Assembly (NCBI RefSeq): GCF_008831285.2
Contig: NC_045143.1
Span: forward strand, 23,500,302-23,564,301
Reading direction: 5' to 3'
From: Nymphaea colorata
Taxonomy: Eukaryota > Streptophyta > Magnoliopsida > Nymphaeales > Nymphaeaceae
Length of the DNA stretch: 64,000 nucleotides
Shown here: piece by piece, positions 1 to 64,000 of the stretch
Layout of the letters: each line of letters opens with the position of its first letter
Numbering within the stretch: position 1 is the first letter of the stretch
Program-made: the position numbers and the translations under genes
Notes under the pieces: model-generated
Databases searched by the model: none
Told to the model about the DNA's origin: nothing
The model's input: only the letters and a program-made list of their open reading frames with translations

Positions 1-2570
1 AGGATGGATTGGATTTTCTCAATGGTCACAATATTTGCCTACGCTTCGGGTCGGTACAAATTTTTCTCCGTCATCCAGCCTAGACATTCCATGAGTATTT
101 GTACGATTAGATTCACCAGAAGTTCTAGGTTAACTGAAAAGTTGGAGGGCACAGATTTGGGTTTTCCTTTTGCCACTATTTTGTAGATATGCATCATTTA
201 ATTTTGTTTAAAATAAAGCTGGGAGGCCTTTACAATAAAAAATTGGTTTGCATCAACAAAAAAATAAATGTAAGTTTGAAGTGTAGTTTGTATATATATA
301 TATATATATATAAAAAATATAGTTTGTGAATGAAGACTCTGGCAATCTAGAGTCAGCAGGCTTTTAAGCAGATGATTGAGATAAAAGGAATGAAAAAATA
401 ATGTAAACTAATATGACATAACAAAAATGTCCATCACCTTTTTTCTCATTGTTTTGCTCTTAATGTTGATTAAAATGGCCTCGATTAGATGGTTGGGTGA
501 GTTTAAAAAGTCAAAGTAGTGAACTTTTCTTTGATTCAAAGGTTTGATGTAATTCTACATTTGGTTTAAACTTGAATTGAAGTAGTTGGGTTCAACAAGA
601 AAAACTGTATCCACCTAGTTGTATGAGAAGGACATGGTACCTTCATACCGAGTCTCATAAATATCCAATTCCTCACTGATACCTGTCATATCCAAACTTA
701 ATTTCATGTAAACCATTGGATGCTATTTAGTATTTCTACATGCAAATGGTTTTATACAGTGGTAGCTACTTGATTTTCTGAATATGATCCACGATTGCCT
801 CTACTTGGAGCCAACCGAATTTCCAACCTTTCTTACTGGATCCCAATAAATCTATACTGGATCCAAATATGATCCAGGATTGCGATAAATGTACCCGTAC
901 AGAGTTACATTATTCCAGAGAATGCATAACACTGATCTTTTAGATCCATACCCTAAAATGGACTGAAGATAAAGCTGAGTGAATCCTCGGGAGGCATTTA
1001 TTCAGCAACAGTATTATATTGTTCCTGTCCCAACAAATGGAACAAATTTATTGAACACTTAAACACAGTGACTTATTTTTTGAGGATGTTGACGGGACAG
1101 TAAAGAGTGTTATTATTGCCGAACAGCTCATAGAACAACCGCATAATTCACGCGTCAGCTAAACGCATAGGAAATACGACTCCCATCGAACTTAATAGAG
1201 CCAAAAGTGAAACTCAAGGGTGTATGCAACCCATCTGCATCTCTCCTCGCTAATTCTTCCGATGTGAAAAAGTAACTATGCTAATTAAGCTGAACAATGA
1301 TTCCCTATATTTTATACTTAAAAACTTGGATATAGTAGTAGTTGCATCCATTGTGAATCAAATCCGTTTGCATGGAGGCAAGTAAATATTAACCTTTGTT
1401 AATGGGTTGGAATGAAATTATTCCCCCAGTTTATACTGTTCTAAAACATGCAAAATAATAAGTTATGGTGTTCCAATAAATGCATAATATTGTACTTTTA
1501 GATGCATAACCTATATGGTGGAAGACAGAGACGGAACCCTATTGAATGGATTTTGATGATGGCAGTTTTTTTTTGTTCAGAGAAATGCATGCTATGCTAT
1601 TGGCTTTGAGACAGATACCCTATGCGAATTGATGATGAGAGTTGAGAGAACCCTGAAGTGACCTTATAAATTCGGATCAGCAAAATGGCTTGGAAGTCGG
1701 ATACCAATCGTATTAACTGGAGCCAAAAGTAAATCTTAAACCATATCCTAGTCAAGCATGTTGACAACACAAAAAGAAAAAAAAAAAATCATTATTGACT
1801 TGGATAGCTGAGTAGGCTAGAGATGGTGAAGAAGCCTGACTAGTACAATTCACGCTCAACTTAGTTGAAACTCACCCTAATCTCTATCACAATTTGCATT
1901 TAAACACAAAATGGAGATGGTCTTATGCACATTAATGTTACGGCACCCTGAAAACATAGTTTTCGTACAAACCGAGTGTCTTTTGGAACGTGTGTCGTGA
2001 GACCAAAATGACGTTCCATTGGGGAAAGGGTGGGTTAAAAAACATATGTTTATGAAAACAGAATGTGTGAGACAAAACTAATACAACATTTTTTGAGAAA
2101 AAACTGGGCGACCAACCCAGTTTAGATCATTATCAAAACACAACTTACATGGCGTTTTCATAAAGGTAACCAGACAAGCCCTAAGACTTCATCCCTTCGA
2201 CCAGGGACCTTATTTTCTTCATCAAATCCACTTGTCCGTTAACCAGACCATCAAAATGCCAGCAGGTGTTACCTGCATTGAGCTCGTCCAGGCGACCTGA
2301 TCTCACTTAAACGTTTTTAAGAAAGGACAAGAAATGAAACAAAGTCGCTGAGTCATTTGGTCTTTGCTAAGTTTAACAGGTTATAACTACCACAGCATTA
2401 AAAAAAAAAAGGTCCCCTCCACGAATAAACAAATTGTTTTCACTTGCAATAGTGTGGGAAAAAGCAACTAACTAGGAATGGGAAAAAACGCAAAATCGAG
2501 GGGATTGACGCACAAGCTAACAAAAACTCCACGGCCTTCACCTTGAACACAACTGGACAATAACAAAGAG
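1..2570. other. Gene-free spacer with decayed repeats
   Basis: I see no supportable coding exon here. It holds a short (TA)n tract at about 291-312 and a degenerate inverted-repeat element near 1,000-1,125: the arms around the GGGACAGTAA and TTATTGCC motifs are loosely complementary and resemble those at 55,056-55,229. A diverged duplication is also visible: the stretch with GAATGCATAA and CTTTTAGAT near 920-960 recurs near 1,478-1,520, and an AGCCAAAAGT motif follows each copy. A 60-codon open frame at 4-186 matches nothing I recognise. Confidence 0.5.
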
Positions 2571-2580
2571 CGGGGCAAGT

Positions 2581-6083
<3,503 letters not shown>

Positions 6084-6112
6084 TTCGATTTCCTTCTTGT
6101 GGGAAGAAGCTC

Positions 6113-6208
6113 GGAAACCCTAGGCGATTGCCTGCTCCCGCCTCAAAAACTCTAGCCGCGAGAAGGCTGTTCTACCTTTTGTATGGCTCTTCCGGAGGCT
6201 AGGGTTTC
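6113..6208 (-). promoter_or_regulatory. Two telo-box motifs at the RPS14 5' end
   Basis: On the minus strand a GAAACCCTAGCC motif lies at 6197-6208. A second telo-box-type site lies at about 6113-6126, in the 5' leader about 30 bases before the ATG, and reads GGAAACCCTAGG on the plus strand. Telo boxes (AAACCCTA) are enriched near transcription starts of plant ribosomal protein genes, which fits RPS14. The exact transcription start is not determined. Confidence 0.6.
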
Positions 6209-6287
6209 GCAAGTGAGTTTCAATGCACGAGGCTAAAAACAAAGCGGATATGGGTCGAATTCAATTAGAACCGCAGCAGAATTCGAC

Positions 6288-6381
6288 ACTTTCGGATCCG
6301 GATCCAAATAAGAACCGGTTTAGATCATTGGAATTCAAATCCAAATGTGAACTATGGGCAATGGATCCGGATAAAATGGTA
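6288..6381. repeat. Dispersed 95-bp repeat, copy 1
   Basis: Shared almost base for base with 21055-21153, including the AAGAACCGGTTTAGATCATT and TCCAAATGTGAACTATGGGC cores. It lies directly upstream of the RPS14 leader. GGATCC- and ACCGGTT-rich words link it in style to the minisatellites at 15,870-16,720. It is probably the end of an unidentified transposon family. Confidence 0.75.
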
Positions 6382-7851
6382 AGAGGAGGGTCCTTTTTAA
6401 ATAATGTTATTCTTATTTTACGAGACATTTGATTATTTCGTATTTGAATCAATCCACATAATAATATGTGGATGTGATGTGATGATATGCTTTTGTTGAT
6501 ACGATAAAAGTTTCCGTTTAGTCTTCATGAACCTAAGAGTCTCAGGTCAGACTTAACATATACACTTAAAATTCTTATTTTAATTCTTTGCATTCAAAAC
6601 TGTAGATCCGAAGAGGAAGGTCTGATATTAAATCTGATCCTAAAGATTTTATATCACGAGCAATCACACGCCCCTTTACACATTTGTATTCAGGGCATCT
6701 TGTTCTTCTCAACAGTGACGCGAACCAGGCTGTGCCGACTGACAAGAACGAGTGGTATCAGCCTTTTTTTTTTCTTTATGGGAAGAATATATATATATAT
6801 ATATATATAAGAAGGCACACATTAATATATATGAGGTAACACATTGTATGGCAGAATATCAATATATCACAGCTCATGTACGTATTGGGGTATTTCCACA
6901 TCCATCCCGCTGAGTTATTCACAGCTCGTACTCCAGAAGAACAAGCGGTACCTTGTCTCTACCTCCTTCTCTCATGAGATGAGTAGTTCAAAACCATCTG
7001 GTCGTACATTGTTCGGGTAAAAGTTACAGATAGCAATCAGAATAACCAGAACTCAGCCACAAAGAAGAAGATATGCAGCTCCCGGAGGCATTGCCGGCGC
7101 ATGGAGCGAGGCTGTATTGTTCTGCACTTGCCGTTGAAAATCCAGTGATAGACGCATCAGCTGCCAGCGAGAGAAGAATCTCGTCTCTGTTCTGCAGTGT
7201 AGTACTGTTGTCGATCCTTTTGTTTGAGCCTTTATAGCAAACGCTTGTCGGTGGGAGCGAGTGCAAGTATTGCAAAAGAGCTTTCGAGTCTGATCATTGA
7301 CAAGGAGGTCTGTAACTGTAGCAGGATGATCTTTTTATAAAGTTAAAGCTCTTGCCAGAAGAAGCCAGGTTTCCTTGCCTAGGAGAAAGCATCCTGATTT
7401 TATAACAAGGCGTCCTTAAAAAAAATTTGGGCAGTGATAAGCCAAGGTGGATAATTAATTTTCAAGATTAATACCTTGATTAAAATAAAAGTTGGACAAG
7501 GTCAAATTCGAATGTGGCTTGACACCTGCTGGGATAGAAGCCAACATCTTTTTCCTTTCTCTTTTTCTACTTTCTCCGTGAAAATGTAAAGTTGGTTCAA
7601 TCAAATCAATCCGTTTTCTGTAATGTGGAAAGATCAATTGTACTGTTTCATGAATATGAAAATAAAGTTCATTCGTTTATTAATAAAATAGCCAGTTTAC
7701 ATCCGTACATTGACATAAAGACAGTTAACATAGAGAGATCTGATATGATAGGAACAAACAATTTCAGTTCTGAGATTGGATTCCTAAGGCAAGCAATCAA
7801 ACCTCCTTTATGCCCCAGAAAGTCACTGCCCTCTCGAAAACAGGAACCTCA
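6382..7851. other. Spacer upstream of RPS14
   Basis: AT-rich sequence with a (TA)n tract at about 6,788-6,809. A minus-strand 83-codon open frame at 7,024-7,275 has no recognisable domain. I see no supportable gene. Confidence 0.4.
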
Positions 7852-7859
7852 CATGAGAG

Positions 7860-8019
7860 TAGGAGTGGGCATCGGGCCGGGCTGAGCCAGCCCGGCCCAA
7901 TGGGGGGAAGGGGGGAAGGAGAGGTCCCAGGCGGAGGGGAGGGAGGAGGAGGAGGATGGGGGACGGGCCGGGCCGGGTACCAAGTACTCGCCGGCGGCCC
8001 GGCCCGACACCCAGACCTA
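7860..8019. mobile_element. hAT-type miniature element with 8-bp target duplication
   Basis: 160-bp GC-rich element flanked by perfect 8-bp direct repeats CATGAGAG at 7852-7859 and 8020-8027. The ends are imperfect inverted repeats: TAGGAGTGGG on the left, and TAGGTCTGGG as the reverse complement of the right end. The interior is GGCCCGGCC-rich with a G-rich centre. An 8-bp duplication plus TAGG-type ends is the hAT signature. It has no coding capacity. Its right end is about 100 bp from the larger element that starts at 8134. Confidence 0.8.
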
Positions 8020-8133
8020 CATGAGAGAATCCTGTCTACAGGACTAAGAAATTATTACAAAACTTCAAAGAAACTGCAACAGTTGGCAAGCTTCAATAAT
8101 AAAAGTAAAATGCTTGAGACATTGATTCTCAAT

Positions 8134-8330
8134 TAGGGCTGAACACAGTCGAGCCCGAGGTCGACTCGACTCAAGCTCGAATATAGCTCGACTATCCTGG
8201 CTCAAACTCGACTCGATAGTCACTCATCCTTACTTGTTGAGCTCGAGCTCAATTAAGGCTCGATAAACTCGTTTGGTACTCATCCTTATCGAGCTCGATT
8301 AAGGCTCGATTACCAAGGAAATCAAATGTC
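8134..8330. repeat. Left arm of the Pack-hAT: CTCGA-rich subterminal repeats
   Basis: Starts TAGGGCTGAACACAGTCGAG and continues with many GCTCGA, CTCGACT and GAGCTCGA words on both strands. It is matched by the arm at 13,125-13,325 in inverted orientation. It is non-coding. Confidence 0.7.
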
Positions 8331-8657
8331 CCATTGGCCGTTAATGTTTATCCTCATAATTATATTTTCCTATGAATTCCTAAAAAAACTTCAACTTAAA
8401 AAAATAATAATAAGAGGTCATATTTGAGTTGACAAAATTAAACATTATATGGGTTGGGAGTAAGATCTTATGAACATTATATATTTTCCTTTTGGTGCTA
8501 TGTTGTGAGAGTAGGAGCAACAGAAGAGATACCTGTAACCAACATAAGAATAAGTTCTACGCATCAATATCAAAGTCATCTTCAGTGATTGATGAAATAA
8601 TGGAACTAACACTCTTAAGGGAAAGCTTTCCGACTCTACCATGCAACCATTTACAGT

Positions 8658-8995
8658 TTATAAGTTTACAAGAACTCCCCTGTCTGCATAATGCTGAGGG
8701 TCTGGAGAAAGATCACATCTACAATCATCAAAGCCTTCATGGCAGAAATGGGGATTGACTTCATTTAACAGTTCATCATTTTGACCACAGCTTCTCAAAG
8801 CCTCCAATGCTTCCAAATACATGGGTCGACGAAGAACAAGTGAATTTTCTTTCATATACTGAAGAGTTAGAATCAGAACAAACATTTCCCTTGCTATTGA
8901 ACACTTATGGACAAGAATATTGCAAGTAACCTTGTCAGGCTGTACCCCAGCATTTTGCATTTTGCATAAGATGTCAAATGCCTCCTTGAATTTAC
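8658..8995 (-). pseudogene. 3' exon fragment of a pentatricopeptide-repeat protein gene
   Basis: A single 3' exon that follows a TATATAG acceptor and runs open to a TGA stop, 111 residues. Its start matches part of a PPR motif (FKEAFDILCKMQNAGVQPD then KVTCNILVHKCS), the helical-hairpin type used by organellar RNA-binding proteins. A non-repeat tail follows, containing EALRSCGQNDELLNEVNPHF. No upstream PPR exon was found before the next gene fragment at 9684, although family members usually carry ten or more motifs. It lies inside the hAT-type element, so I read it as a captured and 5'-truncated piece. The exon itself has no stop or frameshift. The exact source gene is not identified. Confidence 0.65.
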
Positions 8996-9683
8996 CTATA
9001 TACATTAAAATATTGAATTAAAATAAAAGTCTGAACAAATGAAGCTCGTGTAAGCACACTAGCTATCCAAATACACTAATTTTTAAGTGGCGCAGATGCA
9101 GGTAAAAACCAAACAGCCAGGAGAAGCACTAGAAAAGGGATGTGCAAATTCTTGGTGCTAATGATAAGTCATCATACATCATCCACTAATACATAATGAG
9201 TTTTTCTGTGTTTTCAGGAATTTCTGTGTCCAAAAAATTAGTGTCAATGCAGGACGTGAAAGCCAAGTGAAACTATCTGTTGACATAGCTTTGAAATGTG
9301 AACTTGGAAAAACTCTCAGATACGCTTCAATGTGGATGCATCAGACATCAAATGGCAATGAGATGGAGCAACTAGTTCACCTAAGAGTAAAAAATGGTGA
9401 CTGAAATAGTATTAACTACCACCACTTCCAAATGGAAAGTGACAGAAGCATATGAACTTTAAATACTGGTTGTGTGGAAATCTTGCAGAAAATAGCCTAA
9501 TTGATTTTCAATAGAAAAGTAGAAAGAAAAATACATGACACGTTCACAAGTGCCATTTCCAAAGATTGCTCAATGGAATATGATGTCACATGATATTCAG
9601 AATGTCTATGGATATAATGATTTACAAAGATGATGTGAGGATCTTTGCATGTTATCTACATCCATATCTTAAAGACTGCAACT

Positions 9684-10512
9684 TCATGCAACAAACTGAT
9701 GTGACAACCAGATTCCCAATGATACTATCCCTATAATAGCAAAAGCTTGGCTGAATTCAATGAAGATGTTCACTTGATCTTGATCAGGAGGCATTGCCGG
9801 ACAATTCGTTCTTCTGCAAATACAATGAAGTCATACTTCACTCACCAAGAATGACATAAAAAAGCATTAGTAGCTTAACGTGCATGGTAGAAGGCATGCA
9901 ATTATCTAAATTATGACATTATGTACATATGCTTATTTATAGCCAATCGGACCAAGCCTGATATTCTGAATGATGATGTTATACAACATGCAGTAATAAG
10001 CTTTATGAAATCCAGGAGACCATTTTAACAATGCTTACATTGTCCTGTGACTTTCGATCCTGAAAAACATAATTGAGCATTTGTCCAGTGAGAAAAGGGA
10101 TGAAACATATGCATTATATGAACTCAATACTAGACATGTATGGTCAAGTACCAAGGCAGCAAGGGCCATAGCTTCACAAGCGGACTGCAAGAAAAATGAA
10201 ATGCAGGTCAGTCATTGCTTAATATTTCAGCAGAAAATGGGAACCACCAAAATATTTGCCTGAACATCACCATGCTGACGAAGTTGATTTCTAACAAATC
10301 GTACAACATCTAAACTGAAAGCATCAACATGAAAATATTAGTGACCAAAACAATCATATGACTAAAAGAGTTCAACATGTTTGACTTTTGCAAACCAGCT
10401 CATGTAATCCCAGAGGCCATCTGATGCCAGGATTAAAAATTCTGCGTCCATGCCAAGAGCGACTTGGTATACGTCCGGAGTAGCAGTAACCCAGTCACCA
10501 TTCATTTTCACC
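9684..10512 (-). pseudogene. 3' part of a TAP38/PPH1-type protein phosphatase 2C gene
   Basis: Exons 10396-10512, 10260-10314, 10152-10184, 10039-10059 and 9684-9813 encode the C-terminal end of a PP2C. Visible motifs are NGDWVTATPDVYQVALG, EFLILASDGLWDYM (metal-binding DG), VVRFVRNQLRQHGDVQ and DRKSQDN. The last exon encodes a hydrophobic tail (FAIIGIVSLGIWLSHQF) typical of TAP38/PPH1 (PP2C57), the thylakoid phosphatase that dephosphorylates LHCII. Only about the last third is present; catalytic exons upstream are missing because another gene fragment begins at 10924. The short segment normally linking the SQDN motif to the tail (SIIIADLG in relatives) is not found. One junction uses a GC donor (CAG/gcaaat). 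I infer a captured, decaying fragment rather than a working enzyme. Confidence 0.75.
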
Positions 10513-10923
10513 CTGGAAAGAAAATAAAATAAATAAAATCAGCCGAAAGTTTTCCTTGCCCCATAGCTAGTAGTTTGAGCTATTAGAAGAGAAACCAGAA
10601 AAAATTGTCATTTGCTTTTGCTTCTGATGGTTTCTACGGAATCACAGACCTGCTTGTTATATTGTCACCTATTTAATCATCGTCACTAGCTAAGAAAATC
10701 TCCAGTAGGATTATAGGATATCATGCCAGTGCTGTGTGCTACTTGAAATGGCAGATAAAAAATAGATATGTATTCCAACACGAAGTCAAAGGACCTTCAT
10801 GAGGAAAGCAATGATCTGCAGGATAAACACACCAGATATATGAACAAGATAAAAGCATTGAATTTCATTTAAAGCTAAAGAGCACCAAAGGTATTTTCAC
10901 TGTTCACACCTGAAAAAGTTTCT

Positions 10924-12832
10924 TCATGACACTTTTGATGCTAATATCTCATTCAGCCTTGCAGACTTTTGACCCTTGTGGAGCAAACGTGATGGAAGCA
11001 CAGAAGAAAGAACAAATACAAATGCGATACAAAGGATTGCTAAAATTCCAACCCACCAAGCCTTGTATGGAATCCCAAGTAAAAGTTCATCACATACTGC
11101 ATTTGGGAACAAAAATTGAAACTAGTAAGTATACAAAAGAACTTATTTGGAATTACCCAGATCCACCATTTGTTTCGTCTTTCAAGACAGAAAAAGGTAA
11201 ATTGAAGAGGATGAACTCTTTGTATGTATTGAATTTGTTCATCAATATTTATTCATGGCAAATCATATAATGCTTTTATTGGGATAATAAATATAGATCA
11301 ACAGTCTGCATTAAGTCGCCAACATGAGAAGTATGAGTTTAAGACCTTCGAGTTGAAGAAGCTCAACAATTCAATGCCCCGAGTGTATCTCTTGGCATAA
11401 TCTGGTAGGGTCAGCCTACTCCCCTTTGCCAATTGGAAAAAAGGGTCTTCACAAATTTAGGAGCTCAATCGAGTGGGCAGCCAAATGACAAAAGCCAAAG
11501 ATCAAGTCATCAGTTGCAGTGACTGAGACAGTAACAATATACCTTTAGCACCCATTTGTGTTCTGCCATACTTAGGAAATAATTCAGTACCTATGGTAGG
11601 GCAGCTGATTAATCGTGTAAATTCCTTACCAATGTTAAACATATCCTTTAGATGTGGCTTTGCAACAACACCTTCCGGCTGAACATACACTAAAGCACCC
11701 TCACTTGTGTCTTCATTGTTCTCCTAACAACGAGAGCAATCATAATAGTTAGTATGTATAAGACATCACTTGCTTTCCTAATTACACTCATAAATGATTG
11801 AAAAACAGTTAGAAACCAACCAAACTGTGACCTCCAGATCTGAAAATCAGCTTCTCAGTGTTAAGCAATCTTCTGAGACTAAAAGCACGTTCTTGTTCAA
11901 AGTTCCCCCTCTTCAATTCAATGGAAAAACTTGCTGGAATCTAATGAGTCATGGGATCAATATTATCTTAAATGGGCATCATGGTGAACATCAAGAATCA
12001 GCAAGGGATACTGAAATACGTACAGAAGCAGGGTAAGATATCTTCACTTCATACCAATGTAGAGGTTTCAGACCAATTAACTTGTAATAGCGGCTACCCA
12101 TTTGTAAAGGTAAAGTTTCATTATGCAATTCTAGTCCAACAGACAGTTCCTTCATATCAGATCTGCGAAACAAATAACAAAGTAAACTTCACAGACGAGA
12201 AAACGTACAACAGTATAAAGATGGGTAACTCAGGAACATTATAAATTTGAAACTAAGAAGCTTCCAGGTTAAGAAAACTAACGTAGTTCCAAGCTCAGAA
12301 GATACACTGCAAATAAAACACAGATGAAGGCAAAGCAGAATACTCAGAGCTGCCATCTAACTGGTTGGGAGGAAAATAGCAGATAAGTAGGAAAATTGCA
12401 CCATAGAACTGGACTCCCAGGCTGCCATGAAAATAGTGACAAATGATCAGTTATTCCAAACAAAAAGGCAAAACTCAACCACCAAAATGACACATCATTT
12501 AAAAATTTATGCTTTCATCAAATCATGTAACATGTTTAGCATGTCTCAGACTCATATATATTTCACCTCACGCTGCAAAAGAGATGAGCAGAGCGCAACA
12601 AGTGTATCTGGTTCTTCGTGGGAACCAGGGAGAGGCATTCGGATGTGTCCGAGGAGACGGAGAGGGAAAAGCGTCTGCAGGAGGAACCGAAAATATGAAT
12701 CGCGATGAAAACGAGAGAGAGAATGCAGAAAGAAAGCGTGAGAGAGAGAGAGAACTTGCACAGGCAGGAACCTTGGTCAGCTTGAAGGGAGAAGCGCCAG
12801 AAGGCTGAAGCAGAGAGCACACGCAGACGCAA
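10924..12832 (-). CDS. Single-pass membrane protein gene, five exons, inside the hAT-type element
   Basis: Exons 12567-12832 (tentative), 12024-12162, 11821-11940, 11630-11723 and 10924-11096 join with GT-AG sites and matching phases into an open frame of about 263 residues. The order is: an N-terminal exon with a hydrophobic stretch (LSLTLSFCILSLVFIAIHIF) that could be a signal peptide; an ectodomain with VGLELHNETLPLQMGSRYYK, GLKPLHWYEVKISYPAS and RRLLNTEKLIF; then CDELLLGIPYKAWW leading into a membrane segment (VGILAILCIAFVFVLSSVLP) and a basic tail ending at TGA. I recognise it as a conserved plant family but cannot name it or assign a function. It is the only cargo of the element that looks intact. 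The first exon lies in GA-rich, repeat-like DNA and could be a chimeric replacement for the original 5' exon. Confidence 0.6.
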
Positions 12833-13324
12833 GAGCGGAGAGCACAGGCACAGGCAGGAACCTTCGGCTGAAGGCGGAGCAGCCGGCTGAGTCGCTGACC
12901 TTGAAGGCTGAAGTGTCCCACGGCCGCGGACGACGGAACTAGGAAAAACGCAGTCACAGACGGAGAACTGGAGAAGAGAAGGAGAAGTCGGAGAGACCGA
13001 GAGAGGGAGAGTCGGAGTCTGAGAGAGAGAGAAGTGAGAACGAAAAAAGGAAACCTAAGCGAAAAAGAGTTTCCCGCTTTCTCATCTGAACCGGTTTTTT
13101 AAAACCGGTTCATTAACTAATCGAAACGAGTAGAGCTTTAACGAGTTCGTTAAGTAGTTCATTTAAGTGAACTCGAACTCGAACTCGAACTCGAGTGAAT
13201 TAGTTAAACGAGTCGACTCGTCAACTCGAGCTTGACTCGTTTAACTAAATAAGCAGCTCGAACTCGCTTACGAGTCGAGCTTAAATGAGTCAAACTCGAG
13301 TAGCTCGACTCGTTGTGCACCTCT
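12640..13324. repeat. GA-rich block and right arm of the Pack-hAT
   Basis: 12,700-13,070 is GA-rich and includes an internal near-repeat of GCACAGGCAGGAACCTT. A near-palindrome GAACCGGTTTT/AAAACCGGTTC lies at about 13,088-13,111. From 13,125 the CTCGA/ACTCG words build up to the end CTCGACTCGTTGTGCACCTC. This arm is the inverted partner of 8134-8330. Confidence 0.6.
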
Positions 13325-13333
13325 ATTCTCAAT

Positions 13334-13962
13334 GCCCAGAAAAAGCTCGTTTATCAGTAAGCAATTGTCGTCACTTAGCTCAGATTTTTAGCCAGACGGA
13401 GTGGTAAGGCTGGCCATTGTTCGACAATTGTTCAGGCAGATGACTTTCTATAGCGTAAGTAACAGTACTGCTTACTGACTGGTATGACTTGACTAGGACT
13501 ACCCCACAAGGTGATCTTGGCAAGCCAATGTCCTCGCACCTAGGTGGCCAAGAAAGTGGTCTAAGGTGAAGAAAAAGACAACTTTGTTTAATATCTTTTT
13601 GCCATTTTTTTTTATCAGAGGCCACCCAGAAAATGGTCAGACTTACGTCGCCTAAATGAAGTGGTGCTATTCTGACAATTTCCCACCAGCCACCAGATGA
13701 AAATGGTCCAGAAAGTGCTTTATCCCCCCAACTGTAGTGCTGTGAGGGGTTCATCGTGTCACCACCTCCATACAAAACCTAGTTTTCTATTAGCAAAACA
13801 GACATAAAACTTTGTTCCTCGTATTCTTGAACTCTTGCAGATTCATTTGTATGTTTGTTTGTGCACTTTCTGTCTTCGGTTGTTATTTTTCTTTGTTTTA
13901 TTAGTTTCCTAGTTAGAATTTAAAGGTTTTAGAGTAAAATTATAGTTTATTTGAGTTAGTAA
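13334..13962. other. Spacer between two mobile elements
   Basis: A 131-codon minus-strand open frame spans 13,380-13,775 but has no domain I can recognise, no splice context and no repeat signature. The rest is AT-rich. I cannot assign a function. Confidence 0.35.
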
Positions 13963-14184
13963 TGTTGGGACTGGTTCGTGTCAAAGTTTTCTAGAGTCAA
14001 TTTGAGTCTTTTTGAACTATTAAAAAGTGGACAAGGGTCTACTTATTATTTTTTATATAGTGGACTGAAATTGTAAATATGTAGTCAAGACCCTAATATC
14101 TTTTAATATGAGATTAGGGTTATGTGAATGCATATGAAAGTTTCCTTTCTCTCTCTCGTCCTTTTCTTCCTCCAATATTCAACA
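13963..14184 (+). repeat. 5' LTR of Copia A with adjacent primer-binding site
   Basis: 222 bp bounded by TGTTG and CAACA. The PBS TGGTATCAGAGC begins at the next base. No partner 3' LTR is present in the window. Confidence 0.75.
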
Positions 14185-14381
14185 TGGTATCAGAGCAACA
14201 GACCTAGGATTGTGCAATATAGGGTTTCACGGTCCTTCCCTCCTTTCTCATCTCTCCCGTCAAGCTAGGGTTTCATGTTTGAAATCTCTGCTGATTATAA
14301 AAGAAGCAATCAGACCGTTTGGTGGAAAGGGGCTAATCACATTTAACATGTAGAGACGTGATTAACACCCTGGTGTTGTTG

Positions 14382-14600
14382 TTGAAGACGTTAAGTTGCA
14401 GAAAAAAAAACAACAAACCTGATGTCGTTGTGTATGTTGCTGCCATGGAAGAAGGTCAGACCATCGACAAGGGTATGCTAATCTGCTTGGTATTGAAGTT
14501 AATTGCAGAAAAAAAAAAACAACAAACCTGATGTCGTTGTGTATGTTGTTGTTGTGGAAGAAGGTCAGACCATCGACAAGGGTATGCTGATCTGCTTGGT
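14382..14600. repeat. 109-bp tandem duplication in the Copia A leader
   Basis: Two adjacent units, about 14382-14490 and 14491-14600, share an A-tract and then ACAACAAACCTGATGTCGTT, GAAGAAGGTCAGACCATCGA and CTGCTTGGT. Only a few differences separate them. Confidence 0.85.
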
Positions 14601-15869
14601 TGGGTGCTGCCTTGTGGATCTTCGCATTTAAAGGTATGTTTTGTTGGCAGCGTTGAAATCATATGGAGGGGCAGCATCGTTGAAGTCAAGACTGGTTTCA
14701 GTTTGTTTCTTTTTCAACATAGTTGACGTTGAGTGGAGCTGTCCAACTTATGTGTGTTTGCTGCCTGCAATCTATATCTGAAATTGCTGCCTATTGTGGT
14801 CGTCTAAAAATAAATAAATAAAAAAAATTTTGTGGTGCCTGTTGAAAATTTGGTCTGTTGTCGTCTGAACATTTGCTGCATGCTATAGTCGAAAAATCTG
14901 CTGCCTGTTGTCGTTTGAGAAAAAATTATATTTGCTATCTTGTTTGTGTTCAACCTACTGCACATTCTTTGGTTGTGGTCTTCGTGTTCGAGTACAATTT
15001 TTTTCTATGGCTGATAGTAGTAGGTCAAAAGGGTCTTCTTCATCTACTACAACTTCTTCATAGGCTACAACTTCTATGTTTGAGTCTCCTACGGTCCTAC
15101 CTGTTCTCCTATACCTCCATTGTATTCTCTCAACTTAAGCAAAAAAGAATATGATCTGGTTCTTGCTCAGAGGTCTACTCCTACCTCATACCTCAACCAG
15201 CACAACTTCCATAGACTCAGCCTTCTCTGTTGGTGCCCCTACCAGTGACCCAGGTATGATATGGATAATTAATTCAAGAGCATCCATACATTGTTGTAAT
15301 AAGCCATATATGTTTTTATTGTTTATCAGGTTCACTATACCACAACACGTCAGGTTGGCTGATGACAAGTTGTCCCCTATTCTTGGCAGCAGTGATATCT
15401 ATCTCACACCTTTTGGCACCATTACACGTGTGCTATACTCCTTGATTTCCTTTTAACCTGTTATCTTTTAAGCAATTGACTAGAGATTTACAGTGTAGAG
15501 TCACTTTTTATCCTGGTTCATGTCTTGAAAGATGATTGGTGACGGCCATGAACGGAAGGGGCTCTATTTCCTTTCTGTCCCTGTAGATGTTGTTGCATCA
15601 TCTTTCACGTCGAAGCTTTTTCTTTGCAGTGACATCTCAAACTGGGGCATCCTTCTGTGTCCAAGCTTCATCGTATTTTTTCAGATATTCCTACATCAGA
15701 GTCTTTCTTATGTGATGCATGCCAGTTAGGCATGTCCACCGTTCGCCTACTGTTCGGCAGGCCAACGGTGGAGCAACTGCACACGAACCGCCCGCGGGCA
15801 GACGGTCGGACCCAGGACCCGGATCCATAAGGATTTTCAAAAAAAAAAAATCCTTTTTTGCCGCCCGCT

Positions 15870-16130
15870 TGCGTTTCAGATTTTCTGGATCCAGATTGGG
15901 TCTTTTCGGAACCGACCCGTATCCATCTCGTTTAAGAGTTTCAGATCCGGGTCGGATCATGTTGGACCCGACCCGTATCAATCTGGTTTAAATTCAGTTT
16001 CAGATCCGGGTTGGGTCATGTTGGACTTGACCCGTATCCATAAGACTTAAATTTTGAAAATACGGATTTTCGGTTTCGGATCGAGTCATTTGGGACACAA
16101 CCCGTATCCATACGATTTAAACTTTGCAAA
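15870..16130. repeat. Degenerate minisatellite, about 65-bp period
   Basis: About four degenerate units carry CAGATCCGGGT, ATGTTGGACCCGACCCGTAT and GGTTTAAA words. It lies in the left part of element B. It is non-coding. Confidence 0.7.
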
Positions 16131-16139
16131 ACGGTTCTC

Positions 16140-16720
16140 TTTTAAAACTGTTTCTGAAGAGAATCGAACCGGTTCATTCGGTTTAGTACCGATTTGACTC
16201 GATTCAGAACCGGTTCGTGCTTTTCGGAATCGATTCAGTTCAAGTTTAAAATGGTTCAGACCGGTTCAATTGATTTTCAAACCGGTTCAGAATCGATTCA
16301 GTTGTTTTTCAAACTGATTCAGGGCTTTTCAGACCGGTTCATTCAATTTTGGAACCAATTCGGACCCTTTTCAGACTAATTCAAGGCTTTTCAGACCGGT
16401 TCATTCAGTTTTGGAATAGTTTCCGACCTTTTTCAGGCTGATTCAGGGTTTTTAGGACCGGTTCATTCAGTTTTGAAACTGATTCGAACCCTTTTCAGAC
16501 CGATTCAGGGCTTTTCAGACCGGTTCATTCAGTTTTTGAACCGATTCTAGCCATTTTCAAACCGGTTTAGTGGGTTTTGGAACCGATACAGTCTAATTTT
16601 GTACGGTTCGTTCAATTTTTAAACTGGTTCTTTCCTATTTAGGACCATGTGAGTGGTTTAGTTGCGGTTTAAGAACGATACGAGCCATTTTAAGGTCGAT
16701 TCTATGGTTTTTGACCCATT
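16140..16720. repeat. Degenerate minisatellite, about 62-bp period
   Basis: GACCGGTTCATTCA recurs at about 16,332, 16,394, 16,456 and 16,519. Each is followed by GTTTTGGAAC, a GATTC word and CCTTTTCAGAC. More degenerate units flank these four. It directly follows the 65-bp array. Confidence 0.8.
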
Positions 16721-19064
16721 TAAACATAATTATGGTACCAGTTCATGAAATTTTAGATTCTTTTGGGCCCATTTCATTGAATGATTTTGGTTTTGGATTC
16801 AATGAAGGGACAATTTTGTATATAATTTGGTTTATGCATCATGTTTTTGCGTGTTGTTAATTTGTGGGTGTACTTTAGATGAATGTTTGGATTAAGAATT
16901 TGATCTTTGGCCATGTCTGTTGTTTGAAATGAGTAAGTTTGTACTTCATGTCACCAAAGTGACCACTGTTGTATGAATTTGCCTGTTTTGAACATTAGAT
17001 GATAGTATACTTAATCCATGCGGGCAATGATCAACCCAAAGGAGGATTGTTGCTTGGTCAGGTTCAAGTATACATGGCAATGAATATGTGATGATTTTCA
17101 GGTTTCCATGTGAATAGCGAGTCAATCCAAAGATAGGCTCGTTGTTTGACAAGGTTAATTATCTATATTCATTGTTGATCAAGAATACCACCTGCAGTTT
17201 ATATTTCAATCCAAAGATTGGATATTAACGTTGCACCGGTACATTGTGATGAGATTTAGGCCGTTGTATTTAAATTCATTTATATTTGTTGTTTCATCTT
17301 TGTACATGTATTGATTGTGATAATGTTTTGGTTTGTTCTTTGTACAGTGAGTTCTGCTTCTATGATATCTGTAAATTTGAGTACTATTCCTGAGTTCAAT
17401 GATTCGATTTTTAAAAGTAAGAAAAGAAACAATATTAAGAAAGTTGCAGTTGACCTGTCATCCATTAAGAAATAGAAGAAGCAAAAGGAAAGCCAATCAG
17501 GCGGCTTCTTTTGTAAGGGTGAAGGTTATATGAAGAAAGATTGTGCTAAGTTTCACGCATAGCGTGAAAAGAAAAGTACACTTCTCACTTTGGTTTATTC
17601 TGAGGTTAATTTAACTTCAGTACCCAGAAACACTTGGTGTATAGATTCAGGTGCTACTACTCACATAAGTGTGTCTATGCAAGGCTGCCTAAATTGTCGA
17701 ACGCCAAATGATACTGAAAGATTCATCTATGTGGGCGATGGCAAGAAGACGAAGGTTGAAGTCATAGCAGATTTTTGATTATTGTTAAAAACTGGTTGTT
17801 ATTTGAATTTGACAGAAACTTATGTGGTACCGTCTTTTAGACGGAATTTGGTTTCTATTTCCTCATTGGACAAGTTTGGTTATTATTGTTCATTTGGAAG
17901 AAGTAAATTTAAGTTGTTTCTGTACTCAAATTTGATTGCCACTGATTCTTTGTCTAGTAGCATAACCTCTATTTGCCTGATACGGTTGCTTCATATCATG
18001 AAACCTTACATGTTACGTCTAGTTGTACTAAAAGAAAATTAGCCAATGAGAATTCTGCTATGTTATGGCATATGCGCTTAGGACATATTTCTGAAAAGAG
18101 AACAAAAGGCTTATGTTGAATATAATTCTTGAGTCCATTGTTTTTTATAGACTTTAATGTTTGCATTGAACGTATAAAGGGAAAACAAACAAACATTAAG
18201 GGGTTATAAGTTTTATAATCCATCCATTAAGTCTTTTTTTGAAACGAGAAATGCCTATTTCTTTGAGGATATTGAGTTTGAGGGAGGTGATGGGGTTAAA
18301 CATATTGTCTTTGAAGAGAGATATGAGTCTACTCATACAAATGTTGAAAGCAATAGTCAGGTCTTTGTTCCTGCCATTGTTCCATCAACATATTCAGAAG
18401 AAGACAATGATGTCAGTCTCCCTACTGAAGAACAAACTCAACAACTTCAAGAAAATCAAGTAAAGGTGCCACTGAGGAAATCCATCTATGGGCTAAAGTA
18501 AGTTTCCCGTCAGCGGTATTACAAATTTTATCAAGTTATAGTTTCATTTGGTTTCGAGACTAATATGGTTGATGCATGTGTATACCAAAAGTTCAGTGGG
18601 GTAAATTTATCTTTCTGGTTTTGTATGTCGATGATATATTGCTGGCAAGTAATGATGTGAGTATATTGCATGAAACTAAGAAATTTTTGTCAATAAAGTT
18701 TGACATGAAGGATCTTGGTGATGCATCTTTTGTATTGGGGATCCATATATTTCGAGATCGTTCTCGGGTTATTCTTGGATTATCACAAAAGGCCTATATT
18801 GATAAGGTGTTTCAGTGATACGACATGAAGGATTGTAAACCAGGAGATACACCAGTTGCTAGAGGGGACAAGTTTAGTCTCAAACAGTGCCCTAAAAGTG
18901 AAATCGAATCTAAGGAAATGAAAAGGATTCCCTATTCGTCTGTTGTGGAAAGCCTTATGTATGCTCAGGTTTGTACTTGTCCGGATATTGCATTTATCGT
19001 TGGAATGTTAGGCAGATACTTAAGTAATTCAGGTATGGATCATTAGAAAGCAGTCAAAAAGGTA

Positions 19065-19616
19065 TTGAGGTACTTACAAAGAACAAAAGATTTTATGCTC
19101 ACATACAAAAAGTCAGACCAGTTGGAGATCATTAGGTATTCAGATTCTGACTTTGTTGGGTGCCAAGATAGTCGTAAGTCTACTTCAAGCTATGTATTTC
19201 TATTTCCTGGAAGAGCTATATCCTGGAAAAGTGTCAAACAGACACTTGTAGCTACTTCAATTATGGCAGCAGAATTCGTAGCATGTTACGAGGCATCCAA
19301 TCATGCTTTGTGGTTGCAAAATTTTGTCACAGGGCTACGCATTGTGAATGGTGTAGAAGAACCACTAATGTTATTGTGTGACAGTAATTCAGTAGTCATG
19401 TACTCTAATAACAACTGCAGTTTGTTAAAGTCGAAGCACATCGACATTAAGTTTTTGGCTGTTAAAGAGAGTATACAGAATGGTCAGGTGTCTTTAGAGC
19501 ATATTGAGACAAACTCTATGATTGCGGATCCGCTTACCAAGGGTTTAATACCTAAGGTCTTTCATGAACATGTTGTTCATATGGGGGTGTTGCCTTTGGA
19601 TGATGTGCTGGTTTAG
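19065..19616 (+). pseudogene. Copia RNase H domain of element B
   Basis: A 183-codon open stretch continuing the pol frame after an in-frame stop at 19045. It contains YSDSDFVGCQDSRKSTSSYV, ISWKSVKQTLVATSIMAAEF, CDSNSVVMYSNN, KSKHIDIKFLAVKE and IADPLTKGL. These are the classic Copia RNase H signatures, with the SDSDFVG acidic cluster preserved. It is an isolated remnant in a broken element. Confidence 0.85.
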
Positions 19617-20012
19617 TGAGAGTTTGTATTTTGTTTGCTCTTATGTATGGACACATATTTAGTTTTCTGCAGAATAAAAGTTTAAAGTTCTTTGGTTCCA
19701 TTATGTGTTTATTTTTTTGATCTCCATAAGGTTTTAAAGTTGGACCAGTTGAGATTAGACATGTTGTAATCACATTACATGTAATTCTCATGCTATACAT
19801 CCATATCGAATATATGTCATTGATTGTGTTAACATTCGTGATCATTGAAGGTTTAGATAATTTTATTATAGCAAAAGCCACTTTGGTCATGTGTTGATAT
19901 GATCATGGACGAGATTGGTGAAAATGACATTTAATAAGATAGCAGTTATGAGCTCCTAAGGTTTTATGTAATGTCTGAATGTATAAAGACATATTTGACC
20001 CAAGTGGGAGAT

Positions 20013-20476
20013 TGTAAGGATCATTTGGTAGGCCGGCATATGTCTATGAGAAATTTCAGACATTATGGCTATCTTAATGTAAATATTCGCTTAAGTGATT
20101 GCATTTTGAGATATTACGTCATTTTATATGGTATGAGGTAATTTTATGATGTACAGATACCTGCATGCAATTATGGACTCTTTGATGGGTTGAATCCGTA
20201 ATTGCCCATAATATAAAATGGTAGTGGTCCCTTGAGTCGTGCGAATGGTTGGCAGAAACGTTGGTTTCTAGGATGGTCTCTTCCCCATCTGAGAGTCACC
20301 ACACGTGCATCGCAAAGACCCTGGAAGATTCTACCGCAATCTACCGTTCGTGCAGTTCAGATGGATTCAGATACGCTTCCGCTTAAGTTAAAGTTTTTGT
20401 TTCAATGATTTAGCATTAACATGATTCTGTTTAGGGCATATTCGTTTTGTGTATGCATGACGAAAATCTTCCATCA
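20013..20476 (+). repeat. Presumed 3' LTR of element B
   Basis: Starts TGTAAGGATC right after the purine-rich tract and ends CCATCA at the AGGCA duplication. It contains a promoter-like region without clear coding. No matching 5' LTR is seen at 15733. Confidence 0.55.
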
Positions 20477-21054
20477 AGGCAGACATACACGTAGTAGTTT
20501 TCCTTTAAATCGGAGTCCATTGAGTCAAAGTCCATTTGATCTTCTGCATGTTGATGTTTGGGGTCCAAGTCGTGTTTCTTGTCGTTTACATTTTTTATAT
20601 TACCTTGTTCTGGTTAATGATTTTACTAAAGTCAGGTGGGTATTTTTGTTACAGGACAGGTCTGAAGTCATCTATATTCTTCACAAATTTGTCATTGAAA
20701 TAAAAACTCAGTTTGGTGTTATTGTCAAAAGTATTCACACTGATAATGCTTTTAAATTTAAATCTTCAGTTCTACTCCAATTTTATGTCAATCATGGGAT
20801 TCTACCATAATACACATGTCCCCACACATCTCAATAAAATGGTATTGCTGAACTCAAACATTGACAGCTTCTATATGTGGCCTGTACCCTCATGTTGCAT
20901 ACTCATATGCATGCATATTTTGGGGTGATGCTATTCTTACTGCATGTTATTTCACCAACAGATTGCCCTCGTCTACCATCGAAGAATGCATCCCCATTCA
21001 AATACTATATCCCGATCGACCATTATTTTATATACCTCCCAAGGTATTCAACAT

Positions 21055-21153
21055 ACTTTCGAATCCAGATCCAAATAAGAACCGGTTTAGATCATTGAAA
21101 TTCAAATCCAAATGTGAACTATGGGCAATGGAGTATGGATCCGATAAAAATGG
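21055..21153. repeat. Dispersed 95-bp repeat, copy 2
   Basis: Near-identical to 6288-6381. It truncates the pol frame of Copia A. Confidence 0.75.
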
Positions 21154-21469
21154 TTTTGAGGACATTGCACACTTGTAGAAGAAGAGGGAAAGTAGGGATG
21201 ATTGAACAAAAGCAAAGCCCTAATTTCCTCTCTGATTTAATGATGTAATTCAAGCCTCCGTTTCTTTCACAATCAGCAAAAGCCCCAATTCTGCAAATCG
21301 TAGTTTTATTTAGAACTTATTTTTCAAGATTGATCCACCGTTTCTCATAACTGATTTAACTGGATTTTATCATTTGGTTACATACTACAGTTGGTTTCAA
21401 GCTTGATTTGGGACTCTCAATTTTGAAACTCAATGTAAATATGACAAATATCTAAACTTCTTGTATAAG

Positions 21470-21708
21470 TAAAGGTGGGCGTCGGCCTGGCCCGGGCCGA
21501 TTGGGCCCGAGCCCGGGCCCGATAGGCCGGTCTCGCCCGTTTAGATTAAAAAATTATTATTTTTTAAATATTTTTGTTTTAATAATATATATTTATTATT
21601 AATAAATCTATTTTATATTAAAAAAATTATTTTGTAATTAAAAAATTATTTTTTAATTTTAAATGGGCTGGGCCCGGGCCGGGCTCACCGGCCCGATGCC
21701 CACCCTTA
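21470..21708. mobile_element. hAT-type miniature element
   Basis: 239-bp element with GC-rich inverted ends (TAAAGGTGGGC; TAAGGGTGGGC as the complement of the right end) around an AT-rich centre. Flanks are TGTATAAG (21462-21469) and TGTATAGG (21709-21716), an 8-bp duplication with one mismatch. The CCCGGGCC-rich arms resemble those of the element at 7860. It is non-coding. Confidence 0.75.
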
Positions 21709-21997
21709 TGTATAGGTGGGCTGGTTCTTTATCAATTATAGACTCAAACTTAGATATAATTTAATAATTCCAGGACCATGTACCGAATCAAAATTGAGTT
21801 AACTGGATCCAACTAAAGGGATTCAGTTTGAGGTGGGCAACTAGATTATTTTTCATATTTATCAGAAGAAACGAACACAAACCAAATGATAGAGCTACAC
21901 AAATGAAGATGATGGCTCACAAAATCCTTGTACCTAATTGTTTCTACCTAGTGCGCAAATACAACAAATAAAACCCTTACCATTCAAGAGATATCAC

Positions 21998-22002
<5 letters not shown>

Positions 22003-22090
<88 letters not shown>
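22003..22090. repeat. (TA)n microsatellite
   Basis: Pure TA dinucleotide run of about 88 bp. Open frames of repeated Ile-Tyr across it are artefacts. Confidence 0.95.
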
Positions 22091-22092
<2 letters not shown>

Positions 22093-22099
22093 AATGCAA

Positions 22100-23100
22100 A
22101 TGAATTAATAAATTTAAGCAAAATAAGAGAGACACCAATTTTAAAAACCATATGATTGAGAACAACTCAAGAGCAATTCACTATGGAATATAAAAATGGC
22201 TGTAAGAGTGCAATATCCAATGCATACACTCCAAAAGTCTACAAACCACCACAAGAGAGATACAATAAAATCAAACAGAGAGGAAAGAGTGGGAGAATAC
22301 CATCTTGTCAAGAGTCATGACCTTCCCATAACGAAATTCCTCTTTCTCTTGCCCCAATCTTTACAAGACAAGGAGAAAAAACAAGAAAAAACTCCAACCA
22401 AGAATTAGAAGCTCTTTTTTCTTTCTTTTTCAATCTTTCACTTTCTCTCTTTAACAATCTCTCATATTTCTTTAAATGAGTGGAGAACAAGACTCTCCCC
22501 CTCTTTCTTTCTTTCTTTGCTCAATAAGAACCATATGGAAGAAGAGAAACTCTCAAAGTCTAGTTTTCCTTCTTTGAAAATTTTAAAGTTTAGTCCATGG
22601 CCTTTCTTGAAATTACTTCTTTTCAACTCTTCTTCAAGTACAAGTGATTGTTTTCTTTTATTTTTTATTAGGATTTATATTTTTCACATGAAGGGGATCC
22701 AACCCAACACATCTCCCTCTCACCAAGTAAGTGGAGGATCTTGCCAACCAAGTGACAATACAACACACTTCAAACTTTGTATGAGACAATTCATTGGTCA
22801 TCATATAAGAACGATTGTCATCTATATGAATCTTTTCAAGTTCAAGTTAGTTTGTTTTTAATACACTACATATCCAATGATACCTCACATCAATATGTTC
22901 TACATGAAAAGTAAAATTCTTGCCAAAATGAATTCACAAAGCAAAACATACTTTCCATATTGGTTGGACATAGTTATGATGAACAAAAGAGGTCACATTA
23001 TCTAGCTAGATTGAAGTGGTGACCTAAATAAGCACAAATCCATGTCTAATTTGCTCCAATTCATAAATTGTGTTACCATCTATTGGCCTTAAGTGTAGTT
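22100..23100 (-). mobile_element. Minus-strand Copia remnant: RNase H end, polypurine tract and 3' LTR
   Basis: On the minus strand an RNase H tail reads GKNFTFHVEHIDVRYHWI around 22,870-22,925, matching the Copia KHIDVRYHFI motif. A purine tract GGTGAGAGGGAGATG follows (22710-22724), then an LTR start TGTTGGGTTGGATCC at 22709. The far LTR end is not clear, somewhere near 22,100. Upstream pol (higher coordinates) is too decayed to follow beyond about 23,100. It is inactive. Confidence 0.6.
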
Positions 23101-24360
23101 ATTATACTAATGTCAAATATGATGTTTGAAATCAGTTAAAACAATAATAGATGAATGAATATGCACATCATGTGTAGATATAATCTCAAAGAATAACTAC
23201 ATGAACCACACAAATACGTTACCATTTTTTTTTTCAAATGAAGTAACTTAGGTATATGCTCTATTCAGAAGCCAGCTGAGATGAGATGCACAAAACCTTG
23301 GCACACATACTTGATAGTGAAATAGGTTTCGGGATATTGATCAAGCTCAAACAAGGATTGTGATATATATATATATATATAAGCTATTGCATTGGTATCC
23401 AAGATAAGGTCGCTTCATCATATCGTTTAAGACCAACATTACTAGCTCCAAGTCATGTACGAACATGAAAACCAAATGAGAGAGCTCATATTGGTATCGT
23501 AAGATATTAGGCATCTTTGAGTGTTACTCGAGTTAGACCCTTATGAAGTCAACTCATAATGGGAAAAATGAAAGATGGTCTCTGCTTCTTCCTTGATTGA
23601 GTCCGTAAGGGGCACTTTGTCAATAAGAACCATTTCTTGCTATCCATCTATGTTCTACATGGAACATTAACAAACTGTTATTGAAACCAAACAGCCCTAA
23701 AGACACGATAATATGCCTTCCTTTATCCTAGTGCCCTTTGTGACTATATCTTGAGGAGAAAGCATGATATTGCTGCTTTAGTATGTTTAATAAAACCATG
23801 AATGAAACATGTCTAGGGAATCCATTGACCTTAATTAAAGATGCATGAGTAAATAAGGAAGAATATTTGTTGTTTCACAATTGCCCATGCTTCTCTAGAG
23901 AGTTGGCTCATTTCCAATCATCTTTTGTTTAATAATTGCCCATATTTATGTAAAAGTTGGATAATTTCTGACCGCTTGTTGTTTCATAATTGCCCACATT
24001 TTTCTAGAAAGTTGGTTCATTTCCTAGGAATTTGGACTTAATTGTGAACATGGATCACTAGAGTGAGGGCTTATTCTAAATGACTCAAAATTCTATATGT
24101 CAAGGGATTCAGTATGTCACGGTTCATAAAACGAATAATATATGAGCTACAGCTGGTACCTAGTGTCGACATGATGTCCACCAATTGACGTTTATTTAAT
24201 GCAGATTAAGTATGTTTTCTTTCCTTTCTACTTGTGGGGATTCGTAATTAGATAAATAAAAAAAGCAGTCTAGTCTGCCTATCACGTTAAGTGAAAGAAT
24301 AATTGCATTTATGAGCATGACCCCGCCCATCCTCTCAAGACTCCACTCACTCTCTTGTAT
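23101..24360. other. AT-rich spacer, possibly decayed retroelement
   Basis: No exon was recognised. A short (TA)n lies at about 23,362-23,381. A phrase near TTGTTTCA(C/T)AATTGCCCA recurs at about 23,870, 23,925 and 23,980, with AGTTGG and CATTTC words, suggesting a small degenerate tandem array. Confidence 0.4.
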
Positions 24361-24365
24361 ACTAG

Positions 24366-24453
24366 ACACACACACACACAACTATGCTAAGTCCCTTGAG
24401 GGGGGGGGGGGGGGGGGGGGGGGGGGGTGGGGGAGAGAGAGAGAGAGAGAGAG
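24366..24453. repeat. Compound microsatellite (CA)n - (G)n - (GA)n
   Basis: A CA run at about 24,366-24,380 is followed by an almost pure G tract at about 24,400-24,433 and then a GA run to 24,453. Homopolymer length in such tracts is often uncertain in assemblies. Confidence 0.9.
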
Positions 24454-25101
24454 GCCAAAAACAGGTCTTGCAATAATTAAGAGGCCAACTATGCTAATAA
24501 TTAAGTTTAGTGCAAGTTTAGTGCATATATTGGTTTGTCAAGCAAAACATGCATAGATTACAAGCACACCCAAGGAACATTCCAGGCATGTATATATATA
24601 TAAAACGTTATCCGTAAGAGGATTGTGGGTGGAGCATTTAGTGCTCTCGCTGTGCATGTTAATGTGACTTCCAACTGGACCAGCATTGGAATTAAGCACC
24701 TATAATAAGAGAAACTTCAATGTCTATGCTTCAAAAATTCGTTGAGGTCAAGTTAAGATTCAAAGCGTTGATTGAAGAAGCAGCCTAATGGAGAGCAACA
24801 GCAATAGCCTATACTTCAACGATTGGAGGTAATTCTTAAGACCAAGATGCGCTTACTTTTGTTGCAGTTTTTGTTTGCAAAACATGATTGCTAGCTACCA
24901 TTTTAGTCTTCCTTTGGGTTTAACTTACTGCATGTCTTTGGCTTTATGTTGGGGAAATGAGTTGCAGCTCACTGATACCAGTATGTTCCCAATGCAACCA
25001 GGATGCCACTTGGTGTTCACTGCTCCTGTGTTCGCCCTGACCCTGTCATTTTTGTAAAAGAATTGTGAAAGGCCTTCTACGACAATAAAGTGGGAAAACA
25101 A

Positions 25102-25118
25102 AAAGCTCAAGGATAGTT

Positions 25119-25176
<58 letters not shown>

Positions 25177-25192
25177 AACTATCTTTGAGCTA
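25102..25192. repeat. Foldback repeat around a (TA)n core
   Basis: The left arm AGCTCAAGGATAGTTCTTTA is complementary, with one mismatch, to the right arm TAAAGAACTATCTTTGAGCT. About 50 bp of TA repeats lie between them, giving a hairpin-forming unit. It is non-coding. Confidence 0.85.
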
Positions 25193-25447
25193 ATATTTTA
25201 TCTGTTCCAGATCAGAATTTTTCAGCCGATCGATCAAGCAAGTAGTGCCAATTGCACTTATAAAGTGGCTCGTAATTTTGATCTTGAATCATCTCTTTTG
25301 TCATGAGTCCATTGTTGGCGTGCGTGCGTTTGAAGGCACTTGTATGACATTAAGCAACAAAGGAAGCAGATATGGGCTTGTGAGGAGGACAAGTGCCCAC
25401 AAAGACTACCTCAAATTGCTTAATTCTATATTGATGTTTCTTGGACA

Positions 25448-25482
25448 TTTTGACGAGCTGGCTCGACTCGTTGTGCAGCCCT
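25448..25482. mobile_element. Orphan end of the Pack-hAT family
   Basis: GAGCTGGCTCGACTCGTTGT followed by GCAGCCCTA matches the right end of the 8134-13325 element and of 27026-27407. No partner end or target duplication was found nearby, so it is a solitary or truncated copy. Confidence 0.55.
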
Positions 25483-26164
25483 ACCCACATGTAACTGTAC
25501 CGATGCACACATAGACCAGGCATCCTAAACCCATCGTCCTTCATAATAAACAGAGACAAAGGACGGAAAGAGAACTAGACTACCCTTTGGATGAATTATC
25601 CTTGTCCTATGCATTTACTTCACCTCTATAATCAGTGGGACTTGGTTTCACATTTCTGTCTCCCACCTATAATCAGTGGGACTATGTTCATTTCTTTCTT
25701 TCAATTTCCTTCCCTTAATATCTTTGCTAACCTAAATGGCTATTTTAAAAAACAAAAAAATAGTTGTTAGTGAATCTACCCTAAATATTAGGGCAGATTC
25801 ATAAAACACAGTAATAAAATGTTGCACGAAGCGGTGAGATCCATGAAATTATAACAAACCATTCTTGTTGGCCAAGCGACTCCTAGTGGTTTTCATGTGA
25901 GTGGAAGGAAATCCTACTACCTGTGTGAGAATCGAAGCTCCTCCACCTTTCTTCCCTTAACCTTAAGGTCGAGGCCTTCATCGGTGTAGAGCACCACCAT
26001 GCCACTAGGACCAGCGGCTAGTCGCTTACTGGCCATTGGCCGAAGCTGGTTCATGTACCAGCACCCAACCAAACAAAAATTTGGATCATCTCTAGATTTG
26101 TATAGTCATCCTTGTGTAGGGCCAGCCATGCTAATGTTCTACGTATGGTTCCAATTACTAATTT

Positions 26165-26356
26165 CATCAGGGGCAGAGCCAAGGTGGGGCTTGCATAGGC
26201 CTTGGCCTCACCTTAATTTTTTTTAAATTTACATATAAATTTTAAAAATTACATTTGTAGTATATAAAAATTTTGAAAAATGATATTTCGGCCTTAGTCA
26301 AAATTTAAAAACTTTAATTCAGCCTTCCTCATAAAAAATTTCTAGCACCACCCCTG
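26165..26356. mobile_element. Miniature element with CAGGGGC ends
   Basis: Starts CAGGGGCAGAGCCAAGG and ends CACCACCCCTG, so the outer bases form a CAGGGG inverted repeat. The interior is AT-rich and non-coding. Related GGGGCAGAG or GGAGCCAAGGC sequence is seen near 44,695-44,905, 53,310-53,470 and, more loosely, 28,380-28,690. Confidence 0.55.
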
Positions 26357-27025
26357 TTTAATGACCTTAAATGCAATTGCTTCCTACTTGCATCATCTTG
26401 AAAACAATTTGTTCCATGCTTCCGCTTCACATATATATAAGAGTTCTCCATGTCCTTCTAAACCCTGTTGTTACGTGCCTCCTTGAATTGACGCAAGTTT
26501 TATTTAGGGCCATGCTCCTTACAAGTAGTGAGCACCTCTTAATTTGAGACTAAGATATCATGATTTCTTCTAAGAAACTTTTCTGGGGAAGATGAAAAGA
26601 AAAAAGGAGACTGGTAAGAAAATAAGATGTTGTGCTCCAGCTAAGTGACCTTACAAAGCACATCGATGGCCTCATTTGCACTGATGAAGCATGTCTTCCT
26701 GTGGTCTCTTTCGAGAATAAGTTGTGTGCACCGGTCCAGAAAGAAAAACAGGTAGGGGGATGTTTTAAGAATTATTAAAAAAATGTCTTTCATAATTTTT
26801 TTTTTACTTTTTTCAGTTTCTTTTTTTGTTTATACAAAAAGTTTCATTTTTTCATTAACCAAAAGCATTTTCCTAAGTTTGTGTACCGCAAGGTATACAT
26901 AATCCACTTGAGTCTCTTTCAACATTTTCTTAATTGGTTAGCTCATCCACAAAAGAAAAAAGGAAAGTTCTATCGCATGACGCATGTTCATGTGGGGTTG
27001 CTAGTATCTGAGTTGGTACGCTCAT

Positions 27026-27407
27026 ACAACTGCACAACTAGCCGAACCAACTTGGGTTTGACTCAAACTTACTCGAAAAACTCGGCTTGTGCTCCATTAG
27101 TTTATAAATTAGCCGAATTCGAGCTTACAAAGATACTCAAAACAATAGATGAGTCGAGTTTGAGTGTCAAGATCTCGATTCCTTTATACTCGACTCAACT
27201 CGCAAACCAGTGACAAAACCGGTTCTATGAATCACTCGTTTTAACTTTTAAGGCTAAAACAAAATTTCACAAGTTACATGAGTTAACACTTACACGAGTT
27301 AAACAAGTTAATGCTTACACGAGTTAATGCCTAAACAAGTTAAATTGGTTAAACGAGTTAAGTTCGATCCAAGCTCGAGCTCGACTCAGCTCGTGTGCAG
27401 CCCTGTA
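27026..27407. mobile_element. Short relative of the Pack-hAT, with target duplication
   Basis: 382 bp flanked by TACGCTCAT at 27017-27025 and 27408-27416. The left end begins ACAACTGCACAACTAG, and the complement of the right end reads TACAGGGCTGCACACGAG. The interior carries many ACTCG/GAGTT/CTCGAG words like the arms of the 5.2-kb element, but no gene fragment. It supports the ends assigned to the larger element. Confidence 0.7.
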
Positions 27408-27419
27408 TACGCTCATGAG

Positions 27420-28849
27420 GTAACCCCATATCCTTGCCCATGATCATAATTGGGTCCCAGCATTTTCTTTTAAAACAGTAATTGCCATGTTGAAAATGAC
27501 ATTAATTACTAATTAGATCCCTCTCCTTAGCACCACTATCAACAACATCATGTCGTCATCATCATCATTAATTATTATCTTCTTTGAACTAAAAAATATA
27601 TGGAAAGACAAAAAGTAAATACTTAATTCATTTATATAACAACAGCTTCTTGTTAATGCCAAACACAACCTTTTACAATTCTATATTTTTTAGAGAGCAG
27701 TAAGTTTTTCTCAAAGTTCAGTAGATAAACGCCTGCCTGCATGTTCGGTTTGGAAAGTATTTCTGCCTTCAAAAAGGAAAAAAAAAAAAACCGTTTTTCT
27801 ACTTTCCTTTTTTTTTTCCATAACAGTGCATTTTTATCATTTTAAGGCTGGAACCTACAATCCTATGTTTGGGGCCCCAACATATAACCTTCCCATCATT
27901 GAGCTTACCCTTTATCTTGTGCAATCCTTTTACCCGTTTATCATTTTTCGTTCTTCTCATCTTTTGGACCTCAAAGGCTTCTGATCGATCGTCTTACAAA
28001 GTAAAGAAAGTCGACCACTGGGTTCAGTTTCAATGAAAGTTTCAGGGTTTGTTGTATAAATTAAGACAAGGACAAGCACCCGTCGGATAGTTTTCTAAAG
28101 AAAGACAAATATTCTTTTACTGCAGATGCTATGGCAATTAGGTACGTTATCCTAATTGCTAGGATAATGTGAACATAACCACACGAATAAAAAGTGAACA
28201 AAAACTGACTTCATAGTCAGCACCAACATCTCCGACATTATCTATCGAAAGGCATCATTGCTTCAATATACAAACATCATCCATGAATTTGTTTACTTTT
28301 CTTTTCCTTCCCTTTCCAAAAAGTTTTCTACCAATCAAACTTTTGCTCATAATTTATTTTCAATTTGAAATAGGCTCCACACTTAGTGGTGGAGCAACAA
28401 ATTTTATCTATTAAAAGAAAAAAAAAAGGGGGGTAGGGGGGGGAGGGGGTGGGGTTTGGGGGTATGGGGCCGCGGAGGAGGCCGCAGATAGTGAAGAGGA
28501 AGTAACAACCATGTCCTTCTCCATGGGCATAGTGTGCACTTTGTAGGCAATATACACAAACCCATGAAAATGCATATTTTCATAATTGATATTTTGGGAC
28601 AATCTTTTTATTTATATATTGGTGGCTTTTAAAAGTTTAAAATCTTATAACTGATGCCTATTATCCAAAATTTTCTGGCTCTGCCTTACATTCTTTCTAA
28701 TGAGATAGGTACCTCCCCTGCTTGACGTCCGGAGCGTTGAGAGTCTTGTCCTTTTTTTTTTGTACCTTTTAATTTAAGAAAGTGTACTTGTCCAATTGGA
28801 AGGCCTGCAGTAGCCAATGTTTCCTTGGTTGCAAAGCCAAGGCGAGGAA

Positions 28850-28910
<61 letters not shown>

Positions 28911-31138
28911 AAATCAGTGTTCTACCTTTATGGGCAGATAGTTTTCTTTAATTTACAACATTAGAAATTTTTATAAATGGTTCATTCCATGACAAGAAAC
29001 CTTGGCCGATTGACTGCCCTCGTGGATTGAACTATTTGTGATAGTTTTAGCATTGCAAAATATAAAAAAACAATCTGATCATAGAGGCTGGCCAACTGAT
29101 TTTAATTCATATATATATATATATATATCACACACACAAGAGAGTGAGAGAGAGAAAAAGGAGACCCGTGGCAAACTCATATTGTGCACAGTGCAGATAT
29201 ATGTAGAAGAATGTCCCAGCAGAAGAATTTGACATTCCCTGATGAGGCATTAGGGCTTCATTATTAGCTTTTTCTTTTCTGTATACGTAGAAATTTGGTC
29301 GTTAAAAGTTGGAACAACCCCTTTCCGCATATCTCCGATTAAATTAGCCGAGAAAATGGAGAAGCAAAAACCATATGTTGTCCAAAATTTCTTGCTAGTT
29401 TCGATCAATTGTCTGGAATGTCTAGAAAATCTTCATTAGGAAGGTAATCTAGATATCAAGAACTCTGGTAAACAACTAAAGAAGGTAGATAAGTAGAAGA
29501 GAAAAAAAATGAAGGCTGCTGGTTTGTTCTCATCTCCAAGTAAACAGACGCAACAATTAGCAAGAATATGTGTTTTCTCTTTTCCTTCTTGATTGTTGCT
29601 GCATACGGCCCTTTTTCCTAAAAAAAAAAAATAAATAAAAAATTCAAGTCGAGGTACTACTTGCCTTCACCACCATGTTGTGGGTCGCTGCGTCTCATAT
29701 TTGCAGCAAGCATGCGATCTGGCAGACAAGAGCTGGTTATTTGTTGCATGTTCTTCTCCTTTTCTACTTAGATATGGTAAATAATCAAAGAGTTTTTTTC
29801 AGCAGAAGGTTTGCATTTGGTTGGCGGTTAGTTCATCTGCCAGCATGAAGTATCTGTCTTGTTTCATCTCTTTTATCATCTTGCAAAAGAGCAAGAAACC
29901 AAAAAAGGATTCCTTCTTTTTATATATTGCTGAAGGAACTTTCTCTCAGTGGTCATATGCTAGTCACTGTATGCATATGGTCGCACAACAAGCTTCACCG
30001 AATTTGTGGGCATTTAAGCATGCACCCGTAATTTTCTTCTAACATTTTCTTTCTTTGCTTTTGTTGCTTGTTTGTTCATAGAGTAGAAAGAGGGAAATGG
30101 GTCATCGCTTAGCAGGGCCCACCATAACATGTTCACCATTGTGGCATTGTGTGGATTCACAACTACTGTTCTTCTTTTGGCATCATAGTTTGTAGGTCCA
30201 GCAGAATGGATTTCGAATTAGCAGTTTTCCCTCTTCGTTTTGTAGACCATTTACATAGTGGATGCTTGTACTGAGATAAAATGAGAGATGGGCATTTTTT
30301 TTGGTCTTGGAGCGCCAAAAAGGCGAAGGCATTTGCAGAATCTTCATATTATCTTAAGCAACTCAAATTTTGCTTTAACTCTTGTTAGTAATTGCCTGAA
30401 AAGGTGGTTTTTGATATGATAACTTCATTCAGATTGTTGTTCCATATAGTTGAGTACCTTGAGAATTGTGGCCCTAAGAAAGCAAGCTGCTTGGTTATGA
30501 GAAAAAGGGTCCCTACTGTTAGGTAGAGGTTTCCTATGTCATAGTCATTATACCATCTTCTCTTAATGACATGATGATAGCAAGTTGATTCCAGGTTCCA
30601 CTAATGTAAAAATCAACATTCAAATAGAAAAATGGCTTATTATGAGCCACATATTTGATTATGTGATTATTGCTAGTTTATTCTCTTGCAATGGTGAAGC
30701 TGTTCTCAGGTTCATCATGCATTCACATGATAATGTTAACAAACTTAATGATTAGGCTAGTGGCAACTTTGATAGCAGCTCTTTGAGGAGGTTCTTTGGC
30801 TATTTCTACTTTCTGTTGTCCCTGTAATGTGAATGAAGCCAGTCAATTCCCACCAGAAAAGATGATAATAAAGTCCTTTACATGTTCTCTTTATGATCTT
30901 GACCTCCATGGAGCATTTAAATTTCAATGAAAAAGCTACCAAAGTCAGTCATTTTGAAGCCATCACCATCAATCTCATTTTCTAGTTTTGATGCTTTTTA
31001 GAGGTTGTTAACCTATACTTTTTTTTTGTTGTAAATGACTTGTGTTCTAAATATTATTGCTATCAGTTTTGAAGTTTTAGTAGATAAATTTTATTTCTTG
31101 TTTTGTGTGGCTTACCAAATGGTTATATTTCTTATCAG
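27420..31138. other. Spacer upstream of the MATE gene
   Basis: Holds a G-rich block at about 28,428-28,475 (runs of 4-9 G), (TA)n tracts at about 28,850-28,908 and 29,110-29,128, and otherwise AT-rich DNA. The MATE promoter, 5' leader and possibly a short first coding exon should lie in the last 1-2 kb, but I could not identify them with confidence. Confidence 0.4.
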
Positions 31139-34100
31139 GCTTGTTTTCAGGATGGATGAGCTGGGCATAGAAATTGCACAGATCGCATTTCCTGCAGCAC
31201 TGGCTTTAACAGCTGATCCAATTGCATCTTTAGTGGATACTGCATTTATTGGGCAAATAGGTCTGATTCTCTTGCTTGTGTTGCATGCAATCTGTCAGCT
31301 GCTATTGTTAGTGGCTGTTTTCTTTGGTTCATAATAAGTGTTAAAACACTTCATAATTTATGAAAATTGTTATGTTGCCTTTAAGGTTGCAATATTACAA
31401 ATTGTTGTTTACTAAAATTATTTCCGATGGCAACAATAATACCAAAAGGCATGCGTTTGACTACTAAGTTCATGCTCTTGCCTCTTTTGCATGTTGCTTG
31501 ACTTAATTAATCATGTCTTCTTCTCATAACCACACTATGTATACGCGTATGTATTGTGGTCGTCTATACATGTGGGTGGGTGTGTACTATTTGTAACTAG
31601 AACTTAATGCTTTTGTGAAAAATAGAACTTTGGTTCATAATAAGTGTTTAAACACTTCATAACTCATAAGATTACAGTTATGATGCCTTGAAGTTTGCAA
31701 ATATTACAAAATTTTTTATTGAAATTATTTCTGCTAGTAACAATAATACCAAAGGCACTTTTGTCTAGTAAGCCCATGCCCTCCTCTCTTGCATGTGTCT
31801 TGACTTGATTAATGTGCATTTCTCCTCTTCTTCTCAATCACACTTGTATATGTTTATGTACTGTGGTTGTCTATGGGTGTGATTTTGTGTGTGTTATTTG
31901 TAATTACAACTTAACATTTTGTGAGAATAGAAGCATGTCGAGTTTCCATGTCCTCCTCTTAAACTGCACACATCAAAATCTTCCCATGGTCAAGGTGTTG
32001 GTTGATCTCTTCATGGTATGCTTTTTCATTTTGAGCAAAAAAAGAAGTTAGATGATATTTGGAGGCCAAGTTGGTAGCTATACTAAGTTTTGTTTTGTTC
32101 TATGTTTATTTCAGTAGAGCTATACTTGCCACAAGGAGATAGTTGTTATGAGTTGGATTCACTCTCAAGGGCAATAACATAGTTAGTCCTAGCAAGGACA
32201 AGGTCGCAAGTGCAAGGGTGCCATAATACTTACATTTTTGTAAATCAGTTTCTTGTGTTGAGAATTCTTATATTTCTCATTTACCTACTATCATCTTGAT
32301 GAGTTTTTAGAGAAATACTCATGGACAAACAAAATAAGTGCATGACCATAGAAACTTGTTTTCCATTTTATGTAGGTCTAAGAAGTTTCATTGTTCAACT
32401 TTCTTTTAGTAGGGATAAGGGCCTCCCTCATAGACTTAGAAGATGTCAATCTAGTTGATGAGAACATCTTAAAATATTAGTTCTTTTGACTTGGCCACCG
32501 GCTCTAGTTAACCAACTTATAGTATGTCTAGGTGTGGCCAGCATTCTATCATGTGAGTAACCCTTGTAGGAAAGGAACTCTATTTTATGCGAAAAATGCC
32601 TACTCTAACTCCATCTGCTCATGCCTGCTATGTTCTAGCCTTATGCAAAAATCATGACTCATGTGTGTAGGTGGTCGTATTTTACTACTTTTAGCTTGTT
32701 GGTTTTGGTAGTCACAAGCCAGTATGACCTGCCTCAACTAGCTTTGAGAGCATTAACAACTGATCATGGTACAACTTAAGGTGATTGGTGTTTTTGTGTT
32801 AAAATCTCCACATAATATCAGCATTATTGTGTCTATAGGCTGGTCAATATTTCTTAGACATGTCTTGAAGATGAACACCATGATTTTTTTTTTTTTTAAT
32901 TCATGGAGGGTGTACAAGTTATACATGCACAAGCATGTGTGTCTACATGTTAAAATAGTTAGAGATAACAAATAAACACATCTATACATATACATATATA
33001 TGCTTGTATAAATATTACATATAACGTAAACAATGTTTTCAAGGAAAACATTATATTGTTTCTGTTTTTTCTTATTTTTGTTTGTTACAATAATTTTCTA
33101 TGCTAGTCGAAGGATATAAGATACTTACTTTAGGGGTATGTAGTAGTCATATTTCAATATATGTTCATCTTTTGTTGTATAATTACACGGGCATATAAAA
33201 CTGTAAAAGTTACTTTCATGTTTAGCTTCTTCTTAATGAAGAATGAATGCATTCAGATAGTTAGGATACATATTGCTCATTAACATACTGAAACAATTTC
33301 AAACATGGAATTACCTGATAGTTGAAAGTTCATGAGAGTTGTTTGCATGTCAGTTTACTGAAAAATGTAAACTTTTTTATTGATAATTTTCAATTTTTTT
33401 ACATTTTAATATTTGCACATGTTTTTGTGTGTGCATATGCATGTGTGATGCTCTTGCTAGATACACAAGTTATATTTTTTATTATAAATTAACATATTTT
33501 ACAACATTGACTTAACATTCTTATTGCTTTTGTACATTACATAATTGATGCACCATGTTTCAATTTAGATATCATTAAATCTCTAAGATTTTTTTTCCTC
33601 ATCGTCTAGTTCTTCCTTCTATTTTTCAATGTTTTTCGCATTTGTAGGTTGTAAACATATGGTTATTATGTTTCAATTTCATTTTCATGACCTCCCATTG
33701 ATAAAAACAACAGGTCCAGTAGAACTTGCTGCTGTAGGAGTTGCTATTGCAGTGTTTAATCAAGCCTCACGGATTGCAATCTTCCCACTTGTAAGTGTTA
33801 CCACATCATTTGTGGCAGAAGAAGATGCAACATGCCAAGTACCTACTAATGAATTAACTAACTTGGAGTTGGAAAAGGGAATTAGAAAAGAAGAAGAGAT
33901 GAAAGAGTTGTTGCCAAAAGTTGGTATGTCAATTACCTAATCCAATACAAAAGTGGTGTGATGGAAGAAGAAAATATGTGTTGCCACATTTGGTGTACAC
34001 AACTGCTTGGTCACTTTTCATTCTACTTTCTATTTGCTATAATGATATTGATTGCTTTAGATTTTGCAGAAGCATATAAGTCTTCATGCATTTCAAGCAT

Positions 34101-37100
34101 CGATCAAAAGATGAAGGATGAGAAAAGATACTACCCATCAGTGTCTTCTGCATTAGTAATTGGTGGAGTTCTAGGCATCCTTCAAGCAACTTTACTAATT
34201 ATTGGTGCAAAACCTATCTTAAACTTCATGGGAGTGAATTCTGTAAGTAAATGTTTTTTCGATTAAAAGTTACATTTTTCTCATCATTTTATTTTTGTAT
34301 AATTCCTTCTAAAATTATACACAAGAAAAAAACAACTTCTATTTAAATAAGAAAGCTTTCCCTTTTCTTTTGTTGATATTTTTATAATTTCAACTGTTTG
34401 AATAGAGTGATCATGTAGTCTTAAGTTTTTGAAAAGGACTAACGAACTTTAATTTGGTAAAACTTAATTTTAATGTCATTGGACGCTATTTTTGCTTTCA
34501 TGAATACAAACATTTTAAATTGGATAACTTATAGAACTCATAGTGGTTTTATTGGATAAATGTACTAAAAGTGCAGAGTACTTAAAACTCATTTGCCTTT
34601 TGTCTTACTGTTAAAAATCCTAAAGAAATAACATGCAAAAATTAGTGGTCATATCTTAAAGCTTCATAGAACATATTCTATCAAGTCAAAGATCTTCAAA
34701 AATAAAAATAACCAAAAAATGTATAAAAAATAAAACAAAATGAAAATCACTCTAATTTTGCAAAAAAAACATGTCTATGTTTTATTGTTTATAACTATAC
34801 ATGATTATGTAATTAGTTAACATATAAAAATGCAGCCATATATGCATTTACATTAATTCATCTTAAAGGTTTTGGGTAGTTGAAAATTTTCTATTTTTGC
34901 AACAAACTTTCAAAATTCCAAAATCCAAGGACTGCTTATTGAGATACGCTACTTCAACATGATTAACTCAAGCTCATTTTACTTCAGGTATATGTAACAA
35001 ATGGACAACATTTTTTTTTTCTTTTTATGAACAGTCTTTCTTGGTCAACTAGATTGCATTACCATTCACCAGTTTCATATCTTTTCATGTCATTACTACG
35101 AGGCATGAGGACGGCTAGAATCTCCTTGACCTACTTCTTGTATAACGTTGACAATAATACAACTTGGTGCAATCAACATCAATAGTGATAACTTTTTTCG
35201 TCTTTTCTCGTGATGATAGGAATCTCCCATGTTAAGTCCAGCACAAAAGTACATGACTTTGAGGTCGCTTGGTGCACCTGCAGTTCTTTTGTCCTTAGCT
35301 AGCCAAGGGGTATTTCGTGGATTTAGGGACACCAAGACCCCTCTTTACGCAACTGGTAATTTAAAATATTTGAAGGTCATATGTTACTTGGTTGATTGCT
35401 TTTTTTTTTGTTTGAAGCTGATAGGATGCTTAAATTTGGTGCTAACATACAAGAAAACAATGGAAATAAGATCAAATTAACATGGGCTTGACTTTTTAAA
35501 TAAATAACACTAAAGAATGATGTTTGAGAGATGAGTATATAAAATACATATACATGAAATTAAGTTACCAATATTTTTTGCTTAACTTTTAAGATAAGGG
35601 ACTGAATCATTTTAGTATGGAATGATTTTCATTGAAATAAATTTATTGATTGGTTAGTCTATGGGTTTGCCAAATACATAAAAGAATTATAGATGTCATA
35701 GGACATCATTAACTATAGCCATCTTATCTTCTTAAATTCATGTTGTAGAGTTAACTAGCATTGACCTTGTTATCTTATTCACCATCTTCTTTATATCCAC
35801 ATGATTTTATCTAATAAAGAAAAATAAATATGTGAAGCAAGAATGAAAGTTAAAATATGTTTTTTCTCTTTATGACAAATAACTTATGTAAAAAATAAAG
35901 GCTTAAATTAAATATATTAGAGATCTTACTTCAACAAAAATTTCAAATACTAATTCACCAAAGAGTAAAAACTGACTTGCAAATATTTAGATTTTTAAAC
36001 TGCAATGACAGAGCAAGCAATCCTTGTTTTTGGATAAGAAAACCTCCACATATATTTAATCTGAAACTTGGGAGGCTTTGAAATCCCAAGATTGTCATTG
36101 TTAACTTCCTTGGTAAATTAAATATTCTAAAACTTTTTTTTTTTATTTTCTTGTCAAAATAGATTTTTTTTTCAAAAAAATAACAAATGTTCCAGATGAA
36201 TGTACCAAGCAGAGGAGGCAAACGAGTATGAGACACCCAAGTAGTAAACTGAGGTCACTTGAAACCATTTCATGGCTTCTACCCTTTTTCATGGCAAAGT
36301 TCAATCCTGTGTCTATTTTTTTAATTATACAAATCTATTGCCAATCTCTTTTTTATGTTTTTTCTGTTTTACCCACAATCTATATACATGAGCCTAATAC
36401 TTTCCATCTTTAGATTTTGTTCAAGATATTTTTTTTTCATGAAGTATTCTAAATAGAAGGCCGTTTATTTACCATTCCTTTAACAAGGTAGTGGTGCAAT
36501 CCCTTCAGGCAATTCTATTGCAACTCTCAAATTCTTGAGTATCTACCTTTATGTGATGCAACTTGTTTTTGCTTATTTTTTTTTGGAATTCCCTAGTTAT
36601 AAAAGGTTTCTTATCACTATTGCTTATGACAATTAGTAGATGTGCACATAAGTGAAATGTGTAATAGTTTTTAATCTTTTTGCTTAAGACATTAATTCTT
36701 TCTGAAATGGATCCACTTTTTTCTCTCTTCCTTTTCTGATATCTTGTCTTTGGTTATTCTTTGTTTTCTAACTCTTTTACTTTTTCTAGTGGTTGGAGAT
36801 GCAATAAACATTATTTTAGATCCCATTCTCATGTTCATATTCAAGTTAGGTGTTACTGGTGCTGCAATTGCTCATATTTCTTCTCAGTAAGTACTGCATA
36901 TTTTTGAAATTGTTTGTTTACTAATAAATGTGTATATGGTTTATTTGCTAACATGTTTCATAATAGGTACTTGATTGTGTGCATATTGTTGTGGAAATTA
37001 AGCACACAAGTTCAACTCTTACCAACTAGCATCAAAGAACTAGGATTTGACAGGTTTCTGAAAAGTGGTAAGAACATAACTGTTCATGATTTGCTGCTTT

Positions 37101-37974
37101 TTTTGTCCCTGATGGTGAAAGTCACAATTTTCTTCTAATATCCTTTTTTCATTTTAATAAATTTTAAACATAAATTATCAAAAAAATAGCAATATGATAA
37201 CTTTGAGTAGCAACATGATGTATCTCTTTTACATGGGAACTCTATGTATGAACTACATCTTATATCAAACTATTTACATATTATTATGCTTTATTTGTCT
37301 TGTTTTTTTTATTTCACGACACTCTCAATAAACCATATTTAATCCTATGTGTTCTTGACCTTGAAACATAGCCAATTACGAACTTGGCATTTATGATTTC
37401 ATAAAATGTTAATTTTTGTATAGCCTTTTTTGATCTAGATATTTGTTGTGGACATTGGAAATTGTTGCACTTTTTACATAGCAAGTAGAGAAACTCATGC
37501 ACACACCTTATAAGGTCAAGTAACTGGCTGGCATTTTGCATGTCCACTGCCATATGTGCATGTCTTTACTTCTGTGTGCCGGTGTAGTCTTTCTCTTTGT
37601 ATGCCATGCACCTTCTAGTGAACTTTCTATGTTTTCACTTTTGAAAAGTAGAAACAACACCCATCCTTCATTGTCGTTTCTTTATTCTTTGTATTGATAA
37701 ATTTATGTTAATGTTGTCGACCTATGCTATTGGTAGGATTTCTGCTACTTGCCCGAGTCATAGCAGTAACATTTTGTGTAACACTATCTGCGTCTTTGGC
37801 TGCCCGTCAAGGAGCAATACCAATGGCAGCATTTCAGATCTGCTTGCAAGTATGGTTAGCAACTTCACTTCTTGCTGATGGCTTAGCAATTGCTGGGCAG
37901 GTAAATTATTTTGGCTTGTTAAAGCATTGGGTTTAGAGTAAGAAGAATGATCTTTTAAAGAAAAAGTGAATGTT

Positions 37975-38007
<33 letters not shown>

Positions 38008-39431
38008 ATAATTTTTGGGCATTTATTGGCGTGGCTTCCTGTGGTATTAATTTGAAAATTTGTCTTTTTTAGGAAAATCTTTGGAGCTTCTAGATACCGT
38101 CAAGACTGTCATTGTTTTTCCTTTGCAACTATGAGTTTTTTTTTCCTACCCACTTCCGCTCACTTAAAATTTTCTTTTAGCATCTGATTTACATTTCAAT
38201 ATTTTCAACTTAATTTTACTATTTGATGCTTTTGCTTATAATGTTTCAGACTTGTTCAAGAGTTTGGGTGTAAGATAATATTCAGGTTTTATTGCTTAAA
38301 GTTATGAAAGATTGACGTACTGTAATCATTCAAATATGCATGTGTATATGTATTTACTTTTATGGACATAATTGTTTCATACCCTAATCTAGTGTATAGT
38401 GTGCCTCCACAACAATTTTATCAATACTTTGGTTCATTACTGTTTCCATACTTGTGTCATCTTCATTTGCCATCTTGGACTATTCAATCAAATGCTTGGG
38501 TGTTTGAAAAATTTGTTATCACAAAAATGTACATTTTTTGGTATTTAAAAGAAAGTTTTATTTGATGTCACTCTAATGTTTAAGGATTTTTAGGCACTAA
38601 GATTAATTCTTTAGAAATATAAAAGTTTAAACTAGAATTTCACAGTTTATCATTTGATATATTAATGTGTATTAATAGGTTTTTCTTCTTGAATGGGAAC
38701 AAAGAATCATGTCCAAAATTTATCAAGATACTATGTGCATGTGTGTCTCTTGGCATATGCAAACATGGTAACTTTCTTGAGCAGTTCTATACTTCTTGTG
38801 AGGTAAATATGGTAGTCACATGCATGGTCTTGCATTAGTTTTAAATGTTAGTTATTATTTTTATTTCATATGGTCTTGCCATAACTTCAAATTTTGTTGC
38901 TAGTTGTCTTTTTCCTTGCATTAGTTTTGAATGTTAGTTATTATTTTTATTTCACATGGTCTTGCCATAACTTCACATTTTGTTGCTAGTTGTCTTTTCC
39001 ACATGTAGAAACTAATATCTGCCTTCGTGTCATGGTAGGCAATACTTGCAGGTGCATTTGCCAAAGGAGAACATGATAAGGCAAGAATAATTGCATCCAG
39101 AGTCTTGCAGGTAATCCCAAATTTAGCTCATCTTGTTTATTTTTACCTCAACATATTCATGATATGTCAAACGACATCCAAGTTTGTCTAAGTTATGAAA
39201 TAATGGAATTATAAATTTTCTTGCTATTTTACTTTGATATACTCTGTAATAGCTTGCCATGTCCATGTACAATTCTAGTTATTAATTAGGAGTAGGGATC
39301 TCAAAAACTACCAAAATTTAACATATTACTCTAGCACTTTTGATTTCAGGAATGCCTTATTGATTATTTGAAAGTGACATTTTTTGTTTCTTGATGTGAT
39401 TATTATCATATGTTAGTTTGAAATCACTTGT

Positions 39432-39478
<47 letters not shown>

Positions 39479-42400
39479 TCCCGACCATTCAAAAACATAC
39501 ATCAAAAAAACATACATCAAACCAGGGCCGTCTATTTGTATGACCCTAATTTTTATTTTTTTAATATATTGCGCTCCTTCCACTCATGATCATGGGTAGA
39601 GGGGACAGGGGATTCCCAACAGCTGCCCCTCCCATCGCAAGCTTCAGTGGGAGCTGGTGACGGGAGGAGGGAGGGGGGAGGGGATAGGGCTCTCCCTTCC
39701 CTCAACCCATTGTGGGTGAAGGAAAGTGGGAAGCGTTTGTGACTTCTCCCTGCCAATTGAAGGACCCACTGCAGCTTTCCCTGGTGGTAGGGGGAGCTGC
39801 TGGTGATGAGAGGGAGGACAAGGGGAGAGAGATTGAGGGAGGAAAGGGGTAAATTTGGGTCGTTTGATCTAATCGGATGGCCCAAATTTGATGCCAACTG
39901 GTGTCCACTTAAATGTAGTCACCATTCAAATTTTCTAATATGTATGTGTGTGACAGCCTAATCGGTGAATCCCAACCCTTCCCCCAATAGCTTCGCTTCT
40001 TTCTCAAAAAACAAAAAACTAAACATCCGGACAACCAATCACTTAACAATCCCTTTTATGAGTTCCTCAAAATTCTCACAATCTTTGATACGAGATTAAA
40101 CTGTTGGGGTGTTATAACCTACCCCCCCCCTTAAGGCACACGTATTCACGTGTGTGGGATCTTAGGTTTGAGTGCTAAACCAATATTGATACTCCTATAT
40201 TAGCTTGATTGGTTGATCTCAACCTGCCCCCTAACAACTTTGGTTCCAGCTCGAAAAACGCTAGAAATCATGTAAATCAATGACTTAACAACCCATTTTA
40301 TAGGTCTTCCAAGATTTTTCACAATCTTATATATATGTCTAAACTTTTGGAGAATTACAATTTGTGCCTGTGTGTATGTTTTATTGGGTTGCATCGATAG
40401 ATAGTTAGCCATCTCATACGTCCTAATTTTTGAAAATTACTATGTTCTACCAAGTGCATCACTATTGCATGCTAGTTCTACTTTCTATATCTACCACATG
40501 TAGCATAAACCTTAAGAATTTGTTTGATCAATGAGGCATGCAATTGAAATGTGGGAAAATGGAAAATATGATAACTTGGTTTCAGATCATGCCACTTGTT
40601 CTATTCTTTGTTACTGAAAGCATCACCAACATGGTTTTCCAAGTGCTAGTCTTATGTATAAGGCTGTTAAATGCTATTAGGAGCAAGTAGGTGGGCGAAC
40701 TTATGCTTCAAGGGTGTTTGTATAAAAGATCTATAGTTTTTTTCAACGGTTCATAAAACATATCAGATTTTATATGTATACTATACATATGTTACATATG
40801 TATATATAATATGTATGGTTCACCATAACTTTTGCCAACTTATGCTTGAAATTATTTTTTGAAAATTTTTAATTTGTTTATAAGATGTCACTAGATTGAG
40901 TATTATTTATAGGTATTAAATAGCACTTGCAACACTGAAGTCTTTTCTCATATAATTTATTTGGTTACATTTGGCAAGCTTGAGAGCAGTGATTTGCTTA
41001 CAAATCCATAGGGATATTGAATTTTGAACAAATAATAAGAGTGCGAGGTGTTGGCTTGGAGCTTTGATATATGAATGCTAACTACTAATTGTTACAATGT
41101 TGCAGCTTGGTTTTGTACTTGGATTGATTCTTTCAATAGTTCTTGGAGTTGGCTTGCAGTTCACATCAAGATTGTTCACAGAAGATCCTCGTGTTATGCA
41201 GCTTATGCATATCGGAATACCTGTATGTGCAAAGCATGGGATGTGAGATTAATTGTATTTTAGTAAATGACTAGCTGAGATTAGATCTTTGATCATGTGG
41301 TGGGCATGATTTCTGCCATGGACACATGGCTCACGATTGAATCCATATTAAGGCAGCGTCATGGCCTGAAGCTAAGCCATATTCTTTTTACAAAAGCTTG
41401 TGCAAGTTTTAAGTATTTCTTCCACCTTTAATTAATAGTCTCATGCTTCCCTTGAAACTTGTCGATGCCTCAAATTGTAGCATTATCAGGCACACTGGAT
41501 GAACCACATCTTGCCACCAAATTAATAGTTTGAAAGTTTAATCTTCTTATATTGGCTTTGTTCTTTTAGTTTTCAGAATGTTGGGTTTTATACTAACTGC
41601 TTGCAATGATCAGTTTGTTGCCGTAACTCAACCTATTAATTCAATGGCCTTTGTGTTTGATGGAATCAATTTTGGAGCATCTGATTTTGCCTATTCAGCA
41701 TACTCTATGGTGAGTTATGGACCCTTTTGTCTATTTATGTGCAGGAAATAACAATAAAAGAGTCAAGAATGTTTTAGGACATGATGTAGCCTTGAGTGAA
41801 TATGAAGGCATCATGATTTTTGTAATGCAATTCAATACATGCCGATGTTCTTAGTATTCTTTTGTTTAGCTAATTCTACTTGCTGCCTCATTCAATGACA
41901 AACTAAAATAGCTATGTTTATGGATTTCCAGGTTTTCGTAGCCATTTTAAGCATCTTTGTGTTGCTGATTTTGTCAGCCACATATGGTTTTGTTGGCATC
42001 TGGATTGGGTTGACAATTTACATGGCTCTTCGAATGATTGCAGGATTTTGGAGGTTCATGAATTCCTCTCTTTTTTTCTTTCTTTCTCTTTCCCTCTTTT
42101 TCTAATATATATGTGTGTGTGTGTGTTGCTGAATACACGTTGCTACTCTCTCAAGTTTGAGACTTGACAGCTGTTGTCCACATCATGCATTATCCATTTG
42201 GAAACTTAGGAATCAACAAAAACGTTAACATAGAAGTTGATGTAGTATATTGTTCTTGGTTGTCCGAAAATAATCTTTTAGATCTCATACATTCCACCAA
42301 TATCAAGCCTAAGTTGGCACCGACCCTCGTGGTGAGGGTATGGGTGGAGCTACACATAGTTGAAGTGGCACGTGCCCCCATCCTAATTGATAAAAACTAA

Positions 42401-42982
42401 CTTAGGTGCATGAACAATGATCTTTTTCACCTTTCCTCAAATAAAAAAAAATTAACTATAGGTGCTCCATCTAACTTAAATTTTGGCTTCACCAATTGGT
42501 GAGGGATCAAGCCATTTGATTGTATGGCCTCAGGAGTTCAAATGAGTCTCATATCTCATGTATCCTCATGTTAGGAATGAAAAAGAAAAACAGTAAAATG
42601 TATTTTTTATTTGTAAATCAAATTTTGTAATAGGTTTAGTGCATTGAATAGGCGGCCTCAATGTTTTGGTTTACAAAAATCTTATTTGCACTTCTAAAAG
42701 GCATGGTTTTCATATTCTTAGCATTTGGAACACAAAGATAAAATTCATCTATGTTTTTTGTAGGAAAAAGACTTGAATAAGCAACAAGTTTTGAATCCAT
42801 AAGGGAAGTGTATATAATACACTTTGTGTGTGTGTGCGCGCGTGAGTGCATGTGTGTGTGAGATTTGTTGGTGTTAAAGGAGAAGGTTTTATGTCATAAA
42901 TTTAAATGAATATAAGAATATTTTATGGCTTTTGTGCAGAATTGGGACAGCAAGGGGACCTTGGAGTTTCTTGAGAAGTTGA
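31139..42982 (+). CDS. MATE efflux transporter, FRD3/DTX42 (citrate) group, 12 exons
   Basis: Exons 31139-31260, 33714-33923, 34070-34242, 35220-35355, 36790-36886, 36967-37067, 37737-37900, 39039-39110, 41106-41222, 41614-41709, 41932-42053 and 42940-42982 join with GT-AG sites and consistent phases. From the ATG at 31152 this gives 479 residues. Landmarks are AFPAALALTADPIASLVDTA, AVFNQASRIAIFPLVSVTTS, FVAEED, SLGAPAVLLSLASQGVFRGF, DTKTPLYATVVGDAINIILD, PMAAFQICLQVWLATSLLAD, TQPINSMAFVFDGINFGASD, and RIGTARGPWSFL before the stop. The long hydrophilic loop between membrane helices 2 and 3 (exons 2-3) marks the plant citrate-efflux clade used for Al tolerance and xylem Fe loading. Exon 1 opens in frame upstream (LVFRM), so a 20-30-residue N-terminal exon may be missing from this model. 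Citrate transport is inferred from family. Confidence 0.9.
31324..31932. repeat. Diverged 305-bp tandem duplication in MATE intron 1
   Basis: Unit 1 (about 31,324-31,629) and unit 2 (about 31,631-31,932) share TGGTTCATAATAAGTGTT, ACACTTCATAA, AACAATAATACCAAA and a TGTACTRTGGT-like stretch in the same order. Divergence is visibly higher than in the RPS14 intron repeat, so it is older. Confidence 0.75.
38830..39000. repeat. 86-bp tandem duplication in a MATE intron
   Basis: TTGCATTAGTTTTRAATGTT through TTTGTTGCTAGTTGTCTTTT occurs twice in a row (38830-38915 and 38916-39000) with few differences. It sits just upstream of exon 39039-39110. Confidence 0.85.
39436..39925. mobile_element. GC-rich insertion in a MATE intron
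   Basis: Starts with a (TA)n run (39436-39475). A block of about 370 bp follows that is far more GC-rich than the surrounding intron (GGGAGGAGGGAGGGGGGAGG near 39,663-39,683). The words ACCATTCAAAAACATAC and CACCATTCAAATTTTCT lie near its two ends. It is probably a non-autonomous element, with no coding I can support. Related CACCATTCAAT ends occur at 43,500 and 44,155. Confidence 0.5.
39950..40360. repeat. Diverged repeat pair in a MATE intron
   Basis: The stretch with AATCACTTAACAATCCCTTTTATG (about 39,958-40,110) recurs as AATGACTTAACAACCCATTTTATAG (about 40,200-40,350). A CCCCC(T)TAA-type run (40,121-40,133) lies between them. It may be remnants of one element family. Confidence 0.5.
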
Positions 42983-43427
42983 TTGCGTTTGCTTCAACAT
43001 TATTTTTACTGTACCCAGTTAGCAAGTCAATAGTGAATTGTGATGCCTCAAGTACCAAGAAAGGGAAGGTAGATGTGGAAAGGCAGATGAAGAGAGAAGC
43101 CACCCCATTATTTTATCACATAATGAGGATTCATGTTACTTCTATGAATGATCTTGCTCTTTCAGCAATCCATCAAAATGTACATATGCTTCCGTTATAA
43201 AATATGTTCAAAACATGTTCAAACATGAAGTTTGGTCTACCAACTTTCTCCTTCCCATGCTCCTCTTTTTCCCTCATTTTTCTTCTCAACTCTTCCCTTC
43301 CCATTGGGTAACTCTCCCTTTCTTTGATTTCATATACATATGTTATAGATAGTCCAATTTTTGAAAAATATGCTTCTTATTAAATTAATAATTACAAATA
43401 TAGTAGCATGTACTTTTATGTTGTAAC

Positions 43428-43432
<5 letters not shown>

Positions 43433-43500
<68 letters not shown>
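43433..43500. repeat. (TA)n microsatellite downstream of the MATE gene
   Basis: About 68 bp of pure TA repeats abutting the left arm of the inverted-repeat element at 43500. Confidence 0.9.
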
Positions 43501-44165
<665 letters not shown>

Positions 44166-44197
44166 CCCAACCCTCCAAACACACACGCACACGCGTG

Positions 44198-44233
<36 letters not shown>

Positions 44234-44694
44234 AAATTATTGAATAGGCCAATTTCAAATTAGATGAATACCGAGTGAAGAACTATGCCAATCTGGAGTA
44301 TTCTCTACTTTCCATTGGTTTCTCCACCAAGTAGGTCCATCAAAGCTCCACAAAATCCAGGACAATATTACAACCACATTGAGGTGGTTCGAGGACTAGA
44401 ACTATATGATTTCTTAATATAAGGTTGCTATACATGAACTTTATTGATCTTGTTGTTGCTATGTCTGAAATATTTAAAGTCAACCTGTCCTCATAAAGTG
44501 CAAAAAAAGAAAAAACAAATGGACATAAGAGAGCCTTCTACAAAAGAACCATAATCTAAGTAGAATGACCCATTCTCATGTCTTAACGAACAAACTGGAG
44601 ACACTAAACCTACAACGGTTGCTTTATGGAATTTCACATAGTTCACAAGATAAGCTTCTGATTCTATGGAACTAGCATCTTGGTACCAGGGGCA

Positions 44695-44905
44695 GAGGTA
44701 GTTTGGGTCTCCCATGGGGCATACATCCCATGGATACCCGCTTTGGAACGTTAATTCACTGTTAAAATTTGAGTGAACTTAGGTCGAGTTATATGGGGTA
44801 ACCCCACAAGATTTGGGATCACTACCCCATGGTCAATTAAAAATTTGTTAACCATATATTTAGTGTCCCATGGAAATAAAAAATTCTGACTCTGCCCTAC
44901 TTTGG
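44695..44905. mobile_element. GGGGCAGAG-ended miniature element
   Basis: The left end AGGGGCAGAGGTAG and the complement of the right end TAGGGCAGAGTCAG form inverted repeats. Flanks CTTGGTACC and CTTTGGTGC are similar but not identical, suggesting an old target duplication. It is non-coding. Confidence 0.5.
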
Positions 44906-45884
44906 TGCACCAAGTCCACAACTGCTGTATATCATATGTATTATTCTTTGCACAACACCCTTCACTTTGAGAGCTATAAATGGCAACATACACAATAAAA
45001 AAAACTGAAGATGGTGAAGACTAGATCTCTTATACTAAGTACATCTCTATGTTCTATTGTGCAGCTCCATCCTGTTCATTTAGTATATATCCAGTATCAT
45101 TCCATTAGATCTATCATTCCAGAATGAAGCATGTCATCAATTGCAAGAATACTTTCTTATTTGTTGTTAAACAGCACAGGTTTCTACCAAATTCTTAGAG
45201 GGAGAAAGAGAGATAGAGAGGAAGAGGCTAATCAAGTATCAATATGTAAATTGCAAAATAGAAAACAAAAGGCTCTAAGTGAGTAAGAGACTATAAACGC
45301 TACAAAACATTTTGTCAGTTTGATGAAAAATCAAGATGGTCCAAATGGTAAACATTGTCCAAATAAGGCTGCATATTGATTAAAAAAAGCTCACCTTAGT
45401 CATGCTCTTGTAGCGGTCATGGAACAAAGCCATAAATAGCTAGCAGAGTGGACCATTGTGACCTTGTAATTCCTAGAATCAATTTCTGCTGCAAGATCAT
45501 GTTTACACATCATTTCCATTGGTTAAAGCAGGAAGGTTCTAGCTCTTGAGGCCTCTATTTGAAGTCAGATAGCTAGTGGGTACCATGGCAGGCCATTTTT
45601 TGAATTTTAATACGTACAGTTCGATCAAAAATCAGAAAATTGCCTCATAAAAGCTCTTCTGCTTCTTATAGCATTAGAATTATGACCGTTCAAATTTAAG
45701 ATGGCCAAAGTTCATTGTTTGAATCCCTTGTTGGCTTAATATATTAGATATCTGCCTTAGGCTGTGTTTGATAGCCGAAGTTGGATTTTAAGGCAAGATC
45801 TATGGTTTTAACAAACGTTGGATCTCAAAACCTTGGATTTTTAAATCCTCAATCAGGACAAAACCACACTTTTGAGATCCAACC

Positions 45885-45906
45885 CCTAAACCCTAAACCC
45901 TAAATC
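45885..45906. repeat. Short interstitial telomere-like array (CCCTAAA)3
   Basis: Three consecutive CCCTAAA units, the Arabidopsis-type plant telomere repeat, next to a degenerate miniature element beginning GGCTGTGTTTGATAGCC at about 45,760. Confidence 0.9.
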
Positions 45907-48550
45907 ACTCGCGTGGATCACAAATGCATGCGAAAAGTTCTCGGAGGAAACACCTGCACACACACACAGAAACATCTCTCGACCAAGGATGTCAGAAAAA
46001 CTAGGGTTCTCCCCAAAAGGAGAGAGAAAGAGAGAGACTCACCATCGTCCAGCGTGATAGTTTCAAACCCCGGATCTTGTGCTACCTTATGGTAGTTGGT
46101 GTCCCCCAAAAATTGAAAAAAAGGGCATTTTTTCCATTATGCACATAAAATTAAATCTGCTCACATGCAGCAAAAGTTCACTAATGCACCTCAAATATTG
46201 GTAATTTGGGGAACATTATAGATGTACAACTATTTGGTAAATTAAAGGGGCGTGACTTCAATTTTCAAAAAGAAAATCAAAATCTAAAACGGAAAGCTGA
46301 GAATGGGCATACACACACACACACACACACACACACCCCTTTGCAGGCAAACAGACAAGGACTTGATCAACAAAGCAGTTTGAACAGAGGGAACTCGATA
46401 ATGAACGAGAAAGATGAATCAAGCAACCGAGGGAAAAGTAATATCAGCTCTGGATTTGTAACTGAAACTATAGTTGTATCCTCCTTTTTCCCCTTTGTGG
46501 GTAATCATAATACCACTTTCTAATGAAGTCTGAATTACATATATCCATGGAGATATCCGTGTCTGTATGTGTCAGTCGTCACTTTGTGAAAAAAAATCAA
46601 ATAAAAATTGACCGAGGACACTTTGTCTACAGAAGAGATGTAGTGTACTTCTGTCGGTGATATACCAGCTAAAGAATTCCATCGGACCAATTTGAGACTG
46701 ATAATTTTTTGCATTTTTCTTTTTCTGTATATATACCACGTAAAGTGCCTAGTCCAGCATAGTTACCACCAGGCTTCGCAATATAGATCACAAGACAAGT
46801 TTAATTAGCATAACAAGTAGGACCATGACTGCAACAATCGACACTGCATTTGTTTACTAAAGCACCATTGAGCCATTGGATTGTTATGAAGTGGTTACAT
46901 ATATATATAGTTTCCTTTTACATAGTATCATGCTGTATATGCCACTTATGAACCCCAATTAGGATACCCATAAATAATTAGAAATCACGTGTTAAACTCT
47001 AGAAAAGCTTCATGTATATTTGCAACATTTCTCTCTCTCTCTCTCTCTCGGTATTTGTAATTAAAAGAAAAGGGAAAAATGAAAAGAGAAAAAGTGAATC
47101 ACAGACAAAGTTGATCTCAAGAAAATGTGTTAGGAAACTTGCATTTGCATCATCAAATGAAATTCCACTTAGTTAGATGCTCCAATTATGACTACAATTC
47201 CTCCCTTCAAGGAAAAGCAACTATGTCTCCCATTACCGCCTTCACTTCATCATTTCCTCCATATATTGCACAGACAGCAATGGATTGACCAAAGAGAAAC
47301 AAGCCCCACAAGCCTGGAAACCCCCAATAAATTATGAACCCTAGACGGCATGCGCACTCAAAACAATTTCGCAGGACACCAATGATGAACTTAAGGTGGT
47401 AATGGGAGATAAAATTATTTAATATGGTTGCCTCCGTGGCCGAGCAACATGTGGTCTTGTGTAGGCAATTGAACATATATATTCCCACATAAATTCCTTA
47501 TTTTTATGTTAACATTCAGGACCCATTTACTTAGTTACATATAATTAGTTTGCCCTTAAAAATTAGAATATACCTAAACACCACCTTTTTTTTTTGTTCA
47601 ATAGCTAGCTAATCATGCTTGGGCATAAAATTGGCAGCGAGGAAACGATTATCTATGTTGGTGCTTGGTGTGGACTAATATTTTTTAAAAATTTCTTTAT
47701 ATATATATATATATATTCCTACATGACATCCAAATAACTATCAATCAAGGGAATAAGTCCAGATCATGGAGGTGATCACATTTGCATAGTTAAATTAATT
47801 TTTCAGAATAGAACTTCAAAAATTGAGTTCCAAGCCCCATTTCTGCAATTGCTCTCTACCAACACCCAATTAGTTATCTGTGATTCAAGAAGTCAGAAGC
47901 AAAATGATAGATCGAGCCATATATTTGATGTCATATATAATAAAAATATACATGAGAGGTCATGATCAAAGCCAATCTAGCTGTTTGATCAATATTGTAA
48001 ACGTATGGTCTGCAACATATCACATGAAAAGTAAAAAGTGGTCCTTGTTTACCAGAAAAAGACCCTTAATTTAGTATGCCCACCCATTAGTTCAGTCTAA
48101 TTAATCGCTGTAAGAATCATTTCAGAGAATATAAACTAGAGCAGGATCTTGATCTTAATCTAAACGCAGACAGACAAAGCAAAGAAAACAAACAACCGAT
48201 CAACTGGATTGAAGATTGATAATATGAATTTATTAATAGATCCTATTAAGATAAACAACAACCAAATTGACAAATTTAATTCAAAATTAACCACATCCTA
48301 AGAACATATAACGAATGTTCTAGCTAAAAGGGTTTCTGTCCCAATTAAATTCACCTATGATGTATGGTGAATAATTAATGACAATTTAAGCTGTGAACCT
48401 GCCTTTTGCTACTGACAAACCCCATTCCCTGCCTTTTCCCCAAATCATTCGTTGAGGTTAAGTCAAGCTTGCAAAATAAAACCAGTTTACCTTGAGTGAA
48501 ATGGCATCAGTACCAAAGAAAAAGGCAGTAAAGAAGAGATAAAACTGCGA

Positions 48551-48582
<32 letters not shown>

Positions 48583-48829
48583 ACACCAAGACTTTAAGAG
48601 TTTAACTTGTAGGAACGACCTATATATAACACTAGTCCGCAATACCATCCACCTCAAAGAGGTCTGAGGTTTAAATCTTGTGGTCGCTGTCACGACCGAG
48701 TGTTCATCTTCTACACCGTAATAGGTCTTGAAGTAAGTTGTGAACCCTGAGCATGATGGGTACATCGGAGGAAGTCTTTGAGGCAGTGTAATGAACCACT
48801 AAGCCTGCGCACTAAGCCGAGCTGCTGCT

Positions 48830-49135
48830 AGGTACTCGACTTGACTTGGGCCTGGGCTTGGACAAGGAAAAATGAGACCCGGGCCAGCCCAGGTGGGCCC
48901 GATAAGCCCAAATTGGGCTTGATATTGATTTTTTAAGTTTTTATTAATTTTTATATATATATATATATAATTTTATTCTAATTAATTATTTTTATGTATT
49001 ATTTGATATTTAAAAATATTTTTTTAATGTAATCGGATCAGACTTGGGCTCGGATTTTTCGAGTTAGGCCGAACCCGAGCCCGAGTTTTAGATGTTGATC
49101 CGGCCTGGGCCAAACCGAAGCCCAAGCTTCAGAAC
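48830..49135. mobile_element. Miniature element with GGGCCTGGGC-type arms
   Basis: The left arm is rich in GGGCCTGGGCTTGG and GGCCCGATAAGCCC. The centre is AT-rich with a (TA)n run, and the right arm has GGCCTGGGCCAAACCGAAGC. It has the same general design as the elements at 7860 and 21470. No clean target duplication was found. Confidence 0.45.
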
Positions 49136-49415
49136 CACTCTTCCTAATTAAAAAAGAAAAAACCTTGCGTAAGAGCCTTCCCACCTTGGCTATAATAGAC
49201 GATACAGAAATGGTGTTCTTCTTTAAATACAAAAGTCCAGACTCAAAAGAAGAGCTGCTACATCGGAAAATTATAGTAATCAACACCCTTGAGTTAAATA
49301 CCACAAAAGTTGGATCCATGTGAAGACAGGGAATAGCCAATCAAATTGAGAGCAAGACTCCACAATCCTTCGTGACATATACAAGTGCTTTTGTTTCTGT
49401 GTTCTATTTAATGTT

Positions 49416-49423
49416 TATAAATA
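49416..49423 (+). promoter_or_regulatory. Possible TATA box of the LEA2-domain gene
   Basis: TATAAATA lies about 310 bp before the chosen ATG at 49730, leaving room for a normal 5' leader. It is the best TATA-like match in this stretch but is not otherwise supported. Confidence 0.3.
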
Positions 49424-49729
49424 AGTTCAGCCATATGCCATCGGCTCACCAAAGTTTAAGTTCAAAGCTAGCTTTTTTCCAAGGATGTATATTTATTTCA
49501 AGTAAAATAAATTCATTTGCCAAACAAAATCATGCATTGCGCTGTCATTAAAATTCAATGCCTTCAATTAGATTTTGTGAGCCGAAAAAGTTAGAGATCA
49601 TCAACTTTGGAATTGTTAGAACATCAGATCTACTACTCATTCTCTTTCTCGACCTCCTGGCTCTTAAAGCTAATTAACGCCACTGCCTTCCCTCCTCCTC
49701 TTCGTTTCGACCTCTACAAACGAACACAC

Positions 49730-50357
49730 ATGTCGAATCAAAGACAGGTGGAAGGCTATGAATTGGAAGAACAGATGAGGCTCAGCTGCTCTCCCGCCCT
49801 CTCCTCTCCCCATCATTCCGGCGACCCACCACCAGCGGCGGCACTCACAGCAGCTTTTACTCCTCTCTACTACGTCCAGAGCCCCCACTCCTCCCTTTCC
49901 CATGCCCACACCCACACAACTCAGCAGGCGGATCAGACGCCGCTGCTCTCCCCCATCACCTCCACTTTCACCGCCAGTGCTGCCACCGCCATGATCGTCT
50001 CTACCAATCATCGGCACCACGCCATTAATGACTCCAACAGCTTCTCTATTGCCCTCCCTCCCGATCAGAGCGCCAGGTCCAACCTCTCACGATACTCGTC
50101 CTCCAGGGGATCAAGCAGCTCCTTCCTTCGAGCCAAGACCAACTACGTCTTCTCCAAGCTGGAGAACGGTCTCCGCAATGTGGGTGGCGGCGATAATGGC
50201 GGCCATGGTGGTGGTGGCGATGACGACGACCTCGATACTTCGGCGCATTGTGTGTACCTTGTGGTGAAGATTGCATGGAAGGCTTTGGTTAGCTTTCTTG
50301 CTGCAATTTTTGTCTTCTTACTCCTTACACGACAGCCTATACCCCAACTGAATGTCA

Positions 50358-50396
<39 letters not shown>

Positions 50397-51363
50397 GGTG
50401 GAGGTCCTTGTTGCTCACTCAGATATCGAACCAGATTTGTGTCCGACTACGGCTACATTGACACAAGAAAAATTTTTCTGCCCATCTGTTAATTATTGCA
50501 GGACGTGATGATTAGAGAATTCAGGTTGGCTGAGGGAGTAGACAAGTCTGGCGTCCCAACCAAGATGCTGAGGTTCAACTGCTCTGTGGATTTGGAGATT
50601 GACAACAAATCTAGGGTCTTTGGTGTTCACCTTCACAAAGCAACGCTGCAACTGGCCTTTCAAAGCCTCACTCTTGCCATTTCACATGTAAATTCAACTA
50701 CTCTTAATTAACCTTCCTTGCCTTGCATATATAGTGCATCTATACAGGACTTTTGAAAGGGAATCAATGGTTCTGTCTCTTCGACATCTATATCTATATA
50801 TAGCTAGCGAGCCCATAATTCGGAACCACTGCTGATTTACAGTATCACAGAAGTTGACAATAGTTTTGCGCTAGCTAACTAGAAATGTTGATCATATATA
50901 TGATCATAAGAAAACATTATGATTTTCCATGTGACATTTTGCAGTAAAACAGAACTGGTATACCATAACTTTGTTAACATAGCCATGATCGAGCCTGCCT
51001 TGTCTTAGCCATGCATATGGCTGTGCTTGTATATGTAATTAGGATGCATACATGCATGCAGGGGAAGAGATGTATGTGGAAAGGAACACGGTGCTGAGCT
51101 TCAGGCTGTTTATTGGTGGGAAGGAGAAGGCCATGTACGCGGCGGGGGAGGCGATGGATGCGAGGTTGGAGTCAGGGATGGGGCTGCCCCTTGAGCTGCG
51201 ACTGAGCATGAAATCACACGTTGCCCATCTATGGGGCATCGTCAGGCCAAGCGGCTTCACTCACCATACCCATTGTACTCTGCTGTTCCTGGACCGCAAA
51301 GATCACGTTTTCCTGCGTCCCAAACAGGACCGGAACGTTACATGCACGACCCGCTCTCGTTAA
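49730..51363 (+). CDS. LEA2/NHL-domain membrane protein of the YYVQSP group
   Basis: Exons 49730-50359, 50502-50687 and 51070-51363 give 369 residues. The long Ser/Pro/His-rich cytosolic N-terminus contains the diagnostic YYVQSPHSS motif, then Gly/Asp-rich linkers. One membrane segment follows (ALVSFLAAIFVFLLL), then an extracytoplasmic LEA2 domain with MLRFNCSVDLEIDNKSRVFG and VERNTVLSFRLFI. YYVQSP plus TM plus LEA2 is the layout of Arabidopsis CC1/CC2 (cellulose-synthase companions) and relatives; I infer plasma-membrane location but not a specific role. An in-frame ATG at 49607 exists but precedes unlike sequence. The exon 3 start was set by phase: an acceptor at AAGAG/ATG keeps frame, whereas the stronger-looking GCAG three codons earlier does not. 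Exon 1 ends directly at a (CT)n tract. Confidence 0.8.
50360..50393. repeat. (CT)n microsatellite at a 5' splice site
   Basis: The intron begins GTCTCTCTCT, with the CT run starting at the second intron base and continuing for about 32 bp. Confidence 0.9.
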
Positions 51364-53600
51364 TGTTTACCAAACTTAATTTGCCAAGTCACTTTTTCCC
51401 TCCTTTTAGATCTCATATATATCGTCCGAGTTATATATTGTCTGTAAATGGTTATGTAGCTGCACGGTTCAGAGACCAATGCATGCTTCGGTGGATAGGA
51501 TCAAGATCATAAAGTAAACAACATTTTATCTGTTGTTGGCCTGCTAATTCTCCTTATGAAAAGACGTCTTTGTTGTTTTCTATATGGTTTCGAAGGTGAT
51601 TTACCATCTAACCTGCAAAGGAAGCCCATAAATTTTTTATGAGTATGGTTAAATTAAAGTTTTTAAGTTTTTGAAATGGGTGATTTTTATATAAAATAAG
51701 TAAAATTTTCTAAAATTTACACGTAATTTTTTTTGAAGGTGGGGTCAAACCATTGCCGGCCCCTTAGCTCCACTCCACAGAGAGAGAGAGAAAAAAAAAG
51801 AAAGAGATAATCCATAGTCCTAACTAAGCTGCCGTTAACAGGACTGAATAATCTCCCATCAAAAGATCATTACATAATTGAACTGGGCTAGAACTTTACC
51901 AATCAATTTGTACCAAAGTAAATAAACGACAACTTTTCTTAAGAGGCCTAATGCAATTGGGTGACAAGGCAGTTCACACTCAAGGGATCCATCACAAGGT
52001 TGTAAACTACGTGAAGTATGACACTCATTTAAACGATGTACTATAGGTCCACTCAGGATGCAGCAAGCCAAACCTTTGTAGGTGTAAAGATATTTATTGC
52101 CCTGAAGGTTTGACATCTAAGGCGGTTCCCCATAAGTAAACATTAAGAAGAATAAATACATGACTCCAAATTCCAACCATGCATATAAGAACATTAACGA
52201 ACTTCAATCTTCAAAGTAACCAATGTATTAATCTAAGTCTAAATTAAACAACCCTTTAATGCATAACATGGAGAAGTGAAATAAACTTGATCATACATAA
52301 AATCATAAAAAACATTCTAACACCTAAGCTCTATTCTAGCAGACACACTATGATTGACAATGCCAATGAAATAACCTAAACTTATCGATGATGGGATAGA
52401 TAGGAAACCAAACACACGTTATTTCCTAATGCGTGCAGGGAATAAAACTTTATGCTAACTAAAGTAGTGAATAGGGTAATTACTTAAACTAGCACAGCCT
52501 AACCAAATGACTTTACCCTAACTAGGTGTTTTTAGGAAGGGTCGACAGTTCAAATTAATGTCAATAAATCTGATTTGGATCTGATATCTATCCGAACTGG
52601 TGTTTTTTTTTTTTAAAAAAAAATGGATATGGGAAAGAAATTAACACTGATTAAGAAATCTGATCGGATTGGGATATGGATTAAGAAATTAACACTGATC
52701 ATATTCAGATTTGGGTGTATATAGATATCGGATTGGAGTCACAAGCAGATTCAGCCTGGATTTAGTTTTAAGTCAACGTTCTATATCCAATGTACTCCAA
52801 GCATTTTGAAGTCAGTTCGTAAAACATGGTAATCTGGTCCAGATTTGGTTTAAGATTCAGAATCGGATACCAATGTGACTTTAATTATTGAATTTGAATT
52901 GTGAAAATCAGATTCATATGTGTCTTTTCTTTATTCGTATTTCAAATGGAATTTGAATTCAAATACGTGAACTTCCAAAAAAGTAAATATGTCCAAGAGA
53001 ACATCAAACTTCAAATCCAATTTGTTGACGTCTCTATTCCAGAGCTAACTTGGTTCCACTTGAATCCCTAATTGCTAAGGTAAATGCTAAAGATAACTTT
53101 TTAAATATAATCACCAACTATTAAATGCCGACTAATATCCACCTAAAAATATAATGGTCTAACTAAAACACAGCCTAGCTAGCAAAGAGGGAGGTGGCGC
53201 TTCTTCCGATTCGGAGGAAGAATGTTCAATCCGGCCACCTATGGGAAGGTCTTGTTTCACAAACAAACAGGTTCTAAAGAAACCACCAATTCTGATATCC
53301 TAAAAAAAGCAGGGTTGGAGCCAAGGCCTGCCCCACCTCAAAAAAAAATAAAATAAAATAAAAGTTTACATATAAAGTTTAAAAAATTTCACTTGTCTTG
53401 TATAAAAATTTTAAAAACTTTAAATGAAAAATTACCCCTAAAAAAAAGCTCATCTCTCTCTCTAGCCTTCTGATTAGCAAGCTAGCCTGAAGATAAGGGA
53501 ATATTTATTAACAAGAAAAGAAAATGATTTAATCCCAACTAAAATGACTCTATTTAAAAGCAAGAGAACAGTACTTTCACAATTCAATTATTTGGGTTGT
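51364..53600. other. Spacer with decayed repeats
   Basis: 52,560-52,960 is a degenerate repeat block rich in GGATCTGATATC and GATTCAGAATCGGATA words. 53,310-53,470 resembles the GGAGCCAAGGC-type miniature element. I see no gene. The first few hundred bases are likely the LEA2-gene 3' UTR and flank. Confidence 0.4.
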
Positions 53601-53619
53601 ACAAATATAATGAAATGGT

Positions 53620-53947
53620 AAAAAAGAAACATTATTATTGATGGTACAAAACCGTCACTAAAACATTAATTACTGATGGTGCATGCCCTTCAGTAAATTT
53701 ATGCTTTTTACTTATGGATAGCGACGATGTTAGTATATAAGCTACAATGACGGGCTATTTCCCATTGGTAAATTTGCTGCATTTACTGACGGAAAAGAAA
53801 ACCGTCTGTAATGATCATCTATTATATTGTCGGCTTCTTTCCTTCACTGTCGGATTGCCATGTCCGTCAGCGATACTCATGCCCATGGCTTCTAACCTAT
53901 ACTGACGTGTTCTGCCCATCATTAGAACTTCTCGTTTTTTGTAGTGA
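53620..53947. mobile_element. CACTA-type transposon end
   Basis: Ends CGTTTTTTGTAGTG, the complement of the CACTACAAAAA terminus of CACTA (En/Spm) elements. The preceding 300 bp carry repeated ACCGTC/TGACGG words in both orientations (about 53,660, 53,750, 53,788, 53,860), typical of subterminal arrays. The opposite end was not located. Confidence 0.55.
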
Positions 53948-54107
53948 ATACGGAAGAACTAAGAAAGCTACTTATAGCTACATAACTATATATGGTCAAT
54001 CTAGTCTATAAAAAATCAACGATCACCAGAAACCTACCACTAGGTACGCTTCAAGGAATATTGTGGGCAACTCCTATGTCCTCCATTATTTACATGTTGC
54101 CCATTAC

Positions 54108-54933
54108 TATTGAAAAAATATAAAACAAGCACAACAAATAAGAACAAGTAACGAAAAACTTATTTTCATTAAACGTGAATGGTTTTTCACCATAGAAGGT
54201 CATCTTGAGCCTCAGTTACACAAAGCATGGAAACAACTTAAATAGGTGAAGTTCACATAATCTTGGCAATGATAATCATGGGAAACTTAATCTGATTTTG
54301 TAGAAAATTTCATTTTCCTTTATCATTAATTTTGATTAATCTTGCGGACATTCTTTCCTTGAATCTCTCTAGAATGGTCGTCTTTCAACCTTATCGTTAA
54401 CATCCTCCTTCAAACTGGATGATGGATCTAAAAGTCCAAGTTTGCTGCAATACTTTGTAAAAAGTGATCATGCCATCTCTTTGGCAATGATTCGGTGAGG
54501 CCAAATTTGACAGCGATTCATAAATCACAAGTTTGATTCGTCAAGATTTTGTTCACATGATCGAATCTTCACTTTGGTGAAGAAGGCAGTGATGTATTTG
54601 GTCGTCTCCAGGTCATCTATGGGCTTCATTCTTCTTCGTCAAGCACCATGTTCTGATACCATGTTGAAAAAATATAAAAAAAACAGAACAAATAAGAACA
54701 AGCAATGAAAAACTTATTTTCATTAAATGTGCATGGTTTTCACCATGAAATGCCATCTTGAGCATTGGTTACACAAAGCATAGAAAGAACTTAAATAGGT
54801 GAAGTTCTCATAATCTTGGCAATGACAAGGATGGGAAACTAAATCTGATTTTGTGGAAAAATTTTATTTTCCTTTATCATTAATTTTGATTGATTTTATT
54901 GAGATTTTTTCTTTGAATCTCTCTAGAATGATC
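54108..54933 (-). mobile_element. TRIM: miniature LTR retrotransposon
   Basis: Two direct repeats, 54108-54402 and 54662-54933, share TGAAAAAATATAAAA, AACTTATTTTCATTAAA, TACACAAAGCAT, CTTAAATAGGTGAAGTTC and CATTAATTTTGATT. Read on the minus strand, 54662-54933 is the 5' LTR. Its end TTCAACA is followed by TGGTATCAGAA, a one-base variant of the initiator-Met primer-binding site. A purine tract AAGGAGGA precedes the 3' LTR start TGTTAACG. The interior is only about 260 bp, with no protein. The upper LTR lacks its outermost 30 bases or so. It is non-autonomous. Confidence 0.8.
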
Positions 54934-55055
54934 AGGCTAGAAGTGATCAAGTCATCACAGCTTATCCATATCATGGATGGGAACTATTACTTTAAATAAA
55001 GAGCAAGCTGCAATTTGTTGAAGTATACAATATTTTCATCAAGAAATATAACCTT

Positions 55056-55229
55056 TTAGGGGTTGCTTGGTGATCATAACACATTGTTATTGTCTCATGA
55101 ATGTGTTCCAAAAAATAAGGTAGATCCATAAAATGTATTGTTACAATGTGCCATGAATATGCCTTATTTTTTACCAAATATTCATGGGACAGTAACATTG
55201 TGTTATTATTGCCAAATGACATCTTAGGG
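55056..55229. mobile_element. Foldback miniature element
   Basis: Long imperfect inverted repeats: the left arm TTGGTGATCATAACACATTG TTATTGTCTCATGAATG pairs with the complement of the right arm, TTTGGCAATAATAACACAAT GTTACTGTCCCATGAATA. Almost the whole element folds on itself. Related arms occur at about 5,262-5,340 (RPS14 intron 1) and 1,000-1,125. It is non-coding. Confidence 0.7.
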
Positions 55230-55479
55230 GTACTTACCAAAACAAATAAAAATGGGAAATAGGGTTATCTTAGGGGCAAACCTCGCTTTGAATCTCTCCG
55301 GCTTGAAACACAAACTATTCTCTAGGTGTCCATTCTGAACCTAACAACATGCGCCTTAAGTGCTTTACTACATCAGTCAACAAGCTCACTAGCCAAGATC
55401 ACATACGGTTGAATGTTTCTTTCCTTTCAACATTAATCTCAAAGGACATCCCGGTGGCACGCATTGATAAAGGCTACTT

Positions 55480-55613
55480 TTTACCGACATTTTCCTTTGG
55501 ATATTGGTAAACAAGAATCTTCACCCACATTTACCCCTGTACGTCAGTAATAGTTGCCTTTCAGCGACGTCCTCTTGTCCACGCGTTGATGAATCGGTCT
55601 TTTTTATAGTGAT
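55480..55613. mobile_element. Second CACTA-type transposon end
   Basis: Ends TCTTTTTTATAGTG (complement CACTATAAAAAAGA). CGTCAGTAA and GCGACGTCC words precede it, as in the 53,620-53,947 end and in the same orientation. Confidence 0.45.
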
Positions 55614-56651
55614 TTGGCTGGCCCCATCTTTCCTTGAATTAAAGGTGATTTACATTAGGTTACACGATTAGTGGAAAATGTTGGTTCTGTTCTTAGATCA
55701 TCCTTCCTCAATTTGTATGCATGAAGTAGATGTTATGGAAGCTAGAGGGCAAGTTAGATCATGGTGAAAATTGTTTCAACATCCTCATCATTCAATGTGA
55801 CAATCAACAGCATTACTGCGCCTGATGTTGTTAGTGCATTGTAGTATGTCGTGAATCATCTTCCCAAGGAATATTTATCTTGAAGCCATAGATGGATTAT
55901 GGAGATTCATTCAAGAGATCAGCTGTCATGACTTCGCCAGTCAACTATTCAACTATAAAAGCACTTTTATAAAACCAAAGGACATCCGAAGAAAAATATG
56001 TGCACGTCTATATTGAAAGGGAAGTGATTTTTTATTGTGTATTAGTGTACAAAGCAAATTACAGTATCACGACACAAAGAAAAAATGAAGCACTGAATTT
56101 TCTATATACATGTTTCTATTTTCAGCAGTACATATATACCCATAATTTTGCCTTTAATTGCTGCTCACCCTTTTCCCACTAAAATATTGTATGACCAATA
56201 TATATAACCAGCTATCATGAGCACTAATATGATGCATGCATCCGGAAAAGTAAAAAAACTTTTTGTTAACAAAAAAAAGAAAAAGAAGTTGATGAACTTG
56301 AAGTGTCATTCATGAGTAGATACGTACCCTTATTTTGTATACCATGAAAACCTCTTCTGGTTTTTCCAAACTCAAATTGCACAAATCCCACGGGATTGTG
56401 TGAGTGAAAAAACTTGAAGCCTCTTCATGTGATTACTTCTTTTTCTTTTATCTAATAAACTCAAAAAAGTAAGGTAGGGAATAAACTAGTAGGACTCCTT
56501 TGGAAAGCCTTTAGGAGCATGGAACTAATTAATTGAGCAGCTACTAGCCCTTCAAAGAAAAGGCACACAAAATTAATAAAAAAAAAATTGGGACCCCAAA
56601 TTTTAATGCGTCAAAAGACTGCATGACCTACTAGAAGCCTGCATGTGAATG
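55614..56651. other. 3' flank of the MYB gene
   Basis: AT-rich, with no exon recognised. The bases just below 56652 are probably the MYB 3' UTR. Confidence 0.4.
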
Positions 56652-59600
56652 CTATTCAGCTTGGAAATCAAGGAAGGGTAAAGAGAAGGATGCATCTTCA
56701 ATCAACTCCTCCAAATCCCAATCCCTCAACCTCCACTTGTCTGCATCCCAATAATGAGCATCGCCAGCATTGTTATTGGTATTATAGTAGTTGTTATCAG
56801 CATTGGTGGTCGTAGTGGTGGTAGGAGTGGCGGCAGCGGCGCTGGTGGTGGCGGCAGTGGTGATTTCTTCGATGCTGTTATCCAAAGATGGCACGAAAAA
56901 TTGCCCATTAGTGCCATGCATGATAGGAAAAGCTGCCTCCAAGCCACTGCTAATATTAGCATTTACGCCGTCCATTAAGCTGGTGGGCATGTGGAGGTAG
57001 CTGGTCAAGCCGGTTGTGGCGCCGCCATAGCCGGCTTCTAGCAACGGAGACGGATGGAAACGGTTGCTGTGAATATTGGAAGCTTGCATGGATAAGGATG
57101 AGGAGGAAGAAGAAGACGATGAGTCCATGTACATGATGATGGCAGGTTCCTGCATGGATGTGAATCCTCCCGTCATCTCATGATCCTTAGTCTCGGAACT
57201 GCCATGGCTTTGCTTTCCTGCTACTGTTGTCGACTGTACTGGTTGATTCTTGAGCCTCTTTTTGATGGTAGAATTCCAGAAGTTCTTTATTTCATTGTCA
57301 GTCCTGCCCGGTAGCCTAGCCGCAATTTGTGACCACCTGTGCATCAATAAATGCCAATGTTATGAGCAAGAGCAATCTCGTTCTTTCTCACACACACACA
57401 CAGACATAAGGCCATAGGAGCGTAGCATAGTTGGTCCTGGAGGAGGCGCGTCAGATAGAACATCTTCTCCTCCATTGTTTCTTGAGCCGCTACTCCTCTT
57501 GAAGGCTTGAGTTTAAATATACAGAGAAGCAGGATTCAGGAGTCTTTCACCCCTTACTTTGATCTCCACTTAACTCTCTCTCGTGTAAGCTTATCTTGAA
57601 TAGAAAATTTCAAGCAATGTAAGGTGGTGGAAGTAAGTAAAATCGATAAAAGAAAGTAGAAAATCATGTTTGAGGTTCGTTAATAAGTTTGGGTCATATG
57701 GTTGGTTGCACATGAATGAAAAACAATAGAATTGATGGACCTGGCAGGTGCGAAGAACTCGTGTCATCAGTTTGATTTCGGTATGCATTATGCCAAGCAT
57801 CTTTGCAGTTAAGCTGGAGTTATCACGCAAACAGTCCACAAATAATAATAAATGGAAGCACGATCGACGCGCAAACATTAATATTAGTTAGTTGTTAAGG
57901 GCGAGTAGAAAGTAATTAAAGAGATTGGATACGAAGGTTCTTTCGAGACTGCCGGCTCTCCTTGTTGACGCAAGTGTAAATGGGACCCACCAACTAGTCC
58001 TTCGAGTACATATCATTAGAATTTTGGTGTAACCGAATTGAATAGAGGTGGCAGGTACCAGTCTTCATTTCGATTCTTCAAAGTCAAAGCCAACTCTTTG
58101 TGTTGTAAACAAGAACGCTACCGACAAGCAAATAGTGCGCACGACACACGTTTTATACCCTAAGAAATCAGGGGTTGGGTTCAACCTAACCTTTTAATCT
58201 TAGTTTCCTATATAATTAAATGAAGGACAATTAATTGTACTCAATTGATAATGGTGCGCCTATGGCTTGGTAAAAGTCAGTTCGCCGTTCGCCTATTCGG
58301 TAGCTAGCACTTCCTAAAATTGGAATGTTTTCAATTACTTAGACATGTACATAATATAGCAAAGAGTTTTCTGACACAATTATCTCTGACCTATTAAACT
58401 TTTTAGAAAAAATCAACATAAGGCAAACATCTGCATATATACCATATCGTATAAGGGCCTTAATATGTAGTGGTAAAACTTGTTTTTTTGTTAACCATAA
58501 AATAGTCTTTTCAGCTACCAGCTAACCTTTACAAAGTACAATCTATTCAAGATCACAACATTGTTCGCGTTCAATATGAATCCATTATATATATATATAT
58601 ATATAATTTGTTGTGATGAAAATAACCCCCATTTCGCAGCCTCGGATAACACTGATGAAGATATAGCTCAGGGCAACACCGTTATCCTACAAATCTTAAT
58701 GTTTTAAGCAGCTATCATTGTTATAAGCAAGCTGTTTTATAGTCAAAATTCTAATTGTTATGTGTGTGTGTGTGTGATTCTCATAGTTGGTTAGCTGTAT
58801 TAGAGTGTGATTCTCATAGTTGGTTGGTTTTATTATAGTATAAATCTTAATTTAAAATATTGGTTCTTTAAATGAAAAATGTGTTCTTTAAATTGCTAAC
58901 AGCTTTTTACACGTTTTGACAAGATGGATTTCTTGAAATGCTACAGAATCCTGCATGCGCATTTCAGTCATTCTGATAGTTACTAAGATGAAGGCACACG
59001 GTTTCCTCTCCATGCATGGAAGCAGGCTTGGACCCTGGGGCACGGGAAAGGGGGCTTTGACTCTCATTCGGGTGCTAGGGCTCTTCTTCTCCACATATAT
59101 GTGCAATGCACATTTGGGTAGTCAAATCTAACATAGATAACTTAACATGCTCTCTCTCTCTCATCTACCTTTTAATTTTATATTTTTTTAAGGTTAAGTA
59201 AATCATACAACTAAACATGCTTTCTCAAGTTGAGAAGAAAAAGGAAAAGACTGAATCAACTTTGCTCTTAGTCTCATAATAATAATTGCACTCTACTTTT
59301 TCTCAAATATATCGCTTAAATTAGACATGTTCTCAATCTGACAACTGTATCCTTATGATCATTGAGAGAAAAAACTAAAAGTGAACAATCTTCTAAATCA
59401 CTCTAAGTGCTTTCTCTTAACTATTGATAGTAAAATAGTTTGCCAAAGAAGAAATATATTAGGTAAAGCAATCAATGCACTTTCGAATCAAGAAGCTGGT
59501 GAAGTTTGCTTGCTATCATACCGTGCTGGACCAAATTACATAGAATAAAAAAGGGTAGAGGGAGGGATGTGTGCGACTGTCATAATTTAACTAGCTACAT

Positions 59601-61845
59601 AGAATAAAAAAGGGTAGAGGGAGGGATGTGTGCGACTGTCATAATTTAACTAGCTGCCTGCTGGGATCTCATGGCCATGGCAACTCTTCGTTCTCATGCA
59701 TACAAACACGGCAACAGGTAAATCTGGTTCTGTATGGAAAGTGATACGTGAAGCGAAACTGAACAAGTAATTAAATTTCTTGAAAAATTATTTCATCAGC
59801 AGTAGTTGATATGATCAATGAAGAAAGCGATCTGAATTGGGAAGCAAAGCCAAGATGGGAAACGAAATTTCAGAAAAGAAAAGTAACTGATTCTCTGGTA
59901 ATTAACTGTGATACACCTGTAATTAAGCTTATGCACATGCATCTACAAATTAATCTAGTTTTCTGTATTTAATAGTATATATAGATATAATCTACATAGT
60001 TGATTTTGTATGTATATATATATATATATATATATATACATCTGATGAAATTCCAACAATCAGAAATGTCAAAATTTTGTAATTTAAGAAACGCTTAAGT
60101 TTTATATTAATTAATGATAGATATGCCATCTTCATACCAGTCATCGTTCTGATCTCATATGCAGGAACATGTGTGAGTGCGGCGTCGTGTGCGAGAAGAT
60201 CAGACTATATATGTTTAATTAGAACTATATCCATTTGCAACTTGCGATTAAAAATTCAGACCTAAGATATAATTTTAAAATTAGGGCTTCCCTATGCTGG
60301 GCTTTATAGATTCAGTTTTAGATTATTAGTCCTTTTTTTTGTGTATGCGCAAAATTAGAAAACTGTGAAATTGTTAAACTTTTTAGATCTTGCTATAGAA
60401 CTTTATAGAACATCTAAACAAAGCCAATCTAGGAGTGAATACTTATGCTTTAAAATAGTGATATATGTCATACCCATGTGGTTAAAATTTTAAAAAGAAA
60501 CATAAGGCTGGAACGTCAAATGTCAAATCATTGCACAGGAAAGAGAAATCTTAAGCATCTTTAGATGCATAAGAACTTTCAAGGCTACAAGTTTCCACCT
60601 AACAACGTTAAGGAGCCATGCTGATTTCATAAAGAGAAATCTAAAGAGATAGATAGATAAATTGAGAGAGAGAGAGAGATTTCTGTTTCAGCAGAAAAAG
60701 CAGTTGACACCATGCAAGTAAAGCTATGAGGGAAAGGAAAAGGCCGTCTATAAGATGAAAGTAGCAGGAGGCGACACCAAGAAGCAAATGAGGCAACCAT
60801 TGGGAAAGCACATGCTAGTGGGCGAGACCGGTGCAATTCGTCCCTAATTACATCTACTGACTCTAGATGGCTTCAATATTTGTGATGAAATCTTACTTGT
60901 TGTAGAACAATTGCATTATTTGTGAAAATTACATCTTAAATCATAATAGAATATATAATTCGCCTTCTTTCAAACTTGGCATGCACCGGTGGATCATACA
61001 ATTTACATGTGAAAAGGCTGCAAAGCATGAGTAGTAGAGCCAGAAATTTCTATCTGAGGAGCATTAATATGTGAAATATGTAAATTATAAGTAAATGACT
61101 GTTGGGTGTGAGTCTATGTGGGCAATTGCCTACACAAGCTAACGTGAGTCCGCAACTGCAAGATATATAGATGGACGTTAGAACATTTAGGTCTGAAAAA
61201 ATCTAATGTGACTGGGGACTTAGTGCAGCGGTGCGTCTTATCAATTCTTTGTATTTTATGATATATGCGTATGCACAAGCAAACTTGATCAAAAGAAATA
61301 CATGACTAATATGATAACACAATACCAGCTTCTTAATATTATAGATCTAAGTAAATTGATGATGGAGTTATTTGCCATTTTCGAAAAAAAAAAAATTAGA
61401 GAGAGTTCGTTAGTGCATGCCTGTTGCCGAGGATGGAATGGAGGTGGATGATGAGGTCTTCCTCCTGGGGAGAGAAGGCGCCGCGCTTGAGGTCGGGTCG
61501 CAGGTAGTTGATCCAGCGGAGCCGGCAGCTCTTGCCGCAGCGCTGCAGCCCGGCGTTCCTGGCGACGTCGCTCCAGCAGCCCTGCCCGTTCCGCATCATG
61601 TAGCTTATCAGCTTCTCGTCCTCCTCCGGCGACCACAGCCCCTTCCGCAGTTTATTACTTGACATGCCACCGCTGCTGCCGCCACCGTCGCTGTTATTGC
61701 CATTAATATTTGTAAGCAGCTTATTACAACACGGTGGAGGGGCAGAATCTGATGATCTTCTCATGATGGTGGCCTGTCGTCTATCCGGCCTCCAATTAGT
61801 GCGCAGGATTTTTGGTTTTTGCTGCTCTTCTCCCTGCTTTCTCAC
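56652..61845 (-). CDS. MYB46: R2R3-MYB transcription factor, MYB46/MYB83 type
   Basis: Exon 1 (61421-61845) and exon 2 (56652-57336) encode 369 residues. The N-terminus starts MRK like Arabidopsis MYB46 but has a longer Ser/Gly/Asn-rich lead. R2 begins [14 protein letters not shown] and includes [20 protein letters not shown] and [21 protein letters not shown]3 runs [17 protein letters not shown] then [20 protein letters not shown]. The Trp spacing is intact (R3 lacks its first Trp, as is usual). The C-terminal half is low-complexity (poly-Ser, Thr/Asn runs) and ends with a [16 protein letters not shown]-type acidic activation motif. MYB46/83 are nuclear master switches of secondary wall synthesis (cellulose, xylan, lignin). 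The usual first MYB intron inside R2 is absent. The single 4,084-bp intron, at the conserved R3 position with phase 2, begins with GC rather than GT. Confidence 0.92.
57337..61420 (-). other. 4.1-kb intron of the MYB gene
   Basis: Contains an exact 59-bp tandem duplication (59537-59654), a shorter TGTGATTCTCATAGTTGGTT duplication (about 58,773-58,835), (GT)n at about 58,758-58,777, and (TA)n at 58,586-58,606 and 60,015-60,038. I recognise no nested gene. It is unusually long for a MYB intron. Confidence 0.7.
59537..59654. repeat. Exact 59-bp tandem duplication in the MYB intron
   Basis: The unit TACATAGAATAAAAAAGGGT through CATAATTTAACTAGC occurs twice back to back (59537-59595 and 59596-59654) with no differences seen. 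Confidence 0.95.
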
Positions 61846-61854
61846 GTCACTGTA

Positions 61855-61893
61855 CAGAGAGAGAGAGAGAGGGAGAGAGAGAGAGAGAGAGAG
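61855..61893. repeat. (GA)n tract in the MYB46-like 5' leader
   Basis: GAGA runs begin about 10 bases upstream of the ATG (minus strand), so the mRNA leader would carry a CT-rich tract. A second GA run lies at about 62,050-62,062. Confidence 0.85.
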
Positions 61894-62618
61894 ATTGATG
61901 ATGATGTAGAGGTGATAGAAGATGTCGGGGAAAGGGTTGTCTTCCTCCTCCGCCTCCTACGCTCCTGCTTGTTTGAAATATTGGGGAGGAGGGACAGCTG
62001 ATGATCAAGCTGGTGGTTGCAGGTCGATGAGAGAAACGGTTTGAGAAAGACAGAGAGAGAGAGGTTGATGGCGACCACTGGTCTCCTTGTCTTTGACTCC
62101 AGCTCTTGTCCTCTTTTCCATTTTTTTCTTCACTCACAAGGTAATCATCTTTCTTCTTTAAGAGAGAGAAGATTGTTTGACAATTAAGCTACCCATTTGC
62201 TTGGATTGTACATCTCTCTCTCTCTCTCTCTCTAGAGGCTCCTTCCTTCTCGGAGAAGTGCAATTAAAAGTGAGCACTACATCGAGCACTTTGGAGAAAA
62301 TATTGAGCATGCGGATCAGGGCTTTGCTATAAGCGATCCACGAACCTTGTGTTCTTAGCAAAAGTAGCGAATTGTTTGCGACACAATAACCGCTAAAGAA
62401 TTAAATAATACATACACGATACACATACACGTATGTGCGTATACATATGTACACGATACACACACAAATATGTGTATATACATATGTACATGATTTGTCT
62501 ATACTGCTGATGTGGGTTCCAAGCATGTAGAGTTTGTGAAACTCTCCACCTATATTGGCATTATTTTTGCATATGTTTGGTTTTGCATGGACTACCCAAG
62601 TGCCTTGTTTACTAATTT

Positions 62619-62623
<5 letters not shown>

Positions 62624-62699
<76 letters not shown>

Positions 62700-62716
62700 A
62701 GAGAGAGAGAGAGAGG
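62624..62716. repeat. (TA)n-(GA)n compound microsatellite
   Basis: About 72 bp of TA repeats followed by a GA run, about 800 bp upstream of the MYB start. Confidence 0.9.
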
Positions 62717-63923
62717 GTGAGGGAGGGAGGTATAACGACTTAGGTCTGGAACAAAAACTACATCATGATCTAAAATTCTCATTACGAACTATCTTAAATG
62801 AAATATCGACATGATAATACATTTACGGTAATTATGTTAGCACGAAATTATATGTTTCAATTCAAGTATTGATTTTATCAATATAAAAAATTGAGTGCTA
62901 TAAGACCCATTAATTTTTCTTATAACGATTGTAAAAACTCATTTGAATCCAAAAAAAGGTTTGACTCTATTTTTGTTCATCCAAATTACTGCTAAGATCA
63001 CACCTACACATAAGATTACATTGCATGCAAAGTACATTTCATTATTTATCCAAAATGTTTGGCTTCTGTCGGCCGGCTCCAAACATGAAACATGTATATT
63101 GGTTTTATCCAACTTGCTTTCGAAGTCGTTTCCTGTGAACGTAGTCACACAAATGAACACTGCTATGATGAGGTTTTAGAAATAAGAAAAAAAAATTATG
63201 AAATTCTGTCATTGAAGATTAAATTTTATAAGCTGATCAACACAACCTGAGACAATTGGTTAATTATAAATTGCAATCCAGACACAAAATTTTTACGATT
63301 GTTTTACTCTTCTACTTGGACATTTTAAGTTTATGATCCATATAGCTTGATGCATGTAACAACACAAGCATGACCCACTAGGCGTCATAGTTTATATGTC
63401 CAAAGTACTTTAATTAACCGTTCATTTATTAGGACCCTATAACATTCCATTTGTGCATGGAAAGAACATTATCTTTTCATTTCTAGGTTTCAGATAATCA
63501 GATTGGAGGTGGGCAGTAACTAAATCTGTATACGAAATATGCACACAGAGTATTGATGTTCAGTTTCGCACTTCCACTCGGGAAAAGGGAACGGACACAC
63601 ACACACACACACACACACACGAGAGGGAGAGATGGTTGATGTGTTGATGAAACCTAAGGGGGGAGAGAGGGAGATGATGTTCATGATACCTACGGGACGC
63701 GTGTATCTGTGCATCTGTTTGTCTTCGTCCAAAAGGACAAATTCATGAATTTCCATCTTTGAAACATCATGCATACGTTTTCTTGCTTTTCTTTCGTTTG
63801 TTTAATTTATTTTCACATGGAAAAGAAATGAAGGCCTGTCTTACGCATGTCTTCTTATTCTTGTTGACGTCATCAGGAAGAAATTCATGCTAGCTAGCTA
63901 CTTATAACATGTGTGCATGCCTC

Positions 63924-63928
<5 letters not shown>

Positions 63929-63990
<62 letters not shown>
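63929..63990. repeat. Perfectly palindromic (TC)n/(GA)n tract
   Basis: A run of TC repeats switches at a central TCGA to a run of GA repeats of similar length, making a self-complementary 60-bp block. Confidence 0.9.
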
Positions 63991-63991
<1 letters not shown>

Positions 63992-64000
63992 CATAACCAA

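Follow-up and report, generated by a model that had tools for sequence, protein, structure and literature searches.

The window, a 64,000-nucleotide stretch of Nymphaea colorata contig NC_045143.1, contains an element of 5,192 bp at 8134-13325 that is bordered on each side by the target duplication TTCTCAAT, the two copies being identical at 8/8 positions. The direct repeats had originally been described as 8 to 9 bp long; the 8 bp are exact, but the ninth base is a chance match next to them, as the last base of the element is an A. The terminal sequences noted earlier, TAGGGCTGAACAC and (complement) TAGAGGTGCAC, were both found, and the TIRs are TAGGGCTG / TAGAGGTG, relatives mostly having TAGGGCTG / TAGGGGTG. 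The arms are also as densely packed with CTCGA/TCGAG words as had been claimed: of 26 words in all, the first 450 bp hold 12 and the last 800 bp another 12, leaving 2 for the interior. The search for an empty site was successful: elsewhere on this contig the locus exists in a duplicated (paralogous) form in which TTCTCAAT stands only once. The features are as follows.

8126-8133, no strand: left target-site duplication TTCTCAAT, also a single copy at the empty site
8134-13325, no strand: non-autonomous hAT element of Pack-hAT type, from its ends and duplication and from the family and its transposase
8134-8490, no strand: left arm, TIR TAGGGCTG and CTCGA-rich subterminal region, the 3' side with respect to the transposase direction
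8481-8660, minus strand: RabGDI fragment, intron and exon start (donor L019, 91%)
8661-9553, minus strand: PPR-gene fragment, intron and first part of exon (donor L012, 94%; PPR_2 E 2.7e-8)
9554-9559, no strand: filler of ~6 bp between the PPR and PP2C pieces, from junction alignment
9560-10692, minus strand: PP2C gene of TAP38/PPH1 type, 3' part with its introns (donor L013, 94%; PP2C E 6.3e-9)
10689-12565, minus strand: piece of a membrane-protein gene, introns and stop codon included (donor L009, 93%; alignment)
12563-13325, minus strand: right arm, with a GC-rich, leader-like region, a CTCGA-rich end and the TIR; the presumed promoter side
13326-13333, no strand: right target-site duplication TTCTCAAT, from direct sequence comparison

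The interior is thus a mosaic of host pieces that all face the same way and are 91–94% identical to their donors. Three captured genes had been recognized originally, and the PPR, PP2C and membrane-protein pieces are indeed present on the minus strand; the total, however, is four, the RabGDI piece being additional. This piece is 180 bp long, with its donor near C3:21.73 Mb, and its GDI Pfam match (E 0.0021) is under the cut-off, whereas the donor exon reaches 3.8e-25. The PPR piece (893 bp; open frame 8658-9017; donor near C3:20.63 Mb) had been labeled a 3' exon, which proved incorrect: it covers an intron and, of an open exon with 337 codons, roughly the first 119, the remaining codons are absent, and the frame ends in a stop just beyond its junction. 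The assignment of the 1.1-kb PP2C piece to a TAP38-type 3' part was sound, its best PDB match being PP2C 57, and its donor lies near C1:37.43 Mb. Relative to the sibling element E10, it has a private deletion of 142–147 bp at 10026-10028. The membrane-protein piece (1.9 kb; donor near C4:16.02 Mb) is present as described; it extends past the stop codon and, judging from the donor alignment, probably lacks exon 1; Pfam and PDB searches with it gave no match worth naming. Introns are retained in the captured gene pieces. Parent genes were thus located on C1, C3 and C4, with gene sequence running on past the captured stretches (for PPR by open frame and Pfam, for GDI and PP2C as read by eye). When the element was used as query against the four donor loci (~10 kb each), matches were confined to the captured stretches (E up to 1e-6).

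An hAT family with shared ends

The 408-Mb genome holds 797 matches to the left end TAGGGCTGAACACGAG with at most one mismatch, versus 2 for the reversed control, so the family ends are not a product of chance. Pairing of ends gave 7 short and 11 long elements. Ten further long elements were picked by exact ends alone, and their 8-bp duplications are exact in 7, have one mismatch in 2 and three mismatches in 1. Some of the same-ended copies encode an hAT transposase: hAT-like_RNase-H and Dimer_Tnp_hAT domains were detected on the minus strand of both L034 (2.7e-27 and 8.7e-18) and L036 (4e-11 and 8.5e-26), with a weak BED finger in each (0.011 and 0.015, respectively). L030 is an internal-deletion form of the transposase copy L036, with a 4-bp overlap. 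The "sibling" reported at 27026 is an element, but a short one (~0.38 kb) with degenerate ends, as read by eye.

Terminal motifs of the TAGGG/CAGGG kind are typical of hAT elements, and the family combines 8-bp duplications and short imperfect TIRs with an hAT transposase in a same-ended member of autonomous type. The element itself is non-autonomous and consists of four donor pieces and the arms between TIRs, as in Pack-TYPE elements. The reading of the locus as a 5.2-kb hAT-type element, and more specifically as a Pack-hAT with host pieces between hAT ends and donors elsewhere, is supported by the exact duplication, the paralogous empty site and the same-ended transposase copies. Two other classes were considered and rejected. 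Pack-MULEs have 9-bp target duplications and long TIRs, whereas the duplication here is 8 bp, the TIRs are short and the transposase is of the hAT and not the MULE kind. Helitrons make no target duplication, whereas both an 8-bp duplication and an empty site are present here.

Junctions and sibling elements

The pieces abut closely. At the arm|GDI junction, ATATTTTCCT (8481-8490) is common to the arm and GDI, the overlap measuring 9 bp when taken with donor L019 and 10 bp when taken with E18's copy of GDI. The GDI|PPR junction has zero microhomology, PPR|PP2C has filler in place of an overlap, and the PP2C|membrane and membrane|right arm junctions share GCTA (10689-10692) and TCA (12563-12565). 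Taken in order, the five capture junctions thus have overlaps of 9–10 bp, 0 bp, none (with 6 bp of filler), 4 bp and 3 bp. At least 3 bp of overlap is found in 3/5 of them (chance 0.002), or in 4/6 when the private deletion is added (~2e-4). No terminal repeat was found between the arms of the element, only two stray CTCGA-type words.

Several siblings carry left-anchored nested subsets of the same mosaic, from which the order of capture can be read: E16 carries GDI, E14 and E15 carry GDI and PPR, and E10 and E11 carry GDI, PPR and PP2C, after which E10 has an ABCG transporter piece where the element at 8134-13325 has the membrane-protein piece. The left arm of the element at 8134-13325 is without ~98 bp that E10 has, a loss that may have left it immobile. 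The nested series rests in part on damaged copies, as the right end and target duplication of E11, E14, E15 and E16 were not found in the loci examined. The same arm|GDI junction is present in 5 elements and the duplicate E15, GDI|PPR in 4 and E15, and PPR|PP2C in 3, indicating that each junction arose once. Siblings also have differences from the donors in common: 9 in GDI (7/7 elements compared), 26 in one PPR stretch and 10 in one PP2C stretch (3/3 compared), and just 2 in another PPR stretch (5/5 compared). Because these may be the donor's own changes, they support a single capture only jointly with the junctions. Further multi-donor mosaics in the family are L035/L037 and L038; inside L035 a single TIR-like octamer lies at 1304.

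Possible routes of capture

We conclude that a non-autonomous hAT transposon very probably gathered four unlinked host gene pieces successively and then inserted at this locus by cut-and-paste. As to how the pieces were added, template switching during break repair is the route we consider probable, in preference to fusion of neighboring insertions, although repair synthesis itself would be invisible in sequence and two capture junctions, GDI|PPR with no microhomology and PPR|PP2C with filler, fit it less well. Following excision or breakage, repair synthesis would begin at the left arm, copy an older mosaic off a sister template, change over to an unrelated gene at a short stretch of microhomology, and end with a join to the right arm. 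A younger element would in this way keep the left-hand prefix of an older mosaic and gain a new right-hand part. The right arm may well hold the transposase promoter and leader, in which case the host pieces would lie downstream of it in sense and could be transcribed as chimeras.

Under the fusion model, family members flank a host segment, are mobilized with it as one, and later lose their inner ends by deletion. Gisby and Catoni (2022, PMC8903248) put it forward for Pack-TYPE elements of every DNA superfamily, hAT among them. The family is abundant, with its 797 left ends, and 585 bp of L009 (9255-9839), with degenerate ends resembling those of the family and an 8-bp repeat with one mismatch, lie ~1.9 kb from the stretch that was captured from this membrane-gene donor, a family insertion beside a donor being expected under this model. 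Nevertheless, we regard fusion as unlikely: the pieces abut with 0–10 bp of overlap or ~6 bp of filler and no inner terminal repeat (although later deletion may have removed such repeats), four unlinked donors would require four rounds, and the donor loci matched the element in the captured stretches only. Less likely still is a functional chimeric gene under selection, in which a right-arm promoter would drive a new transcript. In its favor, the identified captured genes are in sense with the right arm, whose sequence is GC-rich and, in its leader-like region (measured at ~12526-13075), pyrimidine-rich on the minus strand. Truncation speaks against it: the reading frame of the PPR piece ends just past its junction, and the PP2C piece has its private deletion. 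Several one-strand gene pieces inside 5 kb might also suggest three genes that simply lie side by side, the flanking repeats being a coincidence, but with donors on three other contigs, many same-ended copies with their own duplications and a single TTCTCAAT at the empty site, which refutes it, this reading can be set aside.

Capture of several genes by an hAT-type element had been called much less described than capture by Pack-MULEs and Helitrons, which is fair, but hAT gene capture in grape and maize is already in print: Hatvine-6, Ds2, Ds-l4 and the maize Pack-hATs. As portrayed in the portions of these papers cited here, members of the grapevine Hatvine-6 family (Benjak et al. 2008, PMC2528002) likewise have shared ends, "variable" length and inner sequence that often matches genic introns and exons. 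Unlike the element described here, they have transposase coding sequence in common, a 13-bp TIR and a TSD of 9 rather than 8 bp, and the account, in that portion, gives neither a capture order nor an orientation rule. Maize Pack-hATs (Gisby and Catoni 2022, PMC8903248) are similarly non-autonomous, with 8-bp duplications and host gene sequence. That study, in the sections cited, attributes capture to fusion and presents a PIF cluster with two successive gene insertions, similar hAT cases being said to exist (S5 Fig); its PIF pieces measure 163 and 58 bp versus 180 bp to 1.9 kb here, where sequences from four donors lie end to end with microhomology and without inner ends. Maize Ds2 and Ds-l4 elements also contain intron-bearing gene fragments copied from other chromosomes, cases called rare for hAT (2 Ds2 and 9 Ds-l4), but the two donor-matched examples, Ds2-22 and Ds-l4-354, as described in the cited part, hold a fragment of one gene each, versus four donors and a nested sibling series here (PMC3260210). 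Sequential rounds of fragment addition, inferred from related elements as here, are described in the cited passages for maize Helitrons (Dong et al. 2011, PMC3288121), which are rolling-circle rather than cut-and-paste elements with target duplications. Gap filling and template switching with breakpoint microhomology, like the route proposed here, are reported in the cited part of work on animal Pack-TIR elements, with hAT the biggest contributor (208/370); only four multicopy cases are given there, whereas the present pieces passed through several transposition rounds (PMC8277862). A 2026 review suggests, in the part cited, that an undiscovered route by which DNA transposons capture unlinked genes may still exist (PMC13317346). 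With intermediates, donors and junctions in one genome, it is possible to follow the steps in order and to weigh the two models at each junction, making the element a readable record of how cut-and-paste transposons can shuffle genes.

Orientation of captured genes

Captured genes lie in the transposase direction, pointing away from the GC-rich right arm, in 7/7 family-level cases, or 9/9 including two weaker ones, a small count in either form. A tentative reading is that capture is polar and sense-only, with host DNA always added at the promoter side and always read the same way as the transposase. Capture would then be tied to the transcription of both donor and element, or else selection would remove antisense captures. 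If so, the polarity of cut-and-paste capture obeys a rule testable in one genome, and should the pattern hold in more copies, it would show what such elements can feed into new transcripts.

A Pfam search with ORFs of at least 50 aa from six long elements gave kinase, malic enzyme and M48 matches, along with marginal ones to HSM3_N (0.014), YqzH (0.016) and SMK1_alpha_su (0.006). Among the long elements, no gene was identified in L029, which carries a nested multi-copy repeat, or in L032 and L033, which together with L031 were left out of the donor search. As a plus-strand control, 36 ORFs from the element at 8134-13325 and the right-hand part of E10 gave no plant-gene-like match, only three marginal ones (0.025–0.045). 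A response-regulator piece in E18 (Pfam E 0.034) was dropped as a captured gene, since L018:4332-8400 proved to be a multi-copy repeat that sits nested within the element. A SNF2-like piece in L038 was considered weak (best PDB match E 0.09) and left out of the 7/7 count; its 13 PDB matches up to E 1 are mostly to remodelling ATPases.

Structure and insertion of the mosaic element

The window covers C6:23,500,302-23,564,301. Its mosaic element occupies 8134-13325, and two arms enclose pieces of four host genes.

Parts of the window element, with donor locus, position and identity to the donor
8134-8490, left arm
8481-8660, minus strand, RabGDI piece (L019, C3:21.73 Mb, 91%)
8661-9553, minus strand, PPR piece (L012, C3:20.63 Mb, 94%)
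9560-10692, minus strand, PP2C piece (L013, C1:37.43 Mb, 94%)
10689-12565, minus strand, membrane-protein piece (L009, C4:16.02 Mb, 93%)
12563-13325, right arm

The original prediction had named PPR, PP2C and membrane-protein pieces on the minus strand; all three are present, but the RabGDI piece is additional, bringing the number to four. Pfam detected PPR_2 (2.7e-8) and PP2C (6.3e-9) in the element, while the GDI match was 3.8e-25 in the donor exon and 0.0021, under the cut-off, in the element. The best PDB match of the PP2C piece was PP2C 57, which we take to be the TAP38/PPH1 phosphatase. No family match was obtained for the membrane-protein piece in Pfam and PDB searches, and this piece was found only in the window element and its donor. 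As predicted, parent genes extend past the fragments: in the PPR donor, an open exon of 337 codons shows PPR matches past the captured part (∼119 codons are retained in the element), and exons upstream of the captured parts were recognised by eye in the GDI and PP2C donors. The N-terminal frame of the PP2C donor was without a Pfam match. Because introns are retained, the pieces were captured from DNA or unspliced sequence. The RabGDI donor also contains a ∼186-bp insert (L019 4733-4919) with inverted ends and a TTAAC duplication, which probably postdates capture since it is missing from the captured copies in the sibling loci L016 and L018. The GDI-PPR breakpoint coincides with the insert spot, and this shared position may mark a fragile site.

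Direct repeats were expected just outside the element, and TTCTCAAT indeed bounds it on both sides. Its ends match a large family. In the 407.8-Mb genome (783 contigs), the left end TAGGGCTGAACACGAG occurs 797 times with at most one mismatch versus 2 for a reversed control. The exact right end CTCGTTGTGCACCCCTA was counted at 53 sites and CTCGTTGTGCAGCCCTA at 295. When 100 listed left ends (all exact) were paired with same-strand partners among the 53 right ends, at least 18 elements resulted, 7 of 407–738 bp and 11 of 2.1–9.0 kb. Among ten of the 11 long elements, the 8-bp duplication was exact in seven, had one mismatch in two and three mismatches in one (L038). At 27025-27407, where a sibling had been proposed, a short related element does lie between copies of TACGCTCA, but its ends are degenerate (both by eye).

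The anticipated empty site was found in a paralogous copy on C6. The opposite strand at C6:23.45 Mb, ∼50 kb before the window start, matches the right flank at 90%. Aligned across the joined flanks, this locus passes through the join and contains GATTCTCAATGCCC, with TTCTCAAT present only once; 280 of 361 columns are identical, with a 40-bp gap starting ∼12 bp past the join and smaller gaps after it. Longer flank stretches are 92–98% identical to it. The empty site is supplied by an inverted local duplication, window 6196-14602 versus C6:23,449,800-23,452,800 (L041), ∼92–98% identical and ∼55–60 kb apart on the same contig. The simplest reading of these alignments is a precise insertion after the duplication.

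Order and mechanism of capture

Sibling elements carry parts of the same mosaic. E10 (C4:1.64 Mb, 3,769 bp, exact duplication ATGATAGC) contains the arm, GDI, PPR and PP2C, followed by a PDR-type ABCG piece (PDR match 8.7e-12) in place of the membrane gene. E11 (C7; foldback at L011 4118-5840) has arm-GDI-PPR and then an inverted PP2C-PPR of the same mosaic, E14/E15 (C8) arm, GDI and part of PPR, and E16 (C11) the arm and a longer GDI piece. E14 and E15 are the same single insertion, as a 5.5-kb stretch beginning in the element's left flank is duplicated at 98.8% between their loci (L014/L015, C8:6.49 and 2.20 Mb). Right ends or duplications of E11, E14, E15 and E16 were not found in the fetched loci. 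E18 (C13, 8,008 bp, one-mismatch duplication) contains GDI with an arm-GDI junction other than the common one; nested in it is a ∼4-kb multi-copy repeat (L018 4332-8400) with a possible response-regulator end, which may be another gene-carrying transposon. The junctions common to siblings show that the GDI, PPR and PP2C joins each formed once. The siblings also have differences from the donors in common: 9 in GDI (7/7 elements compared), 26 and only 2, respectively, in two PPR stretches (3/3 and 5/5), and 10 in each of two PP2C stretches (3/3 and 2/2). This pattern agrees with single joins, although these differences may also be changes in the donors. Younger elements keep the left prefix and differ in the right part.

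Junction overlaps are 9–10 bp at arm-GDI (against the arm of locus L021), zero at GDI-PPR, 4 bp at PP2C-membrane and 3 bp at membrane-right arm, with ∼6 bp of filler at PPR-PP2C; a PP2C deletion private to the window element has a 3-bp overlap. Overlaps of at least 3 bp thus occur at three of the five capture junctions (chance 0.002), or 4/6 including the deletion (∼2e-4). Between the arms of the window element no terminal repeat is present, and the membrane piece contains the only CTCGA-type words there, two strays; a single inner word of this kind occurs in each of E10, L035 and L038, and L035 also has one inner octamer resembling a TIR. Repair synthesis with template switching, which we consider the probable route of capture, fits the prefix pattern, the microhomology, the lack of inner ends and the fact that the donors are unlinked. 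Fusion of neighbouring insertions appears unlikely. The zero-overlap junction speaks against template switching, as does a 585-bp family-like stretch (L009 9255-9839) at a distance of ∼1.9 kb from the captured sequence in the donor of the membrane gene. This stretch has degenerate family-like ends and an 8-bp repeat with one mismatch; however, it lies on one side only and gives no match to the window arms at E 1e-6, so the balance between template switching and fusion is unchanged.

Transposase, cargo orientation and other features

Among the 11 long elements, two have transposase matches, one is a deletion form and five carry host gene matter. L034 (6,988 bp) and L036 (6,631 bp) each have an exact duplication and, on the element minus strand, code for hAT-like RNase-H and hAT dimerisation domains; L030 corresponds to L036 with an internal deletion (4-bp overlap). 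The host-gene carriers are L031, L035, L037 (by likeness to L035), E18 and L038 (weak level only). L035 and L037, at 97.9% identity, have different duplications and therefore probably moved recently. Inside, they combine pieces of a CAAX protease (C9:23.96 Mb) and a malic enzyme (C1:28.73 Mb) with three further segments, part of which recur in L031; flanking exons are present in both named donors (by eye). In L038, segments from C10:8.10 Mb and C1:38.77 Mb are brought together. In L029, L032 and L033, no host gene was identified among ORFs of at least 50 aa on both strands. The 9-kb L029 contains a nested ∼3.6-kb multi-copy repeat (∼4185-7773).

The GDI, PPR, PP2C, ABCG, malic-enzyme, CAAX-protease and protein-kinase pieces all lie on the element minus strand, the same as the transposase (7/7, two-sided sign test 0.016; 9/9 and 0.004 with the membrane gene and a weak SNF2-like piece). 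Within elements, three of these matches are under Pfam cut-offs (GDI 0.0021, CAAX protease 8.1e-4, kinase 5e-6), and the L031 kinase piece has no traced donor. Both strands were scanned (ORFs of at least 50 aa) in L029, L031, L032, L033, L035 and L038. As a control, 36 plus-strand ORFs from the window element and from E10 (right-hand part) were scanned, and no plant gene emerged. In 12 of 13 long elements (the exception being E18), the stretch 800–250 bp from the right end has higher GC than all same-size inner windows, and its plus strand is 59–72% purine. From this composition, we suggest that it is the transposase promoter and leader.

Captured genic sequence is already described for Hatvine-6 hAT elements (PMC2528002), maize Ds2/Ds-l4 (PMC3260210) and maize Pack-hAT; the last paper also describes a PIF cluster with two successive gene insertions and mentions similar hAT examples (PMC8903248). 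Stepwise capture has been published for Helitrons (PMC3288121). Beyond these, neither a hAT series with four donors nor a sense-only rule for such elements was found in the open-licence literature, covered mostly at listing level.

Other features of the window
20409-20807, plus strand, integrase core fragment (4.4e-6, under the cut-off)
56655-57359, minus strand, Myb DNA-binding open frame (2e-7)
61399-61956, minus strand, Myb DNA-binding open frame (1.1e-21)

The integrase fragment is probably a retroelement remnant, and the two Myb frames are probably host Myb genes.
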